A stretch of DNA of 64,000 nucleotides from Planomonospora sp. ID82291 (lineage in GTDB: Bacteria; Actinomycetota; Actinomycetes; Streptosporangiales; Streptosporangiaceae): positions 1,116,001-1,180,000 of the forward strand of contig NZ_JABTEX010000003.1 of NCBI RefSeq assembly GCF_015711645.1, given 5' to 3'. Under the pieces are notes generated by a model. It was not told the origin of the DNA, made no database searches, and was given only the letters and a program-made list of their open reading frames with translations. The position numbers and the translations under genes are program-made. Of the stretch, positions 1 to 64,000 are shown piece by piece; positions within the stretch are counted from its first letter, which is position 1, and the number at the start of each line of letters is the position of its first letter.

Positions 1-1
1 C

Positions 2-2935
2 GTCGTGGTCGCCGGCGCCGGCCCGAAGGACTCCAACGGGGCGGGCAAGTCCTCGTTCATCGCGATGATCACGGCCCTGCTCGGCGACGAGCAGTGGCGT
101 TTCGCCTCCGGCGCCAAGTCGGTCGCGGAGCTGCTGTTCAACGCCGAGCTCGCGGCCGGAGGCGGCGGGCGGACGTGGGCCAGCGCCGGGCACGGCTACA
201 TCGTGGGCGTCTTCGACCACCCCCGCGTCCGGGAGGCCGGACTGCCCGACGCGGTGACCGTGTGGCTGCGGGTCAACCAGGAGGCGCCGCACCTGGAGGT
301 CCGGTGGACCCGGGGGGTGCGGATGGCCGCCGCCGCCTCGGAGGCCGAGCGGGTGGTCCGGGCCGACGAGATCTGGGCGGGCCTGCCGCGGTCGGCGGGG
401 CGGCGGGACGTGGTCGCGCGCGACCTGACCAGGTTCCTGTACGGCGACCGCGTGCGGTGCGTGTCGTTCCTGTCCACCTCGGTGCGGAGCAAGGTCGCCA
501 CGAACCTGCTCTCCCAGCCGCTCAACGAGATCTCCCCCGAGCGGGTCTTCGAGGCCGTCGCCGCGCTGACCGGGCTGGACGCCGAGCTCGACCAGGAGCG
601 GGAGGCCCGCCGCGACGAGCACGCCAAGCGGGTGCGGGCGGCGCGGGCCGTCGAGACGCTCAAGGAGTTCGAGGACGAGTCCCGGGCCCTGCTGGAGACC
701 TTCGACCGGCGCGACCGCGCCCGGGTGCGGCTGGCGGACGCGCTGCGCTGCTGGAGGGGGCGGCAGGCGCGCAGGCTCGGCGACGCGGTGCTGCGGGACG
801 AGGCGCTCGCCGCCGACCTGGAGGACCTGCGCCGGTCGGGCGAGCGGGCGGCCGGGGAGATCGAGGCCGTCCGCGCGGAGATCGCCGCGTTGAAGGACGA
901 CACGCTGGACCGGAGCCTGGCCGAGGCCCGTGCGGAGCTGGCCGCCCTGCAGGCCCGCGCGGCCCGGCTCGACGCCGACCGGGCGGTGGCGGAGAGCGCG
1001 GCGGACGAGCTGCGCGGCCGGATCCCCGGCCTGGAGGAGCGGCGGCGGCTGGCCGACGGCCGCGACGTGCCCGCCGCCGAGGACGGGCTGGCCCGGGCCC
1101 GGGCCCGGCTGGGCGAGGCGCTGAAGGCGCTGGGCGTGGCCGACCGCGAGGTCGCGGACGCCGGGGCCGCGCTCGGCGACGCCGAGAGCGGTCCGGCCGC
1201 CGCCCAGCTTCGGGCGCTCGCCGAGGCGGGCGTGGGCGCGACCGGGCTGCTCGACGCGATCGACGTGGCCGAGCACGCCCGGGACGGCGGACCGGCGGGA
1301 GAGGCCCCGGCGGGCGGACTCTCCCGGGGAGGCGCTCCGGCGGGCGCTCCGGCAGGCGCTCCGGCAGGTGGGGACGCCGCGCCGGGGAGCGGGGCGGCGG
1401 TTCCGGCCGCCGTCACGGGCGCCCGGGGCTGGCCGCAGGAGCACGCGGTCGTCGTGGACGCCGCCGACCTGGAGGCGGCGGCGCGGGCCCTGTCCGCACT
1501 GCCCGGCTCGGTGCTGGTCAGCGCGGCGGGCGTCACCGTGGTGGGAGCCTTCGCCGCGGTGGCCACCGGCCGGGAGAGCCGGATCAAGGCCGCCGAGCTG
1601 CGCCTGCACCGGGCGCGCGACCTGCAGGAGGAGGCCGCCGAGGCCGTGCGGGCCGCCGAGGACGCGGTGGCCGAGGCCGGGCGGCGGCTGGAGGGCGCCC
1701 GGGCCGCCGTGCAGCTGGCCGACGTCGAGCGGCGGCTGGCCGACCGCAGGGCCCGGTTGACCGAGCTGACCGGGGCGCTGGCCGAGATCTCCCCGGCGGT
1801 GGCGGAGGCCGAGCGGCGGGCGGGCGCACTGGACTTCCGCTCCCGGACCAGGAACATGGAGATCGAGCGGCTGGAGGGGCTGCGCGCCCGGCACGCGGCC
1901 GACCGGGACCGGGCCGGGGCGCAGGCCGCCGCGGTCGCGGCCGAACGCGAGGCGCTCGGCCTGGAGGCGCTGACCCGCGAGTGGGGCGGCACGGCCGAGC
2001 AGGCGCGCGACTGGTTGCGGGAGCTGCCCGAGGACGAGCGCCCGCTGACCGCCGAGGAGTGGTGGCGGACGGCCGAGCGCCGCCTGGACGAGGCGCTGCG
2101 CGACGCCTTCCCCGGTGAGGACGCCGAGACGCCGGAGGAGCTGCGGTTCCTCCTCCGGCAGCGGACCGAGCCCGGCGCGGGCCGGACCGCGCGGGAGCAG
2201 GCGACCTTCCCCGGCGTGTGCGCGGCGCTCTCGTCCTACCTGCGCGGCCAGGAGGAGTACGAACGGCACCAGCGCCGCCAGATCGAGGCCCAGCTCGCCA
2301 CCCGGCAGCGCGACCTGGCCGTCGCCGCCAAGGGCGCCGAGGAGGCGGCCCGGTCCACCGCCGTGCACCGGTCGGCGCTGACCGCGGCGATCAAGGCGCG
2401 GCTGACCCGGGTGGCCGAGGAGTTCGACAAACTGGACACCGCCTACGGCGGGTACGGCGCGACGCTGGAGTTCCCGGTCCCGCCCGCGCCGGCCGACCCC
2501 GAGCAGCGCTGGGCCTGGCGGGTGACGCCCAAATGGCGCCGGGGCGAGGGGCAGTCCTTCGTGCCGTACAACCGCCGGGCCAACACCGCGCTGATGGACG
2601 AGAAGGCCGTGAAGCTGGTCTGCGCGGCGGCGATCGCCTCCTCCGGCGGCGGACACCTCTGCCTGGTCCTGGACGAGCTGGGCCGCAACCTCGGCAAGGA
2701 GCACCGGCGCGAGGCCGTGGCGCTGTTCCGGCGGATCGGCGAGACCTACGGGATCACGGTGATCGGCGCGCTCCAGGACGACATGGAGCCCTACGCGGTG
2801 GACGCCTGCGGGCAGTACGTCAAACTGCGCCGCTCCTCCGACGCCATGCCGTACAACGAGCCGCCGGTGATCATCGGTCATGACCGGCACGCCGAGCGGG
2901 TGCGCGCGCTCGCCGCGGTGGTGTCCCGGCCCTGA
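2..2935 (+). CDS. SMC-like coiled-coil ATPase (5' end outside window)
   Basis: The reading frame is open to the left edge, so the true start lies outside. A Walker A sequence (DSNGAGKSS) sits in the first 20 visible residues, and a Walker B sequence (LCLVLDELG) sits near nucleotides 2661-2680. Between them lies a long Ala/Glu/Arg-rich coiled-coil region, as in SMC, RecN, SbcC or MukB-type ATPases, interrupted by a Gly/Ala/Pro linker at about 1280-1420 that would suit a hinge. The usual LSGGQ/LSGGE signature is not evident: the stretch before Walker B reads RRANTALMDEKAVKL. The protein probably binds or organises DNA. A condensin-like, Wadjet-JetC-like or repair role cannot be told apart without the upstream genes. 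No JetD-like gene follows; the next gene is an ABC transporter. Confidence 0.8.
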   Translation, partial: VVVAGAGPKDSNGAGKSSFIAMITALLGDEQWRFASGAKSVAELLFNAELAAGGGGRTWASAGHGYIVGVFDHPRVREAGLPDAVTVWLRVNQEAPHLEVRWTRGVRMAAAASEAERVVRADEIWAGLPRSAGRRDVVARDLTRFLYGDRVRCVSFLSTSVRSKVATNLLSQPLNEISPERVFEAVAALTGLDAELDQEREARRDEHAKRVRAARAVETLKEFEDESRALLETFDRRDRARVRLADALRCWRGRQARRLGDAVLRDEALAADLEDLRRSGERAAGEIEAVRAEIAALKDDTLDRSLAEARAELAALQARAARLDADRAVAESAADELRGRIPGLEERRRLADGRDVPAAEDGLARARARLGEALKALGVADREVADAGAALGDAESGPAAAQLRALAEAGVGATGLLDAIDVAEHARDGGPAGEAPAGGLSRGGAPAGAPAGAPAGGDAAPGSGAAVPAAVTGARGWPQEHAVVVDAADLEAAARALSALPGSVLVSAAGVTVVGAFAAVATGRESRIKAAELRLHRARDLQEEAAEAVRAAEDAVAEAGRRLEGARAAVQLADVERRLADRRARLTELTGALAEISPAVAEAERRAGALDFRSRTRNMEIERLEGLRARHAADRDRAGAQAAAVAAEREALGLEALTREWGGTAEQARDWLRELPEDERPLTAEEWWRTAERRLDEALRDAFPGEDAETPEELRFLLRQRTEPGAGRTAREQATFPGVCAALSSYLRGQEEYERHQRRQIEAQLATRQRDLAVAAKGAEEAARSTAVHRSALTAAIKARLTRVAEEFDKLDTAYGGYGATLEFPVPPAPADPEQRWAWRVTPKWRRGEGQSFVPYNRRANTALMDEKAVKLVCAAAIASSGGGHLCLVLDELGRNLGKEHRREAVALFRRIGETYGITVIGALQDDMEPYAVDACGQYVKLRRSSDAMPYNEPPVIIGHDRHAERVRALAAVVSRP

Positions 2936-3205
2936 CGCCGCACCGGCCGCCGCCCGCCGGCCCGCGCGCCCCCTCGCTCTCCGGCCCGCACGCCCACCGC
3001 CCCGTCCTCGCCCACCGCCCCGTTCGCCCGTTCGCCCGCGCCGGGGGGCCGCTCCCCCTTTACGCCGGGTGCGGGTCGTGACAGGCTCCGCCCCAGACGC
3101 GGATCTTGAGGAGACCGGGCTCACGTTCCGTTCGACGCCCGACGTCCTCGTCCGCCGGTGGGCGGGGCGGGAGCCTCTCGACCGGAAGGCGCGCAGGAGA
3201 GGGAC

Positions 3206-4111
3206 GTGAAGATGATCCGGGTGGACGGCCTGACGAAGCGCTTCGGCGGCAGAACGGCGGTGGACGGTCTGACGTTCACCGTCGGACCGGGCCGGGTCAC
3301 CGGCTTCCTCGGCCCCAACGGGGCGGGCAAGTCGACGACCATGAGGATGATCCTCGGGCTCGACAGGCCGGACGCCGGAAGCGTGACGGTCGACGGCCAC
3401 GACTACACCGGCCTGCCCCGGCCCATGTACGAGGTGGGCGCCCTGCTGGACGCCCGCGCGCTGCACCGCGGGCGCACGGCACGCGACCACCTGCTCTGCC
3501 TCGCCCAGACCAACGGGATCCCGGGGCGGCGGGTGGACGAGGTGCTGGAGCTGGTCGGACTGGCGTCGGTGGCGCGCAAGCGGGCCGGCGGCTTCTCCCT
3601 GGGGATGGGCCAGCGGCTCGGGATCGCGGTGGCGCTCCTCGGCGATCCGCAGGTGCTGCTGTTCGACGAGCCGGTCAACGGCCTGGATCCCGAGGGCGTC
3701 AAGTGGATCCGCGAGCTGATGCGCGGGCTGGCCGCCGAGGGCCGCACCGTCCTGGTCTCCAGCCATCTGATGAGCGAGATGGCGCAGACCGCCGACCACC
3801 TCGTCGTCATCGGCAGGGGGAGGCTGATCGCGGACATCGGGATCGGCGAGTTCCTCCGGCAGGGCTCCAACGTGCTGGTGCGGGCGGACGATCCGGATCG
3901 GCTCGTCCCGCTCCTGATCGAGGCGGGCGGCGCCGTCCGGCAGGGCACCGACGGCTCCTTCATCGTCACCGGGCTGGAGACCCGGCGGATCGGCGAGACC
4001 GCGCTGGCCGCCGGGGTCGTGCTGACGGAGCTGACGCCGCAGCGCTCCCTGGAGCAGGCCTACATGGACCTGACCCGCGACAGCGTCGAGTTCCAGGCGA
4101 GCGCGGCATGA
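3206..4111 (+). CDS. ABC-2 type exporter, ATP-binding subunit
   Basis: This 301-residue protein is an ABC ATPase of the drug/antibiotic exporter class. It has Walker A GPNGAGKS at about 36-43, a degenerate signature (SLGMGQR), Walker B LLFDEP followed by the NGLD D-loop, and an SSHLMSE H-loop. A C-terminal domain of about 90 residues follows, as in NatA/DrrA-type subunits. I chose the GTG at 3206 because an AGGAGAGG ribosome site lies just upstream; the ATG at 3212 is an alternative. The stop overlaps the permease start (ATGA), so the two are translationally coupled and form one transporter. The substrate is unknown. Family assignment is firm. Confidence 0.93.
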   Translation: MKMIRVDGLTKRFGGRTAVDGLTFTVGPGRVTGFLGPNGAGKSTTMRMILGLDRPDAGSVTVDGHDYTGLPRPMYEVGALLDARALHRGRTARDHLLCLAQTNGIPGRRVDEVLELVGLASVARKRAGGFSLGMGQRLGIAVALLGDPQVLLFDEPVNGLDPEGVKWIRELMRGLAAEGRTVLVSSHLMSEMAQTADHLVVIGRGRLIADIGIGEFLRQGSNVLVRADDPDRLVPLLIEAGGAVRQGTDGSFIVTGLETRRIGETALAAGVVLTELTPQRSLEQAYMDLTRDSVEFQASAA

Positions 4112-4884
4112 GCGCCGCCATCGCGGACACGATGCGCTCGGAGTGGACCAAGTTCCGCTCGATCCCCTCCAACCTGCCCACGCTGCTGGCGACCGTCGCC
4201 GTCATGGTGGGCACGGGCGCGCTGACCGCCGACCGCGCGGCCGAAGGCCACCGGGCGGCGGGCGCCGCGTTCGACCCCGCCTACCTCAGCATGTACGGCG
4301 GGTTCCTGTTCGCGCAGATCAGCGTGGGCGCGCTCGGTGCGCTGGCGGTGACCTCCGAGTACGCCACCGGGATGATCCGCACGAGCCTGACCGCGGTGCC
4401 GCGGCGGGGACGGCTGCTGGCCGCCAAGATCGGAACGTTCGGCCTGATCGCCCTGGTCACCGGGGAGGCCGCGAGCTTCGGCTCGTTCCTCCTCGGCCAG
4501 ACCGTGATCGGCGCCGCCGGCGCTCCGGCCGCGGCACTCGGTGACGCCGGCGTCCTGCGCGCCGTCGTCGGCATGGGCCTGGTCTGGACCCTGGTGGGTC
4601 TCACCGGCGTGGCGCTGGGCTTCCTGCTGCGCGACACGATGGCCGCCACGACCGTGGTGGCGGTCGTCGACTTCGTCATCCCCATCATCGGACCCCGGCT
4701 CATGCCCGAAGCCGTGGGGGACTGGGTGAGCACGTACTGGCCGGTCGCGGCCGGTCTGCGGGTCGCCACCACCGTCCCCGACCCGGAACGGCTGGCTCCC
4801 TGGACGGGGTTCGGCCTGATGGCCGCCTGCACCGCCGTCCTGCTGGCGGCGGCCTTCGCGGTGTTCCGCTCGCGGGACGCCTGA
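4108..4884 (+). CDS. ABC-2 type exporter, membrane permease subunit
   Basis: This 258-residue membrane protein starts with the MRSEWTKFRSIPSN stretch typical of actinobacterial ABC-2 permeases. It has about six hydrophobic segments, including runs around residues 20-40, 60-85, 105-130, 150-175 and 225-255. It overlaps the ATPase gene by four bases (ATGA), so the two subunits are made together. It would form the export channel in the cytoplasmic membrane. The substrate is not indicated, and no dedicated regulator is adjacent. Transcription continues towards a convergent gene, with a decayed sbcC fragment in the gap. Confidence 0.9.
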   Translation: MSAAIADTMRSEWTKFRSIPSNLPTLLATVAVMVGTGALTADRAAEGHRAAGAAFDPAYLSMYGGFLFAQISVGALGALAVTSEYATGMIRTSLTAVPRRGRLLAAKIGTFGLIALVTGEAASFGSFLLGQTVIGAAGAPAAALGDAGVLRAVVGMGLVWTLVGLTGVALGFLLRDTMAATTVVAVVDFVIPIIGPRLMPEAVGDWVSTYWPVAAGLRVATTVPDPERLAPWTGFGLMAACTAVLLAAAFAVFRSRDA

Positions 4885-4924
4885 CGGCGGCGGTCCCGGC
4901 CCCTGCGGTCCATCCCCGGCATCA

Positions 4925-5052
4925 GCGGTCCGCCCCGGCCCGGCCGTCGAGGATCCGCAGGCCGAACCCGCCGCCCGAACGGCTCCGGTCGCCCGCCGCT
5001 CGGCGAGGCTCCCGGTGATGCGTGCCGTTCGGCGGCGGGCCGCCACCGGTCC
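4925..5052 (-). pseudogene. Decayed partial duplicate of sbcC with internal deletion
   Basis: This 128-bp stretch matches the C-terminal coding part of the sbcC gene in the same orientation. Positions 4925 to about 5010 match 7053 to about 7132, and the remainder to 5052 matches about 7286-7334. The intervening 154 bp are missing. In the intact gene the two break points share the 8-bp direct repeat GCGCGGCG (7125-7132 and 7279-7286), which suggests deletion by slippage or recombination between short repeats. Reading the fragment on the minus strand gives DRSRSGGGFGLRILDG, against DRSRSGGGLGLRILDG in SbcC. It has no start or ribosome site and is not expected to make a protein. Confidence 0.85.
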
Positions 5053-5064
5053 GCCGGCGGTCTC

Positions 5065-5463
5065 TCAGAGGAGGCGGGTCGCGCAGCCCAGACGGTGTCC
5101 CGTCCGCACGAGGCTCTCGGCGAACCCCTGCCGCGTACGGCCGGCGAAGCCGATGAAGAAGCGGTTGGCCAACGGCACACCCCACCGCATCCATTGCGCG
5201 ACGTTGAAGACCCGGTGCACGAGCAGCGTGCCCTCGGGATGCGGTTCGACGCTCCACTCGCCCCGGTACCACCAGCCGCCCTGCAGGGAGACGGTGTGCC
5301 CGGTGACCTCCGCGGTGGAGGTGTGACCGGGCAGGTCCTCGACGGTGAAGCGGCCGGTCCGCCCGCGGTCGGGCAGCAGCGCCCCGGCCAGGTCGTCGAA
5401 GACCGCGGCGGGCGGTGCCTCGACGATCCCGGCGACCTCGGTGATCAGCTTCTTCCCGCTCAC
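5065..5463 (-). CDS. SRPBCC-fold (polyketide cyclase/START-like) protein
   Basis: This predicted 132-residue soluble protein has the pattern of SRPBCC ligand-binding proteins: an N-terminal IVEAPPAAVFDDLAG strand-helix, a central WWYRGEWSVEPHPEGTLL hairpin, and a long C-terminal helix (ANRFFIGFAGRTRQG). The GTG start at 5463 overlaps the stop of the upstream gene as GTGA, so translation is coupled to the SnoaL-like protein. Such folds bind small hydrophobic molecules or act as cyclases or lipid-transfer proteins. No substrate can be named. It probably belongs to the same small operon as the next gene and sits downstream of a PadR regulator. Confidence 0.8.
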   Translation of the reverse strand: MSGKKLITEVAGIVEAPPAAVFDDLAGALLPDRGRTGRFTVEDLPGHTSTAEVTGHTVSLQGGWWYRGEWSVEPHPEGTLLVHRVFNVAQWMRWGVPLANRFFIGFAGRTRQGFAESLVRTGHRLGCATRLL

Positions 5464-5861
5464 CGCGCCGCCCCGGTGCCGGGGAGGGACGACCTGGTGT
5501 TCTGGAAGGAGGCGAACCGCCGGCCCTCGGGCGTGCTGACCACGGTGAAGGAGACGATCGACTCGCGGAACTCGCCCGCCACCTCGGTTCCGCCTCCCGA
5601 GACCACCAGGACCACCCCGTCGGCCAGCGGCTTGACCTTGGCCCGGCCGTCCGGGTCGGACATGGTGGAGCCCTTGAGCGGGCCGTCGAAGAGCAGGCGG
5701 TGCGACGACTCGATGGCCGCCCGTCCCTCGCTGTGCATGCCGTTGAAGGCGATGTAGTCGGCGTCCTCGGTGAAGAGAGCGGCGTAGGCGGTGGCGTCGC
5801 CCGCGTTCCACGCCTCGGCGAGGCGGGTGAGCAGGCCGGTGATCTCCGTGTGCACGGACAT
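5460..5861 (-). CDS. SnoaL/DUF4440-like NTF2-fold protein (SgcJ/EcaC family)
   Basis: This 133-residue protein carries the hallmarks of the SgcJ/EcaC branch of the NTF2-like fold: an N-terminal helix ending in LAEAWNAGDATAYAALF, then EDADYIAFNG and a GRAAIESSHRLLFDG segment. The ATG at 5861 is preceded by AGAAGGAA at a suitable distance. These proteins are usually small ligand-binding or isomerase-like enzymes of unknown substrate, sometimes found in secondary-metabolite clusters. It is coupled to the SRPBCC gene by a GTGA overlap. The PadR gene lies 116 bp upstream on the same strand and may control it. Confidence 0.85.
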   Translation of the reverse strand: MSVHTEITGLLTRLAEAWNAGDATAYAALFTEDADYIAFNGMHSEGRAAIESSHRLLFDGPLKGSTMSDPDGRAKVKPLADGVVLVVSGGGTEVAGEFRESIVSFTVVSTPEGRRFASFQNTRSSLPGTGAAR

Positions 5862-5977
5862 GGCGCGATTCCTTCTGGTCGCGGCGCCTATCCTGGAGGT
5901 TGTGAGTCCAGACAGGGCGGGCGCCTTGTTCGGATGTCCGGCCGCCGGGGTGTTGGCGCACCCCGGCGGCCGTTTTC

Positions 5978-6580
5978 TCATGGCTCGCCGAGCACCTGCG
6001 ACAGCAGCTCCTGCCGGACGGTGCCCGACCAGTCGAGTTCGCCTGATTCCAGGCGGGTGACGACGCCCTGCACCCAGGCCAGCTCGGCCTCGTGGAGCGT
6101 GCGCTCGTAGTCCACCTCGATCATCAGGATGTCGGGCAGGCCGGCCTCCTCCATGACCCGCAGGTGGGCGTTCATCCCGGCCAGCAGCCCTTCGAGGGTC
6201 GCGGCCCTGGCGCGCAGGGCGCGCAGCGCGTCGGGCACCGGCAGGGTGCCCATGAGGGAGACGGCCGCGGTGAACCTCCGGCGGTCGGAGTCGGGGTTCT
6301 CCAGGAGCGCGCGGAGCCTGGTCGACAGTTCTCTGCGGCCCTCGTCGGTGATCTCGTAGACCGTGCGTTCCGGCCTGCGGCCCTCCCTGCTGGTTTCGAC
6401 CGGGACGATCAGGTCGTCGCCCGCCAGTCTTTCGACCGCGTGGTACAGGCTCCTGGGCAGCCCCGTCACGTAGTCCTTATGCGTGTCGACGATGAGGCGG
6501 TGAAGCTCGTAGGGATGGCCGGCGCGCACCGAGAGCAGGGCCAGCACGGTCAGGCCGACCAGATCGGGACGCCGCGCCAT
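5978..6580 (-). CDS. PadR-family transcriptional regulator
   Basis: This 200-residue repressor-type protein has the PadR winged helix at the N terminus (LVGLTVLALLSVRAGHPYEL, then LPRSLYHAVERLAGDDLI and the wing RPERTVYEITDEGRREL). A C-terminal helical dimerisation domain of the AphA type follows. Two ATGs are possible, at 6586 and 6580. The second leaves 7 nt behind the AAAGGAG site, while the first leaves only 1, so I chose 6580. A 21-bp imperfect palindrome at 6596-6616 overlaps its -10 element and fits autoregulation. The downstream SnoaL/SRPBCC pair is the likely co-regulated target. The effector is unknown. Confidence 0.92.
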   Translation of the reverse strand: MARRPDLVGLTVLALLSVRAGHPYELHRLIVDTHKDYVTGLPRSLYHAVERLAGDDLIVPVETSREGRRPERTVYEITDEGRRELSTRLRALLENPDSDRRRFTAAVSLMGTLPVPDALRALRARAATLEGLLAGMNAHLRVMEEAGLPDILMIEVDYERTLHEAELAWVQGVVTRLESGELDWSGTVRQELLSQVLGEP

Positions 6581-6595
6581 CGTCATGCTCCTTTC

Positions 6596-6616
6596 TATAT
6601 TGCAACATGCACTATA
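6596..6616 (-). promoter_or_regulatory. padR-type promoter with palindromic operator
   Basis: A 9-3-9 imperfect palindrome, TATATTGCA-ACA-TGCACTATA, has one mismatch between the arms. On the minus strand it covers the -10 TATAGT (6611-6616). A weaker -35 CGGACA lies at 6634-6639, 17 bp away. The AT-rich patch contrasts with the surrounding DNA. The position, directly before the PadR start, suggests autorepression. Confidence 0.65.
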
Positions 6617-6754
6617 GCAGTATTGGAGATCTCTGTCCGATCCGGATGTCCGCAGGCGTGAAAGAACCCTCATCCCGGCCGCGCGCGGGGCCCGGTGCGG
6701 CGAGTCCGGCCGCGCCGGGGGTTTCCGGCGCGGCCGGGTCACCCCGGACCGCGC

Positions 6755-9700
6755 CTACTGGTGGATGGTCGAGCCGTGCCGCTCCTTGCGGACGTGCAGG
6801 CGGGCCGGGATGCGGGTGCGCAGCTCGCCGACGTGGCTGACGATGCCGACGGCCCGCCCGCCGTCGCGCAGCCCGTCGAGGATGTCCAGGACGCCGTCGA
6901 GGGTGTCCTCGTCGAGGGTGCCGAAGCCCTCGTCGACGAAGAGCGTGCCGAGCTCCACGCCCCCGGCCTCGGCGGTGACCACGTCGGCCAGGCCGAGGGC
7001 CAGCGCCAGCGAGGTGATGAAGCCCTCCCCGCCGGACAGGGTGGCCGGGTCGCGGTCCACCCCGGTCCAGCCGTCGAGGATCCGCAGGCCGAGCCCGCCG
7101 CCCGACCGGCTCCGGTCGCCCGCCGCGCGGCGCAGGTCGTGCTGGAGGAGGTAGCGCCCGCCCGACATGTGGTCCAGGCGCTCGTTGGCCGAGGCGACCA
7201 CCTGGCGGAGCCGCTCGCCCAGGACGTAGGACGACAGCCGCATGCTCCACTGGTTGTCGGCGGAGTTGCCGCTGGTCAGCGCGGCGAGGCTCTCGGCGAT
7301 GCGGTGCCGTTCGGCGGCGGGCCGCCACCGCTCCAGGCATCCGGCCAGCTCGGCGCGGAGGGCGGCCAGCCGGTCGCGGCGCCGGCCGGCCCGGTCCGCG
7401 ACGGACAGCAGGGCGGCGTGCGCGGCACCGGCCGCGTCCCGGGCGGACTCCAGTCCGGCCAGGTCGGGTTCGGGCTCGGCCGCCGCGGCGATCAGCTCGG
7501 GGTCGGCGAGCCGGGCGTCGACGGCGGCGCGCTCCCGGTCGAGCGCCCGGAGGCGGTCGGCCTTCTCCTCCTGCTCCGCGGCGGGGCGAGCCGCGGCCCG
7601 GGCGTCCTCGATCCCGGCGAAACCCGCCTCGGCGGCCCCGGCCGCGGCCCGGACCCGGGCCGTCTCCAGCTCGTCCTCGGCGTCCCGCTCCCGCCGGGTG
7701 GCCTCCGCGGCCTCCCGCAGCAGCCCGGCCTCGTCGGCCAGCCGCTCCAGCCGGGCGGCCAGTGTGGGGTCCTGGCCCCGGGCCGCGTCCAGCCGCGCGG
7801 TCAGCAGGCCGATGTCCGCGGTGACCTTCTCCAGGTTCGCGCGGCGGGCCGACAGCGCCACCGCCAGTTCCCGCGACCGCTCCCGCAGCTCTTCCAGCTC
7901 GGCGGCCAGCCGCTCCGCCTCGGCTTCGAGTCCGGGCACGGCTCCGGCGGACTCCCGGAGCCCCTCCAGGGCCCGCTCCGCCCGGCGGAGCGCCTCCGCC
8001 GCCCGGCCCGCGGAGGACTCGGAGCCCTCTCCGCCGGCGCCCGGCCCGCCGTCCCCGGCCGCGTCGCCGGCGTCCCCCGCCGCGATGCCGTCCCCGTCCC
8101 CGACCGTGTCCCGGGCGGCGTCCCGGGCGGTGTCCCGGGCGGCGTCCCGGGCGGCGCGGAGACGGACGGCCAGCCGGGCCTGCTCGGCTCCGGCCCCCTC
8201 CCGCCGGGCCCGGGTCTCGGCCAGCAGGCCGGAGACCTCCTCCGCCCGCGCCCGCACGTCCTCCAGTTCGGCCGTGATCCGGTCCGTCTCGGCGGCCAGC
8301 CCCGGTTCGCCCGCGGCGGCCTCGGTCAGGGCGGCGAGCTCCCGCTCCGCCGCGGCGAGCGACTCCTCGGCCTGCCCGGCGGTGAGGCCGCCCGCGGCGG
8401 CGAGGGTCTCGTCCAGCCGGGAGGCGAGGTCGGCGACGGTGCTCTCGGCGTCCTGCCGCCGCTTCAGCGCCGCCTCGTAGGCGCTCTCGGCCGCTCGCTC
8501 GTCGTCGGGCGTGGGCGCCGCGTCGGCGGGGGCGGCCGGCGCGGGGTGGTCGGGCGAGCCGCAGACCGCGCAGGGGTCTCCGGGGACGAGCCGGGCGGCG
8601 AGCTCGGCCGCCATGCCGTCGATCCGGGCCTGGCGGACCCCCTGGAGCCGGTCGCGGGACTCCTGGGCGCGGTCGACGGCCTCGTTCCGGGCCCGGTGGG
8701 CCGCCTCCAGCCGGACCTCCAGGCCGTCGCGCCGCCGGACGGCGTCCCGTACGGCGGCGGCGGCGCGGACGGCGGTCCGGGCCGCGGGGATCCCGGCGGC
8801 CTCGGCGCGCACGGCGGCCAGCCGGGCCGCGGCCTCCTCCAGGGCGGCGGGCAGCCCCCGCCGGGCCTCGGCGAGCGCGGCCTCCTGCCCGGCCAGGTCG
8901 CGCAGCCGGGTGTCGAGCCGGGCGAGGTCCGCCTCCAGCTCCGCGAACCGGGCGGCGGCGTCCCTGGCCTCCTCCGCGGCGGGCAGCCGGGCCGCGTCCA
9001 GACGGGCGGCGGTGAGGCGGTCCTCCACCTCCGCCCGCAGGCCGGGCAGGACCGCCAGCCGCGCGTCCGCCGCGCTCTGCTCACCCGTCAGACGGGCGAT
9101 CTCCGCCTCCGCCCGCTCGCGGTCCCGGAGCAGCGCGGCCAGCCTCGGCTCCTCGGCGCGCAGCTCCTCCAGCCGGGTGATCTCGTCCAGCCGCTCGCGT
9201 TCCAGTGCGGTCAGGCGGTCGGGACCCGCCGGCCGGGCCCCGCCGTACCGGGGGTCCGGCTCCAGGAGGGGGGTGGCGCGGTTGAGCGCGTCGGCGGCCA
9301 GGCTGCGGGCCTTGGCGGCGGTCTCGGCGCGCTGCTCGGCCTCCCGGATCAGCGGGAGCACCCGGTCGGCCCGGGCCGCCTCGGCGAGGACGGCCTCCAG
9401 GTCGGCCCGTTCCTCGGCGCTCTCCTGCAGCGCCCGGCTCCGGGCGAGGGCCTCGGCGTGCCGCCGCCGCCGGTCGGCGAGCGCGACGCCGTCCTCCAGC
9501 AGCCGGCGGGCCCGCCGCGCCGCCGCCTCGCTCCCGGCGCACGCGGCGGCCGCCCGCGCCGCCGCCTCCTCCGCGAGCCCGGCCAGCGCCCCGGCCCATC
9601 CCAGCGGGTCGTCCTCCACCCACGCGGCCACGTCCCGCATCTCCGCGGTGTGCTCGGCGATGCGCTCCGCGGTGTGCTCGGCGGCCGAGGGCTCCGGCGC

Positions 9701-10543
9701 CTCGGTCCCCGGGAGCGCCGCCAGGACGCCGGGCTCCATCTCCGGGAGCACCGCGAGCGTCCCCGTCGCCGCTCCCGTCGCCGCTCCCGTCGCCGCCTCG
9801 GGGGACGCCTCCGGGGACGCCGCGGGGGCCGTCCCGGAGACCGCCGGCGCGGCGAGGGCGGCCAGGAGCCCGGGGCCCGCGGCCTCCTCGACGCGGTTGA
9901 CGACGGAGTCGACCTCCCGGCGCAGGGCCTGCTGGTCGCGGAAGGCCGCGGTCCGCCGGTCGGCGAGCCAGGACTCGGCGGCGGCGTAGACCTTCACCGA
10001 GAAGAGCCGTTCCAGGACCTTGCGCCGCTCCTCGCCGTCGGCGCGCAGGAAGTGCGCGAAATCACCCTGCGGCAACATCGCGACCTGGCAGAACTGGGCC
10101 AGGTTCATGCCGAGCAGGCCGCCGACGAGATCGCCCGCCTCGTCCATCCGGGTCGTCAGCCCCCGCCACTCCCCTGCGGGCGTCAGCTCCTCCAGCACCA
10201 CCTTGGCCTGTTCCAGGGTGGTGCCGGCGCCCTTTTTCTTGGGCCGCTGCCAGGCGGGCGAGCGGGTGACGCGCAGCCGGCGGCCCTGGACGGTGACCTC
10301 CAGGACGACGCGCGGGCCCCGGTCCGGCGGGGCGTGGTCGCAGCGCAGGCTGCGGGCGCTGTTGCGCTGGCCGGGCACCTGGCCGTAGAGCGCGAAGCAC
10401 AGGGCGTCCAGCACGGTGGTCTTGCCCGCGCCGGTGGAGCCGTGGATCAAAAACAGCCCGGCCTCGGCCAGGGCGTCGAAGTCGACCTCCTCCTCACCCG
10501 GGAAGGAGCCGAAGGCGGTGATCTGCAGACGGTGGGGGCGCAT
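6755..10543 (-). CDS. sbcC: Nuclease SbcCD subunit C (SMC-family ATPase)
   Basis: This 1262-residue protein is the ATPase partner of SbcD in the Mre11-Rad50-type complex that opens and trims hairpin and blocked DNA ends. It has Walker A GSTGAGKTT at 35-43 and two very long coiled-coil arms. A zinc-hook CAVC (C658, C661) lies at the midpoint, as expected for the hook. The LSGGEGF signature and the LFVDEGFGTLDED Walker B/D-loop lie near the C terminus. The ATG follows the sbcD stop directly with no spacer, so the two are coupled. The length is at the long end of the family. A fragment of its 3' region is duplicated at 4925-5052. Confidence 0.97.
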   Translation of the reverse strand: MRPHRLQITAFGSFPGEEEVDFDALAEAGLFLIHGSTGAGKTTVLDALCFALYGQVPGQRNSARSLRCDHAPPDRGPRVVLEVTVQGRRLRVTRSPAWQRPKKKGAGTTLEQAKVVLEELTPAGEWRGLTTRMDEAGDLVGGLLGMNLAQFCQVAMLPQGDFAHFLRADGEERRKVLERLFSVKVYAAAESWLADRRTAAFRDQQALRREVDSVVNRVEEAAGPGLLAALAAPAVSGTAPAASPEASPEAATGAATGAATGTLAVLPEMEPGVLAALPGTEAPEPSAAEHTAERIAEHTAEMRDVAAWVEDDPLGWAGALAGLAEEAAARAAAACAGSEAAARRARRLLEDGVALADRRRRHAEALARSRALQESAEERADLEAVLAEAARADRVLPLIREAEQRAETAAKARSLAADALNRATPLLEPDPRYGGARPAGPDRLTALERERLDEITRLEELRAEEPRLAALLRDRERAEAEIARLTGEQSAADARLAVLPGLRAEVEDRLTAARLDAARLPAAEEARDAAARFAELEADLARLDTRLRDLAGQEAALAEARRGLPAALEEAAARLAAVRAEAAGIPAARTAVRAAAAVRDAVRRRDGLEVRLEAAHRARNEAVDRAQESRDRLQGVRQARIDGMAAELAARLVPGDPCAVCGSPDHPAPAAPADAAPTPDDERAAESAYEAALKRRQDAESTVADLASRLDETLAAAGGLTAGQAEESLAAAERELAALTEAAAGEPGLAAETDRITAELEDVRARAEEVSGLLAETRARREGAGAEQARLAVRLRAARDAARDTARDAARDTVGDGDGIAAGDAGDAAGDGGPGAGGEGSESSAGRAAEALRRAERALEGLRESAGAVPGLEAEAERLAAELEELRERSRELAVALSARRANLEKVTADIGLLTARLDAARGQDPTLAARLERLADEAGLLREAAEATRRERDAEDELETARVRAAAGAAEAGFAGIEDARAAARPAAEQEEKADRLRALDRERAAVDARLADPELIAAAAEPEPDLAGLESARDAAGAAHAALLSVADRAGRRRDRLAALRAELAGCLERWRPAAERHRIAESLAALTSGNSADNQWSMRLSSYVLGERLRQVVASANERLDHMSGGRYLLQHDLRRAAGDRSRSGGGLGLRILDGWTGVDRDPATLSGGEGFITSLALALGLADVVTAEAGGVELGTLFVDEGFGTLDEDTLDGVLDILDGLRDGGRAVGIVSHVGELRTRIPARLHVRKERHGSTIHQ

Positions 10544-11671
10544 CTACGCCATCGCCTCCTTGGCGCGGGACTCCTCGACGGCCTGCCGGAGCAGCCGGGT
10601 CTCCTCGTCGTCGGCGGCCTCGCCGCGCACCTCGCGGACGAAGTCGAGCACCACCTCGATCTCCGGTCGGCCCGCCAGGCGGGGCCGGGCCGCGGCCTCC
10701 GGCGGTCCGCCCTCGGGCGCGAAGGAGAGCGTGAGCGCGTGCGGGAAGCGGGTGCGCAGGCGCTCCATGGCGCTCTTCGGCCGGACGGGATCGGTCAGCA
10801 CCACCTGCAGCCAGCAGTCCTCGTGGTCGGCGTGGGCCTCCGAGGCGAGCAGGTCGTCGAGGCGGCCTTCGAGGCGGCCGAGCCTGCGGGGCACCGGGGC
10901 CTCGGCGAACTCGGCGCCGGCGAACCCGTCCGGGCCGACCTCCACCAGCCAGGAGCCCTTGACCTGGCCGAGCTCGGAGAAGGAGTAGGCGATCGGGGAG
11001 CCGGAGTAGCGCACCGTCTCACTCATCCGCTGACGGCCGTGCAGGTGGCCGAGGGCCGTGTAGTCGACGCCGTCGAACGCCGCGACCGGGACGTGCGCGA
11101 CGCCGCCGACGCTGATGTCGCGCTCGCTGTCGCTGGCCTGCCCGCCGGTCACGAACGCGTGGGCCAGCACCACCGACCGGGTGCCGCGGCGCGCGAGGTC
11201 GGCGCGGACGAGGGACATGGCGTGCCCGATGGCGGCGGTGTGGGTGCGCTCGGGCAGCTCCCAGGGGCCGCGGACCAGCTCGGGCTCCAGGTAGGGGATG
11301 CCGTAGAACGCCACGTCCCCGACGAGCACCGGCGTGCCGACCCGGGCCGGGTCGGTGCGCAGGTGCACGCCCGCGGCGTCGATCAGGTCGGCGCCGAAGC
11401 CGAGGCGGCGCGCGGAGTCGTGGTTGCCGCTGATCAGCACGGTGCGCACGCCCTCGGCGACCAGCCGCCGCAGCGCCTCGTTGCACAGGTCGACCGCGTC
11501 GACCGACGGCAGCGCCCGGTCGTAGACGTCGCCCGAGACGACGACCACCTCGACCCGCTCGGCCCTGACCGTCTCGATCAGATGGTCGACGAAGACTCCC
11601 TGGGCCGCCAGGAGGCTCTCCCGGTGGAACGAGCGGCCCAGGTGCCAGTCCGATGTGTGCAGCACCCGCAT
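10544..11671 (-). CDS. sbcD: Nuclease SbcCD subunit D (Mre11-type exonuclease)
   Basis: This 375-residue metallophosphoesterase has the full Mre11/SbcD motif set: DWHLGRSFH near the N terminus, VVSGDVYDRA, ISGNHDSARRLGF, then VLAHAFV and ALGHLHGRQ further on. A C-terminal capping domain follows. It provides the manganese-dependent nuclease activity of the SbcCD complex. It is the first gene of a two-gene operon, and its TAG stop directly abuts the sbcC ATG. It is divergent from the hydrolase gene at 11829, with 157 bp between the starts for both promoters. Confidence 0.97.
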   Translation of the reverse strand: MRVLHTSDWHLGRSFHRESLLAAQGVFVDHLIETVRAERVEVVVVSGDVYDRALPSVDAVDLCNEALRRLVAEGVRTVLISGNHDSARRLGFGADLIDAAGVHLRTDPARVGTPVLVGDVAFYGIPYLEPELVRGPWELPERTHTAAIGHAMSLVRADLARRGTRSVVLAHAFVTGGQASDSERDISVGGVAHVPVAAFDGVDYTALGHLHGRQRMSETVRYSGSPIAYSFSELGQVKGSWLVEVGPDGFAGAEFAEAPVPRRLGRLEGRLDDLLASEAHADHEDCWLQVVLTDPVRPKSAMERLRTRFPHALTLSFAPEGGPPEAAARPRLAGRPEIEVVLDFVREVRGEAADDEETRLLRQAVEESRAKEAMA

Positions 11672-11828
11672 GACGCCTGAAGCTAACAGGACTCGGCGGC
11701 ATGTGCGGCCACTCCCGTCTCGCCGGGCTCACCGATATCTGCTGGATGCCCACGGTTCCTCCTCTCTGGGTAGGGTTGACGATCGGAGGCAGACACTCCG
11801 ACGGACGGCCATCGGGGAACGGAGCGGC

Positions 11829-13346
11829 ATGCGCGTGGGCCGGGGCGTGGTGGGCCTGGCCGCCGGATTGATCATGGCGGCCCTGGCGACGGTGGGCTAC
11901 ATCCTGCCTCCGCCGTTCGATCCGTCGCCGCTCACCGTGGACCCGGCCTTCCGCACCCTCCCGCCGCAGCCCGCCCGCGAGCTGCGGCCCGTCTCCGCCA
12001 CGGCGCCCGTCTCCGTGCGGAACGTCACCGTCCCGGCCATGGGCACCCGCCTGGAGGCGACGATCCGCGCGCCGCTCACCCCGGGCCGGCATCCCGCGCT
12101 GGTCTTCGTGCAGGGGGCGGGGCCGGGGGTGCGCGACGAGTTCGCCGAGCAGGCCGAGTGGCTGGCCCGAGCCGGGATCGTCACGCTCGTCTACGACAAG
12201 CGGACCGTCGGCTACGACTTCCGGCACCGCGACTTCGGCCTGCTCGCCGACGACGCGCTGCGCATGCTGGCCGAGCTGCGCGGGCGCGCCGACGTGGACC
12301 CGGCCCGCACCGGGCTGTGGGGGGTCAGCGAGGGCAGCTGGGTGGTGCCGATCGCGGTCTCCCGCAGCGCCGACGTCGGCTTCGCCGTCCTGGTCTCCGC
12401 CCCGAACGTCTCCCCCGTGCGGCAGGTCAGCTGGGCGCTCGGCGAGCAGCTGGACCGGCTGCACGCCCCGAGCGGGGTCCGCGAACTGCTCATCCGGGCG
12501 ATGTCCGCGGTCGACATGAACTTCCTGCGCCACGACGGCGTGCCGGCGCTGCGCGGGACGCGCCGGCCGGTGCTGGCCCTGTACGGCACGCGCGATCCGT
12601 CGATCCCGTTCGTGGAGAGCAGCCAGACCCTCACCCGCGCGCTCGCCGAGGCCGGCAACCCCGCCTACACGATCCGCTACCTGGAGGGGGCCGACCACGG
12701 CATGCGGGTGCACGGCGGGCCGTTCGCCCCCGGCTACCTGGAGACGCTGGCCAACTGGGTCCGGGGCCTGCCCGGCACGGCGGACCCCGCGGCGCCCCCG
12801 CCCGAATCGCCCCCCGCGCCGCGCATCGCCGGGGCCACCCCGGTCCAGCGCTACGAGGCCAGCGACGTCCCGGCCGCGCCGTGGTACGCCGGGGGCACGG
12901 TCCTGGGGCTCACGCTCTGCCTGGCCGCCGTCGGCTACGTGGCCGGCCCGGTGGCCGCGCTGGTGGTACGGCTGCGCGGCAGCCGCCCCCAGGCCGAGGC
13001 CAACGCCCGGCTCTGGCCTCCCGTCCGGCGCCGGTTCCGCCGGATGGCGTGGACGGGGGCCGGGCTCCTGGCCTCGGTGCTGGCCTTCATCACGCTGCTG
13101 GTGCTGTTCTCGGTCAACCAGGCGGGGGCCTGGCCCGCGGTCCTCACCGGCTGGCTGGTGATCCGGGGGCTGGCCGTATTGATGCTGCTGCAGGAGGTGA
13201 CGGCCACCGCCGCCGTCGTCTCGGCGCTGCGGGAGGGCTGGCAGCCCAGCCGCCCGCAGCACGTCGCGATCGCCGGGGTCCTGGGCAGCACCGGGCTGCT
13301 GCTGGTCGCGGCGGCCTACTACGGCCTGTTCGCCTTCCCCTGGTGA
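11829..13346 (+). CDS. Membrane-anchored alpha/beta hydrolase with C-terminal TM domain
   Basis: This 505-residue protein has an N-terminal hydrophobic segment (about 7-26), an alpha/beta-hydrolase domain (about 60-345) and a C-terminal membrane part with about four hydrophobic segments from residue 360 onward. The nucleophile elbow is GVSEG (S167), the acid region is YGTRDPSIPF, and the histidine is in GADHGMRV. The domain resembles dienelactone-hydrolase/peptidase-S9-like enzymes. The added membrane domain is less usual and would place the catalytic domain outside the cell between membrane anchors. The ATG follows a GGAG site. The substrate is unknown. Confidence 0.88.
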   Translation: MRVGRGVVGLAAGLIMAALATVGYILPPPFDPSPLTVDPAFRTLPPQPARELRPVSATAPVSVRNVTVPAMGTRLEATIRAPLTPGRHPALVFVQGAGPGVRDEFAEQAEWLARAGIVTLVYDKRTVGYDFRHRDFGLLADDALRMLAELRGRADVDPARTGLWGVSEGSWVVPIAVSRSADVGFAVLVSAPNVSPVRQVSWALGEQLDRLHAPSGVRELLIRAMSAVDMNFLRHDGVPALRGTRRPVLALYGTRDPSIPFVESSQTLTRALAEAGNPAYTIRYLEGADHGMRVHGGPFAPGYLETLANWVRGLPGTADPAAPPPESPPAPRIAGATPVQRYEASDVPAAPWYAGGTVLGLTLCLAAVGYVAGPVAALVVRLRGSRPQAEANARLWPPVRRRFRRMAWTGAGLLASVLAFITLLVLFSVNQAGAWPAVLTGWLVIRGLAVLMLLQEVTATAAVVSALREGWQPSRPQHVAIAGVLGSTGLLLVAAAYYGLFAFPW

Positions 13347-13416
13347 CCGGGCCGCCGTACGGGCCGGGCCGCCGTACGGGCCGCGGGCGGGGCGCCGGAC
13401 GGGGGCGGGACGGGGG

Positions 13417-14016
13417 TCACAACCACCCGTTGTCGCGGGCGAGCCGCGCGGCCTCGATCCGGTTGCGGGTGTGGGTCTTGCCGATCGCCGACGACAGGTG
13501 GTTGCGCACGGTGCTCTCCGACAGGTGGAGCCGGGCGGCGAGATCGGCGATGGCGGCGCCGCCGAGGGCCGCGGCGAGCACCTCGCGCTCGCGCGCGGTC
13601 AGCGGGCTCGGCCCGGCGGTGAGCGCCGCGGCGGCCAGGGCGGGGTCGACGATCCGCTCGCCCGCCACGGCCCGGCGGATCGCGGCGGCCAGCTCCTCGA
13701 CGGGGCCGTCCTTGACCAGGAAGCCCGCCGCCCCCGACTCCATCGCCCGGCGCAGGTAGCCGGGCCGGGCGAAGGTGGTCAGGACGAGCACGACGACGCC
13801 CTGGCGGCACAGCTCGCCGACGGCGTCGAGACCGCTGCGGCCCGGCAGCTCGATGTCGAGCAGGGCGACGTCGGGGCGGGTCCGGCGGGCCACGGGCAGG
13901 ACCTCCTCGCCGTCCCCGGTCCGGGCGACGATCTCGAGGTCGTCCTCCATGTCCAGCAGCAGCGCCAGGGCGTCGCGCATCATGCCCTGGTCCTCGGCGA
14001 TCATCACCCGGATCAC
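13417..14016 (-). CDS. NarL/FixJ-family response regulator
   Basis: This 199-residue protein has an N-terminal receiver domain (acidic pair E8/D9, phospho-acceptor D54 in LLDIELPGRSG, LTTFARPGY, and the conserved lysine in FLVKDG). A LuxR-type HTH follows at about 137-199 (LTAREREVLAAALGG and LHLSESTVRNHLSSAIGKTHTRNRIEAARLA). The GTG start at 14016 overlaps the kinase stop as GTGA, so the two are translationally coupled. Signal and regulon are unknown. The upstream co-oriented esterase gene suggests an envelope or extracellular signal. It ends convergently with the 11829 hydrolase. Confidence 0.94.
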   Translation of the reverse strand: MIRVMIAEDQGMMRDALALLLDMEDDLEIVARTGDGEEVLPVARRTRPDVALLDIELPGRSGLDAVGELCRQGVVVLVLTTFARPGYLRRAMESGAAGFLVKDGPVEELAAAIRRAVAGERIVDPALAAAALTAGPSPLTAREREVLAAALGGAAIADLAARLHLSESTVRNHLSSAIGKTHTRNRIEAARLARDNGWL

Positions 14017-15152
14017 GCCGTCCCCCCCGGGGAGGCCGCCGGGCCCCCTCCCACCGCCGGACCCCCTCCCACCGCCGGACCCCCTCCCACCGCCGGGGCC
14101 TCCCCCGCCGGCACCGCCACCCTGAGGCGGAACCCTCCCCCCGCGGCGGGCCCGGTCTCCAGCCGGGCCCCCGCCGCGGAGGCCCGCTCGGCCAGTCCGC
14201 GCAGGCCGTGGCCCCACCCCTCCGCCCCACCGGTCCCGTCGTCGGCGATCTCCAGCACGACCTCCTCCTCCCCCTTCCGCACCCCGATCTCGCACACGGT
14301 GGCCCCGGCGTGGCGGATCACGTTGGTCACCCCCTCCCGTACGGCCCAGCCGAGCAGCGCGTCGGCGTGCGGCGGGAGCCGTACCCCGTCGGCGGTGACG
14401 GCCGCGCGCACCCCGGCCGCGCGCAGGGCCGCGCCCGCGGCGGCCAGCTCCCCGGCCAGCCCGTGCCCGCGGTAGCCGGAGACCGCCGCGCGCACCTCGG
14501 TCAGCGCCCGGCGGCCGATCTCCTCGATCTCGGCGGCCTGGCGGGCCGCCGCCGCGGCGTCGCGGGGCGCCAGCCGCCGCACGGCCTCGGCCTTGACCAC
14601 GATCAGGGAGAGGGTGTGCCCGAGCAGGTCGTGCAGGTCGCGGGAGAACCGCTCCCGCTCGGTGCTCACCGCCGCCTCGGCCAGCTCCCGCCGCGTCCGG
14701 TACAGCTCGAGCGTGACGTGGACGGCGACGCCCGCGGCGGCGGTGCCCCAGGCCACGGCGCCGGCCGCGTCCCGGCCGCCGCCCGTGGCGAAGGCGACCG
14801 CCATGGAGACGACGGTCACCGCCGAGAGGGCCGCCGGGACGGCCCTGCCGCGCAGCACCAGGACGCAGGCGATGGAGACCAGCGGGCACAGGTAGAGCCA
14901 GGTGCCGCCGTAGGCCGCGCAGCCGGCCAGGACGGCGCCGGCCAGCCCCGCCAGCGCGACCCGTGCGGCGGGGGCGACGGGGGCGGCGGCGGGCCGGGCG
15001 AAGGCGGCCCGGACGCTCAGCAGGTAGCAGGCGGCGACGGCGGCCAGGGCGGCGGCCTCCGGCCACCGGGGGGCCTCGGCCAGGGCGGCGGCCGGGAAGA
15101 AGACCAGCGCCACCCAGAAGGAGAACGCCGCGGGACCTTTCACCCGCTCCAC
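14013..15152 (-). CDS. DesK-like sensor histidine kinase
   Basis: This 379-residue kinase has about four to five N-terminal membrane segments (residues 8-147), a short coiled linker, and a HisKA_3 dimerisation domain with ERERFSRDLHDLLGHTLS (H174). The HATPase domain includes REGVTNVIRHAGA and DDGTGG followed by GHGLRGLAERA. The GTG at 15152 lies one base after the esterase stop, so the esterase, kinase and regulator probably form one operon. The last 27 residues include three tandem PAVGGG units encoded by an 18-bp repeat. The sensed signal probably acts within the membrane, because no large extracytoplasmic domain is present. Confidence 0.93.
   Translation of the reverse strand: MERVKGPAAFSFWVALVFFPAAALAEAPRWPEAAALAAVAACYLLSVRAAFARPAAAPVAPAARVALAGLAGAVLAGCAAYGGTWLYLCPLVSIACVLVLRGRAVPAALSAVTVVSMAVAFATGGGRDAAGAVAWGTAAAGVAVHVTLELYRTRRELAEAAVSTERERFSRDLHDLLGHTLSLIVVKAEAVRRLAPRDAAAAARQAAEIEEIGRRALTEVRAAVSGYRGHGLAGELAAAGAALRAAGVRAAVTADGVRLPPHADALLGWAVREGVTNVIRHAGATVCEIGVRKGEEEVVLEIADDGTGGAEGWGHGLRGLAERASAAGARLETGPAAGGGFRLRVAVPAGEAPAVGGGPAVGGGPAVGGGPAASPGGTA
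14041..14102. repeat. 18-bp tandem repeat at the 3' end of the kinase gene
   Basis: About three copies of an 18-bp unit (CCCCCTCCCACCGCCGGA on the plus strand) encode PAVGGG repeats in the disordered C-terminal tail of the histidine kinase. They lie just before the overlap with the response-regulator start. The unit keeps the reading frame. The run is a likely site of copy-number variation between strains. Confidence 0.8.
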
Positions 15153-15153
15153 G

Positions 15154-16716
15154 TTAGTTCCAGAAGTCCAGCCGGTGCCCGGCCGCGTAGTCGATCGGCC
15201 GGACCGCCCCGGGGGCCAGCGACTGCACGCCCCCGTCCAGGCGCGGCCAGGCGGGCAGGCCGGGGCCGTTGGGGTCGCCGGTGCGGGCGAAGTTCGTCCA
15301 GTAGGCGGTCATCCGCCGCGACAGCTCCCGCTGGCCGGGGGAGAGCGCGGCCCCCTTCTCCGGGAACAGGTACGGCAGGTCGCCCGCGTGGTAGGCGCCC
15401 CAGTCGAAGTCCGTCTTCAGCGGCAGGAACATCGGGGCGCCGCGGTCGGCGAACTCGTAGGCGTAGACCGGCGCGTGCCGGGCGAGCAGGGTGTTCTGCT
15501 CGTGGGTGGCCCGGGCCCACATGCGGTCGGTCAGGACCGTCGCCCAGGCGATGCCCGGCGAGGCGAAGCTCCGGGCCGGGTAGCGCCGCAGGACGCGCGC
15601 GGCGTCCCGGCCGAAGGCCGCCGCCACCAGGTCGCGGTAGCCCCGGCCGGTGAGCGGCTCGCCCCGGGCGTCGTACTGCATCCCGACGAAGAGCCGGTGC
15701 TCGTCCCGGGTCGCCCCGGCCAGGACCGGCACGCGGTGGTGGCGGCCCGCGCGGATCGCCTCCGCGGGCATCTCCGGGAGCACCGCGTTGCCGTAGGCGT
15801 ACGCCTGGAAGGCGTTCATGATCTGCGGCTCCCTCAGGATCCGCGCCACCGGCAGGGCGCGCAGGCAGGCCAGGTCGCGGCAGCCGAGCCGCTCGGCGTA
15901 ATGGGCGCCCAGCGCCTCGGTCTCGCGCGTGCCGCGCCAGCCGAGGGAGGGCTGCGCGGGAACGCCGGGGACCAGGCTGCCGGCGGGCATGTCCATCATG
16001 GTCTCGCCGCTCTGCATGATCGCCCGGTGGAAGAGCCCCTTCGCCCCGGGCGAGGTGAGGTGCCCGCCGATGGACATCGCGCCGTAGGAGACGCCGAAGA
16101 CGGTCACGTTGCCCGGGTCCCCGCCGAAGGCGCGGATGTTGCGCCGCACCCAGGCGAGCGCCGCCTGCTGGTCCTGCAGGCCGTACGTGCCGGAGTCCTT
16201 CAGACCCGGGTGGCCGAAGGCGCCGAAGACGCCGAGCCGGTAGTTCATCGTGACGACGGCCGTGCCGCGCGCGGCGAGCGGGCGGGCGTCGGAGAAGTGA
16301 CCCGCCCCGAGCGCGCCGTCGCCGTGCAGCCAGACCATGACCGGCAGCCCGGCGGCCCGGCCGCGGGGCACGGTGACGTTGAGCACCAGGCAGTCCTCGG
16401 TGGTGCTGGTGACGGGGGCGTACTCCGAGCCGACCTGCGGGCACATGTTCCCGGGCCGGGTGGCGTCCCGCACGCCCGGCCAGGGCCCGGCCCGCCGCGG
16501 CGACTCCCAGCGGGCGGCGGTGGCGTACGGGACGCCCTGGAAGATGCGGTGGCCGGGGGTCACCGTGCCGCGCACGGCCCCGGCCTCGGTCCTGACGACC
16601 GCGGGGTCGGCCTGCGGCGGCGGCCCGGCGGCGCAGGCGGTGGCGGCGAGGAGGAGGGCCGCGGCGGCGGGCACGGCCCGGCCGGTGATCCGCCGGACGG
16701 CGGGAAGAGGTCTCAT
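15154..16716 (-). CDS. Secreted type-B carboxylesterase lipoprotein
   Basis: This 520-residue carboxylesterase/lipase of the type-B family has a lipoprotein-like signal (hydrophobic run at 14-27, lipobox AATAC, C28). The oxyanion region reads VWLHGDG rather than the common HGGG. The nucleophile is S210 in GVSYG, where the family usually has GESAG. The acid is in GATRDEHRLF, and the histidine is in HAGDLPYLF near the C terminus. It probably hydrolyses esters outside the membrane. The kinase GTG follows its TAA after one base, placing esterase, sensor and regulator in one transcription unit. Confidence 0.93.
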   Translation of the reverse strand: MRPLPAVRRITGRAVPAAAALLLAATACAAGPPPQADPAVVRTEAGAVRGTVTPGHRIFQGVPYATAARWESPRRAGPWPGVRDATRPGNMCPQVGSEYAPVTSTTEDCLVLNVTVPRGRAAGLPVMVWLHGDGALGAGHFSDARPLAARGTAVVTMNYRLGVFGAFGHPGLKDSGTYGLQDQQAALAWVRRNIRAFGGDPGNVTVFGVSYGAMSIGGHLTSPGAKGLFHRAIMQSGETMMDMPAGSLVPGVPAQPSLGWRGTRETEALGAHYAERLGCRDLACLRALPVARILREPQIMNAFQAYAYGNAVLPEMPAEAIRAGRHHRVPVLAGATRDEHRLFVGMQYDARGEPLTGRGYRDLVAAAFGRDAARVLRRYPARSFASPGIAWATVLTDRMWARATHEQNTLLARHAPVYAYEFADRGAPMFLPLKTDFDWGAYHAGDLPYLFPEKGAALSPGQRELSRRMTAYWTNFARTGDPNGPGLPAWPRLDGGVQSLAPGAVRPIDYAAGHRLDFWN

Positions 16717-16844
16717 GGGTCCGACGCTGCCGGATCCCGCGCCCGCGCAGAAGGTCCGTCGATCCGGATCTCCCCCCGACAAATGTCCCGGGTCCTCCGG
16801 TCCCGGCGGTGCCGCGCACCGCCGGGACCGGAGGGGCGCGGACC

Positions 16845-17798
16845 TCAGGAGCCGCCGGGCGCCAGGTAGCAGGCCAGCCAGCGGTCCATCTCGGCGAAGA
16901 CCTGCTTGCGGGCGGGCTCGGGCGAGAGCACCAGGTCGTGCATGCCGCCGGGCACCCGGACGCAGGTGACGTGCCCGCCGATCCGGGTCGACCAGCGGGC
17001 GATCTGCTCGGGGTCGAGCACGGTGTCGGCGCCCTGCGCCTCGGGGGCGAAGTCGCGCAGCCGCAGGCCCTTCTCCGCGCAGAGCACCAGGACCGGCACG
17101 TCCACCCGCAGGCCGCCGTGGAGCCGCTTCTGGGCCCGGCGGATCGCCGCCAGCCAGGCGGCGTGCACCGGGAACCCGCCGACGGGCTTCCACTCCAGGT
17201 CGAACTCCCACTCGCCGTGGTGGTCGCGGTGCAGGCTGGTGCCGTACGCCGTGGACAGCCCGAGGGGCAGCACGGCGCGGGCGGGCAGGCGGGAGAGCGG
17301 CAGGTGCAGGACGTCGGCGGCCAGGCGCAGGTGGCCGGGGACGTTGAGGTCGAGGAAGGGGCTGTTGAGCACCAGGCCCTGGACCAGCCCCCGGCCCCGG
17401 ACCCGGTCGGCCCAGAGCGCGGCGACGAGCCCGCCGGTGGAGTGGGCGTTGAGGACCACCTGCTCGTGGCCGTGCTCGGCCCGGATGATCCGGACCGCCT
17501 CGTCGATCTCCGGGAAGTACTCGGTGACGCTGCGCACGAACCCGCGGGTCTGGTGCGGCAGCAGCGATCGGCCGTACTTGCGCAGGTCCAGGCCGTAGAA
17601 GTCGATCCCCTGGGCGGCGAAGTGCTCGGCCAGGTGGGTCTGGAAGAAGTAGTCGGTGAAGCCGTGCAGGTAGAGCACGGCCCGGCCGGTGGGGTCCGCG
17701 GCGCGGCGGTGGACGAGGGAGGCGACGACCTCGCCCTCGTCGTCGTCCGGCAGGGGCAGGACCGTCAGCTCGTAGTCGGGGCCGAGAACGTCGTGCAT
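16845..17798 (-). CDS. Alpha/beta hydrolase, lysophospholipase/monoacylglycerol lipase type
   Basis: This 317-residue soluble hydrolase has LYLHGFTDYFFQ (oxyanion region), a DLRKYGRS motif, the nucleophile S120 in NAHSTGG, and the histidine in VPGGMHDLVLS. This pattern is the serine aminopeptidase S33/lysophospholipase group. It starts 4 bp after the stop of the upstream enoyl-CoA hydratase gene, so the two are cotranscribed. The pairing suggests release of an acyl chain followed by beta-oxidation-type handling, but this is inference. No signal peptide is evident. Confidence 0.9.
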   Translation of the reverse strand: MHDVLGPDYELTVLPLPDDDEGEVVASLVHRRAADPTGRAVLYLHGFTDYFFQTHLAEHFAAQGIDFYGLDLRKYGRSLLPHQTRGFVRSVTEYFPEIDEAVRIIRAEHGHEQVVLNAHSTGGLVAALWADRVRGRGLVQGLVLNSPFLDLNVPGHLRLAADVLHLPLSRLPARAVLPLGLSTAYGTSLHRDHHGEWEFDLEWKPVGGFPVHAAWLAAIRRAQKRLHGGLRVDVPVLVLCAEKGLRLRDFAPEAQGADTVLDPEQIARWSTRIGGHVTCVRVPGGMHDLVLSPEPARKQVFAEMDRWLACYLAPGGS

Positions 17799-17802
17799 GC
17801 GC

Positions 17803-18684
17803 TCAGGATATTTCGTACGGGTTGGCGGGCCAGGCGGGGACGGCGTCCGGGAGGTCCCGGCTGACCTTCATCGGGAAGTCCGCCGGGCGCTTCTCCAGGA
17901 AGGACGTGACCCCCTCGGCCGCGTCCGGGGCTGCGCCCAGGACGTTCATCAGGATCGAGTCGGCGCGGTGCGCCTCCCACGGGGAGGCGGCCGACAGGCC
18001 CGACCACATGAGCCGGCGGATGGCGGCGACCGAGACGGCGGAGGTGGTGTCGGCGATCTCGCGGGCGAGCGCGTAGGCGGCCGGGAGCAGGTCGGCGGGG
18101 GCCAGGACCCGGGAGACCAGGCGGCCGTCGAGCGCCTCGGAGGCGGGGAAGACCCGGCCGGTCGCGGCCCACTCCATCGCCTGGGAGATGCCGACGATGC
18201 GGGGCAGGAACCAGCTGGAGGCGGCCTCGGTCACGATGCCGCGGCGGGCGAAGACGAAGCCGAACCTCGCGGTGTCGGAGGCGAGCCGGACGTCCATGGG
18301 GAGCGTCATGGTCACCCCGACGCCGACGGCGGGGCCGTTGATCGCGCCGATGACCGGTTTGAGCGAGCGGGCGATCCGCAGGGCGACCGTGCCGCCGCCG
18401 TCGCGCGGCGAGCCGTCGACGGTGTCGGCGCCGCCGAACATCTCCCCGCTCCTGCGGTGGTCGAAGGTGTCGCCGCCGCCGCCGAGGTCGGCCCCGGCGC
18501 AGAAGGCCCGGCCCCGCCCGGTGACGACCACGGCGCGCACCTCGTCGTCGGCGTCCGCGCGGTCGAAGGCCTCGATCAGCTCGGCGCGCATCACGTAGGT
18601 GAAGGCGTTGAGGCGCTCCGGGCGGTTGAGCGTGATGGTGGCCACACCGTCGGCCACGCCGTACTCGATCTCGGTGAAAGACAT
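17803..18684 (-). CDS. Enoyl-CoA hydratase/isomerase (crotonase family)
   Basis: This 293-residue crotonase-fold protein has the CoA/oxyanion motifs TLNRPERLNAF, GRGRAFCAGADLGG and INGPAVGVGVTMTLPMDVR. The catalytic-loop glutamate region is RRGIVTEAASSWFLPR. A Gly/Asp-rich insertion of about 25 residues follows the first oxyanion motif, a feature of some actinobacterial enoyl-CoA hydratases. It probably hydrates or isomerises a trans-enoyl-CoA in fatty-acid or related catabolism. It is first in a two-gene operon with the lysophospholipase-type hydrolase. The upstream gap (18685-18873) is AT-richer and holds the divergent promoters. Confidence 0.92.
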   Translation of the reverse strand: MSFTEIEYGVADGVATITLNRPERLNAFTYVMRAELIEAFDRADADDEVRAVVVTGRGRAFCAGADLGGGGDTFDHRRSGEMFGGADTVDGSPRDGGGTVALRIARSLKPVIGAINGPAVGVGVTMTLPMDVRLASDTARFGFVFARRGIVTEAASSWFLPRIVGISQAMEWAATGRVFPASEALDGRLVSRVLAPADLLPAAYALAREIADTTSAVSVAAIRRLMWSGLSAASPWEAHRADSILMNVLGAAPDAAEGVTSFLEKRPADFPMKVSRDLPDAVPAWPANPYEIS

Positions 18685-18873
18685 GACCGAATCTTATTCC
18701 AGTTCAAATGTCTGGATTAATCGGGATGTTTTTCTGATGTGTTCACGCGCTCTTCGCCTGCCCGACCTGCCCTTCCGCCTACCATCTCCTGTGCGGCGCA
18801 CGAGTGCACGAGCCCGCGGACGCGGAGCGCGCGCCGCACGGCGGGTGCGGAGAGTGCGGGAAACGGGGAGCAG

Positions 18874-20358
18874 GTGCGGGACAGATCACAGCCGCCCGGG
18901 ATCGGCGCGGTCATCGGGTGGACGGCGCTGTCGGTCATCGCGCCGGGGGCCGCGCACCTGCGCGCGGGCTGGCGCCGGACCGGACTGGCGCTGCTCTCGC
19001 TGTACGCCGCGGTACTGCTCGCGCTGCTGTGGGTCGGGCTCACCTCCGACCTCGGCGGCCTCGCCGGGCGGCTGCTGGCGTCGTCCTGGCTGACGGGCGT
19101 CACCGTGATCTCGCTCGCCCTGGGGGTCGCCTGGTTCGCGCTGGTCGTGCACTCCTTCACGGTGCTGAACCCCGGCACGCTGCCGGCCGCCGGGCAGGCC
19201 GCCGCCGGGACGGTCGCCGGCGTGCTCGCGGTGGCGGTGCTGCTGCCGTTCGGGTTCGTCGGGCAGTACGCCGCGGTCTCCCAGACCGCGATCGAGGGCG
19301 TCTTCACCGCCCCCGCCGCGACGATGCCCGCCGAACGCGAACAGGACCCGTGGGCGGGCCGCGGCCGGGTGAACATCCTGCTGCTCGGCGGCGACGCCGA
19401 CGACCACCGGCCCGGAGTGCGCACCGACAGCATCAACGTGGCCAGCGTCGACGTGCGCACCGGCAACACCGTCCTGCTCAGCCTCCCGCGCAACCTGGAG
19501 AACGTCCGGTTCGTGCCGGGCAGCCCGATGGCCAGGCGGTTCCCGAACGGCTTCCGGCTCCCGGTCGGGCCCGGAGGCGGGCGCGAGGACCTGCTGTTCG
19601 CGGTCTGGGAGTACGCCGACGCCCACCCGGAGATCTTCGGCGGCCGGAAGGGGCAGGGCGCCCGGGTCCTGATCGACACCGTCGGCTACACGCTCGGGTT
19701 GAAGATCGACTGGTACGCCCTGGTGAACATGTGGGGCTTCGCCCGCCTCATCGACGCGCTCGGCGGCGTGACGATCACCGTGCCGCACGACGTGGTGTTC
19801 GGCAAGTACAACGAGGGCGTGGTCAAGGCGGGCCGGCGCAGGCTCGGGGGCGCCGACGCGATGTGGTTCGCCCGCTCGCGCACCTACAGCGACGACTTCA
19901 GCCGGATGGGCCGCCAGCGCTGCGTGCTCGGCGCCATCCTGCAGCAGGCCGACCCGGCGACCGTGCTGGCCCGGTTCAACCAGGTGGCGCTGGCCACCCG
20001 GGAGCTGATCAGGACCGACATCCCGCGCCCGATGCTGGAGCACCTGGTCCCGCTGGCGCTGAAGGTCAAGGGCGCCAAGGTGACCAGCGTGCAGTTCGTG
20101 CCGCCGCTGATCAACACCGGCTACCCCGACTGGACGAAGATCCGCGCGGTCACCGCCAAGGCCGTCCGGGCCTCGGCCGCCACTCCCCGGCCGTCCGCCA
20201 CACCGGCCGCCACACCCGCCGCCACTCTGGCCGCCACCCCGACCGTCACACCGAGCGTCTCCGCGCCCGCCGAGGCCGTCGCGAAACCGACCGCCAAGCC
20301 GACCGCCAAGCCGGCGGACCCCACCGCGCCCAAGGGCATCACCGACGGCTGCGGCTGA
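18874..20358 (+). CDS. LytR-CpsA-Psr (LCP) family cell-wall protein
   Basis: This predicted 494-residue protein has several N-terminal membrane segments (about 12-125) and then the extracytoplasmic LCP domain, with VNILLLGGDAD, RTDSINVASVD, SLPRNLENV, IDALGGVTI and the ARSRTYSDDFSRMGRQ motif. The C terminus is a Thr/Pro/Ala-rich tail of about 55 residues. LCP proteins transfer glycopolymers from lipid carriers to peptidoglycan. More than one N-terminal TM segment is unusual but is seen in actinobacteria. I chose the GTG at 18874, behind GGGGAG at a short spacing; other starts up to 18739 are open. The stop lies directly before the inverted-repeat element. Confidence 0.9.
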   Translation: MRDRSQPPGIGAVIGWTALSVIAPGAAHLRAGWRRTGLALLSLYAAVLLALLWVGLTSDLGGLAGRLLASSWLTGVTVISLALGVAWFALVVHSFTVLNPGTLPAAGQAAAGTVAGVLAVAVLLPFGFVGQYAAVSQTAIEGVFTAPAATMPAEREQDPWAGRGRVNILLLGGDADDHRPGVRTDSINVASVDVRTGNTVLLSLPRNLENVRFVPGSPMARRFPNGFRLPVGPGGGREDLLFAVWEYADAHPEIFGGRKGQGARVLIDTVGYTLGLKIDWYALVNMWGFARLIDALGGVTITVPHDVVFGKYNEGVVKAGRRRLGGADAMWFARSRTYSDDFSRMGRQRCVLGAILQQADPATVLARFNQVALATRELIRTDIPRPMLEHLVPLALKVKGAKVTSVQFVPPLINTGYPDWTKIRAVTAKAVRASAATPRPSATPAATPAATLAATPTVTPSVSAPAEAVAKPTAKPTAKPADPTAPKGITDGCG

Positions 20359-20366
20359 GTGCCGTT

Positions 20367-20843
20367 GGTGGGGTGTTCTGCGGCGGGTCCCGCTCATGCG
20401 GTGGCGGGTGGGGGCTGCGGTGGTTCGGCCGGGTCCCGCTCATGCGGTGGCGGGTGGGGGCTGCGGTGGTTCGGCCGGGTCCCGCTCATGCGGTGGCGGG
20501 TGGGGGCTGCGGTGGTTCGGCCGGGTCCCGCTCATGCGGTGGCGAGTGGGGGTGCGCACTGCGGCGGGCCGGTGGTCCTGGCGGCCGTCGCAGCCGAGCT
20601 CTGGTGGTCTCGGCCTCCGGCCGGGGCGGGCGCGCGGGGTTCGGGCCCTTATACGCCGCCAGGACCACCGGCCCGCCTCCGTGCACCGCTGCTCCGCCGT
20701 ACCGATGCGGGCCGTAGCGTCTCGCTCTCCGGCCGCCCGGCGTTCCCGCCGCCGCTGAAGCGATCCGTCCGGGACCGCTCGGGCGGACCGCCGCAGCTGA
20801 AGCCACCCCCGGCGGAAAGGAGCTCAGGGCCGGGCACCGTAAG
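20367..20843. repeat. Left long inverted-repeat arm
   Basis: This is the left arm of the element. Its inner edge (the AAG at 20841-20843) pairs with CTT at 21345-21347, and the next bases no longer match. It contains the 46-bp array and a perfect 23-bp internal inverted repeat (20563-20585 with 20655-20677, loop about 69 bp). It has no convincing gene of its own; open frames there differ between strands and arms. Confidence 0.85.
20385..20560. repeat. 46-bp tandem repeat array, about 3.8 copies
   Basis: The units start at 20385, 20431, 20477 and 20523, each opening with GGGTCCCGCTCATGCGGTGG. The first three are nearly identical and the fourth diverges. The right arm of the element has only about two copies in inverted orientation (about 21647-21724), so copy number differs between the arms. 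There are no unique spacers, so this is not a CRISPR array. Confidence 0.9.
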
Positions 20844-20969
20844 CCCTGCGAGCTTCCTGCATGCAAGATGTCCACGACGCGATGGGCCGTCACTCTCAAC
20901 CGAGCCGTACGGCGCTGCGGGCCGCGAACCGGATGGAAAGTGGATCTTCCTTCTGCGAGAGGGCGGGAT

Positions 20970-21337
20970 ATGGGAAGCAGCAAGGGCACCAGGGAACTGG
21001 AGCGGGCGTTACGGGCGGGCAAGCCGGTCGGGGTGCGGCGGGTGATCCGTTGCCGGATGTCGATCCCGACTCCACCGCCCGGCTGATCGAAACCATGGCA
21101 GAGGCGTTTCCTCTGCTGGGGCTGACGTTCGAGGAGATCGACCCCGATGCCCTCTTCATCGGCCGCGCGCGGGGGATCGCTTCGAAGAAGAAGGTCCGCC
21201 TCCAGCAGATCGACTCCCGAGCCGCTTGGGACGGCTTGTGCACCATGCACAGGATCGGCGACATCACCCGGCTGGATGCCGGTGACGGCTACCTGGAAGC
21301 ACTGCATCTGGTCGGAGGAGATCCGCGCGACCGGTGA
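20970..21337 (+). pseudogene. Unrecognised small cargo gene, probably frameshifted
   Basis: An ATG at 20970 has a purine-rich GAGAGGGCGGG just upstream and opens MGSSKGTRELERALRAGKPVG, but this frame stops at 21086. Another frame continues as DPLPDVDPDSTARLIETMAE and runs to 21337, giving a well-formed, less biased protein with AEAFPLLGLTFEEIDPDALF and GRARGIASKKKVRLQQID. One extra G in the GGGG run at 21030-21033 would join the two into about 122 residues. An alternative is a TTG start at about 21050. The base composition is visibly less GC-rich than the arms. I do not recognise the family. It lies wholly inside the inverted-repeat element. Confidence 0.55.
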
Positions 21338-21344
21338 ACCGCAC

Positions 21345-21724
21345 CTTGCGGCGCCCGGCCCTGAGCTCCTTTCCGCCGGGGTGGCTTCAGCTGCGGCGAT
21401 CCGCCCGAGCGGTCCCGGACGGATCGCTTCAGCGGCGGCGGGAACGCCGGGCGGCCGGAGAGCGAGCCGCTACGGCCCGCATCGGTACGGCGGAGCAGCA
21501 GTGCACGGAGGCGGGCCGGTGGTCCTGGCGGCGTATAAGGGCCCGAACCCCGCGCGCCCGCCCCGGCCGGAGGCCGAAACCACCGGACCTCGGCTGCGAC
21601 GGCCGCCAGGACCACCGGCCCGCCGCAGTGCGCACCCACACCCGCCGCCGAATGAGCGGGACCCGGCCGGACCACCGCAGCCCCCCGCCACCGCATGAGC
21701 GGGACCCGGCCGAACCACCGCAGC
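21345..21724. repeat. Right long inverted-repeat arm
   Basis: This is the reverse complement of the left arm but shorter by about two 46-bp units. It carries the same nested 23-bp hairpin. Differences from the left arm are scattered single bases and one 1-bp deletion, so the arms are either recently duplicated or kept alike by gene conversion. It ends at the GTGCCGTT octamer beside the stop of the enolase-superfamily gene. Confidence 0.85.
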
Positions 21725-21731
21725 GTGCCGT

Positions 21732-22736
21732 TCAGACGCGGTGGGACTGCTTGGCCAGCCGGCGGACGCGCTCCTCGTCGATGGCGTGCCCCAGACCGGG
21801 CTGGGTCAGCGGAACGGCCACCACGCCGCCGGAGGCGCCGACCGGAGGGGTGACGATCTGGGTGCTGCGCGGCGGTTCGGCCACGTCGCAGGGGAGGCTG
21901 CACCCAGGCAGGCTGGCCGCGGCGACGGTGGCCGCCCGGGCCAGGCCCGTGCCCTGCCCTCCGGCGCAGGCGACCTCCCAGCCGGCCGCCACGGCGCCGT
22001 CGTGCACCCGCCGCACGCTCCGCAGGGAGCCCAGCGCGGCGGGGCGGAGCAGCAGCGCGCGGCCCGCGCCCGCGGCGACCGCCTCGTCCAGCTCCCGCTC
22101 CGAGGCCACCTCCAGCAGCACCGGGGCGGCCACCCGCTCCTGCAGGTCGGCGTGGTCGGACAGGTCGGTGAACGGGCGCTCGATCACGGAGGGCGCGTAG
22201 GCGTCCAGCGCCGCCAGGGCCTCGACGTCGGTGTAGGCGGAGCGCGCGTCCAGGCCGATGCCCAGGGCCGGGTAGGCCTGGCGGACGGCGCGCAGCGGCT
22301 CGATGTCCCAGCCGGGGTGGACGTCCATGGTGATGTGCGCGTACCCGGCGCAGACGTGCCGGTTGACCCGGGCGACCAGGCTCTCCAGGTTGCGCTCGGC
22401 GCCGATCCTGACGGTGGCCGTCAGCGAGGTGCGGCTGCCGCCGAGGGCGTGGGCCAGCGGGACGCCGCGCATCCGGGCCCACAGGTCCCAGCAGGCCATG
22501 TCGGCGGCCGGGCCGCCGGGGATCTCACCGAGGTCGTCCGGATGCTCCCAGTCGGCGCCGACCAGCTCCCCGGCCAGCCGCTCCACCAGGGCGGGCCAGG
22601 TCCCGGGACCGGGATCGACGACCTCCCCCCAGCCGGTCATGCCCCCGTAGTCGGTGAGCCGGACGAGGATGCTCTCCGGCCGCCTGCCGTACGGCAGGAC
22701 CAGCCGGTACACCTCCAGCTCGCACACGCGTGGCAT
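21732..22736 (-). CDS. Enolase-superfamily protein (MenC/NSAR-like) lacking catalytic lysines
   Basis: This 334-residue protein aligns by eye throughout with o-succinylbenzoate synthase/N-acylamino-acid racemase: PGWDIEPLRAVRQAYP, LDARSAYT, VIERPF, and AGWEVACAGGQGTGLARAA near the C terminus. The metal ligands D163 and E186 are kept. The catalytic KxK becomes T136/D138, the opposite lysine becomes R231, and the third metal ligand becomes E209. Standard racemase or OSBS chemistry therefore looks impossible. It may be a non-catalytic paralogue or have new chemistry. The ATG at 22736 follows AGGGGAG. Its stop abuts the inverted-repeat element. Confidence 0.85.
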   Translation of the reverse strand: MPRVCELEVYRLVLPYGRRPESILVRLTDYGGMTGWGEVVDPGPGTWPALVERLAGELVGADWEHPDDLGEIPGGPAADMACWDLWARMRGVPLAHALGGSRTSLTATVRIGAERNLESLVARVNRHVCAGYAHITMDVHPGWDIEPLRAVRQAYPALGIGLDARSAYTDVEALAALDAYAPSVIERPFTDLSDHADLQERVAAPVLLEVASERELDEAVAAGAGRALLLRPAALGSLRSVRRVHDGAVAAGWEVACAGGQGTGLARAATVAAASLPGCSLPCDVAEPPRSTQIVTPPVGASGGVVAVPLTQPGLGHAIDEERVRRLAKQSHRV

Positions 22737-22856
22737 GAACTCCCCTTGGTCTTCCCGTGCCGGTGAACGCGGACCCCGCCCGGAGGCGGGACCCACCCTT
22801 CAACGTGAGGAAGAGGCACGTTCTTCCCATGGTGCCATGCCGCCGGCATGCCCCCG

Positions 22857-24215
22857 TCAGGTCCGGACCCGGCCCGCGACGAGCGTGCCGGTGACCGCCA
22901 CCAGCGCCGTCAGCGCGAAACAGGCCAGGTAGACGGGGCCCGCCGCGCCGAAGGCCGCGACGATCGCGCCGACCGCGGCGACCGTCATCACCGTGAAGGC
23001 CGACTCCCCGACGCCCATCGAGGCGCTGTTCTCGCCCTCCTCCCCCGGCGCGGACAGCTCCAGGACGAGCACCGAGAGCGTGGGGTAGACGCTGCCGATC
23101 CCGAGGCCCATGACGATCTCCCCGGCGAAGGCGAAGGCGACCGGGACCTCCGGGAACACGGTCAGCGCCATCATCAGCAGCCCCGCCGCGATCAGCAGCG
23201 GACCGGTCCGCAGGATCAGGACCCGGTCGTACGGCCTGCGCCCGACGATCCAGGAGGCGAGCGACCAGGCGAGCGCGCCGCCGGTGAGCACCGTGCCGGC
23301 CATGGCCGGGGAGAGGCCGCGCTCCTGGGTGAGCATCAGCGGCAGGTACACCTCGCCGCCGAAGACGGTGCCGGCCGCGATCCCGCGCAGCACGATCACC
23401 GTGGGCAGGCCGCGCCCGGCGCGCAGCGTGCCCGGCGGGAGCAACTTGACCAGGGCCGGGACCAGCGCGGCCAGTCCGGCCGCCAGGAGGAGCACGCCCG
23501 CCCCGCGCGCCGCCCCGCCGTACTGCGTGAGCGCCGCGCCCGCGGCGGCCAGCACCGCCCAGCCGAACCTGCGGGCGATCGGCGTCCGTTCCGCGGACCC
23601 GGTGCGCTCCGCCTGCCCGCCGTCCGGGACGGCGGCCAGGCCGCGCCAGAGCAGCAGCGCGGCGGGGGCGACCAGCAGCGGCACGCCGAGGAAGACCCAG
23701 CGCCAGCCGAGCTGCTCGACCACCACTCCGGTGATCGCCGGCCCGACCATGGAGGGCACCACCCAGGCCCCGGCGAAGACCGAGAACACCTTCGGGTGCG
23801 TCTCGGCGGGGTAGACCCGGGAGACCAGCACGTACAGCGCCACCTGGAAGAGGCCGCCGCCGAAGCCCTGCACGAACCGGCCCAGCACGAACACGTCCAT
23901 GGTGGGCGCCGTCCCGGCCAGCAGGAGTCCCGCGACGAAGGCCGCCACGCCCGTCCAGAGCGGGACCACCGGCCCGCGCAGGTCGCCCCAGCGCCCGCCC
24001 AGCACGGTGGCGGTCATCCCCGCGGCCAGCGCCCCGCTGAAGGCCAGCGCGTACAGCCCGAGCCCGTCGAGCTCGCGCCCGACCACCGGCATCGCGGTCG
24101 CCACCGCCAGCGCCTCGAAGGCGACCAGCACGATCAGGGCCACCATGCCGATCGTCACCGCGCGGTGGCGCCGCGCGAATATCCCCGAAGGGGGTTGCAG
24201 AACCGTCGTCGTCAT
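22857..24215 (-). CDS. MFS transporter (12-TM type)
   Basis: This 452-residue membrane protein has about 12 hydrophobic segments. It has the MFS loop 2-3 motif (GGRWGDLRGP) and a GRFVQGFGGGLFQVALYVLV segment in TM4-5. It resembles drug or small-molecule exporters of the DHA group. It starts 48 bp after the TetR gene on the same strand, so the two are probably cotranscribed and under the same repressor. A second MFS gene of a different type diverges on the other side of TetR, giving one regulator and two pumps. Confidence 0.9.
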   Translation of the reverse strand: MTTTVLQPPSGIFARRHRAVTIGMVALIVLVAFEALAVATAMPVVGRELDGLGLYALAFSGALAAGMTATVLGGRWGDLRGPVVPLWTGVAAFVAGLLLAGTAPTMDVFVLGRFVQGFGGGLFQVALYVLVSRVYPAETHPKVFSVFAGAWVVPSMVGPAITGVVVEQLGWRWVFLGVPLLVAPAALLLWRGLAAVPDGGQAERTGSAERTPIARRFGWAVLAAAGAALTQYGGAARGAGVLLLAAGLAALVPALVKLLPPGTLRAGRGLPTVIVLRGIAAGTVFGGEVYLPLMLTQERGLSPAMAGTVLTGGALAWSLASWIVGRRPYDRVLILRTGPLLIAAGLLMMALTVFPEVPVAFAFAGEIVMGLGIGSVYPTLSVLVLELSAPGEEGENSASMGVGESAFTVMTVAAVGAIVAAFGAAGPVYLACFALTALVAVTGTLVAGRVRT

Positions 24216-24263
24216 GGTCGGACCGTACGGCCGCCGCCCCGCCGGGCGCATCGGCCGGGCGGG

Positions 24264-25013
24264 TCAGCCCTTGGGCGTAGGACTCCCGTCGGCGTCGGCG
24301 TCCTGGACGTAGGAGGCCAGGCCGCGCAGCATCAGGTCGAGGCCGAACGCGAACCGCTCGTCGCCGTCGGGACCGGTCAGCGCGTCGACGTGGCCGGCGA
24401 GGAGGGGGAAGCGGCCGGCGGGCAGGCTCTGGTAGAACTCCCTGATCTGGCCGAACGTCTCCTCCAGGAAGGCGTCGAGGTCCTTGTCGCTGCCGCGCTG
24501 CCGGTTGACGTAGAGCGCGCTCTCGTAGGCGTCGGCGCAGATGTAGAGGCCGAACCGGTCGAGCATCAGCCCGGCGATCCGCGGCGGCACCCCGCCGGCG
24601 AGCATGATGGCCAGCTGCCCCTCGGCGATGCGCAGCGCGTTGGGGCTGGTCGGGATGTTGGCCAGGCCCACCCGGGCGATGTCGGCGTGTGAGCCGAACA
24701 CCCGGAACGCGTCCATGATCATCTCCCTGAGCTGCTCCAGCCAGCGCTCCGGATCCGGCTCGGGGACGGCTATCTCGGCCATGACCCGGTCGTAGATCAG
24801 GTCGAGCAGCTCCTCCTTGTTCGCCACGTGGGCGTAGAGCGAGGCGGGGCCGGTGCCGAGCTCCTGGGCGACCCGGCGCATGCTCAGCGCCTCCAGCCCT
24901 TCGGCGTCGACGATCCGCAGGCCCGTGGAGACGATGAGCTCCCTGCTCAGCGCGGTGCGGGGGGCGCTGGGGACGCGGGTCTTGCGCCAGGGCGGGACGG
25001 GGATGTCGGTCAC
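24264..25013 (-). CDS. TetR-family repressor (TetR_C class)
   Basis: This 249-residue regulator has an N-terminal HTH (LSRELIVSTGLRIVDAEGLE, then MRRVAQELGTGPASLYAHV, NKEELL) and a C-terminal helical domain of the TetR_C type found in tetracycline-repressor-like proteins. The GTG at 25013 gives a start matching family length. The divergent DHA2 efflux promoter contains two copies of a CGAACA-N-TGTTC(G/T) palindrome, the likely operators. The ligand is probably a drug-like molecule exported by one or both MFS proteins. Confidence 0.92.
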   Translation of the reverse strand: MTDIPVPPWRKTRVPSAPRTALSRELIVSTGLRIVDAEGLEALSMRRVAQELGTGPASLYAHVANKEELLDLIYDRVMAEIAVPEPDPERWLEQLREMIMDAFRVFGSHADIARVGLANIPTSPNALRIAEGQLAIMLAGGVPPRIAGLMLDRFGLYICADAYESALYVNRQRGSDKDLDAFLEETFGQIREFYQSLPAGRFPLLAGHVDALTGPDGDERFAFGLDLMLRGLASYVQDADADGSPTPKG

Positions 25014-25112
25014 GCGGCGATGGTATCCCGCCGGATTCCCCCCGGCGAACGCCGTACCGGCAGTCGAACGGAGTGCGTTCGACGAACGGCGGACCCAGAA
25101 CGAACGGCGTAC

Positions 25113-25169
25113 TTGACGCGAACAGTGTTCGTTTATATAACAGCGTTCGTATTCAACGAACACTGTTCT
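25113..25169 (+). promoter_or_regulatory. Efflux promoter with twin TetR-type operators
   Basis: The -35 TTGACG (25113-25118) and -10 TATAAC (25136-25141) are 17 bp apart. A perfect 13-bp palindrome CGAACAGTGTTCG (25119-25131) fills the spacer. A second copy, CGAACACTGTTCT (25157-25169), lies just after the expected start point. The two also form an inverted repeat of 14-bp arms (25120-25133 and 25155-25168). A repressor bound here would block RNA polymerase directly. Confidence 0.85.
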
Positions 25170-25203
25170 CGCCCTGTCGCGTGCCCTCCGGAAGGAACCC
25201 CTC

Positions 25204-26661
25204 ATGACCCGCACCTCCCCGGCCGTTCCCGAGACCGCCGCCGCGCCGTACCGATGGCGCTGGCCCGCCCTCTTCGTGATCCTCCTCGTCGAGGTCATGG
25301 ACCTGGTCGACTCCGTGATCACCAACATCGCGGCCCCGTCGATCCGCGCCGACCTGGGCGGATCGACCAGCGTGATCCAGTGGCTCGGCGCCGGCTACAC
25401 CATGGCGATGGCCGTCGGGCTGATCACCGGCGGGCGCCTCGGCGACCTCTACGGCCGCAGGCGCATGTTCGTGGTCGGCGCCCTGGGCTTCACCGCCGGC
25501 TCGCTCCTGTGCGGCCTGGCCCTCTCCCCCGAGATGCTGACCGGCGCGCGGGTCCTGCAGGGCCTGTTCGGCGCGGTGATGCTCCCGCAGGGCCTGGGCA
25601 TGATCAAGGAGATGTTCCCGCCGAAGGAGCTGGCCGCCGCCTTCGGCGCCTTCGGCCCGGTCATGGGCCTGTCCATGGTCGGCGGCCCGGTGCTCGCGGG
25701 CTGGCTGGTCGACGCCGACCTGTTCGGCACCGGCTGGCGCATGATCTTCCTGATCAACCTCCCGCTCGGCCTGCTCGCCGTCGCCGGAGCCCTCACCCTG
25801 CTGCCGGAGTCCCGCGGCGAGCGCGCCTCCCGGCTGGACCTCACCGGCATGGGGCTGATCTCCGCCGCCGCCCTCCTGCTGATCTACCCCCTGGTGCAGG
25901 GACGCGACCTCGGCTGGCCCGCCTGGACGTTCGGTTCCATGGCCGCCTCGGCCGCGGTCCTCGCGCTCTTCGCCCGGCACCAGAGCCGCAAGCGCCGCGC
26001 GGGCGGCGACCCGCTGCTCGAGACGGGACTGTTCCGCAAGCGCGCCTTCACCGGCGGCCTGATCACCGGGTTGGTCTTCTTCACCGCGCTCGTCGGCTTC
26101 TCGATGGTGCTCGGCCTGTACTTCCAGCTGGGTCTGGGCTATGACCCGCTCACGGCGGGCCTGGCCAACCTGCCCAGCGCCGTCGGGACGGTGCTCGGCT
26201 TCATCGCCGTCAACGCCGCCGGGCTGGCGCAGAAGGCGGGGCGCAGGCTGATCCACCTGGGCGCCGTCGTGATGGTCGCGGGCCTGGCCGGCGTCGCCGT
26301 CACCCTCGACCTGGCGGGCACGGACGTCACCCCGTGGCAGCTCACCCCGGCCCTGCTCGTCACCGGCGCCGGCATGAGCATGGTCATGGCGCCGTTCTTC
26401 GACATCGTGCTGGCCGGCGTGGAGCCGCACGAGTCCGGCTCCGCCAGCGGCACGCTCACCGCCGTCCAGCAGCTCGGCGGCGCGCTCGGCGCCGCCGCGG
26501 TCGGCACGCTCTTCTTCGGCCTGCTGGAGGGCGGCAGGGCCTTCCCCGAGGCGATGCGGATCACCCTGTGGGTCTCCGCCGGCATGGTCGCCGTCGCCTT
26601 CGCCGCGGCCTTCCTGCTCCCCCTCCGGGCCCGCCCCGAGGAGGAGGGCGCCGGGCACTGA
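25204..26661 (+). CDS. DHA2-family MFS drug efflux transporter (14 TM)
   Basis: This 485-residue membrane protein has about 14 hydrophobic segments. Its motifs are typical of the DHA2 (EmrB/QacA) family: DSVITNIAAPSIRADL in TM1, the GGRLGDLYGRRRMF loop, and ARVLQGLFGAVMLPQGL. It would export hydrophobic drugs by proton antiport. The promoter at 25113-25141 carries two TetR-type operators, so expression is expected to be induced by ligand binding to the divergent TetR protein. The gene ends convergently with the VWA operon across a strong hairpin. Confidence 0.94.
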   Translation: MTRTSPAVPETAAAPYRWRWPALFVILLVEVMDLVDSVITNIAAPSIRADLGGSTSVIQWLGAGYTMAMAVGLITGGRLGDLYGRRRMFVVGALGFTAGSLLCGLALSPEMLTGARVLQGLFGAVMLPQGLGMIKEMFPPKELAAAFGAFGPVMGLSMVGGPVLAGWLVDADLFGTGWRMIFLINLPLGLLAVAGALTLLPESRGERASRLDLTGMGLISAAALLLIYPLVQGRDLGWPAWTFGSMAASAAVLALFARHQSRKRRAGGDPLLETGLFRKRAFTGGLITGLVFFTALVGFSMVLGLYFQLGLGYDPLTAGLANLPSAVGTVLGFIAVNAAGLAQKAGRRLIHLGAVVMVAGLAGVAVTLDLAGTDVTPWQLTPALLVTGAGMSMVMAPFFDIVLAGVEPHESGSASGTLTAVQQLGGALGAAAVGTLFFGLLEGGRAFPEAMRITLWVSAGMVAVAFAAAFLLPLRARPEEEGAGH

Positions 26662-26727
26662 GCGTCCCGGCGATCCTGTGCCGGGCATCCCTCCGGATGG
26701 CCCGCCTTCCGAAGGCCGTGCGTCGAG

Positions 26728-26772
26728 CGTCCCGGCGGGAGACGGGCCCCCGTGCCGCCTCCCGCCGGGACG
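26728..26772. terminator. Bidirectional hairpin between efflux gene and VWA operon
   Basis: A perfect 14-bp stem (CGTCCCGGCGGGAG paired with CTCCCGCCGGGACG) has a 17-nt loop that can itself fold. It lies between two convergent stop codons. Without a U-tract it fits the GC-rich terminator style of actinomycetes. Confidence 0.7.
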
Positions 26773-26778
26773 GGTCCG

Positions 26779-27972
26779 TCAGCCCGCTGGGCGCTCCAGG
26801 CGGCGCTCGGCCCACCGGCCGATGTCGCGCCGCTCGATCGCGGCGGCCATCAGGTCGGGGAAGGCGTCGGGGGTGCAGGCGAAGGCGGGCACCCCCATCG
26901 CGGCCAGGGCGGCGGCGTTCTCCCGGTCGTAGAAGGGCGCGCCCTCGTCCGACAGCGCCAGCAGGACGATCACCTGCACCCCGGCCGCGGTCATCTGGGC
27001 GACCCGGCGGAGCATCTCCTGCCGGACCCCGCCCTCGTACAGGTCGCTGATCAGGATGAAGATCGAGTCGGTGGGCCGGGTGATGAGGCCCTGGCTGTAG
27101 GCGATGGCCCGGTTGATGTCGGTCCCGCCGCCGAGCTGGGTGCCGAAGAGCAGCTCCACCGGATCGTGCAGCTGGTCGGTGAGGTCGACGACCGCGGTGT
27201 CGAAGACCACCAGCGACGTCCTCAGCGACCGCATCGAGGCGAGCACCGCCCCGAAGACGCTGGAATAGACGACCGAGGCGGCCATCGAGCCGCTCTGGTC
27301 GATGCAGAGCACCACCTCGCGCTGGACCGCCCGCTGGCGCCGGCCGTACCCGACCAGCCGCGAGGGGATCACGGTGTTCTTCTCGGGCAGGTAGTTCTTC
27401 AGGTTCGCCCGGATCGTCCGGTCCCAGTCGATGTCGGCGACCCGGCGGGGCCGGTGGGTGCGGGCCGAGCGGTCCAGCGCGCCGGTCACCGCGGCCTTCG
27501 TCTTCTGCACCAGCCGCCGCTCCAGCTCCGAGACGACCTTGCGGACCAGCGCGCGGGCCGACTCCCTGGCCTTCTCCGGCATCACCCGGTTGAGCGACAG
27601 GAGCGTGCCGACCAGGTGGACGTCCGGCTCGACCGCCTCCAGCATCTCCGGCTCCAGCATCAGCCGGGTGAGGTTCAGCCGCTCGACGGCGTCCTTCTGC
27701 ATCACCTGGACCACGGTCGAGGGGAAGTAGGACCTGATGTCGCCCAGCCAGCGGGCGACCCGCGGCGCGGACGCGCCGAGCCCGGCGCTCCGCTCCCGCG
27801 AGCCGTCCCCGCCGCCGTCGTTGTAGAGCGCGGCCAGGGCGCCGTCCATCTGCGCGTCGGTCCCGCCCAGCGCGCACCCGGTGCCGTCGGCGTCGCCGCC
27901 GAGCACCAGCCGCCAGCGGCGCAGCCTCTCGCCGTCGCCCATCCGGGCCTCCTCCGTGATCCCGCCGCCCAT
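26779..27972 (-). CDS. VWA-domain protein of a MoxR/VWA operon
   Basis: This 397-residue protein has a helical N-terminal half and a C-terminal von Willebrand A domain. The MIDAS motif is DQSGS (D225, S227, S229), and a downstream loop reads GGGTDINRA. The CoxE-like layout is the one found beside MoxR AAA+ ATPases, where VWA proteins bridge the ATPase to its substrate through a metal site. It is the last gene of a five-gene minus-strand operon, and its ATG overlaps the DUF5682 stop (ATGA). It has no signal peptide, so it acts in the cytoplasm. Confidence 0.9.
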   Translation of the reverse strand: MGGGITEEARMGDGERLRRWRLVLGGDADGTGCALGGTDAQMDGALAALYNDGGGDGSRERSAGLGASAPRVARWLGDIRSYFPSTVVQVMQKDAVERLNLTRLMLEPEMLEAVEPDVHLVGTLLSLNRVMPEKARESARALVRKVVSELERRLVQKTKAAVTGALDRSARTHRPRRVADIDWDRTIRANLKNYLPEKNTVIPSRLVGYGRRQRAVQREVVLCIDQSGSMAASVVYSSVFGAVLASMRSLRTSLVVFDTAVVDLTDQLHDPVELLFGTQLGGGTDINRAIAYSQGLITRPTDSIFILISDLYEGGVRQEMLRRVAQMTAAGVQVIVLLALSDEGAPFYDRENAAALAAMGVPAFACTPDAFPDLMAAAIERRDIGRWAERRLERPAG

Positions 27973-30305
27973 CAGGCCCTCCCGAGAATCGCCAGCACGG
28001 TCCGCACGGCCGCCGCCGCGCGCTCGTCGTCCACCTCGTCGGCGTCCTCGGCCGCTCCCGGGTCCGCCCCCCGGCCGAGGACGCGGACCCGCTCCCCGAT
28101 CGAGCGGCGCTCCGGCGCGGCGAAGGCGCCGAAGGCCCGCCGCAGCAGGGGCAGCACGTCCACGAACGCCTCCGGGGCCAGCCCGGAGAGCCACCCGTCG
28201 ACCAGCCCGAGGAGCCGGGCGTCATGGACGAGCAGCAGCCCGCCGCCCGAGGTGAAGCCCTCGATCCAGGCCGCCGCGCGGGCCGGCGGGTGCCCGGCGG
28301 ACATGGCGCGGGACATGCGCCGCTCCGCCCCGCCGGTGTCGAGGTCGCCGGCGTCCAGCAGGATCCGCACGAGCCGTCCCTCGATCAGGCCGTGCAGGTC
28401 GGAACGGCGGGACACCGCGCGGAGCGCGCCCAGCCAGCGCGCCTTCGGCCCGTCCTGCCCGGCGTCCTGTCCGGCGTCCTCCCCGGAGTCGAGCAGGCCG
28501 ACCGCGGTGTGCACCGCGTCGACGTGGCCGACCAGGTCGCGGGCGGCGTCGTCGTCCAGCCCGGCCGCCGCGGGGGCCAGCCCGACGCAGATCCGGGTCA
28601 GCAGCGCCTCGGCGATCGACGACAGCCCCGCGGCCGGCGTGCCGCGCACGTCGCCGTAGCGCTGGGCCCTGACCATCGCGGGCAGCGCCGCCATCAGGTG
28701 CGTCACGTCCCCGTCCAGCGCCGCCCGCGCCGACAGCGCGTCCAGCACGTCCGGCAGCGCCTCCGGCAGGTCGGCCAAAAGGCAGCGCTCGACCAGCCCC
28801 GTCAGGTCGGACAGGGAGACCGCCGCGGACCCCAGATCCCGGACGCGGGTGGCCGCGGCGGCCGGGACGGTGGTGCCCCAGGCGCCCGCCTCGATCAGGT
28901 CGATGTCGAACTCCGGACGCCACGCGAGCGTCCACGACTCGCGGAAGGTGCCCTTGCCCGTGCTCTGCCGCGGGCTGCCCCAGCCCACCCCGAGCAGGCG
29001 CAGGCGGTGCAGCAGTCTGCTGCGCTCCAGGTCGAGCGGCTTGCGCAGGTCGAGGTCGAGGTCGCGCTCCAGCGCCTCGGGCTTGAGCCGCAGCCGCCGC
29101 TGCTCGGCGCGCAGGTGCCGCTGGAGCGGGACCATCGGGGTGGCGTCGGGGACGCGGCCGAGCCTCTCCCCCACGACCATGCGCCGCCCGATCAGCTCCA
29201 CCGGCAGGTCGTCGCCCTCGCACAGGACCGCCCTGGCCGCCTCGGTGACCTCCGCCAGCCCGGCCAGCGGCCGCCCGCGCAGCACCGCCAGCGAGCGCGC
29301 CAGCCGTACGGCCTCGATGACGTGCGCGGAGGAGACCGGCAGGTCCTCCTCCCGCAGCACCCCGGCGGCCTCGGTCAGCCACCGCTCCACCGGCCGGTCG
29401 GGCGCGGCGAACAGGTGGTGGTACCAGCCCGGGGAGGTCACGCCCGCGCCGTACCCGCTCCAGGCGGCCAGCCGCCCGTAGGTCCACGGCACCCAGGTCG
29501 TCTCCACCTTGGCCTTGGGCAGGCCGCGCAGCAGCGCGTCGTCCGCCTTCGCCGGCGGCAGCCCCGCGCCCCAGGACTTCCCCTTGCCCGTGCCCGGCGC
29601 GCCCGGCGTGCCCGTAAGGGCGGGAACGTGCCAGGCGCCGCAGACCACGACGACCCGCTCGAACCCGTCCTTGAGCGCCGCGCGGACCGTGCGGCGCATG
29701 AAGGCCTCGCGCCGCGCCTCGTGCGCGTCCGGGACGTGCCCCTCGCGGACCGCGGCCATCGCCTCGGCGATCACCTGGAACGGCGTGTCGCCGCGGTGCT
29801 CGACCGCGTCCTCCCACCACCGCTCGGGGTCGTCGTAACCGGCGGCGCGGGCGAGCGCCCCGATCGGATCGACCCGTACGGCCCGCGCCCCCTCGTCCCC
29901 TGTGCCCGCGGGCGCGTCCGGCGCATCCAGCGCGTCCGGCGCGTCCAGTGCATCCGGCGCGTCCAGTGCATCCGGCGCGTCCGGGCGGGCCGCGAGGGTG
30001 TGCGCGGCGGGCAGGTCGCAGAAGCGCACCGGCACACCCGACCCGGTCGCGTAGCGGATCGCCTGCCACTCGGGCGAGAAGACCGCGAACGGCCAGAACG
30101 CCGCCTTCGACGGCTCGCCCGGCACGTGCGCCAGCAGCGCCACCGGCGGGCGCAGGTCGGGGTCCCGCGCCAGGTCCACGAGCCCGTCGGCCTCCGGCGG
30201 GCCCTCGATGAGCACGACGTCGGGCCTGAGCCGCTCCAGCTCCACGCGCAGGGAGCGCGCCGAACCGGGTCCGTGGTGCCGCACGCCGAGGACGTGCACG
30301 TTCAT
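27972..30305 (-). CDS. DUF5682-type protein with TraB-like N-terminal domain
   Basis: This 777-residue protein starts with VHVLGVRHHGPGSARSL and RPDVVLIEGP, and later has VVVVCGAWHVPAL. That order resembles the TraB/ChaN/EreA-like superfamily motifs (an N-terminal H/E set and a later GxxH). I recognise the whole as the DUF5682 type. The remainder is helical and of unknown role. A linker at about 108-128 consists of DALDAP-type repeats. It is coupled to the VWA gene (ATGA) and lies 93 bp after the MoxR gene. It may be the effector or substrate-binding arm of the system; that is inference. Confidence 0.82.
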   Translation of the reverse strand: MNVHVLGVRHHGPGSARSLRVELERLRPDVVLIEGPPEADGLVDLARDPDLRPPVALLAHVPGEPSKAAFWPFAVFSPEWQAIRYATGSGVPVRFCDLPAAHTLAARPDAPDALDAPDALDAPDALDAPDAPAGTGDEGARAVRVDPIGALARAAGYDDPERWWEDAVEHRGDTPFQVIAEAMAAVREGHVPDAHEARREAFMRRTVRAALKDGFERVVVVCGAWHVPALTGTPGAPGTGKGKSWGAGLPPAKADDALLRGLPKAKVETTWVPWTYGRLAAWSGYGAGVTSPGWYHHLFAAPDRPVERWLTEAAGVLREEDLPVSSAHVIEAVRLARSLAVLRGRPLAGLAEVTEAARAVLCEGDDLPVELIGRRMVVGERLGRVPDATPMVPLQRHLRAEQRRLRLKPEALERDLDLDLRKPLDLERSRLLHRLRLLGVGWGSPRQSTGKGTFRESWTLAWRPEFDIDLIEAGAWGTTVPAAAATRVRDLGSAAVSLSDLTGLVERCLLADLPEALPDVLDALSARAALDGDVTHLMAALPAMVRAQRYGDVRGTPAAGLSSIAEALLTRICVGLAPAAAGLDDDAARDLVGHVDAVHTAVGLLDSGEDAGQDAGQDGPKARWLGALRAVSRRSDLHGLIEGRLVRILLDAGDLDTGGAERRMSRAMSAGHPPARAAAWIEGFTSGGGLLLVHDARLLGLVDGWLSGLAPEAFVDVLPLLRRAFGAFAAPERRSIGERVRVLGRGADPGAAEDADEVDDERAAAAVRTVLAILGRA
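29909..29985. repeat. 18-bp in-frame repeat inside the DUF5682 gene
   Basis: About four copies of an 18-bp unit encode DAPDAL/DALDAP repeats in a linker between the two halves of the TraB-like region. The unit preserves the frame, and its last bases alternate slightly between copies. Copy number probably varies between strains. Confidence 0.8.
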
Positions 30306-30398
30306 CGTTCGCCTCCTGTCGTGGTGCGGGCCGAGGGGGTGCCCGGCCCGCCGGGGGCCCCGGGGCGGCCCGGGACCACCGGCGGGCCGGGCCGCGGC

Positions 30399-31466
30399 TC
30401 AGCCCGCGTCACGGCACGCCCGGTAGAAGTCGCGCCAGTCCTGGCGCTCCCGGACGACGGTCTCGAGGTACTCGCGCCACACGACGCGGTCGGAGACCGG
30501 GTCCTGGACGACCGCTCCGGCGATCCCGGCCGCCACGTCGGAGGGGCGGAGCACGCCGTCGCCGAAGTGGGCGGCCAGCGCGATGCCGTTGGTGATGACG
30601 GAGATGGCCTCGGCGGTGCTGAGCGTTCCGCTGGGCGACTTGACCTTCGTCCGGCCGTCCTCGGTGACGCCGGTCCGCAGCTCCCGGAAGACCGTGACGA
30701 CGCGGCGGATCTCCTCCAGGCCGGTCAGCGTCTCGGGCAGCTCCAGGGAGCGGCCGAGCTGCTCCACCCGGCGGGAGACGATGTCCACCTCCTCCTCGGC
30801 GGTGGCCGGCACCGGCAGCACCACGGTGTTGAACCGGCGGCGCAGCGCGCTGGACAGGTCGTTGACGCCGCGGTCGCGGTCGTTGGCGGTGGCGATGACG
30901 TTGAACCCGCGCGCGGCCTGGACCTCCTCGTTCAGCTCCGGGATCGGCAGCGTCTTCTCCGACAGCACGGTGATCAGCGCGTCCTGCACGTCGGAGGGCA
31001 TCCGGGTCAGCTCCTCGACCCGGGCGATCCGTCCCTCGGCCATCGCGCGCATCACCGGGCTGGGGGTGAGCGCGTCCCGGGACGGGCCCTCGGCCAGCAG
31101 CCGGGCGTAGTTCCAGCCGTAGCGGATCGCCTCCTCGGCGGTGCCCGCCGTACCCTGCACGAGCAGCGTGGAGTCGCCGCTGACCGCGGCGGCCAGGTGC
31201 TCCGAGAGCCAGGTCTTGGCGGTGCCGGGCACGCCGAGCAGCAGCAGCGCCCGGTCGGTGGCCAGCGTCGCCACCGCCACCTCCACGATGCGGCGGGGCC
31301 CGATGTACTTCGGGGTGATCCGGTCGCCGTCGCCGAGGATGTACGTGGTCACCGCCCAGGGCGACAGCTTCCAGCCCGGCGGCCTGGCCCGGTCGTCGTC
31401 CTTGGCCAGCACGGCCAGTTCCTCGGCGTACTGGTCCTCGGCGTGGGCGCGCAGCACCGTCGTCAT
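30399..31466 (-). CDS. MoxR-type AAA+ ATPase
   Basis: This 355-residue AAA+ protein has Walker A GVPGTAKT (78-85), a Walker B in which the usual Asp is Glu (ARVEEL, 150-153), sensor 1 ATANDRD, and arginine-finger region SSALRRRFNTVVLP. MoxR ATPases usually act as chaperones with VWA partners to mature or remodel proteins. Here the VWA gene is two genes downstream in the same operon. Its ATG overlaps the DUF5691 stop (ATGA). Because Glu can sometimes replace Asp, the altered Walker B does not by itself mean loss of activity. Confidence 0.92.
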   Translation of the reverse strand: MTTVLRAHAEDQYAEELAVLAKDDDRARPPGWKLSPWAVTTYILGDGDRITPKYIGPRRIVEVAVATLATDRALLLLGVPGTAKTWLSEHLAAAVSGDSTLLVQGTAGTAEEAIRYGWNYARLLAEGPSRDALTPSPVMRAMAEGRIARVEELTRMPSDVQDALITVLSEKTLPIPELNEEVQAARGFNVIATANDRDRGVNDLSSALRRRFNTVVLPVPATAEEEVDIVSRRVEQLGRSLELPETLTGLEEIRRVVTVFRELRTGVTEDGRTKVKSPSGTLSTAEAISVITNGIALAAHFGDGVLRPSDVAAGIAGAVVQDPVSDRVVWREYLETVVRERQDWRDFYRACRDAG

Positions 31467-33004
31467 GGAGTGAGCTCCTTCAGCATGTCGTCACGGAAAC
31501 GCAGGAGGGCGGCGACCTCCTGGATGGGGGGTTCGAGCGAGAGGCGCTCCGCCAGGCCGTACAGGGCGGGGTCGGCGCGCTCGCCGGCCAGTCTGACCAG
31601 CTCGCCGACGTTCCACGCCTGCGTGCCGGACAGGTCGAGGATCTTCTGCAGCACGGCCCGGGTCAGCGCGGGCCCCCAGGGGGCGGCGGCGCCGCCGAGG
31701 ACCATGATGAGCTGCCCGTCCAGGCCGTGGTCCCGGACGAACCCGGCGGCGACGGCCTCCTGCTCCCCGCGGGGCAGTACGGCCAGCAGGTCGGCGAGCG
31801 GGTCCCGGGCGAACAGCTCCCGCGCCCAGGCGGGATCGCCCTGGAGCACGGTCGCCCTGACCCATCCGGCCACGACCTCCCGCTCCCAGTCGGGGATCTT
31901 CGCGCGGACCAGCTCGCCCGGCGGGCGGCCGAGCAGGGAGGGCCAGACCTGCAGCGGGGTGCGGGCCACGAGCTGCTGCAGCCACCAGCTCCGGGCGCCG
32001 GTGCCGTGCGGCGGCCGGGACCGGACGCCGTCGCGCTCCATCGCGGCGTCGCACTCCTGCGGCGGCGTGACCAGGATCCGGCGGCCCGCCGCGGTGAAGC
32101 AGCGGGCGGCCCGCTCGGCCATCCGGCGCGCCAGCCGGGAGTCCGGCAGGCGGGTGAGCAGGTCGGCGGCCTGGTGCCTGACCTCGCGGCGGCGGTCGTC
32201 GAGCGCGGCCTCCAGGAACGGCTCGTCGCCGGGGCCGAGCCCGTCGGCGAAGGTCTCCAGGAAGGCCGCCCGGTCGTCGGGGGTCTCCTTCTCCCAGGTC
32301 GCCGCGAGCAGCTCCCGGGCGGCGGCCGGGTCGTCGGCCCGCAGCGCGGCCAGGTAGGCGCGGCGGTCGCCGGGCGTGCCCAGCTCCCACTCCTGCGGCC
32401 TCGGCCGGGCCGCCCCGGCCTCCTGCTCCAGGAAACCCCAGGCCGGGTTGAGACCGGCCAGCCAGCGGCCCCGCCGCCCGGCGAGGACGGCGGCGAACGG
32501 CCGGATCGAGCGGTCGCGGGCGGCGTGGTCCAGCAGGTCGGGCAGCAGGTGCGCCGGGACCCTGCGGCCCAGCCCGGCGGCGGTCCGCAGCCATTCGGTG
32601 AGCAGTCTGGCCTGCTCGCCGCCGAGGATCCGGGCCAGCCGGTCGCCCGCGGCGCGCGGGACGGCGGGCTGCTCCTCGGCCGGGGCGGGCTCCAGCGGCT
32701 CCCCCCGCCGGAGCCGCCGCCCGGCGCGGACCCGCACGGTGTGCACGGCGGCCTGCTCCAGCACCGCCGCCGCCGGGTCCGCCGCGCCGGGCGGCGGCCT
32801 GCGGTCGGTGCCGACGAGCGCGGTGGAGACCAGGTCCTCCCAGGGGGTCGTGAGGCCCGTCGCAGGGCTCGTCACCGGCCCCGCGGCGGGGACCGGCACC
32901 CCGCCCGCCGCCGGGGCCTCGGGCGTCGCGGGACCGGACACCGGCCCGTGGCCCTGCGGGACGTCCGCGGAGGCGCGCATCGGAATGTTCGCGTGGGTGC
33001 TCAC
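31463..33004 (-). CDS. DUF5691-type protein (helical repeat-like)
   Basis: This predicted 513-residue protein starts at GTG 33004, overlapping the SWIM-gene stop (GTGA). The first 40 residues are Pro/Ala-rich and low in complexity. The body is helical and Arg/Leu/Ala-rich with TPWEDLVSTALVGTDRRPPP near its start, which I associate with DUF5691. Segments such as REVRHQAADLLTRLPDSRLA suggest HEAT-like repeats. No catalytic motif is visible. The place between a SWIM finger and a MoxR ATPase suggests a scaffold in the same complex. The function is unknown. Confidence 0.82.
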   Translation of the reverse strand: MSTHANIPMRASADVPQGHGPVSGPATPEAPAAGGVPVPAAGPVTSPATGLTTPWEDLVSTALVGTDRRPPPGAADPAAAVLEQAAVHTVRVRAGRRLRRGEPLEPAPAEEQPAVPRAAGDRLARILGGEQARLLTEWLRTAAGLGRRVPAHLLPDLLDHAARDRSIRPFAAVLAGRRGRWLAGLNPAWGFLEQEAGAARPRPQEWELGTPGDRRAYLAALRADDPAAARELLAATWEKETPDDRAAFLETFADGLGPGDEPFLEAALDDRRREVRHQAADLLTRLPDSRLARRMAERAARCFTAAGRRILVTPPQECDAAMERDGVRSRPPHGTGARSWWLQQLVARTPLQVWPSLLGRPPGELVRAKIPDWEREVVAGWVRATVLQGDPAWARELFARDPLADLLAVLPRGEQEAVAAGFVRDHGLDGQLIMVLGGAAAPWGPALTRAVLQKILDLSGTQAWNVGELVRLAGERADPALYGLAERLSLEPPIQEVAALLRFRDDMLKELTP

Positions 33005-34305
33005 AGCACGACCGGTCCTTCCTCGTTCCAGGCCGCCAGCGGCAGCAGGCCGCGCGGGGTCCACTCGGCGGCGACGGTCAGCGGGTGCCCTCCCGAGACG
33101 GCGAGCAGCCGCCAGGGCGCGCCCGCCGACGGGTGCAGCGGGAGCCCGCCGTCCGGGCCGCCGAGCAGCCACCCGCCGTCCCGCATCGGGGCCACCCGGT
33201 CGAGCACGAGCGGCCACGAGTCGATCCAGGGATCGCCCGCCAGCGCCGCCGCCACCTCCGCGAGGGCCTCCTGCGGGGAGGAGCCGGGCGGGCCGCCCTC
33301 GGAGACGGCGCCGCGGCGCTCGGCGACCAGGGCGCGCAGCGGAGCCGAACCGGGGTAGAACGCCAGGTCGGCGTCCAGCGTGGTGCCGGTGACCAGCGAG
33401 GCGTCCAGCGCCTGCCCGGCGGGGGCGAAGGAGAGCACGAGCGCGGCCCGGCCGGTCGTCCTGCCGCGCAGCCACACCCGCCGCGCGGTCAGCCGGTCCT
33501 GCTCCTCGTCGCGCCGTCCGAGCACGTCCCACCGGTCGCGGACCGTCTCGCCGGCGAGCACCTCCTCCTTGGCGACGGGGAAGCCGATCCGCGTGCGCAC
33601 GGTCTGCCGCAGCCCCGCGCCGAGCGCGTCCGGCGCCCCGTCGGGGACCGGCCGCCGGTGGGCGGCGAGCAGCAGGTGGAGCAGGGCGTACTCGCCGAGG
33701 AGGCGGGCCGGCCAGTCCTCGGCCGCCAGGACGGAGCCGAGACGGGAGACGGTCCCGGCGACCCCGGGGGCCTGCGCGTCGACCAGGCGCTTGACCAGCC
33801 CGTCCCACTGGTCGTGCCGCCGCGTCCCGGCCAGCCCCTGCCTGACCTGGTCGGCCAGCCAGCGCTCCAGCTCCGCCAGGCCGGCCGCGACCCGCTGCTC
33901 ACGCTGCTCGGCCCGCTTCGGGTCGGGGGCCGCCTCGCTCCGCTCCGCGCGGGCGGGGGCCGGCCGGGCCGCGCGGGCGCGGCGCTGGTCGAGCCACTCG
34001 GCCGCCCAGCCGGCGGGCTCGGCGGCGTCCGCGACGCCGCCCGCCGACCAGAGCAGCAGCAGGCCGAGGGCGTGCTTGCACGGGAACTTCCTGCTGGGGC
34101 AGGTGCACTTGTAGGCGGGCTCGGTCAGGTCGACGCAGGCCCGGTAGGGCGTGGAGCCGCTGCCCTTGCACTCGCCCCACACCGCGTCGGCGGTGACTCC
34201 GGCACCCGACCACTTGCCGGGCGCGGAGACCCCCTGGGCCGCTTTCTGGGACGAGGCGTCGGGCGCGAGCGCGAGCACCTGATCCCGGTTCCACCGTTCG
34301 ATCAC
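33001..34305 (-). CDS. SWIM zinc-finger protein
   Basis: This 434-residue protein carries a SWIM finger CxCx6CxH (C67, C69, C76, H78), preceded by AVWGECKGSGSTPYRACVDL. SWIM fingers bind DNA or proteins. The rest is Leu/Ala/Arg-rich and probably helical. It is the first gene of the operon and would be the most highly expressed. I chose GTG 34305, matching the typical N terminus ERWNRDQVLALAPDASS; TTG 34335 and GTG 34314 are alternatives without clear ribosome sites. The start diverges from the cupin gene with about 106 bp between. Confidence 0.86.
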   Translation of the reverse strand: MIERWNRDQVLALAPDASSQKAAQGVSAPGKWSGAGVTADAVWGECKGSGSTPYRACVDLTEPAYKCTCPSRKFPCKHALGLLLLWSAGGVADAAEPAGWAAEWLDQRRARAARPAPARAERSEAAPDPKRAEQREQRVAAGLAELERWLADQVRQGLAGTRRHDQWDGLVKRLVDAQAPGVAGTVSRLGSVLAAEDWPARLLGEYALLHLLLAAHRRPVPDGAPDALGAGLRQTVRTRIGFPVAKEEVLAGETVRDRWDVLGRRDEEQDRLTARRVWLRGRTTGRAALVLSFAPAGQALDASLVTGTTLDADLAFYPGSAPLRALVAERRGAVSEGGPPGSSPQEALAEVAAALAGDPWIDSWPLVLDRVAPMRDGGWLLGGPDGGLPLHPSAGAPWRLLAVSGGHPLTVAAEWTPRGLLPLAAWNEEGPVVL

Positions 34306-34411
34306 GTGCCGCACGCTATCGGGGCGCCCCGACAAAACCTCTGATCATGGTTCCGGACGCCCCCGCCCGAGGCGCCCGCCCCGGTCCCGCCCGCCTTCTA
34401 GGATCGGTGCG

Positions 34412-34855
34412 GTGACGACCTCTTCCCTCCCGTCTTCCCGCCCTCCGCTCGCCGAGGCCCTGGACCTGCTGCCCCATCCCGAGGGGGGCTGGTTCCGGGA
34501 GACCTGGCGCACCTCCTGCGACCTCGCCCCGCCCGGGTACGGCGGGCCGCGCGCCACCGCCACCGGGATCTACTTCCTGCTGGAGCCCGGTGAGGAGTCG
34601 CGCCCGCACGTGGTCCGCTCCGACGAGGTGTGGCTCTGGCACCGCGGTGGCCCGCTGACCCTGGTCCTGGGCGGCCACGAGGGCCAGCCGGTCCGCACGG
34701 TGACGCTCGGACCGCGGGTGGAGGACGGCCAGGTCCCGCAGGCCCTCGTCCCCGGCGGCACCTGGCAGGCCGCCCGCCCCGCCGGGGACGAGGGCGCGCT
34801 GGTGAGCTGCGTCGTCTCCCCCGGCTTCGACTTCGCCGACTTCCGCATGCTCTGA
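34412..34855 (+). CDS. DUF985 cupin-fold protein
   Basis: This 147-residue protein has the DUF985 (cupin_5) pattern: LDLLPHPEGGWFRETWR, ATGIYFLLEPGEESRPHVVRSDEVWLWHRG, and VVSPGFDFADFRML at the C terminus. The cupin barrel usually binds a metal or sugar-like ligand; the function of the family is not settled. The GTG start gives a normal family length. The last codons and the stop lie inside the first unit of a 21-bp tandem repeat that continues past the gene. Confidence 0.9.
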   Translation: MTTSSLPSSRPPLAEALDLLPHPEGGWFRETWRTSCDLAPPGYGGPRATATGIYFLLEPGEESRPHVVRSDEVWLWHRGGPLTLVLGGHEGQPVRTVTLGPRVEDGQVPQALVPGGTWQAARPAGDEGALVSCVVSPGFDFADFRML

Positions 34856-34921
34856 CCCGACTTCCGCATGCTCTGACCCGACTCCCGCATGCTCCGACCC
34901 GACTCCCGCATGCTCCGACCC
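34838..34921. repeat. 21-bp tandem repeat spanning a stop codon, four copies
   Basis: Units begin at 34838, 34859, 34880 and 34901. The first includes the final DFRML codons and the TGA stop of the cupin gene, and the later copies repeat the same sequence with drift (CTCTGA becoming CTCCGA). The gene end seems to have been amplified downstream by slippage. Each unit contains GCATGC, a small palindrome. Confidence 0.9.
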
Positions 34922-35063
34922 GGCCTCCGCGGGCCCTGCCCCGCCCTGCTCCCGTCCCGGGACGCCTCGATCCCGCCCCGGCCGCCCCGGCCCGGCGGGC
35001 GGATGTGACGGGCCGCCGGCGGGCGGAGAGAATGCGTGCACACGCCCTAGAAGGAGGTCAACG

Positions 35064-36599
35064 GTGACCCTCGACATCTTCTCCGTCGTCGGAGGCAAGG
35101 ACGCGACCGGCGGCGCGGTCTACGACTCGATCAACCCCGCCCGCGTGGACGAGGTCGTCGCGCGCGTCCACCTGGCCGACGCCGGCGCGTTCGCCGCCGC
35201 CTGCCGTACGGCCGCGGCCGCCCAGGCGGAGTGGGCACGGGTGCCCGCGCCGGTGCGGGGGCGGGTGATCGCCTCGGCCGGACGGCTGGTGGAGGCCAAC
35301 GCCGAGGCGCTGGCCCGGCTGGTCACCCGGGAGATCGGCAAACCGTACGCCGAGGCGCTGGGCGAGGTCCGGGAGATCGTCGACACCTGCGACTTCTTCC
35401 TGGGCGAGGGGCGGCGGCTCTACGGGCAGACCGTCCCCTCGGAGATGCCGGACAAGAGCCTGTTCACCTTCCGGGTCCCCGTCGGGGTGGCGGCGGTGGT
35501 CACCGCGGGCAACTTCCCGGTCGCGGTGCCGTCGTGGTACCTGGTCCCGGCGCTGCTGTGCGGCAACGCCGCGGTCTGGAAGCCCGCCGAGTACGCCGCG
35601 GCCTCCGCGCACGCGCTCTACCGGCTGCTGGCCGCGGCGGGACTCCCCGAGGGCGTGCTGAACCTCGTCCTGGCCGACGGCGAGCAGACCTTCGCCGGCC
35701 TGGAGACCGCGCTGGAGGAGGGCACGGTGCACAAGGTCGGGTTCACCGGCTCCAGCGGGGTCGGCCGCAGGATCGGCGAGCTGTGCGGGCGTCATCTGCA
35801 GTCGCCCTGCCTGGAGCTGGGCGGCAAGAACCCGATGGTCGTCATGCCGGACGCCGACCTCGACCTGGCGGTGGAGGGCGCGCTGTTCGCCGGGTTCGGC
35901 ACGGCCGGGCAGCGCTGCACCTCGCTCGGGACGGTGATCGTGCACGAGAGCGTGCACGACGAGTTCCTCGCCCGCTACACGGCGGCCGTGGCGGGGGCGG
36001 AGATCGGCGACCCGGCCGGGGAGGTGCTCTGCGGACCGCTGCTGGACCACAGGTTCGCCGAGCGCTACGAGGAGTACCTGGGCTGGATCGAGCCGCACCA
36101 CACGGTGGTCTCCGGCCCGGTCGGCCGGATCACGCCGGAGAACCCGCGGGGCGGCTTCACCGGTTCCGGCGGCCTCTACTACCACCCGGTGGTCGTGGAC
36201 GGCGTGCGCGCCGACGACCGGCTCTTCCTGGAGGAGACGTTCGGCCCGATCGTGGGCGTGACCTCCTTCGGCACGCTGGAGGAGGCGATCGCCCTGGCCG
36301 ACCGGCCCGGTTACGGGCTCTCGTCGTCGATCTACACCACCGATCCGAAGGCGGTCTTCCGGTTCCGCTCGGGCATCGGCGCGGGCATGGTCAGCGTCAA
36401 CAACTCCACCTCCGGCGCCGAGGCGCACCTGCCCTTCGGCGGGAACGGCAAGTCCGGCAACGGCAGCCGCCAGTCGGGCATGTGGGTGCTCGACCAGTTC
36501 ACCCGCTGGCAGGCGATGAACTGGGACTACTCCGGCCGCCTGCAGAAGGCCCAGATGGACGTCGCCGAGATCGTCCCCGACCTGGGCTTCCGCCTCTGA
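35064..36599 (+). CDS. Aldehyde dehydrogenase (ALDH superfamily)
   Basis: This 511-residue NAD(P)-dependent dehydrogenase has [19 protein letters not shown] and WKPAEYA (cofactor region), [12 protein letters not shown], the general base E251 in LELGGKNP, and the nucleophile C285 in [21 protein letters not shown] motif and the C-terminal [12 protein letters not shown] follow. It resembles the semialdehyde branch of the family (ALDH7-like), but the substrate cannot be fixed. The GTG start has a near-perfect ribosome site AAGGAGGT at 35051-35058, which implies strong translation. It stands alone. Confidence 0.93.
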
Positions 36600-36916
36600 C
36601 CCGCGCTCCGGCGCGGGGACGCGGCCGGCGGCCCCTCATGGCCGGACCGGAACGCGACCGGCCGCACGCCCAGGAGCGAGGCGGCCGGTCCCGGTCGGCG
36701 TTCCGCCAGGTCTTTGCCGTTGTGCGGGGTTCTCCCCATCATGATCGCGGCATGTCCTCAGAGGGCGGCCCGACGGGTCGCCTCCACCGCGGGGGCCGCG
36801 TGCTGCGGCGCGGCCTCCGCGGATCCCGGCGGAACCCACCCGGCGCCCGCCGATCCCGCGGAATCCGCGAGGGCCGCTCCGGCGGGCCGCTCCGCCGGGA
36901 CGGCCCGCCGGAGGGG
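36600..36916. other. Intergenic region with hairpin after the ALDH gene
   Basis: This 317-bp gap lies between convergent genes. A 7-bp stem with a TCCG tetraloop (36600-36617) starts right after the ALDH stop and is a likely terminator. The rest is GC-rich with several short palindromes built on CCGCGG and CGGCGG words. I see no convincing gene in it. Confidence 0.6.
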
Positions 36917-37240
36917 TCAGTAGAGCGGGACGGGCGGCTTGCGCGGGACGGGCGAGTACAGCGCCTCCACGGGAGGACGGCAGACGCCCGCGTCCGTCCG
37001 GGCCGCGGCCGACCGCAGTCGCCCCCCCTGCGGGAAGGCGCTCACCGTGGAGGCGCCGCATCCGGGGCAGTCCGCCCCCGACCAGGGAGGCTGGACCGGT
37101 TCGCCCGCCTGCGTCCAGACCACCGCCTCGTGACCGCGCTCGTCCGCGACGTGGCGGACGCCGTACCCCTCCTGCCAGACGCGCCCGCAGCACTGGCACT
37201 CCAGCGACCACACCTCGTGCGTGCTGAACTCGTCGCGCAC
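36917..37240 (-). CDS. Small zinc-ribbon-like protein
   Basis: This 107-residue protein has two cysteine clusters, ECQCCGRVW and DCPGCGAS, which could bind one zinc ion. Between them is EGYGVRHVADERGHEAVVWT. The C-terminal 40 residues are Pro/Arg-rich and probably disordered. I chose the GTG at 37240 behind a GGGGGTGG purine run; longer starts are possible but add an atypical tail. It is divergent from the methyltransferase gene across a relatively AT-rich promoter region. No function is known to me. Confidence 0.75.
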   Translation of the reverse strand: MRDEFSTHEVWSLECQCCGRVWQEGYGVRHVADERGHEAVVWTQAGEPVQPPWSGADCPGCGASTVSAFPQGGRLRSAAARTDAGVCRPPVEALYSPVPRKPPVPLY

Positions 37241-37342
37241 GGAAACCACCCCCGTTGGTGACGGTGACGACCCATTCGAGTCCCCCTCCTCTCTTTTCCC
37301 CGAGGGCAGGCGGGAAGACATGCCGCTTGAATCTATCTCATA

Positions 37343-37374
37343 TGAAGAGACAAGTCCTCTCATTAAGTGAGACG
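37343..37374. promoter_or_regulatory. AT-rich divergent promoter region with short palindrome
   Basis: The 170-bp gap between the zinc-ribbon and methyltransferase genes is markedly AT-rich. It contains TCTCATTAAGTGAGA, a palindrome with 5-bp arms, and a related TCTCATATGAAGAGA just before it. These may be operator half-sites, but no adjacent regulator is obvious. Confidence 0.35.
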
Positions 37375-37410
37375 AATGCTACGGTCGATCCACTCGACGA
37401 AGGAGTGGCC

Positions 37411-38220
37411 ATGACCGCGAAGGACGCCGTCTACACCCACGGGCACCACGAGTCGGTGCTGCGCTCCCACCGCTGGCGCACCGCGGAGAACTCCGCGGCG
37501 TACCTGCTCCCCCACCTGGTGCCGGGGATGTCGCTGCTGGACGTCGGCTGCGGTCCCGGCACCATCACCGCCGACCTGGCCGAGCGGGTCGCGCCGGGCG
37601 TCGTCACCGCCGCCGAGGTCACCGCCGAGGCGCTCGGCCTGGCCCGCGCCGAGGCGGAGCGGCGGGGTACGGCCGGCATCGCGTTCGCCGTGGCCGACGT
37701 GCACGCGCTGGACTTCCCCGACGACACCTTCGACGTCGTCCACGCCCACCAGGTGCTGCAGCACGTGGGCGACCCCGTCCGGGCGCTGCGGGAGATGCGG
37801 CGGGTCTGCCGGCCGGGCGGGATCGTCGCGGTCCGCGACAGCGACTACGCCGCCTTCACCTGGTTCCCGGAACCGCCCGGGCTGGACGAGTGGCTGGCCC
37901 TTTACCAGAAGGTCGCCCGGGCCAACGGGGGCGAGCCGGACGCCGGGCGCAGACTGCTGTCGTGGGCCCGCGCCGCCGGTTTCACCGACATCACCGCCAC
38001 CTCCTCGACCTGGTGCTTCGCCACGCCGGAGGACCGGGAGTGGTGGGGCGGCATGTGGGCCGAGCGGATCCTGCAGTCCGACATGGCCCGCCAGGCCCTC
38101 GCCTCGGGCGCCGCGACCGAGGCGGACCTGCACCGCGTCTCCGCGGCCTGGCGGACCTGGGCCGCCGCGCCGGACGGCTGGCTGTCGCTGCTCCACGGGG
38201 AGCTGGTCTGCCGGGCCTGA
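37411..38220 (+). CDS. Class I SAM-dependent methyltransferase
   Basis: This 269-residue methyltransferase of the UbiE/MenG-like group has motif I LLDVGCGPGTITADLA, the acidic post-I region (VTAAEVTAEAL), motif II FPDDTFDVVHAHQVLQH and motif III LREMRRVCRPGGIVAVRD. The C-terminal half is helical, with WCFATPEDREWWGGMWAER. The ATG at 37411 follows GAAGGAG at a good distance. The substrate is unknown. It is the only gene in its unit and ends against a strong hairpin shared with the convergent carboxypeptidase gene. Confidence 0.93.
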   Translation: MTAKDAVYTHGHHESVLRSHRWRTAENSAAYLLPHLVPGMSLLDVGCGPGTITADLAERVAPGVVTAAEVTAEALGLARAEAERRGTAGIAFAVADVHALDFPDDTFDVVHAHQVLQHVGDPVRALREMRRVCRPGGIVAVRDSDYAAFTWFPEPPGLDEWLALYQKVARANGGEPDAGRRLLSWARAAGFTDITATSSTWCFATPEDREWWGGMWAERILQSDMARQALASGAATEADLHRVSAAWRTWAAAPDGWLSLLHGELVCRA

Positions 38221-38249
38221 CCCGCGTCGGGCCCGGAGGCGCTCCGGGA

Positions 38250-38277
38250 TGCGCGGTCGCCGGGCGGCGACCGCGCA
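38250..38277. terminator. Bidirectional hairpin between methyltransferase and M14 genes
   Basis: A perfect 12-bp stem (TGCGCGGTCGCC with GGCGACCGCGCA) has a 4-nt loop, and lies between two convergent stop codons. The strength and position fit a two-way terminator. Confidence 0.8.
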
Positions 38278-38289
38278 CCGGGCCGGGGG

Positions 38290-40116
38290 TCAGGCCCCCC
38301 GGGTGATCTTCACGTCGTCCACTCCGGCCTCCACCAGGGAGGCGCCCGAGGCGTCGGCCGCCTCGACCAGGATCCGGACGGTCTGCCCGGCGAAGGCGGA
38401 GACGTCCGCCGTCGCCGTCGCCCACGCGCCGTCGCGGTCGGCCGCCGCGCCGAGCTGCTGGAACACCTGGGTCGTCCCGGACGGGCCGACGACCTTCACC
38501 CGCAGGTGGTCGGCGCTGGAGGAGTTGGAGCCGTGCGCCAGGTACCACGCCAGCGACAGGGTCAGCGTCCCGCCGCTCGGCAGGGCGATCTCCGGCGACC
38601 GGATGCTCGTGACGCCGCCGTCGAGGTCGTGGGCGCCGGCCGAGGAGCCCGCCAGGCGCCCGGTGACCAGGGCGTTGACGCCGCCGGCCGTGGTGCCGGG
38701 CTGCTTGGTCCCGCTGGAGGAGGTGGCCTCCGGGTCGCCGCGCTCCCACTGGCCGGAGGTGGCGGTGTCGGTGCCGGACGGGTTGGCGGTCCAGCCGGTC
38801 GCCGTCTCGAAGCCGTCGGAGTAGACCGTCTCCGGCGGCGGGCCGGAGGAGCAGTACTGCGCCTCCTTGCCGGTGATCCGGTAGACGCAGTCGGAGTACT
38901 CCAGGAAGCGCAGGACCGCCTCCTTGTTCCGGCTCGTCTGCGGACCGATCTGCTCGTCGGGCGGGTAGAAGCCCGGCGAGGCGCCCGTCGGGTACATCTC
39001 GAAGGTGTAGCTGAAGATCTTGTGGACGCCCCACATCCAGTCGTCGATCGTGCCGTCGGTGATGTAGAGGTCGCTCGCCTGCTCGGGGGTGTAGCCGTTG
39101 GTGGAGGCCATGTTCCGGCCCAGGGCCGCGTAGGCCGCGTGGTCGTCCTGGGTGAGGCCGGGCGCGGTGTCGTCGTAGGTGTAGCCGTACGGCCACAGGA
39201 TCAGCTCGCTGTAGGTGTGCCAGTCGATGTGCGACCTGATCTGCTGCCTGCCGCCGACGACCCGGCTGTTCACCCAGTCGGCGACCGCCCTGACCTCGGG
39301 GGCGGAGGCGGCCGAGGGACCGCGGTAGGTGTCGCTGGAGGGCGAGGTGGAGGAACCGCCGCAGCAGCCCCACCGGTAGGCCCAGTTGCGGTTCATGTCG
39401 GTGCCGACGGAGGAGGAGCCGGCGTTGGGCTGCCGGTTCTTCCGCCAGGAGCGGTAGGAGCCGGTCGCGATGTCGTACTCGCCGCCGTCCGGGTTGAGGT
39501 CCGGCATGATCCAGATCTCGCGGCCGTTCACCAGGCCGGTGATCCGGCCGTCGCTCCCGTAGCCGTCGGTGAGCGTGTTCATGATGTACAGCGCCATCTC
39601 GACGGTCAGGTGCTCCCGGGCGTGCTGGTGGTGGGTGAACAGCACCTCGGGCTCGTCCTCGTCGGTGGCGACGTTGTCGCTGATCTTCACGGCCATCAGG
39701 TCGCGGCCCTCGTAGGAGGTGCCGTAGCTGATCTTCCTGGCGATGGTCGGGTGGTCGGCGACGATCCGGTTCACCGCCGCGGTCATCTCGGCGTAGTTGT
39801 GGTACGCCGAGTCGGCGGGCGGGAAGTCGGCCAGCGACGTCGGCGGCGGAGGGGGTTCCTCGATCTTCGTGACGGTGTAACCCAGCTTCTCGATCGCGGC
39901 GACCTCGGCCTCCGTGGCGGTGACCACGACCGAGGCGGAGTCGACCTGGTCGATCGCGGCGCCGGTGGCCGCGACCGCGCTGCGCTGCCGGGAGTCACTC
40001 GGACCCTCGACCGTGTACCGGCTGTTGGGCGGCGGCTCGGCCGAGGCTCCCACCCCGGTCATGCCGAGACATGACAGCGCCAGGACGGCGATCCCGACGA
40101 TCAGACGGCGTCTCAC
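38290..40116 (-). CDS. Secreted M14 zinc carboxypeptidase (carboxypeptidase T-like)
   Basis: This 608-residue exported peptidase has a signal peptide (about 1-26, ending GASA), a propeptide region up to about residue 100, and the M14 catalytic domain. The domain has HxxE zinc ligands H165 and E168 (HAREH), [11 protein letters not shown], the third ligand in DWHTYSELI (H300) and the catalytic glutamate E373 in YTFEMYP. After about 400 comes a C-terminal beta-rich domain (DGFETATGW, then VDDVKITRG) like MAM/CBM-type binding modules. It would digest extracellular proteins. An upstream signal-linked promoter is not evident. Confidence 0.95.
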
Positions 40117-40350
40117 CCGTGTCCTCCTCAGACGCGTTCTCGGGGGTTGTCACGCGCCTGAACCGAGAGTCGGGCACACCGATCCGTCGGCAAAGACCCA
40201 AACACCACATCATGCGGAGGTTATGGCCGCCGGAGCCCCTGCCGTCCGGGGCTCAGAGGCGGCCCCGGGACCGCCGGAGACCGGGAGGGGACCCGGAGGG
40301 GCCCGGGGAGCGGCCCCGGGGAAGGATCCCCGGAAAGCCCGGGGGAGGGC

Positions 40351-40758
40351 TCAGAAGGCGACCTCGAACCAGAGGGTCCTGACTCCGCACGGGTCGCTCT
40401 CCCGGATCCCCCAGCGGGCGGCGAGCAGGTCCACCAGGAACATGCCGCGCCCGTTCTCCGCCTCGGGCTCGTTGCGCACGTGGGGTGCCGAACGCCCCGA
40501 GCCGGCGTCGCTCACCTCCACCCGCACGGCGTCCGCGCCCACCGCCACCGTCATCGCCACCCGCCCTCCGTCGCCGGAGCAGGAGTGGACCACCGAGTTG
40601 GTGACGACCTCGCTGACGAGCAGCGTCACGTCGTCACAGGCCGGGTGGGCCTCGCCCAGCAGCTCCCGGACGCGGCGCCGGGCCAGCGCCACGGACTCCG
40701 GTACGCCGTGGAGGGTGACCGTGGATCGGGGTGGAACGGTCTGCTGCCCGGTCGTCAT
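40351..40758 (-). CDS. RsbW-like ATP-binding protein (anti-sigma kinase fold)
   Basis: This 135-residue HATPase domain protein has VTLLVSEVVTNSVVHS (N box), VEVSDAGSG (G1) and ENGRGMFLVDLLA (G2). It is the short RsbW-type fold common in actinomycetes, where many act as anti-sigma or anti-anti-sigma partners. The ATG at 40758 follows GAGG at 5 nt; an upstream ATG at 40782 is possible. It is divergent from an XRE/DUF5753 gene and a DUF397 gene, the arrangement of whiJ/abaA-like developmental loci in Streptomyces. Confidence 0.88.
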   Translation of the reverse strand: MTTGQQTVPPRSTVTLHGVPESVALARRRVRELLGEAHPACDDVTLLVSEVVTNSVVHSCSGDGGRVAMTVAVGADAVRVEVSDAGSGRSAPHVRNEPEAENGRGMFLVDLLAARWGIRESDPCGVRTLWFEVAF

Positions 40759-40906
40759 GATCGCCTCATTCCCCGGTGGATGCATTCCCATGCGGACGCC
40801 GCTCTGGGATGGCACACTCACTCACGGTGAACCTTTCTATCAAGGACTGCAACAGCTCATATTGAAATTCCACAGTTTCTTCTACCGGACGATCGGAGGT
40901 GCGGGT

Positions 40907-41764
40907 GTGGCGTCCCGAAGGAGTCCCACCGCCCGGCATCGCCGTCTGATGGCCGAGCTGAACCGTCTGCGAGAGAACAGCGGCCTGTCGCGGGTGGAGG
41001 TGGCGGAGCGGATCGGCACCACCGACACCACCATCTGGAGGTACGAGACGGGCCTGACCCGTCCCAAGCCGACGGACGTGGCGGCCCTCACCGAGGTGTA
41101 CGGCGTGACCGGGCAAGAGCGCGACTCCCTGGTCCAGATGGCCAAGGAGGCCCGGCAGCGGGGGTGGTGGCACCGCCACCGCCAGGCCCTCAAACCCGGT
41201 TTCGACTCCTACATCGGTCTGGAGGCCGAGGCATCCGTCGTGCGGTGCTACGAACCGCTCGTCGTTCCCGGCCTGATGCAGACCGAGCCGTACGCCCGTG
41301 CCGTCATCGAGGCGACCTCCATCACCCACACCCCCTCCGAAGTGGATGAGAAGGTCTCCGTGCGCATCTCGCGCCAGCGGTTGCTGCACGGCTCGAGCGA
41401 CCCGATCCAGCTCGTCGCGGTGCTCGACGAGGCGGTCCTCCGGCGCCGGGTAGGCGGCCGCGAGGTGATGCGCGAGCAGTTGGAGCGGCTGATCGACCTC
41501 GGCAGGCTGCCCAACGTGGAGATCCGGGTGATCCCGTTCTCCGCGGGGGCGCACGCCGCGGTCGACGGCAAGTTCTGCCTGCTCGGCTTCCCCGAGCCCG
41601 AAGATCCCGACCTGGTCTACCTGGAGCAGGCCGCGAGCGGGCTCGTTCCGGAGGATCCGGAGGAGGTGCGCCGCTACACCCTGATGTTCGGAAGCCTGAC
41701 AGCCATGGCCTTCGGCACCGAGGCGTCGGCGGCCTTCATCGCCCAGGTGGCGAAAGAACTGTGA
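40907..41764 (+). CDS. XRE-family regulator with DUF5753 domain (WhiJ-like)
   Basis: This 285-residue protein has an N-terminal helix-turn-helix (LRENSGLSRVEVAERIGTTD, then IWRYETGLTRPK) and the C-terminal DUF5753 domain (QALKPGFDSYIGLEAEAS, PLVVPGLMQTEPYARAV, RQRLLHG, VIPFSAGAHAAVDG). The GTG start at 40907 is behind GATCGGAGGTG. Its last bases overlap a possible GTG start of the DUF397 gene, so the two are coupled. Together with the divergent RsbW-like gene this resembles whiJ-type systems, where the DUF397 protein modulates the regulator. The role here is inferred from that layout. Confidence 0.93.
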   Translation: MASRRSPTARHRRLMAELNRLRENSGLSRVEVAERIGTTDTTIWRYETGLTRPKPTDVAALTEVYGVTGQERDSLVQMAKEARQRGWWHRHRQALKPGFDSYIGLEAEASVVRCYEPLVVPGLMQTEPYARAVIEATSITHTPSEVDEKVSVRISRQRLLHGSSDPIQLVAVLDEAVLRRRVGGREVMREQLERLIDLGRLPNVEIRVIPFSAGAHAAVDGKFCLLGFPEPEDPDLVYLEQAASGLVPEDPEEVRRYTLMFGSLTAMAFGTEASAAFIAQVAKEL

Positions 41765-41784
41765 AAACCGATCGAAGAGGAGAA

Positions 41785-42027
41785 ATGCGGGTGTCCACTG
41801 TGGATCCGTCCCGCGTCATGTGGCGCAAGAGCAGTCTCAGCACCGGAGGCGACTGCGTGGAGGTGGCCGTCGTGCCCGGTGACCCGGCCCTGGCGGCGCA
41901 CAAGGCCGACGTCGACGAGCTCTACCTCGTGCGCGACTCCAAGGACCCGCACGGCCCGGCGCTGGCGTTCACCCCGAGCGAGTGGGACGCCTTCGTCGGA
42001 GGCGTGAAGGCCGGCGAGTTCGACTGA
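41785..42027 (+). CDS. DUF397 small protein, partner of the XRE regulator
   Basis: This roughly 80-residue protein carries the DUF397 core: MWRKSSLSTGGDCVEVAV, YLVRDSKDPHGPALAFTPSEW and a short tail. The start is uncertain: GTG 41761 overlaps the upstream stop, ATG 41785 is close to GAGGAG, and GTG 41791 has the best spacing (8 nt) from that site. The family usually pairs with DUF5753 XRE proteins as a small modulator, antitoxin-like in some views. It ends against a strong hairpin before the convergent AAA protease gene. Confidence 0.9.
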   Translation: MRVSTVDPSRVMWRKSSLSTGGDCVEVAVVPGDPALAAHKADVDELYLVRDSKDPHGPALAFTPSEWDAFVGGVKAGEFD

Positions 42028-42032
42028 CATAT

Positions 42033-42065
42033 CCCCGGGGGGACCGGACGCCGGTTCCCCCGGGG
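42033..42065. terminator. Bidirectional 15-bp stem terminator
   Basis: CCCCGGGGGGACCGG pairs with CCGGTTCCCCCGGGG (one G-T wobble) around a 3-nt loop. It lies between the convergent DUF397 and AAA-protease genes. It is the strongest hairpin I noticed outside the long inverted repeat. Confidence 0.8.
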
Positions 42066-42068
42066 CCG

Positions 42069-45000
42069 TCAGTCGGCCCGGCGGTCGCCGCCGTCGTAGC
42101 CCAGCACGCGCATCGCGATCTCCGGATCGAGCGCGGCGGCCAGGAGCTGGGCCCGCTCCACCGCCCGGTCGCGCTCCGCCTCCGCCCTGACCCGCGCCGC
42201 CTGGACCGCCCGGACCGTCAGGAAGGCGATCCCCGCCAGCACGCAGGCGGCCACCACCGCCGCGAACGCCGCCATCGAGGCGCCCCGCCCCGCCGCGTCG
42301 GCCAGACCGGCCGCCGCACTGACCCGCCCGCCGCTGAACGCGTCCGCGCCGAGCAGCGTGAACGCGGCCAGCGCGACCAGACTCGCGGCGATCACCGCGA
42401 CCCGCCGCAGGCCGCGCCGCTCCTTCCGGCCCTTCGCGCCCCCTGCACCCCCGCGGGTCTCCTGCCGCCCGTGCTCCTCCGCAGCTTCCCCCGCCCCGCG
42501 CCGCGGCGTGCCGTCCCGCCCCGGCCCCGCCGCGCCGGGCCGTACCGGGCCCGTCGCCCGGGCCGGCGGCGCCGGTGGGGTCTCCGGGCGGTCCTGCGCC
42601 CACGGCACGAACTCGGGTCCCGCCGGAGCGGGCCCGGCGACGGCCGGGGAGCCGTGGCCGTTTCCCGCCGCGACCGCGCCCGGGACCAGCGCGGCGGGTT
42701 CGATCCGGGGCACGGCCGCCGGGACGGGCAGGTCGCGCGCCACGCGGCTGTGCTCGCGGTGCGCCCGGGCCGCCTCCCGGTGGTACTCCTCGATCTCGGC
42801 GTAGAAGTCGTCGGAGGCGTAGACCGAGCCGTCGACCAGCGGCCCCCGGCGGTGCTCGATCACCGCCACCACGTCGTCGCCGTTCAGCGTCTTGTCCGTC
42901 TCCAGCGCGTGGGCGAGGCAGAGGACCTCCCGCCGGTGCGCGCGCAGCAGGTCCTCGGTCCGCTCCAGCAGCCGCACCAGGTTGTACTCGATGCGCTCGC
43001 CGAGGACGTCCGGGGCGATCCCCTGCCCGCCGCCCGCCGGCCGGGCTCCCCCGCCGGTCCCGGCGGGCTTCGGCAGGGACGTGCCGCCCATGATCTCCAG
43101 CTCCTGCAGGGCGGGCACCGACGTCACGCCGCGGCCCATCCCCCAGTGCGCCTCCATCAGCGCGGTGAGGTAGGTGGCCGAGTAGAGGTCTCCCGAGACG
43201 CCCGAGGAGTTGTCCTCGGCGAAGAACATCCGCTCCCCGGCCAGGGAGGCGAGCGAGACCACGATGTCGGCCTCGTGCTCGGACTTCCACCGGGTGAACT
43301 GGTCCTCGGGCTTGATGCTCGCGACCATGCCGAGGTAGTCGGCGCCCTTCTCGATCGTGGCGATGTCGATCTCGAGGTGGTAGCGGGTCCGGTAGGCGGC
43401 CACCGCGTGGCACGCCTCGTGCACGGCCACCGCGTGCCGCTCGCGCTCGATGTACTCCACGTCCTCGGGCGGGCCGAGCTGCTTGAGCCGCTTGGCCCGG
43501 GTCACGTCGGACCAGGTGATGACCTCCCGGCCGTCCCGGATCGCGGTGATCAGCGACTCGTTGACCAGGTCCTTGATCGTGGCGCCGGTGGCGTAGGGCG
43601 TGATGGTGGCCAGCTTGTCCAGCTGCTCGTCGGTCAGCTCGTGCCGCACCTTGTCGAAGTAGCCCCGGTAGGTGCGGACCCGGCCCGCCTTGGAGGGGTA
43701 GCCGACCTTGTAGATGCGGTCGATGCGGCCCGGCCGCAGCAGCGCCTCGTCCAGCGAGTCGGGCATGTTGGTGGCCATCATGACGAGGATCCGGTACTTC
43801 GGCGGTGGCTTGGGCCGCATGCCGAGCAGCCGCCGGACGTGCCGGTTGACGATGCCGCGCGGCTTCTTCAGGCCGGACAGCTCGGTCAGCAGCGCCTGCA
43901 GGGTGCCGGGGTCGCCGCCGCCGCCCATGTTCCCGCCCATGAAGAAGCGGCTGCGGCCGGTCTCCGGCTCTGCCGTACCGGCGCGTGCCCCCGCCCGGCC
44001 GAGCAGCCACCGGGTGTCCTCCGACAGGTAGCCGAGGCCGTGGCAGCCGCCGGAGTGCGGGGAGAAGCCCGGGCCGCCCCGCGGCCCCTGCTGCGCCAGG
44101 GAGCCGCGCCGCCCGAGGGAGTCGGCCTCGTCGAAGAAGACGATCACCCCGCCGTAGCGCAGGGAGAGCTTGCGGAGCTTGCGGAAGAGCGACTTCACCT
44201 TCAGGATGCCGATGCCCATGAACATGTTCACGAACGCACCGGGATCGACGAAGACGTACGGCTTGCCGGTCTCCCCCGCCACCGCCTCGGCCATCAGGGT
44301 CTTGCCGGTGCCCGGCGGCCCCCACAGCAGCAGGCCGCTGGGCACGTAGCCGCCGCGCTCCTCGATCTCGTCCGGGCGCTCCAGGAAGACGATGTTCTCC
44401 TTGACCCGCTCGACCACGTGGTCCTGACCCCAGACGTCGGAGAAGCGGGTCGTGATGTCGTCGGGGAAGTAGGTCTCCACCCCGCCCCGCGACAGCAGCC
44501 AGAACAGGCCGATGAACTGGAAGGCGATGAAGAAGAACGCGAAGGCCAGCTGCGCGGCGTACGGCAGCGCCTGCCAGAGCAGCGCGGGGGCCTCGAAGAG
44601 CGCGAGGGCGGGCGAGGTGTCCAGCATCTCGCCGAGGACGAGCGCCAGCACCGCGATCCAGAACAGCCACTTGACCGCGCGGGCCGTCCGGAAGCGGTTC
44701 CAGTCGGAGAAGCGGCGGTGGCTCCAGCGCTCGAAGCCGCCGAACACGCCGCGGGTCCAGAACCGGTGGTAGCCGGCGGAGCGCTCGCTGACCAGGAAGT
44801 GCAGCTGCCGCAGCAGTTCGGCGCCGAGCAGCCAGAAGATCCAGGGGGCCTCGATCGCCGTACGGAGCATCGCGTCCTGGAAGGTCATGATGCCCGTGAA
44901 AGACGCCAGCTGGTTCCAGACCAGGACGAGGTAGACGATCGTCAGCGCGAGGACGAACTTGATCCGGTCCCACAGCGGCATGCGCTTGCGGGTCTCGGCG

Positions 45001-45074
45001 CGCGGATCGGTCGGGCCGGTGCCGGGCGGGCGCAGGCCCTCGGGGTGCGGGGACGGGGGCGGCTTCATCTCCAT
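42069..45074 (-). CDS. FtsH-like membrane AAA+ metalloprotease with insertion
   Basis: This 1001-residue protein has about four N-terminal membrane segments (41-195) and then an AAA+ domain: Walker A GPPGTGKT (252-259), pore-loop region FVNMFMGIG, Walker B FFDEAD (DE 315-316) and the RPGRID SRH motif. Between Walker B and sensor 1 is an insertion of about 90 residues rich in Gly/Arg. An M41-like domain follows with HEACH (552-556) and the third ligand D629 in GVSGDLYSAT. The C terminus adds a Pro/Ala linker and two more membrane segments. It should be a working protease, but it differs clearly from canonical FtsH. A lipoprotein gene lies 14 bp upstream. Confidence 0.88.
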   Translation of the reverse strand: MEMKPPPSPHPEGLRPPGTGPTDPRAETRKRMPLWDRIKFVLALTIVYLVLVWNQLASFTGIMTFQDAMLRTAIEAPWIFWLLGAELLRQLHFLVSERSAGYHRFWTRGVFGGFERWSHRRFSDWNRFRTARAVKWLFWIAVLALVLGEMLDTSPALALFEAPALLWQALPYAAQLAFAFFFIAFQFIGLFWLLSRGGVETYFPDDITTRFSDVWGQDHVVERVKENIVFLERPDEIEERGGYVPSGLLLWGPPGTGKTLMAEAVAGETGKPYVFVDPGAFVNMFMGIGILKVKSLFRKLRKLSLRYGGVIVFFDEADSLGRRGSLAQQGPRGGPGFSPHSGGCHGLGYLSEDTRWLLGRAGARAGTAEPETGRSRFFMGGNMGGGGDPGTLQALLTELSGLKKPRGIVNRHVRRLLGMRPKPPPKYRILVMMATNMPDSLDEALLRPGRIDRIYKVGYPSKAGRVRTYRGYFDKVRHELTDEQLDKLATITPYATGATIKDLVNESLITAIRDGREVITWSDVTRAKRLKQLGPPEDVEYIERERHAVAVHEACHAVAAYRTRYHLEIDIATIEKGADYLGMVASIKPEDQFTRWKSEHEADIVVSLASLAGERMFFAEDNSSGVSGDLYSATYLTALMEAHWGMGRGVTSVPALQELEIMGGTSLPKPAGTGGGARPAGGGQGIAPDVLGERIEYNLVRLLERTEDLLRAHRREVLCLAHALETDKTLNGDDVVAVIEHRRGPLVDGSVYASDDFYAEIEEYHREAARAHREHSRVARDLPVPAAVPRIEPAALVPGAVAAGNGHGSPAVAGPAPAGPEFVPWAQDRPETPPAPPARATGPVRPGAAGPGRDGTPRRGAGEAAEEHGRQETRGGAGGAKGRKERRGLRRVAVIAASLVALAAFTLLGADAFSGGRVSAAAGLADAAGRGASMAAFAAVVAACVLAGIAFLTVRAVQAARVRAEAERDRAVERAQLLAAALDPEIAMRVLGYDGGDRRAD

Positions 45075-45088
45075 AGGCGGGCTGCTCC

Positions 45089-45772
45089 TCACCCGATGGC
45101 TCTCTTGACCTTGAAGGACTGGGTGATCCTGTCGAGCTCGGCGGCGCGCTCGCGGTAGCACGCCGCCGAGCAGCGGACCAGCATCGTGGAGAGCCGCCGG
45201 CCGTCCTCGCTCAGGTAGGAGGTGAGGTCGAAGGTCTGCGTCCCCGCGCCCTGGACGGCGTAGTTGAACCGCACGTGCACCCCGCGCAGCCCGTCGCCCG
45301 GGTGGAGCACCTCGTCGGCCAGGAGCTCGAAACCGGTCAGCGGGTAGCCGGGGATCTGCTCCGCCTGGGCGCGCACCCCCTCGGAGACGGGCAGGAGAAC
45401 GTCGCGCATGCCGTTCAGGGAGAGCGCGTCGAGCTCGGAGGGCAGCAGCGTGGCGACCCGCGCCAGGACGAACGGCTCGCCGGAGGCGCCCAGGCCGTAC
45501 AGGTGCTGCACGGCGGGCTCGGCGTGGGCGTCGTAGGCGACCGACCAGACGAGTTTCCTGCGGGCCCGGGCGGTGGCCGACTCGGGATCGCTCCGCTCCA
45601 GGGCGGCGTCCAGGGCCTTCGGGTCGATCTGCCGCCAGACGGCCGGGACCTTGAAGTAGGTCCGCCCGTCGGTGTCGTGGACGTAGGTGAACTCGGGACT
45701 CGCGCATCCGGCGGCCAGGGCCGCGACGAGCGCCACCGGTGTCGCGGCGAGCCGCGCCCGTGAACTTCGCAC
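45089..45772 (-). CDS. Predicted lipoprotein, partner of the FtsH-like protease
   Basis: This 227-residue protein has a short signal and lipobox (LAAGC), then a mature domain starting TYVHDTDGRTYFKVPAVWR and ending in DRITQSFKV. The pattern resembles PsbP/DUF1795-type secreted folds, but I am not sure. The GTG at 45772 is preceded by CGGAGGT. It is the first gene of a two-gene unit with the FtsH-like protease (14-bp gap). It could be an external regulator or substrate of that protease; that is inference from the operon only. Confidence 0.8.
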   Translation of the reverse strand: MRSSRARLAATPVALVAALAAGCASPEFTYVHDTDGRTYFKVPAVWRQIDPKALDAALERSDPESATARARRKLVWSVAYDAHAEPAVQHLYGLGASGEPFVLARVATLLPSELDALSLNGMRDVLLPVSEGVRAQAEQIPGYPLTGFELLADEVLHPGDGLRGVHVRFNYAVQGAGTQTFDLTSYLSEDGRRLSTMLVRCSAACYRERAAELDRITQSFKVKRAIG

Positions 45773-46302
45773 CAGGGCTGTACCTCCGCGTTGCGGGCCG
45801 CCAAGAGATCTGTGCCCGTTTTTTGAGTATCCCTCCCATTCCGCCGATGGCAATCTTGGAAATCTCGACCAGATCTCGGCGATGAATCGGCTCTCTTCGT
45901 TACGCGGTTTCGGCGGAGCGACGGCGACGGACTCGTCCCGGCGCACGGACGCATCGCCGCAGGCGGCCCGCGGAGGCCGGGACCGGTCGCGGAGCCCGGA
46001 ACTCATGGAGCCCGGAACCGGCCGGCGGCCCGGGATCCACCGGGATCTCACGGCGGTCCCGCCGGGGGGCGGCGTTCCGGGCACGGCCCCGAGTGTGCGA
46101 TCTTGGACCTCGTCGGACGGCTCGGATCCGCGCTCCCGGAGAGCGCCGGTTCCGGCGCCCTCGACGATTTCCCGATGGGATGTTCATATATGTCGCGACT
46201 ATTGGCGGGAAGGAGCTACCGCTCGCAGCGGAACCGGCCAAGGATGGAGGGACCGCGACGCCGCTCGTCGCGTCCGCCCCCGACCGGCCGACCGGAGCAC
46301 TC
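45773..46302. other. Divergent intergenic region without a clear gene
   Basis: This 530-bp gap lies between the lipoprotein gene and the carboxymuconolactone-decarboxylase-like gene. Open frames across it lack a ribosome site and show no sensible protein. AT-richer patches at about 45820-45860 and 46175-46205 (with TTCATATATG) are the likely promoter zones. Confidence 0.5.
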
Positions 46303-46686
46303 ATGAACGAGCACCTCGACGACACCGCTCCCGACCGCCGGGCCCGTGGATTGGAGATCATGAAGCAGGTTCACGGTGAGGACGACCCCCCGGGCGGCCC
46401 CGGCGACTTCTTCGGCATGACCGTCGAGCACCTGTTCGCCGAGGTCTGGTCCCGCGACGGGCTGAGCCTGCGCGACCGGCGGCTGCTCCTGCTCGGCCTG
46501 CTCGTCGGACAGGGGATGGACGGCGACGTCGACCTCCAGCTCGACGCGGCGCTGCGCACCGGGGAGCTGACCCCGGACGAGCTCCGCGAGATCGTCATCT
46601 TCCTGACCCACTACGCCGGCTGGCCCCGGGGGGCCCGGCTCAACGTGCAGGTCGAGGAGCTGCTCGCCCGGTTCATGAAGGATTAG
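46303..46686 (+). CDS. Carboxymuconolactone-decarboxylase-like protein
   Basis: This 127-residue helical protein has the CMD family layout: RRARGLEIMKQVHG, FFGMTVEHLFAEVWSRDGLSLRDRRLL, and REIVIFLTHYAGWPRGARLNVQ. It lacks the AhpD CxxC pair, so peroxidase-partner activity is not expected. It is more like PcaC-type proteins, although no protocatechuate genes are near. The ATG at 46303 follows GGAG at 6 nt. It stands alone between two divergently or convergently placed genes. Confidence 0.9.
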   Translation: MNEHLDDTAPDRRARGLEIMKQVHGEDDPPGGPGDFFGMTVEHLFAEVWSRDGLSLRDRRLLLLGLLVGQGMDGDVDLQLDAALRTGELTPDELREIVIFLTHYAGWPRGARLNVQVEELLARFMKD

Positions 46687-46785
46687 CCGTCCTGTCCCAC
46701 GAGGTGGGGGACGCGGCCGGCGGATGGCCGGCCGATCGGCGCGACGGGGCCGCCGGGCCTCACCTCCCGTGTTCGACGCGGAGCC

Positions 46786-49700
46786 TCACTGCCCGTGTTC
46801 GAGGAGCCGCCGCAGCAGGCCCTCGGCCTCCCGCCGGCCGGTCCGGACCCGTGCCGCGAGCTCCTGCCCGACCGCACCGGCCACCGACCACGGCAGCTCC
46901 ACCAGCCGCGCCGGGCGGAGCGCGGCCCCCAGCGCCGAGGCGATCACCGCGGCTCCCACCGCCCCGGCCCGTCCCGCGGTGTGCAGGAACAGCGGCGTCC
47001 CCACCTCGTCGGCGAACCGCTCTTCGCCGATCCCCGCCTCGGTGAAGGCGGTGAAGAGGAACTCCATCGGCGGCGGCTCCGGCCGCTTCCGCCAGGCCTC
47101 CAGGAACCGCCTCCCGCCCGGACCGGTCCGGGCGCCTGCGCCGAGGTCCTCCCGTACGGCCTCGGCCAGGCCGTCCATCTCCTCGTCGAGGATCTCCGCG
47201 TGCAGCCGGCGTGCGACCGCCAGGACCGTGGCGGTCAGCTCCGGAGCCGCCGGTCCCGGGCACGGCGCGCCGCCGTCCGGTTCCGGGTACGGCGCACCGC
47301 CGTCCGGCCCGTCCGGCCCCTCCGGCGCGGTGGCCCCCGGCCCGCCGGATCCCGGACCGTCCGGCTCTCCCGGCGCGAAGCCGTCCGCTCCCCTCCCGGC
47401 CGCCAGGAAGGCGAGCTCGCGCTCGATCCGCTCGCGGTCGCCGTCGAAGCGGGCCGCCAGCTCGTCGGCGAACCTCCCGCCGACCGCGACGGCGCGCACC
47501 CTCCGGTACGCCTCCTGCGGGGACAGCCCGAGCTGGAGCAGCCGCGCCGGGTCGAGCACGGCCTGCACCATCCGGGTCGCCCCGTCCAGGCGGCCCCAGA
47601 TCCAGTCGTTCACCCGCCAGGACCTCTTGTAGAAGGCGCCGAACTGGCCGAGTCCGGTCCCGGCGAGTTTCCCCGGGTCCGCAGGACCGCCGAAGGAGTT
47701 CGGCGTCCGGGCACTGATCTGCTGCAGGATCACCTCCTGCTCCACCTGCGGCGGCTCACCGCCGAGGACCAGCCGGCAGACGCCGGCGGCGAGCATCCGG
47801 CGCAGCACCGCGGCGGGCGACGCCGTCCCCTCCCCGGGCACCAGTTCGCGGAGCAGGTCCCGCAGCAGCCCGGCCTCGTGCGCGGCGGCCGGGACCGCGG
47901 CCCGCGGCGGCCCGTCCTCGCCGGCCCGGCCGGCGGCGCGCCACAGGTCGTCCCGGGCCCCCGCGAGCACGGCGGCGATCCGCACCGCGATCCCGCCCCG
48001 CCGGATGGCCGCCTCCGCCGCCGCCGAGGGTCCGCCGCCGGGCGCCGTCCGGGCCGTCGCCCCGGCCAGCCAGCCGTACAGCGTCCGGCGGCGGCGGTGC
48101 GGGTCGGGCGGCGGCGGAGGGAGCAACCGGACGTGCCCGGCCCAGAACCCCTCCTCCTCCCGGCGGGCCTCCGCCAGGTCCGCGAGCACGCCGTGGAGTT
48201 CGCGCCTGCGCTCCCGGAGCCTGCGGCGGAGCCCCTGGTCGGGCAGCGGCGCCAGCCAGATGGCGCGCTTGAGGACGTCGACGGCGAGCTCGCCCGCCTG
48301 CTCGATCGCATCGACGTCCCAGTCCCCCTCCCCGTCCGCGGCGGCCGGGTCGTCCCCGGGCAGCGCGGCGGGCACCCGGCGGACCACGTCGCGCGCCCCG
48401 GCGCACGCGGTCAGCGCGGCCTCGAAGTCCTCCCTGCGCCAGTCCGCCGCCCGCCCTCCCGCGCGGGCGGCCGCGGCGTGGATCCGGGCGGCCTCGCGGC
48501 GCGTCCGGATCCGCGCGTACTCGGGCATGAGCCGGGCGGCGAGCGCGCCGTCCAGCACCCCCATCAGGGACGGACGCTCCGCCCTGCGGGCGCGCACGCG
48601 CGCGTTGCCCTCCTCGATCCGCCTGAGCTCCTCGGCCACCGACTGCTCGAAGGGCAGCCGGAACAGGGCCTCCAGGACGTCCCCGAGTTCCGGCGGGGCG
48701 TCAGGGCGGGCAGGGCGGCGGCCATCATGCTCGGCATCGTGGCGGGCATCGTGGCCAGCGGGGCGGCGGGCGGGTTCCTCCGTACCGGCCGGGGCGGGCG
48801 CGGGGTTGACGTACATCAGCAGCCGCCGCACCTGGCGCTCCGCCGGCTGCCGGTAGATCGCCGACAGCGCCGGCTCCACGGGCCGGTTCAGCAGGACGCC
48901 GCCGTCCAGGACGTAGCGGCTCGAGGAGAAGGAGGCGACCGCGGGCCTGGTCCCGGCCGCACCCAGGTCGGGGTGGAGCCCGTCCGGCCCGTCGGCGCCG
49001 ACCGGGGCGAACCCCGGCTCGAAGGCGAGGGGGAACGAGGAGGTGCACCGGGCGGCGAGCGCCAGCCGGCGGACGACGTCGTGGGAGAAGTGGAACGGAT
49101 CCTCCTCCGGACGGGTGCCCGCCTCCCGGGTGAAGCGGAACATCCCCGCGGAGTCGATCTCGGTGATGGGGTTGCCGAAGTCGTCGTGGAACGGCATGCG
49201 CTCGCCGTTCATCAGGGTCCCCGTGATCATGAGGTCGATCGGCCGTTCACCCGGCGGGACGTATCGGTCCGGCCGCCGGTCGGGGGGCACCAGCCGGTCG
49301 AGGGCTCCGGCGAGCTCCGGCAGGAGGTGGCCGTCGCCGCGCAGCAGGGAGGGCCGGTGCGGGGAGACGGGACTGCGGAGCAGCCGCACCAGTGATCCCG
49401 TGTCGGCCCACACCTCGCCCAGCGACCGCAGATCCGCCCGGTACACCTGGGCGTACGCCAGCGCGGCCCCGTTGATCCCCCCGGCCGACGTGCCCGCGAT
49501 CACGTCCACCCGGGCCGTCGCGCCCACCAGCTCCAGCAGGCCGCCGTAGACCTCCGCGCGGACGTCCTCCCGGTCCGCACGGGCGCCGCGGTCCGCACGG
49601 TCCGTACGGGTGCCGCGGTCCGCACGGGCGCCGCGGTCCGCACGGGCGCCGCGGTCCGCACGGGCGTCGCGGTCCGCACGGGCGTCGCGGTCCGCACGGG

Positions 49701-49854
49701 CGTCGGGCGAGCTCAGGGCCAGCCGGTTGATCTCGTTCGTCACCCCGCCCATCCACACCGCGAGGCTGACGCCGCCGTTCATCACGACGGCGATCCGGAT
49801 GTCCTCCCGATCGTCGTCCGGAACGACGGCGGAGGGTGTGTGCCGTGCTCCCAT
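46786..49854 (-). CDS. Large patatin-like phospholipase
   Basis: This 1022-residue protein has a patatin domain in its first third: [16 protein letters not shown] (oxyanion region), the nucleophile S123 in GTSAGG and a later DGGVL, whose Asp completes the Ser-Asp dyad. The remainder is Arg/Ala-rich and helical and matches the long actinobacterial patatin/DUF3376 type. An insertion at about 51-95 consists of short DARADR-type repeats and sits between the oxyanion segment and the nucleophile. It probably hydrolyses lipid esters; the location (no signal peptide) is cytoplasmic or membrane-peripheral. Confidence 0.9.
49572..49706. repeat. 15-bp in-frame tandem repeats in the patatin gene
   Basis: About nine copies of a 15-bp unit (variants of GTCCGCACGGGCGCC) encode [12 protein letters not shown] repeats early in the patatin protein. 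All keep the frame. Copies drift between GCGCC and GCGTC endings, so part of the array has amplified more than once. Confidence 0.85.
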
Positions 49855-50146
49855 CGCGCTCCCCCGGATCGGTCCTGCCCTGTCCCGCGACCGGTTCCAT
49901 GACAGCGCCGAGCGCGGGCGTCCCCCCGGCGACCCGGCGGGTGCACGCGGAAAGCCGACCGGACCGGGACCCGGATTTCACCTCCGCTTTGCCCGTCACC
50001 CGGATTCCGACGAGGCGGCCCGCGGGGAGCGGGGAGCGGCGAGACGGCCCGCCAGGAACGGGGAGCGGCGAGACGGGAGACGGAGGGGCGGGCTTCCTGC
50101 CGGGTCCTCCGAGGGGCCGCGGGCGGCCTTTCCATAGACTGCGGAC

Positions 50147-50899
50147 ATGCCTTCCGCACTGATCACGGGCGCGACCGCCGGCATCGGCGCCGCGTTCGCC
50201 CGCCGCCTGGCCGCCGACGGTTTCTCCCTCGTCCTGGTCGCCCGCGACGAGAAACGCCTGCTCGTCCGCGCCGAGGAGCTGCGCCTGCGCTACGGGGTGG
50301 AGACCGAGGTGCTCCCCGCCGACCTGGCGGACGAGGAGGGTCTGGCCGCGGTCGAGCGGCGGCTCCGCGAGGGCGTCGACCTGCTGGTCAACAACGCCGG
50401 GTTCGGCCTGCCCGGCACGTTCCCCGACGTGCCGGTCGCCGACGAGGTGCGCATGCTGAAGGTGCACTGCGAGGCGGTGCTCCGGCTGACGCTGGCCGCC
50501 CTGCCGGGGATGCGCGAGCGCGACCGGGGCGCGGTGGTCAACGTGGCCTCGGTGGCGGCGTTCTTCACCCGGGGCACCTACAGCGCGTCGAAGGCGTGGG
50601 TGGTCAACTTCAGCGAGTCCGCGGCCACCGAGCTGGGCGGCGGCCGGGTCCGGGTGATGGCCCTGTGCCCGGGGTTCGTGCGCACCGAGTTCCACGAGCG
50701 CGCCGCGATGAACGTCTCCGGCATCCCCGGCATCCTGTGGCTCTCGGCCGACGACGTCGTCGGCGAGGCCATGCGCGATCTGGCCCGGGGCCGGCGGGTG
50801 AGCGTGCCCGACCTGCGCTACAAGGCGATCGTCGCGGTCGGCAGGCTCCTGCCGACCGGCCTGACCTCCCGGATCTCCCGCCGCATCGGCCGGAGGTAG
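50147..50899 (+). CDS. Short-chain dehydrogenase/reductase
   Basis: This 250-residue classical SDR has TGATAGIG near residue 7, [17 protein letters not shown] and the catalytic Y145/K149 in YSASKAW. The C-terminal region includes [14 protein letters not shown]. It would reduce or oxidise an unknown ketone or alcohol with NAD(P). The ATG at 50147 lies close after a probable -10-like TAGACT. It ends against a hairpin before the convergent msiK gene. Confidence 0.94.
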
Positions 50900-50916
50900 C
50901 CGGGGACGGCGCGAAA

Positions 50917-50953
50917 GGGCCCGTGCCGCGGGAGGGGGTCGCGGCACGGGCCC
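50917..50953. terminator. Bidirectional hairpin between SDR and msiK
   Basis: A perfect 14-bp stem (GGGCCCGTGCCGCG with CGCGGCACGGGCCC) has a 9-nt loop, and lies between two convergent stop codons. A short ATCGTCTTA tail follows on the plus strand. Confidence 0.85.
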
Positions 50954-50972
50954 GATCGTCTTACGGGGATGG

Positions 50973-52193
<1,221 letters not shown>

Positions 52194-52237
52194 GGGAGTC
52201 CTTAACGCCTCGGGCCAACCCCGCGTTCACCCGATAG

Positions 52238-52283
52238 TGGATACGTTTTCATGCATCTCACCCGAACCGGACACCCATGTCAA
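52238..52283 (-). promoter_or_regulatory. msiK promoter with LacI-type operator
   Basis: On the minus strand the -35 TTGACA (52278-52283) and -10 TGAGAT (52255-52260) are separated by 17 bp. The operator TGGATACGTTTTCA (52238-52251) sits at the start point. It resembles the LacI/GalR consensus TGGAAACGTTTCCA. Confidence 0.8.
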
Positions 52284-52357
52284 GAGAAAAGCCCGTTTTC
52301 GGCCGTCATCGACTCCTCCGTTATCCCTCCGTGCTGGAGCGAACACGGAAAACATGA

Positions 52358-52371
52358 TGGAATCGTTTCCA
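52358..52371 (+). promoter_or_regulatory. LacI-type operator at the lacI-family start codon
   Basis: TGGAATCGTTTCCA is a near-perfect palindrome (one mismatch) whose last base is the A of the regulator ATG. No Shine-Dalgarno is visible before the ATG, so the transcript may be leaderless and the operator may cover the start point. This fits autorepression. Confidence 0.7.
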
Positions 52372-53357
52372 TGAACACGCGCAGGACGACCATCAAGGAC
52401 GTCGCGGAGGCGGCCGGCGTCGGCGTGGCCACCGTCTCGCGGGTCCTGTCGGGCGGCTCGGCCAGCCCCGAGACCCGGGAGCGGGTGCTGGCCGTCGCGA
52501 CGCAGCTCGACTACCGGCCCAGCGCGCTCGGGCGCAACCTGCGCCAGCAGCGCTCCGGCGGGATCGGCCTGCTGGTGCCCGACATCACCGACAGCTTCTA
52601 CGGCCGCCTGGCCGACGGCGTGCTCGCCTGCGCGCGGGCCGCCGGCGAGCCGGTGATCCTGGGCACGACCGGCGACGACGCCGAACGCGAGGCCGAGCAG
52701 ATCGGCATGCTGCTGGAGCAGGGCGTGGGCCGGGTGGTCGCGGTCCCGGCCGGGGACGCGGAGATCTGGGCGCCGACCCTGCGGACCGGGCTGACCACGG
52801 TGTTCGCCCACCGCTCGGCGGCGGGCCATGACGACGTGCCCGCCGTGCTGGCCGACGACCGGAGCGGGGTGCGGACGGCGGTGGACTACCTGACCGGGCT
52901 GGGCCACCGGCGCATCGCCTACCTCGGCGGGCCCGGCCAGGAGCAGCGCGTGGCGGTCTTCCGGCAGGCGCTGGGCGCCCTGGTGGACGAGGAGCTCATC
53001 GTCTTCGCCCGCGGCAGCCGCGACTCCGCCTACGCCGCGGCGGCCGGGCTCTTCCAGCACCGCCCCGACCTGACGGCGGTGCTGGCCGGCGGCAACCTGC
53101 TGGGCGAGGCCGCCGTGCTGGCCGCCCGGGAGCTGGACCTGCGGGTGCCCAAGGACCTGTCGATGATCATGTTCGACGACGTGCCCTGGGCCGAGCTCTG
53201 CTCCCCGCCATTGACCGTGATCGCCCAGCCCGCGCAGGACATCGGCTACCGCGCGGCCGAGCTGGTGCTGCGCGAGGGAGGGCGCCGTCCGCGCGGGGTG
53301 CTGCTCCCCACCGAGCTCGTCGTCAGGGGCAGCTGCGGCCCCCGGCGCACCCCGTGA
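52371..53357 (+). CDS. LacI-family transcriptional regulator
   Basis: This 328-residue protein has the LacI DNA-binding domain (TIKDVAEAAGVGVATVSRVLSG, DYRPSALGRNLRQQRSG) and a periplasmic-binding-like effector domain (LLVPDITDSFYGRLADG, LTGLGHRRIAYLGG, FDDVPWAELCSPPLTVI). It probably senses a sugar and represses msiK and itself through operators at 52238 and 52358. The start at 52371 is fixed by family alignment (MNTRRTTIKDVA). It ends before a GTACGGCC palindrome cluster and a convergent glutathione peroxidase gene. Confidence 0.94.
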   Translation: MNTRRTTIKDVAEAAGVGVATVSRVLSGGSASPETRERVLAVATQLDYRPSALGRNLRQQRSGGIGLLVPDITDSFYGRLADGVLACARAAGEPVILGTTGDDAEREAEQIGMLLEQGVGRVVAVPAGDAEIWAPTLRTGLTTVFAHRSAAGHDDVPAVLADDRSGVRTAVDYLTGLGHRRIAYLGGPGQEQRVAVFRQALGALVDEELIVFARGSRDSAYAAAAGLFQHRPDLTAVLAGGNLLGEAAVLAARELDLRVPKDLSMIMFDDVPWAELCSPPLTVIAQPAQDIGYRAAELVLREGGRRPRGVLLPTELVVRGSCGPRRTP

Positions 53358-53380
53358 ACCGCACCGCCGTACGGCCCGCC

Positions 53381-53396
53381 CCGTACGGCCGTACGG
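53381..53396. other. 16-bp perfect palindrome between convergent genes
   Basis: CCGTACGGCCGTACGG lies in the lacI-family/glutathione-peroxidase convergent gap, with further GCCGTACGGC words on both sides. It may serve as a terminator-like structure. The word is also frequent elsewhere in the window. Confidence 0.5.
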
Positions 53397-53454
53397 CGCC
53401 GCCTCCGGAGCGCCGCCGTACGGCACCGGCCCGGGGACGCCCCGGGGACTCAGG

Positions 53455-53940
53455 TCACAGGGACTTCTCGACCGCGTCGACCAGAGCGGGGTCCTCCGGT
53501 GTGACACCCGGGCGGAACCGCGCGAGCACCTCCCCCTCGCGGGAGACCAGGAACTTCTCGAAGTTCCACTGCACGTCGCCGGCCGCGCCCTCGGCGTCGG
53601 CGGCCCGGGTCAGCTCGGCGTAGAGCGGGTGCCGGCCGTCCCCGTTGACGTCGGTCTTGGCCAGCAGCGGGAAGTCCACCCCGTAGTTCGTCGCGCAGAA
53701 CTCCCGGATCTCCTCGGCCGTGCCCGGCTCCTGGCCCATGAACTGGTTGCAGGGCACGCCGACGACGGTGAAGCCGCGGTCGGCGTAGGCCTGCTGCAGG
53801 CGGACCAGGCCGGCGTACTGCGGGGTCAGGCCGCACCGGGAGGCGACGTTCACCACGAGGACGGACTTGTCCGCCGCGAGCTCGGCCAGCGTGGTGGGGG
53901 CTCCGTCGAGGGTCTGCACGGGGATGTCACGGATGCTCAT
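53455..53940 (-). CDS. Glutathione peroxidase-family protein (thiol peroxidase)
   Basis: This 161-residue protein has the peroxidatic cysteine C36 in NVASRCGLT, the Gln in CNQFMGQEP (Q70) and the Trp/Asn in VQWNFEKF (W125, N126), the usual tetrad. Cys replaces selenocysteine, as is normal in bacteria. Actinomycetes lack glutathione, so thioredoxin or mycothiol-linked reduction is more likely. The ATG at 53940 is supported by family length. It reduces peroxides in the cytoplasm. Confidence 0.94.
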   Translation of the reverse strand: MSIRDIPVQTLDGAPTTLAELAADKSVLVVNVASRCGLTPQYAGLVRLQQAYADRGFTVVGVPCNQFMGQEPGTAEEIREFCATNYGVDFPLLAKTDVNGDGRHPLYAELTRAADAEGAAGDVQWNFEKFLVSREGEVLARFRPGVTPEDPALVDAVEKSL

Positions 53941-54474
53941 GGTGGGCAGCCTAACCGTCCGGCGGAAGGACGGCGGCCGGACGGTCCCGGCGGACGGTCC
54001 CGGCGGACGGGGCGCATCTGACGGACGGGGCGCACCTGCCGGACGGGCACGGGGTCCCCGGCGGGTGAGCGGGGACTTCCCGCGGGCGGGGAGAGCGGGC
54101 GACGCGCCGGGGCGGGCGCGCCGCGGGAGCCGCCCTCCCACCGATGCGGGCGGTCCAAACCCCATGCCGGGGCGATCTTTACCCCACTCCTCCGCATCGG
54201 CCCGTCCGCCCCGGTCAGCCGGATCCACTCGAACCGCCCCCCAACCGCGAAGATCGCGCAAACAGCCTTCCCGACCGTGTCGCAGGGCCCGTCCGGCGTT
54301 TCCCCGGCGTACTAGAAACCGCGTAGAGAGACCGCCGCGGTGTCCCGCCGGAAGCATGCCGGCAGGACGGGCGGGCGTCCTTCGTGCGATCCACGGGCGC
54401 GGGACCGGCCGGCGCGCCCGGGTGTCACGGTGCCCGGACGCGTCTCCCGCACGCGGCCCGAAGGAAGGACGGTT
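53941..54474. other. Divergent intergenic region, no gene or riboswitch seen
   Basis: This 534-bp gap lies between the peroxidase and lytic transglycosylase genes. I looked for the conserved c-di-AMP (ydaO) riboswitch blocks found before many actinobacterial cell-wall hydrolases and did not see them. It holds repeated GGACGG words and an AT-richer patch at about 54165-54190. No convincing gene. Confidence 0.5.
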
Positions 54475-54984
54475 TTGGACAGTCACCGCGCTTTACGCGC
54501 CGCAGCCGTGACCGTGGTCGCCACCTCCGCCGTGGTCGGCTCCACGGCGACCGGCACGACCGAGGCGACCCGCACGACGGCCGTGGAGAGGACGACCGCC
54601 CCGGGGACGGCGGAGCGGCTCCATCTGGTCACCTGGTCCACCCGGGCCAGGCCCGTGACCAGGCCTCCGGAGAGGAGCACGAAGGGCAGGAACAAGGCGA
54701 TCGCGTTCCGCCTCGTCTCCCGCCGGGCGTGGTCCCACGACCAGTTCCGCTGCCTGGACAGTCTCTGGACCAGGGAGAGCAACTGGAACCACCGGGCGTA
54801 CAACCGCCACTCGGGTGCCTACGGCATCCCCCAGGCGCTGCCGGGCTCGAAGATGAGCGGCAGCGGCGGGGACTGGCGGTCGAGTCCGGTCACGCAGATC
54901 CGCTGGGGCCTGCGGTACATCAAGCAGCGCTACGGCTCGCCGTGCGGTGCGTGGGGTCATTTCCGGTCGACGAACTGGTACTGA
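54475..54984 (+). CDS. Secreted lytic transglycosylase-like protein
   Basis: This predicted 169-residue exported protein has an N-terminal hydrophobic segment (about 6-25). After a Thr/Arg-rich linker comes a C-terminal transglycosylase-like domain with CLDSLWTRESNWNHRAYN (catalytic Glu), GAYGIPQALPGSKM, IRWGLRYIKQRYGSPCGAW and HFRSTNWY. It would cleave peptidoglycan. I chose the TTG at 54475, behind GGAAGGA at 6 nt; an upstream GTG is possible. Two cysteines may form a disulfide. Confidence 0.85.
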   Translation: MDSHRALRAAAVTVVATSAVVGSTATGTTEATRTTAVERTTAPGTAERLHLVTWSTRARPVTRPPERSTKGRNKAIAFRLVSRRAWSHDQFRCLDSLWTRESNWNHRAYNRHSGAYGIPQALPGSKMSGSGGDWRSSPVTQIRWGLRYIKQRYGSPCGAWGHFRSTNWY

Positions 54985-55056
54985 CCGCCCTCCACCGGGA
55001 GCGTCCAGGGGAAGGGCGCGCTCCCGCCGGACGCCCGGGGCCGCCGGCCCCGGGCG

Positions 55057-55695
55057 TCACCCGTGCCGCCCGCGCTGGACGGCGACGGCCCGGATGAGCA
55101 GTTCCAGGCCGAACTCGAACTCGGCCTCGTGGTCGCACGCGCCCAACTCGGCGGCCAGGGAACTGGTCTGGGGGAAGAGCACCGGATCCACCTGCCCGAT
55201 CTCCGCCCGGGAGTGGTGGACCGGGGCGAAGGTCGGGGTCACGCCGACCTCCCGCAGCAGCGAGCCCACGATGTAGGCGATGAACACGCGCAGGACGCGC
55301 ACCGCCTCCTCACCGCCGAACCCGGCGCCGTGCAGCGTGGCCAGCGCCCGCTCGACCGGGAGCAGCCCGGCGGCCGACTGGAGCTGGCGGCTGACCACCA
55401 CCATCGTGCACCGCGGGTAGTGGTGGGCGATCTGCCGGAACGCCCGCGCCTGGATGCGCACCCGCTCGGTCCACTCGGCGTCGGGGTCGTCGGCGAACTC
55501 GATCTGCGACAGCACCGTCTCGGCCACCGCGTCCAGCAGCGCCGCCTTGTTGGGCACGTGGTTGTAGAGCGACATGACGCCCACGCCCAGCTCGCCCGCG
55601 ATCCGGCGCATGGACACCGCGTCGGCGCCCTCCCGCTCGATCAGGGCGATGGCGGCGGCGACGATGCGCGGACGGGACAGCGGCTCGGGCGACAT
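55057..55695 (-). CDS. TetR-family repressor
   Basis: This 212-residue regulator has an HTH (SRPRIVAAAIALIEREGADA, MRRIAGELGVGVMSLYNHV, NKAALLDAV) and a TetR_C-like ligand domain. It is divergent from a diiron-protein gene. The 88-bp gap holds two copies of a 15-bp sequence in exact inverted orientation (55725-55739 and 55756-55770), which fit its operator. The ligand and the reason for controlling the diiron protein are unknown. The ATG at 55695 matches family length. Confidence 0.92.
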   Translation of the reverse strand: MSPEPLSRPRIVAAAIALIEREGADAVSMRRIAGELGVGVMSLYNHVPNKAALLDAVAETVLSQIEFADDPDAEWTERVRIQARAFRQIAHHYPRCTMVVVSRQLQSAAGLLPVERALATLHGAGFGGEEAVRVLRVFIAYIVGSLLREVGVTPTFAPVHHSRAEIGQVDPVLFPQTSSLAAELGACDHEAEFEFGLELLIRAVAVQRGRHG

Positions 55696-55724
55696 GCCCT
55701 CATTCTCTCTCCGCCCATTGACGC

Positions 55725-55770
55725 ACGTACACCGTACGTGCCACGCTCGCGGTATACGTACGGTGTACGT
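55725..55770. promoter_or_regulatory. Inverted pair of 15-bp TetR-type operators
   Basis: ACGTACACCGTACGT (55725-55739) and its exact reverse complement ACGTACGGTGTACGT (55756-55770) lie 16 bp apart between the divergent TetR and diiron genes. Each is also partly palindromic (ACGTAC...GTACGT). The layout fits two repressor dimers controlling both promoters. Confidence 0.8.
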
Positions 55771-55783
55771 CTCTGGAGGCCGC

Positions 55784-56899
55784 ATGTCGACGCACGATCT
55801 CTACACGATCCCGGCCGAGCTCTCCACGTGGGACGTGGAGGCCGCCGGCGCCGCCCGCTTCACCTGGGAGTACGACGACGGCAGGGGCCGCATGCTCGCC
55901 CTCTACCAGAAGGGCAAGGACAAGCAGTGGGACTCCGTCAAGCGCATCGACTGGGGCCTGGAGGTCGATCCGTACAACGTGCTCGGCATCCCCGACACCA
56001 CCATCGCGATCTACGGCACCCCGCTCTGGGAGCGGATGGGCGAGGCGCAGCGCCAGGACGTGCGGCTGCACGGCGCGGCCTGGCAGTTCTCGCAGTTCCT
56101 GCACGGCGAGCAGGGCGCGATGATCTGCTCGGCCCGGATCGTCGAGTCGGTGCCGGACCTCGACTCCAAGTTCTACGCCGCCACCCAGACCATGGACGAG
56201 GCCCGGCACGCCGAGACCTACGCCCGCTTCCTGCAGGAGAAGGTCGGCCTGGCCTATCCCATCAACGAGCACCTCAAGGCGCTGCTGGACAGCACCCTGA
56301 GCGACTCCCGCTGGGACATGCCCTACCTGGGCATGCAGGTGCTCATCGAGGGCCTGGCCCTGGCCGCCTTCGGCGTGATGCGCGACATCACCACCAAGCC
56401 GCTGCCCAAGCAGATCCTCGCCTACGTGATGCAGGACGAGGCCCGCCACGTCGCCTTCGGCCGCATGGCGCTGCGCGACCACTACGCCGGGCTGTCGGAG
56501 ACCGAACTCCGCGAGCGCGAGGACTTCGTCATCGAGGGCTGCTACCTGATGCGCGACCGGCTGCGCGGCAAGGAGACCTGGGAGAACCTCGGCCTGAACC
56601 GCTCGGAGGTGGCCGAGGCCATGGAGTGCGTCGACCGCTCCGAGTACCTACGACTGTTCCGGTCCCTTCTGTTCAGCCGCATCGTCCCCTGCGTCAAGGA
56701 CATCGGCCTGTGGAGTCCCCGCCTGCAGCAGGCCTACGCCGACATGGGCGTGCTGGACATGGCCGGCCAGAGCCTGGAGGCGCTGATGCGGCAGGACGAG
56801 GAGATCGCCGACAAGCTCGACGCCGAGCGCTTCGCCGCCGAGGAGGCCGAGCGCCACGCCGAGGTCGCCGAGACCATCGCCCTCGGCACCGACTCCTGA
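55784..56899 (+). CDS. Ferritin-like diiron protein
   Basis: This 371-residue helical protein has a complete diiron ligand set: E109, E139 and H142 (DEARHAE), then E189, E219 and H222 (DEARHVAFG). The four-helix layout matches ribonucleotide-reductase-like ferritin-fold oxygenases (AurF/R2-like groups). It probably uses iron and oxygen for a hydroxylation or N-oxygenation, or an unassigned redox task. The ATG at 55784 follows TGGAGG. Expression is likely controlled by the divergent TetR protein through operators at 55725-55770. Confidence 0.9.
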   Translation: MSTHDLYTIPAELSTWDVEAAGAARFTWEYDDGRGRMLALYQKGKDKQWDSVKRIDWGLEVDPYNVLGIPDTTIAIYGTPLWERMGEAQRQDVRLHGAAWQFSQFLHGEQGAMICSARIVESVPDLDSKFYAATQTMDEARHAETYARFLQEKVGLAYPINEHLKALLDSTLSDSRWDMPYLGMQVLIEGLALAAFGVMRDITTKPLPKQILAYVMQDEARHVAFGRMALRDHYAGLSETELREREDFVIEGCYLMRDRLRGKETWENLGLNRSEVAEAMECVDRSEYLRLFRSLLFSRIVPCVKDIGLWSPRLQQAYADMGVLDMAGQSLEALMRQDEEIADKLDAERFAAEEAERHAEVAETIALGTDS

Positions 56900-56962
56900 C
56901 CCGGCCGCCGTACGTCCTCCCGCACGGCGTGCGCCGATCGGCGTACGCCGTAAACTTCCGCA

Positions 56963-57574
56963 ATGCTCCCCAAACGTCTGGCGGCGCCCCTGCTGGCCAT
57001 CGTCCTCGTCTCCGGTTGCGGAAGCGGAAGCGGTGAGCTCACCGTGCGGGGAGGAGATCCCGTCCCGGCTCCCGCCGAGGACGTGCAAGGACGCTGGTGG
57101 ACCTGGGCATCGTCGGAGCCCGAGGAGACCAATCCGGTGGCGGACCCCACCGGGCGGTTCTGCGACCGGAACCAGCCGGAGGACGTCTGGTTCCTGGCTG
57201 GGACCTTCGGCGGCACGGTCAAACGGACGTGCGGCGTCCCCGCCGACAGGCCCATCGTGGTCCCGCTGGTGAACCTGGTCGCCGACCGGGCGTCCTGCAC
57301 GTCGTTCATGGCGACGGCCGAGGGGTCGGCGACCCTCGACGGGAACGAGATCGCGCCCGAGCGTCTCGAGCGCGACGGCGTCTCCGTGACCGGGGTCGAG
57401 GGGAACCCCCTGACGGGGGCGTCCGGCAGCCAGGACTACTACGCCTGCGGCCTGTGGGTGCGGCTGCCGCCGCTGGAACCCGGCGAGCATACGCTGGTCG
57501 TCCGTGGCTCCTCGGAGGACTTCGAGGTAGGCGTCGACTACACGATCACCGTGGGAACCGCGCCTCGGGCATGA
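56963..57574 (+). CDS. Hypothetical lipoprotein
   Basis: This 203-residue protein has a lipoprotein signal (LLAIVLVSGC) and a beta-rich mature region with four further cysteines that may form disulfides (FCDRNQP, RTCGV, ASCTSF, YACGL). It contains RWWTWASSEPEETNPVADPTG. I do not recognise the family. It follows the diiron gene by 63 bp on the same strand and may share its transcript. It is expected on the outer face of the membrane. Confidence 0.82.
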   Translation: MLPKRLAAPLLAIVLVSGCGSGSGELTVRGGDPVPAPAEDVQGRWWTWASSEPEETNPVADPTGRFCDRNQPEDVWFLAGTFGGTVKRTCGVPADRPIVVPLVNLVADRASCTSFMATAEGSATLDGNEIAPERLERDGVSVTGVEGNPLTGASGSQDYYACGLWVRLPPLEPGEHTLVVRGSSEDFEVGVDYTITVGTAPRA

Positions 57575-57708
57575 GGGGCCCGCGTCCCCGTCACCTCGTC
57601 GGGCGCGGGCCGCCACCACGGCGGCCGTCCCTGCGGGAAAGGTCCGGCACGGAGATTCCGGCGTCCTACGGCCTTGCCGGAGAGCCGGATCGGGCGTACC
57701 GTCCGGCC

Positions 57709-58005
57709 ATGACCGTCGTACACCATCGGTCTCGTACGGCGTGGGACGCCGCACGCGCGTTCGTCGCCGCGGCGGACTGCGACGTCTACTGGTGGCTCAC
57801 CGACGCGGTGGCGCACCACCTCGGCGCCGCCTACCGGCAGGCTCTGACCGAGACGCGCCTGCGCCTGCAGCGGCGGGAGGACGCGGTGTCCGCCGAGGCG
57901 GGGGCCTGGCGGGCGCGTCTGGAGGAGCTGCTCCAGGACCGTCCCGACCTCGCTCCCGTCCTCCGGCGGCTGGCCGCGGAGACCGCCGGGCGACTGCCCC
58001 GCTGA
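57709..58005 (+). CDS. Small hypothetical helical protein
   Basis: This 98-residue Arg/Ala-rich protein has DVYWWLTDAVAHHLGAAY and then a long helix region (RLRLQRREDAVSAEAGAW, LLQDRPDLAPVLRRLAAE). I see no motif that names a function. The ATG at 57709 gives a compact start; the ribosome site is weak. It ends convergently with the dehalogenase-like gene. Confidence 0.65.
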   Translation: MTVVHHRSRTAWDAARAFVAAADCDVYWWLTDAVAHHLGAAYRQALTETRLRLQRREDAVSAEAGAWRARLEELLQDRPDLAPVLRRLAAETAGRLPR

Positions 58006-58095
58006 GCCCGTCGCCCTGCTGAGCCCTTCCCCGCCCCACCGGGTCCGGACCTCCTGGCCGGACCGGCGGGACAGACCGGTGAAGGCGCGCCGCGG

Positions 58096-58980
58096 TCACC
58101 GCGCGGATCCCGGCGGGCCGGGCTCCCCGAAGAAGGCGCGCAGTTCGGCGGCGAGCTGTTCCGGGGCCTCCTCCGCCATGTGGTGTCCGCTCTCGACGGC
58201 ACCGCCCCGCAGGTCGTCGGCCCAGTCGCGCCAGACCGCGAGCACGTCGCCGTAGAGGTCCTCCATGTCGTCCCGGGTCGACCAGAGCACGAGGAGGGGG
58301 CAGCCGATCCGGCGGCCCGCGGCACGGTCGGCGTCGTCCGCGGCCCGGTCCACGCCGAGCCCCGCCCGGTAGTCCTCGCACATGGCGTGCACGGTCCGCG
58401 GGTCGTGGATCGCCCGGCGCACGTCGGCGTAGGCCTCCTCGCCCATCGCCCGCGGGTCCAGCCGGTACCAGGCGTCGGGATCGGCGTTGATCACGCGCTC
58501 GGCGGGCTTCTCCTCCTGCCCGAGGAAGAACCAGTGCCACCAGCGCCTCGCGAACGTCGCGTCGCAGCGGGCCAGCGCCTCGCCGATCGGCACCGCGTCG
58601 AGCACCGCGGCGCGGGTCACGGCCGACGGGTGGTCCAGGGCCAGGCGCTGGGCCACGTAGGCGCCCCTGTCGTGCCCGGCGACCGCGAAGCGCTCGTGGC
58701 CGAGGGCGCGCATCAGCGCCGCGCAGTCGCGGGCCATGGCCCGCTTGGAGTAGGTCTCGTGGCCGGGGGTGCCGGGCGGTTTGGACGACTGCCCGTAGCC
58801 GCGCAGGTCGGGGCAGACGACGGTGAAGCCGGTGGCCAGCAGCGGCGCGACGCGGTGCCAGGTGGCGTGCGTGCGGGGGTGGCCGTGCAGGAGCAGCACG
58901 GGCGGCCCGGAGCCGCCGTGCCGCACCCGCAGTTCCGCCTCTCCCACGTCGACGCGCTCGTCGGTGAAATCCTCGAACAT
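58096..58980 (-). CDS. Haloacetate dehalogenase-like alpha/beta hydrolase
   Basis: This 294-residue hydrolase has HGHPRTHATWHRVAP, PDLRGYGQSSKP, the nucleophile aspartate D104 in AGHDRGAYVAQRLALDHP, and the histidine in SGHHMAEEAPE. An Asp nucleophile in this context is the mark of haloalkane/fluoroacetate dehalogenases and epoxide hydrolases; the LALDHP stretch favours the fluoroacetate-dehalogenase group. The physiological substrate is unknown. The ATG at 58980 follows family alignment. Confidence 0.88.
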   Translation of the reverse strand: MFEDFTDERVDVGEAELRVRHGGSGPPVLLLHGHPRTHATWHRVAPLLATGFTVVCPDLRGYGQSSKPPGTPGHETYSKRAMARDCAALMRALGHERFAVAGHDRGAYVAQRLALDHPSAVTRAAVLDAVPIGEALARCDATFARRWWHWFFLGQEEKPAERVINADPDAWYRLDPRAMGEEAYADVRRAIHDPRTVHAMCEDYRAGLGVDRAADDADRAAGRRIGCPLLVLWSTRDDMEDLYGDVLAVWRDWADDLRGGAVESGHHMAEEAPEQLAAELRAFFGEPGPPGSAR

Positions 58981-59126
58981 CCCGTCCGCACTGCCCCGGC
59001 TCCGGCCGTTCAATGCAGCAGACCAGGATGTCCGGCGGACCCGGTCCTTCGGTACGGCGGACCCGGATGCCCGGCGCCGGCCCGCGATCCGTCCCGGCCG
59101 AGACGGCCGAGACGGCTGGGAGGCGC

Positions 59127-59513
59127 CTACCGGGACAGGACGAAGACGGCGGAGGCGGCGACCGCGGTGAGGGCGCCCAGCCAGGCCAGGACCGCGTCGG
59201 CGCGCTCGTCCAGGAGGCGGCCCCCGTGGAGGGCGTCCTGGACCCGCTGGTAGCGCACGCCGGTGCGGGCCAGCAGCGCGGCCCCGCACAGGGCCGTCAG
59301 GGCGAAGGGCGCGGCCACCAGCGGGGACGCTCCGGCGCGCAGGGCCATCCCGCCCATCCCCAGCCCGCCGGCGGCCAGCATGGCCGCGGTACGGACCCAG
59401 GCCAGCCGGGTCCGCTCGCTCTGCAGGCCCTCGTCCCAGAGGTCGGTCACCGCCCGCCCCCCGGCCCGGTCACCGCCCCGTCCGGCGGGGCGCACGCCCT
59501 TCTTCTCCGGCAT
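59127..59513 (-). CDS. DUF202 membrane protein (first of tandem pair)
   Basis: This 128-residue membrane protein has the DUF202 core (GLQSERTRLAWVRTAAMLAAGG) and three hydrophobic segments. It starts 6 bp after the second DUF202 gene, so they form a pair, probably a heteromeric complex. The N-terminal Arg/Gly-rich extension of about 20 residues could reflect an upstream start choice; GTG 59450 is an alternative. The function of the family is not established. Confidence 0.85.
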   Translation of the reverse strand: MPEKKGVRPAGRGGDRAGGRAVTDLWDEGLQSERTRLAWVRTAAMLAAGGLGMGGMALRAGASPLVAAPFALTALCGAALLARTGVRYQRVQDALHGGRLLDERADAVLAWLGALTAVAASAVFVLSR

Positions 59514-59519
59514 CCGGTC

Positions 59520-59861
59520 TCACCTGGCCGTCAGGATCAGAACGAGCGCGAGCACGGCCACGGCCGCCACGCCGTACCCGAAGAGCGCGGCGAGGGCGGG
59601 CGGCGGGAGGGGCGCGGAGGTGCGCAGGGCGTGCTGGACCCGGCGCCAGCGCGGGTAGGCCATGGCCGCGGCCAGCGCCGACAGGGACACCAGGACGACC
59701 GCGAGCAGCGTCCGCATCCAGGGCACGAAGACGTCCGGCGAGACGGCCGCCATGGCGACGCCGCCCGCGGTCAGCGCGAGCGAGGTGCTCAGCCAGGTCA
59801 GGAAGGTGCGTTCGTTGGCCAGCGTGAACCGGGGATCCGGTTCCTTCCCGGGGATCTCCAT
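59520..59861 (-). CDS. DUF202/YidH-family membrane protein
   Basis: This 113-residue membrane protein has PRFTLANERTFLTWLSTSLAL at its start, the YidH/DUF202 mark, and three hydrophobic segments. It is directly upstream of the second DUF202 gene (6-bp gap). Paired DUF202 genes are common in actinomycetes. The ATG at 59861 lies after a weak purine site; a promoter is likely in the 82-bp gap before it. Confidence 0.9.
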   Translation of the reverse strand: MEIPGKEPDPRFTLANERTFLTWLSTSLALTAGGVAMAAVSPDVFVPWMRTLLAVVLVSLSALAAAMAYPRWRRVQHALRTSAPLPPPALAALFGYGVAAVAVLALVLILTAR

Positions 59862-59943
59862 GGGGCCGACGCTATTTCAGCGACATTTCCCCTAGAGAAG
59901 CCGGGATTGCTCCCTTGGGGATGCCGGGACCACCCGGGGAGCC

Positions 59944-60342
59944 TCAGCAGGCGTTGGTGAGCTGCTCGGCCCACTTCACGCCGTCGGCGGCGACCTTCTG
60001 CGCCGCGTCGACCGCGTCGTTGGCGTTCTGCACGTTGATGGCCTCCAGGCTGCCCGCCACGCCGTCGGCCGCCTCCTTGAGGGAGGTGTTGGCGGCCTTG
60101 TCGGCCACGTCGCCCAGCTTGGCGGCCCCGTCGTTCAGCGCCTTCTCCATCCCCGCGGGGTCGTTGAGCAGGCCGGTGACCTTCGCCATGGTGTCGGTGA
60201 CGATGCCCGCGGCCTGGATGCACTGCTGGGCCCGGTCGACGCCCTCACTCACCTGCTGGATCTCGGAGCACCCGGTGGTCAGCAGTGCGGCGGCCAGGGC
60301 GGAGGCGGCGAGGGAGACGGTCCGTCGCGGAAGGGCTCTCAT
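59944..60342 (-). CDS. Small hypothetical lipoprotein, helical
   Basis: This 132-residue protein has a signal and lipobox (LLTTGC) and a mature helical domain rich in Ala/Asp/Val (VDRAQQCIQAAGIVTDTM, AINVQNANDAVDAAQKVA). The C terminus is LTNAC, so a disulfide is possible between the two mature cysteines other than the lipid-bound one. I do not recognise the family. It is divergent from the UBP-finger gene across 113 bp. Confidence 0.82.
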   Translation of the reverse strand: MRALPRRTVSLAASALAAALLTTGCSEIQQVSEGVDRAQQCIQAAGIVTDTMAKVTGLLNDPAGMEKALNDGAAKLGDVADKAANTSLKEAADGVAGSLEAINVQNANDAVDAAQKVAADGVKWAEQLTNAC

Positions 60343-60455
60343 GTCCCGACTCTACCCAACAGGTGGTACGGCGCGGCGGGCCCGCGACGGCCCGCCTCCG
60401 TGCGGCGGGCCGCACCGCCCGTACGATGATCGTGACACCACCGAGGGGGACGACC

Positions 60456-60713
60456 ATGCCGACCTGCCAGCATCTCACCGAGGCCCAGGACCCGCCCGCG
60501 CGCACACCGGAGGGCTGCGAGGAGTGCCTCGCCGCCGGGAGCGGCTGGGTGCACCTGCGCCGCTGCCTGGCCTGCGGCCACGTCGGCTGCTGCGACTCCT
60601 CGCCGGGCAGGCACGCCACCGCCCACTTCCAGCAGGCCGCCCACCCGGTCATCTCCTCGTTCGAGCCGGGCGAGACCTGGCGCTGGTGCTACGTCGACCA
60701 GATCATCGGCTGA
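60456..60713 (+). CDS. UBP-type zinc-finger protein
   Basis: This 85-residue protein is essentially one UBP-type zinc finger: CQHL, CEECLAAGSGWVHLRRCLACGHVGCCDSS, GRHATAHF, HPVISSFEPGETWRWCYVDQ. Eukaryotic forms bind ubiquitin tails; free-standing bacterial versions are common in actinomycetes and have no settled role. The ATG at 60456 follows GAGGGGG. It stands before the XRE-cupin gene but is separated by 150 bp with its own operator, so it may be a separate unit. Confidence 0.93.
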   Translation: MPTCQHLTEAQDPPARTPEGCEECLAAGSGWVHLRRCLACGHVGCCDSSPGRHATAHFQQAAHPVISSFEPGETWRWCYVDQIIG

Positions 60714-60828
60714 GCCCGGCGCCCTTCCGCCCTCGGTGGAGGGATCGGACGGGCGGAGTCCGCCGGACCCGCCGGTGGAGCGGGCGACCGTCCATCGGGC
60801 GGACCCGTCGGACCCGCCGGACGTTCAC

Positions 60829-60842
60829 GCAACCCGGGTTGC
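60829..60842. promoter_or_regulatory. Perfect 14-bp palindrome upstream of XRE-cupin gene
   Basis: GCAACCCGGGTTGC ends 22 bp before the GTG of the XRE-cupin gene. It is a perfect palindrome in a spot expected for an autoregulatory operator. Confidence 0.6.
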
Positions 60843-60863
60843 CGGCATGGCAAACTGGCGGAC

Positions 60864-61454
60864 GTGGACGACGACCTCGACCAGACGCTCGGCGCGGTCG
60901 GACCCCGGCTGCGCGCGCTGCGCCGGCAGCGCGAGACCACGCTGGCCGATCTGTCGGCGGTGACCGGCGTCTCGGTGAGCACCCTGTCCCGGCTGGAGTC
61001 CGGCGCCCGCCGGCCGACCCTGGAGCTCCTGCTCCCCCTGGCCAAGGCGCACGGCGTCACGCTCGACGAGCTCGTCGGGGCCCCGCCCACCGGCGATCCG
61101 CGCATCCACCTGCGCCCGGTCACCCGCTACGGCATGACCATGGTCCCCCTGACCCGCAGGGCCGGCGGCATCCAGGCGTACAAGATCGTGATCCCGGGCG
61201 GCAGTCCGCGAAGGGAACCCGATCCGCAGACCCACGAGGGCTACGAGTGGCTCTACATCCTCAACGGCCGGCTCCGGGTCGTCCTGGGCGAGCAGGACCT
61301 GGTCCTCTTCCCCGGTGAGGCGGCCGAGTTCGACACCCGCGTCCCGCACTGGTTCGGCGCGGCCGACGCCGAACCGGTCGAGTTCCTCAGCCTGTTCGGC
61401 GCGCAGGGCGAACGCGCGCACCTGCGCGCCCGCCCCAGGAGGGACGGGGAGTGA
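60864..61454 (+). CDS. XRE-family regulator with cupin domain
   Basis: This 196-residue regulator has an HTH (LRALRRQRETTLADLSAVTG, STLSRLESGARRPTLE) and a C-terminal cupin (QTHEGYEWLYILNGRLRVVL, FPGEAAEFDTRVPHWFGAA) that would bind a small ligand. Such HTH-cupin proteins often control nearby metabolic or transporter genes. The GTG start at 60864 fits the HTH alignment. The palindrome at 60829-60842 is the likely operator. No obvious target gene other than itself is adjacent. Confidence 0.93.
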   Translation: MDDDLDQTLGAVGPRLRALRRQRETTLADLSAVTGVSVSTLSRLESGARRPTLELLLPLAKAHGVTLDELVGAPPTGDPRIHLRPVTRYGMTMVPLTRRAGGIQAYKIVIPGGSPRREPDPQTHEGYEWLYILNGRLRVVLGEQDLVLFPGEAAEFDTRVPHWFGAADAEPVEFLSLFGAQGERAHLRARPRRDGE

Positions 61455-61501
61455 TCCCGGGCACCCGGTGTTCCGGAGGACGGCCCGGGTGACCGGCCGG
61501 A

Positions 61502-61562
61502 ACCGGCGGGAGGACGGGACCGGCGGGAGGACGGGACCGGCGGGAGGACGGGACCGGCGGGA
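61502..61562. repeat. 17-bp tandem repeat between convergent genes
   Basis: About three and a half copies of a 17-bp unit (ACCGGCGGGAGGACGGG) fill the gap between the XRE-cupin and antiporter stop codons. The unit is not a multiple of three and lies outside genes. Confidence 0.85.
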
Positions 61563-61569
61563 AGGCCGG

Positions 61570-63153
61570 TCAGTCGCGCTCCAGGGTGGCCTCTTCGAAG
61601 TCGAGCTCGTGCATGACCCGGCGGAGCACCTCGTCGTCGATGCGGCGCTCGTCGCGGAAGCGTACGAACACCTCGCGCTCGGCGGCCAGCATCTCCCTGC
61701 GCAGCCGCCGGTAGACGGTGCTGGGCGTGTCCTCACCGCCCGGACCCGTGCCTCCGCCCAGGCGCTCCCAGGCGCTCAGGGTACGGCGCTCGGCCCGCAG
61801 CCTGAGCTGCTCGACGACCTCCCGGTGGACGTCGGCGACCCCGTCGGCCACCAACCCGTCCAGCCGGGCGAGGGCGGCCGCGGCCGCCGCCTGCTGCGCG
61901 GCCGCCTCCGCCAGGTCGTCGGCGAAGGCCTCCCGCTCGTTGGAGACCCTCAGCCGCCGGATCAGCGAGGGGAACGACAACCCCTGGAGCAGGAGCGTGC
62001 CGATCACCACCGTGAAGGTGAGGAACAGCAGCGTGGGCCGCTCGGGGAAGTCCTCCGGGACGGCGAAGGCCGCCGCGAGGGAGACCACCCCCCGCATCCC
62101 GGCCCAGCCGATGATCGTGATGTGCTGCCAGGAGGGCGCCTCGGGCTCGCGGCGGCGGACTCCCGGGGACAGGAGCCTCGGCAGGTAGGCGGCGGGCACG
62201 ATCCAGACCGCCCGGACCAGCACCGCGGCGGCGAACACGGCCAGCGCCATGCCGACCGGCTCCATCGGCTCGGACCAGTCGAGCGCGCTGACGATCGGCC
62301 ACATCTGCAGGCCGATCAGTGCGAAGACGATCGACTCCAGGAAGAAGTCCATGATCTTCCACACCGCGTCGGACAACAGGCGGGTACCGAAGCCGCTCCG
62401 CGGCAGGCGGTGGCCGATGAAGAGGCCGACGACGACCACCGCGACCACGCCGGAGGTGTGCGCGAGCTCGGCCGCGAGGTAGACGCCGAAGGGGATGAGC
62501 AGCATGACGGTGTTCTCGACGAGCGCGTCCCCGAGCGCCCCGAGGACCTTCGACAGCAGCCACGCGAGCACCAGGCCGATCACCACGCCGCCCACCGCCG
62601 CGTAGACGAACTGGCCGACCGCGCCCAGCCAGGTGATGCCCTGCCCCAGCGCGGCGGCGACCGCCACCCGGTAGGCGGTGAGCGCGGTGGCGTCGTTGAA
62701 CAGGCTCTCCCCCACCAGGATCGTGATCACCTTGCGGGGCAGTCCCAGCCTGCGGGCCACCGCGACCGCGGCGACCGCGTCGGGCGGCGCCACGATCGCC
62801 CCCAGCGCGAAGGCCGCCGCCGGCGGCAGGGCGGGCAGGAGCAGATGGACGACCCAGCCGATGACCAGTGTGCTGAACAGCACCAGCCCCACCGAGAGCA
62901 GCGCGACCGGTCTGCGGACGGCCTTGAGCCCCAGGTAGGAACTGTCGATCGCGGCGGAGTAGAGCAGCGGCGGCAGGAAGACCAGCAGGACGACCTCAGG
63001 ATCGAGCGTGTACTCCGGCACGAACGGTGAGAGCGCCAGCCCGGCCAGGACCAGCAGCAGCGGCGCGGGCCACCCCCGGCGCCGGGACACGGCGGCCACC
63101 GCAATCGCGGCGACCGGCACGACCAGCATCTGCAGCGCGACCGTCTGGTCCAT
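61570..63153 (-). CDS. Na+/H+ antiporter (CPA1 family)
   Basis: This 527-residue membrane protein has about 12 hydrophobic segments and the CPA1 motifs FLPPLLYSAAID, APPDAVAAVAVARRLGLP and GESLFNDATAL, with the transport Asp in FND. A C-terminal cytoplasmic tail of about 120 residues is charged and helical (RRLRREMLAAEREVFVRF). It would exchange Na+ or K+ for protons in pH and salt balance. The ATG at 63153 gives the expected N terminus. Confidence 0.94.
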   Translation of the reverse strand: MDQTVALQMLVVPVAAIAVAAVSRRRGWPAPLLLVLAGLALSPFVPEYTLDPEVVLLVFLPPLLYSAAIDSSYLGLKAVRRPVALLSVGLVLFSTLVIGWVVHLLLPALPPAAAFALGAIVAPPDAVAAVAVARRLGLPRKVITILVGESLFNDATALTAYRVAVAAALGQGITWLGAVGQFVYAAVGGVVIGLVLAWLLSKVLGALGDALVENTVMLLIPFGVYLAAELAHTSGVVAVVVVGLFIGHRLPRSGFGTRLLSDAVWKIMDFFLESIVFALIGLQMWPIVSALDWSEPMEPVGMALAVFAAAVLVRAVWIVPAAYLPRLLSPGVRRREPEAPSWQHITIIGWAGMRGVVSLAAAFAVPEDFPERPTLLFLTFTVVIGTLLLQGLSFPSLIRRLRVSNEREAFADDLAEAAAQQAAAAAALARLDGLVADGVADVHREVVEQLRLRAERRTLSAWERLGGGTGPGGEDTPSTVYRRLRREMLAAEREVFVRFRDERRIDDEVLRRVMHELDFEEATLERD

Positions 63154-63231
63154 CCCACCCCGTCCATCCCAAGACCCGGGAAGGGATCCTAACCTCCCGG
63201 TCCCCGCCGCCGGCGGGCCGGGAGGCGCACC

Positions 63232-64000
63232 TCACCAGTCGCGGCGTCCGTCCCGCTCGTCGTAGCCCTGCTCGGGACGGAGCCGCTCCCCGGTGGCGTG
63301 CGGCGCGTCCGGGTAGGAGCGCGACGTCCCCGGCTGTCCGTGCTGGTCGGCCTGCTGGGCGCGCAGGTTCAGCGGGTCGTCGGGGTCGTACGGCTGGTCG
63401 TAGGTCGGCGGCGTGCCGTAGAGGTCGCGCAGGTCCGCCGGGTGCCCGCCCGGCGGGACCTGCCGTTCCGGAGCGGGCTGCGACGGGTTTCCGAACGCGT
63501 AGGGGTCGGGCTGCGCCGGAGCGGGATAGCCGTAGGGGTCGGGCCGCCCTCCCACCGGCGGGATGCCGTAGGGGTCGGTGGAGTGCCCCTGGGAGGGGTA
63601 GGCGTCGGGCTGCGACGGCGGGAACCTGTCGGCGGGCGGGGGGAAGGGGTCGGCCTGCCGGTGAGGCGACGCCGCGAACGGGTCCGCCCCGGGCCGGGGC
63701 GCCGGAGGGAACGGGTCGGGCTGCGGAAGCTGCTGCGTCCCGTAGGGATCGGGCTGCGCGTAGGGGTCGGACGGTGGGACCTGCTGCGCGTAGGGGTCCG
63801 GCTGCGCGTAGGGGTCGGACGGTGGGACCTGCTGCGCGTAGGGGTCCGGCTGCGCCGGAGTGAAGAGGTCGGGCTGACGGCCCGCGGCGAAGGGGTCGGC
63901 CTGCCGGTGAGGCGACGCCGCGAACGGGTCCGCCCCGGGCCGGGGCGCCGGGGGGAACGGGTCGGGCTGCGGAAGCTGCTGCGTCCCGTAGGGGTCGGCG
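63232..64000 (-). CDS. Pro/Asp/Tyr-rich repetitive C-terminal tail (5' end outside)
   Basis: The frame is open from the right edge to a TGA at 63232-63234, covering 255 residues. It is low in complexity, built on DPYAQ, DPF and QPDPYG words, and rich in Pro, Gln, Asp and Tyr. It contains a 48-bp tandem pair (DPYAQQVPPSDPYAQP units) and a 246-bp-spaced duplication (63644-63754 with 63890-64000). It has no membrane segment or fold. Such tails occur at the end of actinobacterial membrane or regulatory proteins, but the main domain is outside the window. Confidence 0.8.
   Translation of the reverse strand, partial: ADPYGTQQLPQPDPFPPAPRPGADPFAASPHRQADPFAAGRQPDLFTPAQPDPYAQQVPPSDPYAQPDPYAQQVPPSDPYAQPDPYGTQQLPQPDPFPPAPRPGADPFAASPHRQADPFPPPADRFPPSQPDAYPSQGHSTDPYGIPPVGGRPDPYGYPAPAQPDPYAFGNPSQPAPERQVPPGGHPADLRDLYGTPPTYDQPYDPDDPLNLRAQQADQHGQPGTSRSYPDAPHATGERLRPEQGYDERDGRRDW

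Follow-up and report, generated by a model that had tools for sequence, protein, structure and literature searches.

The element at positions 20359 to 21732 of the window, by which we mean the whole stretch of 64,000 nucleotides analysed from the genome of Planomonospora sp. ID82291 (G000), is best explained, with a probability of about 55%, as one ancient arm-bounded accessory-gene 'bay', homogenised per genome and reshuffled by recombination between arms, and not as an ordinary transposon. In such a bay, a chromosomal interval lying between two convergent genes at their 3' ends, a pair of inverted arms would enclose the accessory genes; reading inwards from a stop codon, each arm has outer tandem repeats, a hairpin (P) and an inner block (Q), followed by the cargo. 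Across Streptosporangiaceae the arms make up a single repeat family, in which pairs face inward, and the cargo can be inverted, gained or lost while the flanks stay collinear, inversion and turnover having been seen between species only, with one genome compared per species.

In the window, the arms at 20367-20843 and 21345-21724 are inverted repeats whose 290-bp cores are 97.2% identical. An ungapped block of 315 bp (20495-20809 versus 21378-21692) is 96% complementary, the pairing extends inward at 20807-20843 and 21345-21381 (95%), and the left outer tandem repeats include three overlapping 77-nt copies (99-100%). The GC content reaches 77-78% in the arms, falls to 66% in the 501-bp centre and averages 75% over the whole window. 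An earlier sequence-only reading had described near-identical arms around a centre of lower GC, the octamer GTGCCGTT abutting both ends and an exact fit between two convergent stop codons, and each of these was confirmed: the TGA of the left gene ends at 20358, while position 21732, the last base of the right octamer, also begins the stop codon of the right gene (TCA), giving an overlap of one base. Chance pairing of the arms is far surpassed, because the arm family recurs at more than 100 other places. The features of the locus are as follows:

18739-20358, + strand: left flanking gene, ORF of 539 aa reading towards the element, its stop being the left border; orthologue beside an empty or differently filled site in relatives
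20359-20366, + strand: octamer GTGCCGTT, left copy; possible, unconfirmed target duplication
20367-20554, + strand: left outer arm, about four locus-specific 46-bp tandem units (repeat comparison, alignment)
20555-20690, + strand: left module P, hairpin of ~130 nt with a long terminal stem (HMM match 20555-20842; MFE -102 kcal/mol as RNA; stem covarying across 33 arms)
20691-20843, + strand: left module Q, inner conserved block with motifs GCTGAAGC / GCCGTAGC and inner-end motif AAAGGAGCTCAGGGCCGGGC (arm profile)
20861-21337, + strand: cargo, degraded copy of a protein of roughly 150-200 aa (homologues in P. parontospora, L079, and 12 other genomes)
21345-21497, - strand: right module Q (HMM match 21632-21346)
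21498-21632, - strand: right module P hairpin (HMM match 21632-21346; covariation)
21633-21724, - strand: right outer arm, two tandem units of ~41-43 bp (repeat comparison, alignment)
21725-21732, + strand: octamer GTGCCGTT, right copy, its last base in the right gene's stop codon
21732-22796, - strand: right flanking gene, ORF of 354 aa reading towards the element

The small cargo gene proposed earlier is present as an ORF but in damaged form: compared with the intact frame in Planomonospora parontospora JCM 3093 (G001), its middle part is deleted and its frame shifted. The 12 other genomes with homologues belong to the same family, and the comparison suggests that the window cargo is a decayed gene lying between arms that are still near-identical.

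The arms were located by similarity searches, which short solo hairpins could escape, with a profile of 292 positions built from 47 arms. The arm consensus gave more than 100 matches, in 11 of the 12 chosen genomes, and the structured arm of ~290 bp recurs in Planomonospora, Planobispora, Streptosporangium and a fourth genus; as the sequence-only reading had suggested looking for, the same arm family stands at other loci of relatives with different contents. The genomes analysed include Planobispora longispora (G044), P. siamensis (G087), P. rosea (G133), Streptosporangium minutum (G071) and a complete genome, G123. An exact inner-motif pattern matched only Planobispora, Planomonospora and Streptosporangium in the named genome collection, and the order-wide search returned strong arm matches only in these three genera and g58, with weaker, mostly P-only matches, some of them inward pairs, in six more genera of the family. 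The complete genome G123 has 6 inward pairs, 0.5-9 kb apart, and 14 solo arms (14 of 26), and one locus elsewhere (L158) is a cargo-free pair with a 70-bp spacer. G000 itself carries about a dozen arm matches, those beyond the window lying on contig C7, mostly as inverted pairs, and where contigs C8 and C10 break off; a genome-wide terminator family was rejected on this count. The arms were not found in plasmid and phage collections, Rfam gave no match above the gathering score for 19000-23000, and no paper describing such arms was found in the open-access literature.

Two modules make up the arm profile: P (positions 1-132), a long hairpin, and Q (133-292), the inner block. In the P stem, 96% of cells are paired, compared with 84% after shuffling, and 15 of 27 pairs have changes on both sides; sliding the P partner by 1-3 columns abolishes the pairing signal. 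P shows no clear T-run. The modules are separable, P standing alone at the ParB site of G001 (L078) and mainly Q being present in L011, and the outer repeats are locus-specific but common to both arms of one locus. Another hairpin, R, with a perfect 23-bp stem, exists in about eight copies in G123, seven of which continue arms at their inner end. Just inside the right arm of another G000 locus (L008:6463-6530; G000:C7:1756981-1757043) lies a perfect hairpin with a ~30-bp stem, CTCGTTGATGTTGTCGATATGGC..., which has a near copy at G000:C8:1002842-1002904 and is possibly the Planomonospora counterpart of R. The earlier idea that the whole element folds as one giant hairpin acting on both neighbours survives in part, since every arm contains a covarying hairpin of its own, situated 3' of a gene.

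Of the 75 arms scored, 65 follow the 3' end of the gene on their outer side, with the outer end pointing to that gene's stop (p = 2.6e-11 against one half, with arms at orthologous sites not fully independent), and the other 10 break this rule. Where the flanks of an arm pair could be called, the two genes are mostly convergent; convergent neighbours account for 9 of the 40 adjacent gene pairs in the window. Genes were called with our own GC3-based caller, and statements on orientation and site rest on these calls plus flank DNA alignment. That fixed orientation, together with the covarying hairpin, the solo arms, the occurrence of R at seven inner arm ends in G123 and a cargo without arms in G095 (see below), is what one would expect if the arms were mere 3'-end structures (terminators, insulators or mRNA stabilisers) that each of the two convergent genes had acquired separately, with bystander genes between. 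We consider that reading improbable, given that most genes have no such arm, that arm-bounded loci coincide with cargo turnover and inversion, and that the two arms of a locus have locus-specific outer repeats in common and are closer to each other than to the genome's other arms, which is unexpected for independent additions.

At least five convergent sites are common to several genera. Site A, flanked by genes that we take to be VanW-like and PQQ-dehydrogenase-like, is occupied in Streptosporangium, Planobispora and g58 with differing cargos, and sites B to E recur likewise. Different accessory content at an orthologous site, the criterion for a hotspot of horizontal gene transfer (HGT), was found at sites A-E, at the ArsC/PP2C site and at the window site. 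The arms nevertheless group by genome and not by site. In a tree of 66 arms, all 18 arms of G123 form one clade (support 98), genome labels require 11 changes compared with 35 when shuffled, and site labels require 22; forcing the site-A arms into one clade was rejected (p-AU = 1.9e-47). Arm identity is 0.93 within pairs, 0.84 within a genome, 0.75 within a genus and 0.70 between genera. The pattern is one of concerted evolution within genomes, or else of the same sites being re-seeded repeatedly.

These data also bear on the suggestion of the sequence-only reading that the locus is a non-autonomous mobile element, of which the multi-copy occurrence at other loci with other contents stood, and to which the inside-out anatomy and the lack of a transposase in the examined cargos are opposed. 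In its fullest form, this alternative is a non-autonomous transposon with very long terminal repeats, of the foldback or Pack-MULE kind, mobilised in trans, making an 8-bp target duplication and carrying captured host DNA. We regard it as unlikely, though it would account for the octamer at both window ends, for a multi-copy family with varied contents, for the same element at unrelated sites (several loci per genome) with empty sites in relatives, and for a SnoaL-like cargo that, with its arms, adjoins different flanking genes in G044 and G133; long terminal repeats are, moreover, typical of plant MULEs (PMC3310237). Against it, identical sites are reused in several genera, arms that have both site and cargo in common still group with their own genome, the outer termini are variable locus-specific tandem repeats, conservation being confined to the edge on the cargo side, and no transposase occurs among the cargo proteins tested.

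The interpretation of GTGCCGTT as a target-site duplication fared poorly beyond the window. At the ends of 16 other convergent pairs, direct repeats did not exceed a null of mismatched left and right ends, with the exception of one palindrome of 17 nt (L009) that recurs elsewhere nearby; an end repeat of 9 nt (L085) falls within the null range. Target-site duplication was accordingly rejected as a general feature. It may still apply at the window locus alone, because none of 272 mismatched left/right ends gave an exact match at both boundaries.

The cargos are unrelated and ordinary, and include WD40, LysE, PNPOx-like, SnoaL-like, PARG, GDPD, HAD and ketosynthase proteins, as well as luciferase-like, epoxide hydrolase, BTAD regulator and other proteins; one of them gives a DUF3800 match that is borderline, scoring under the cut-off. 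Neither a transposase nor a recombinase was found in the cargo proteins scanned, and no autonomous partner with matching ends among the cargos examined. An anti-phage or defence-island reading of the cargo found no support, PADLOC having given only ATPase-type matches for an ABC-F-like protein. Beside one solo arm (L151), there is what we read from the ORFs, and not from a profile match, as an IS3-like pair.

Turnover is evident within a single genus, as all six G000 sites differ in G001. The window site of G001 contains a 146-bp palindrome (TGA-ACGGC...GCCGTTCA), and in four other genomes nothing but a short spacer separates the window flanks. The expectation of an empty site carrying one GTGCCGTT was thus realised in part: relatives have the same convergent genes with nothing or a palindrome between, but the nearest one lacks the single octamer. 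At the ParB site, G001 has a lone P hairpin flanked on either side by outer repeats (outer-P-outer'); at the L010 site, another gene inside 56-bp inverted repeats; at the ArsC/PP2C site, an 86-bp gap; and at the ABC-F site, two extra genes, the left arm being undetectable. At a site between genes that we take to encode a glycosyltransferase and a flotillin, the right arm is lost in G001, and a 1.1-kb segment is absent (or was added in G000) exactly at the inner edge of the left arm. In G071 and G142 (L113, L114), the window site holds insertions of 5.3 kb and 13.7 kb with no detectable arms. Around the ParB gene, repeated GTGTTTCACGTGAAACAC palindromes (L009:1855-1881, 4248-4365) look to us like parS sites.

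Inversion was seen at site A, where G006 (L064) carries the GDPD-like gene in the opposite orientation to G123 (L060) with both flanks collinear, the one case in which both flanks were confirmed. G158 (L166) has the G006 orientation of this gene, with a homologous arm-plus-gene block at the opposite flank, and, judged against the one shared flank, the HAD gene has opposite orientations in L008 and L068. Arms can be gained or lost at a site independently of the cargo, because at the ArsC/PP2C site G095 has a 365-aa cargo gene similar to that of Planobispora but without arms.

Recombination and mutual conversion are to be expected between inverted repeats that are long and near-identical. Such exchange is documented for a yeast flip/flop locus (PMC9731477), and template switching offers another route (PMC8604942). 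For the bays, we propose that gene conversion or template switching keeps the arms alike and that recombination between arms reshuffles the cargo. Pairing of the arms as inverted repeats would flip the cargo. Because P is itself a palindrome, its left and right copies are also direct repeats, and recombination between them could remove the cargo so that only a single hairpin remains. G001 shows this state at its ParB site, although there it may be ancestral and not an excision product. Run in reverse, the same reaction would dock a segment that bears P. Situated immediately 3' of each flanking gene, P would serve as its terminator, and because of this the bay would be transcriptionally insulated and insertions tolerated. 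A bolder version, which we hold to be doubtful, is that Streptosporangiaceae carry a dedicated docking system made up of many ancient intergenic bays with structured, palindrome-bearing arms interchangeable throughout the genome, by which any arm-bounded gene could be docked, flipped, transferred from bay to bay or ejected by recombination without a transposase or integrase of its own.

The inner edge of the arms invites yet another explanation, namely a site-specific cassette system in which some recombinase joins the cargo at the inner edge of Q or at hairpin R. Similarity between the arms of a genome often ends at the same inner motif or within ~100 bp of it, and at the glycosyltransferase/flotillin site the inner edge of the G001 arm abuts sequence that lies 1.1 kb further in within G000. 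We give this explanation a slim chance, as the inner edges are ragged by tens of bases among arms of one genome and no shared recombinase turned up in the cargos scanned. Least probable by far is a REPIN-like population maintained by a Y1/RAYT transposase: the arms resemble REPINs as extragenic palindromes in species-specific populations (PMC8049555), but P measures ~130 nt compared with 20-40 bp for REP, and Y1_Tnp (PF01797) is absent from the arm-bearing G001, G044 and G112, on which ground this candidate was rejected.

Arm-bounded bays can be set beside several known systems. As in HGT hotspots (Oliveira et al. 2017), gene turnover is fast at fixed sites between core genes; many hotspots have no recognisable mobile element and homologous recombination is implicated, and specific inverted hairpin-rich repeats of ~0.3-0.5 kb, such as those at the bay borders, do not appear in the abstract of that study (PMC5635113). 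The Saccharomyces flip/flop region (Salzberg et al. 2022) likewise lies between inverted repeats homogenised within species, and its segment has been re-inverted repeatedly; it is a single yeast locus with gene-bearing 4-kb repeats (PMC9731477), whereas bays occupy many bacterial loci and have non-coding structured arms and variable cargo. REP and REPIN sequences (PMC3116915, PMC8049555) are also extragenic palindromes in within-genome populations, but the arms are much longer, paired around cargo and placed 3' of genes, with no obligatory Y1 transposase. MULEs and Pack-MULEs share long inverted ends with the bays (PMC3310237). Bays differ from foldback elements and MULEs in that the conserved edge is the inner one, target duplication is not general, orthologous sites recur and the arms evolve in concert by genome. 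Foldback elements, for their part, have long inverted ends with tandem repeats and a variable centre, which is the likeness to bays.

HGT hotspots without mobile elements are common and their mechanism is usually obscure; bays are hotspots marked by one recognisable structured repeat, orthologous over several genera and homogenised per genome, and a specific structured arm family marking such hotspots appears to be new. They allow a direct test of what flanking repeats contribute to gene docking and supply a list of accessory-gene sites in antibiotic-producing actinomycetes. The arms also explain why assemblies break at bays: in G000, the end of C8 (L013) and the start of C10 (L012) are breaks inside arms, next to genes that we take to be ArsC-like and PP2C-like. 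Because these flanks are adjacent in P. parontospora, the two contigs probably join at the ArsC/PP2C site; their ends look like the two sides of one further element. In G123, a second, different inverted repeat of 118 bp (79%; L137:6321-6436 and 10129-10243) surrounds a solo-arm region. In genus g65 (L156, L157, L161), a gene block of about 6 kb lies inside inverted P-type arms of 140-190 bp that are 95-100% identical, and this bracketed block is kept in three species, with non-convergent flanks.
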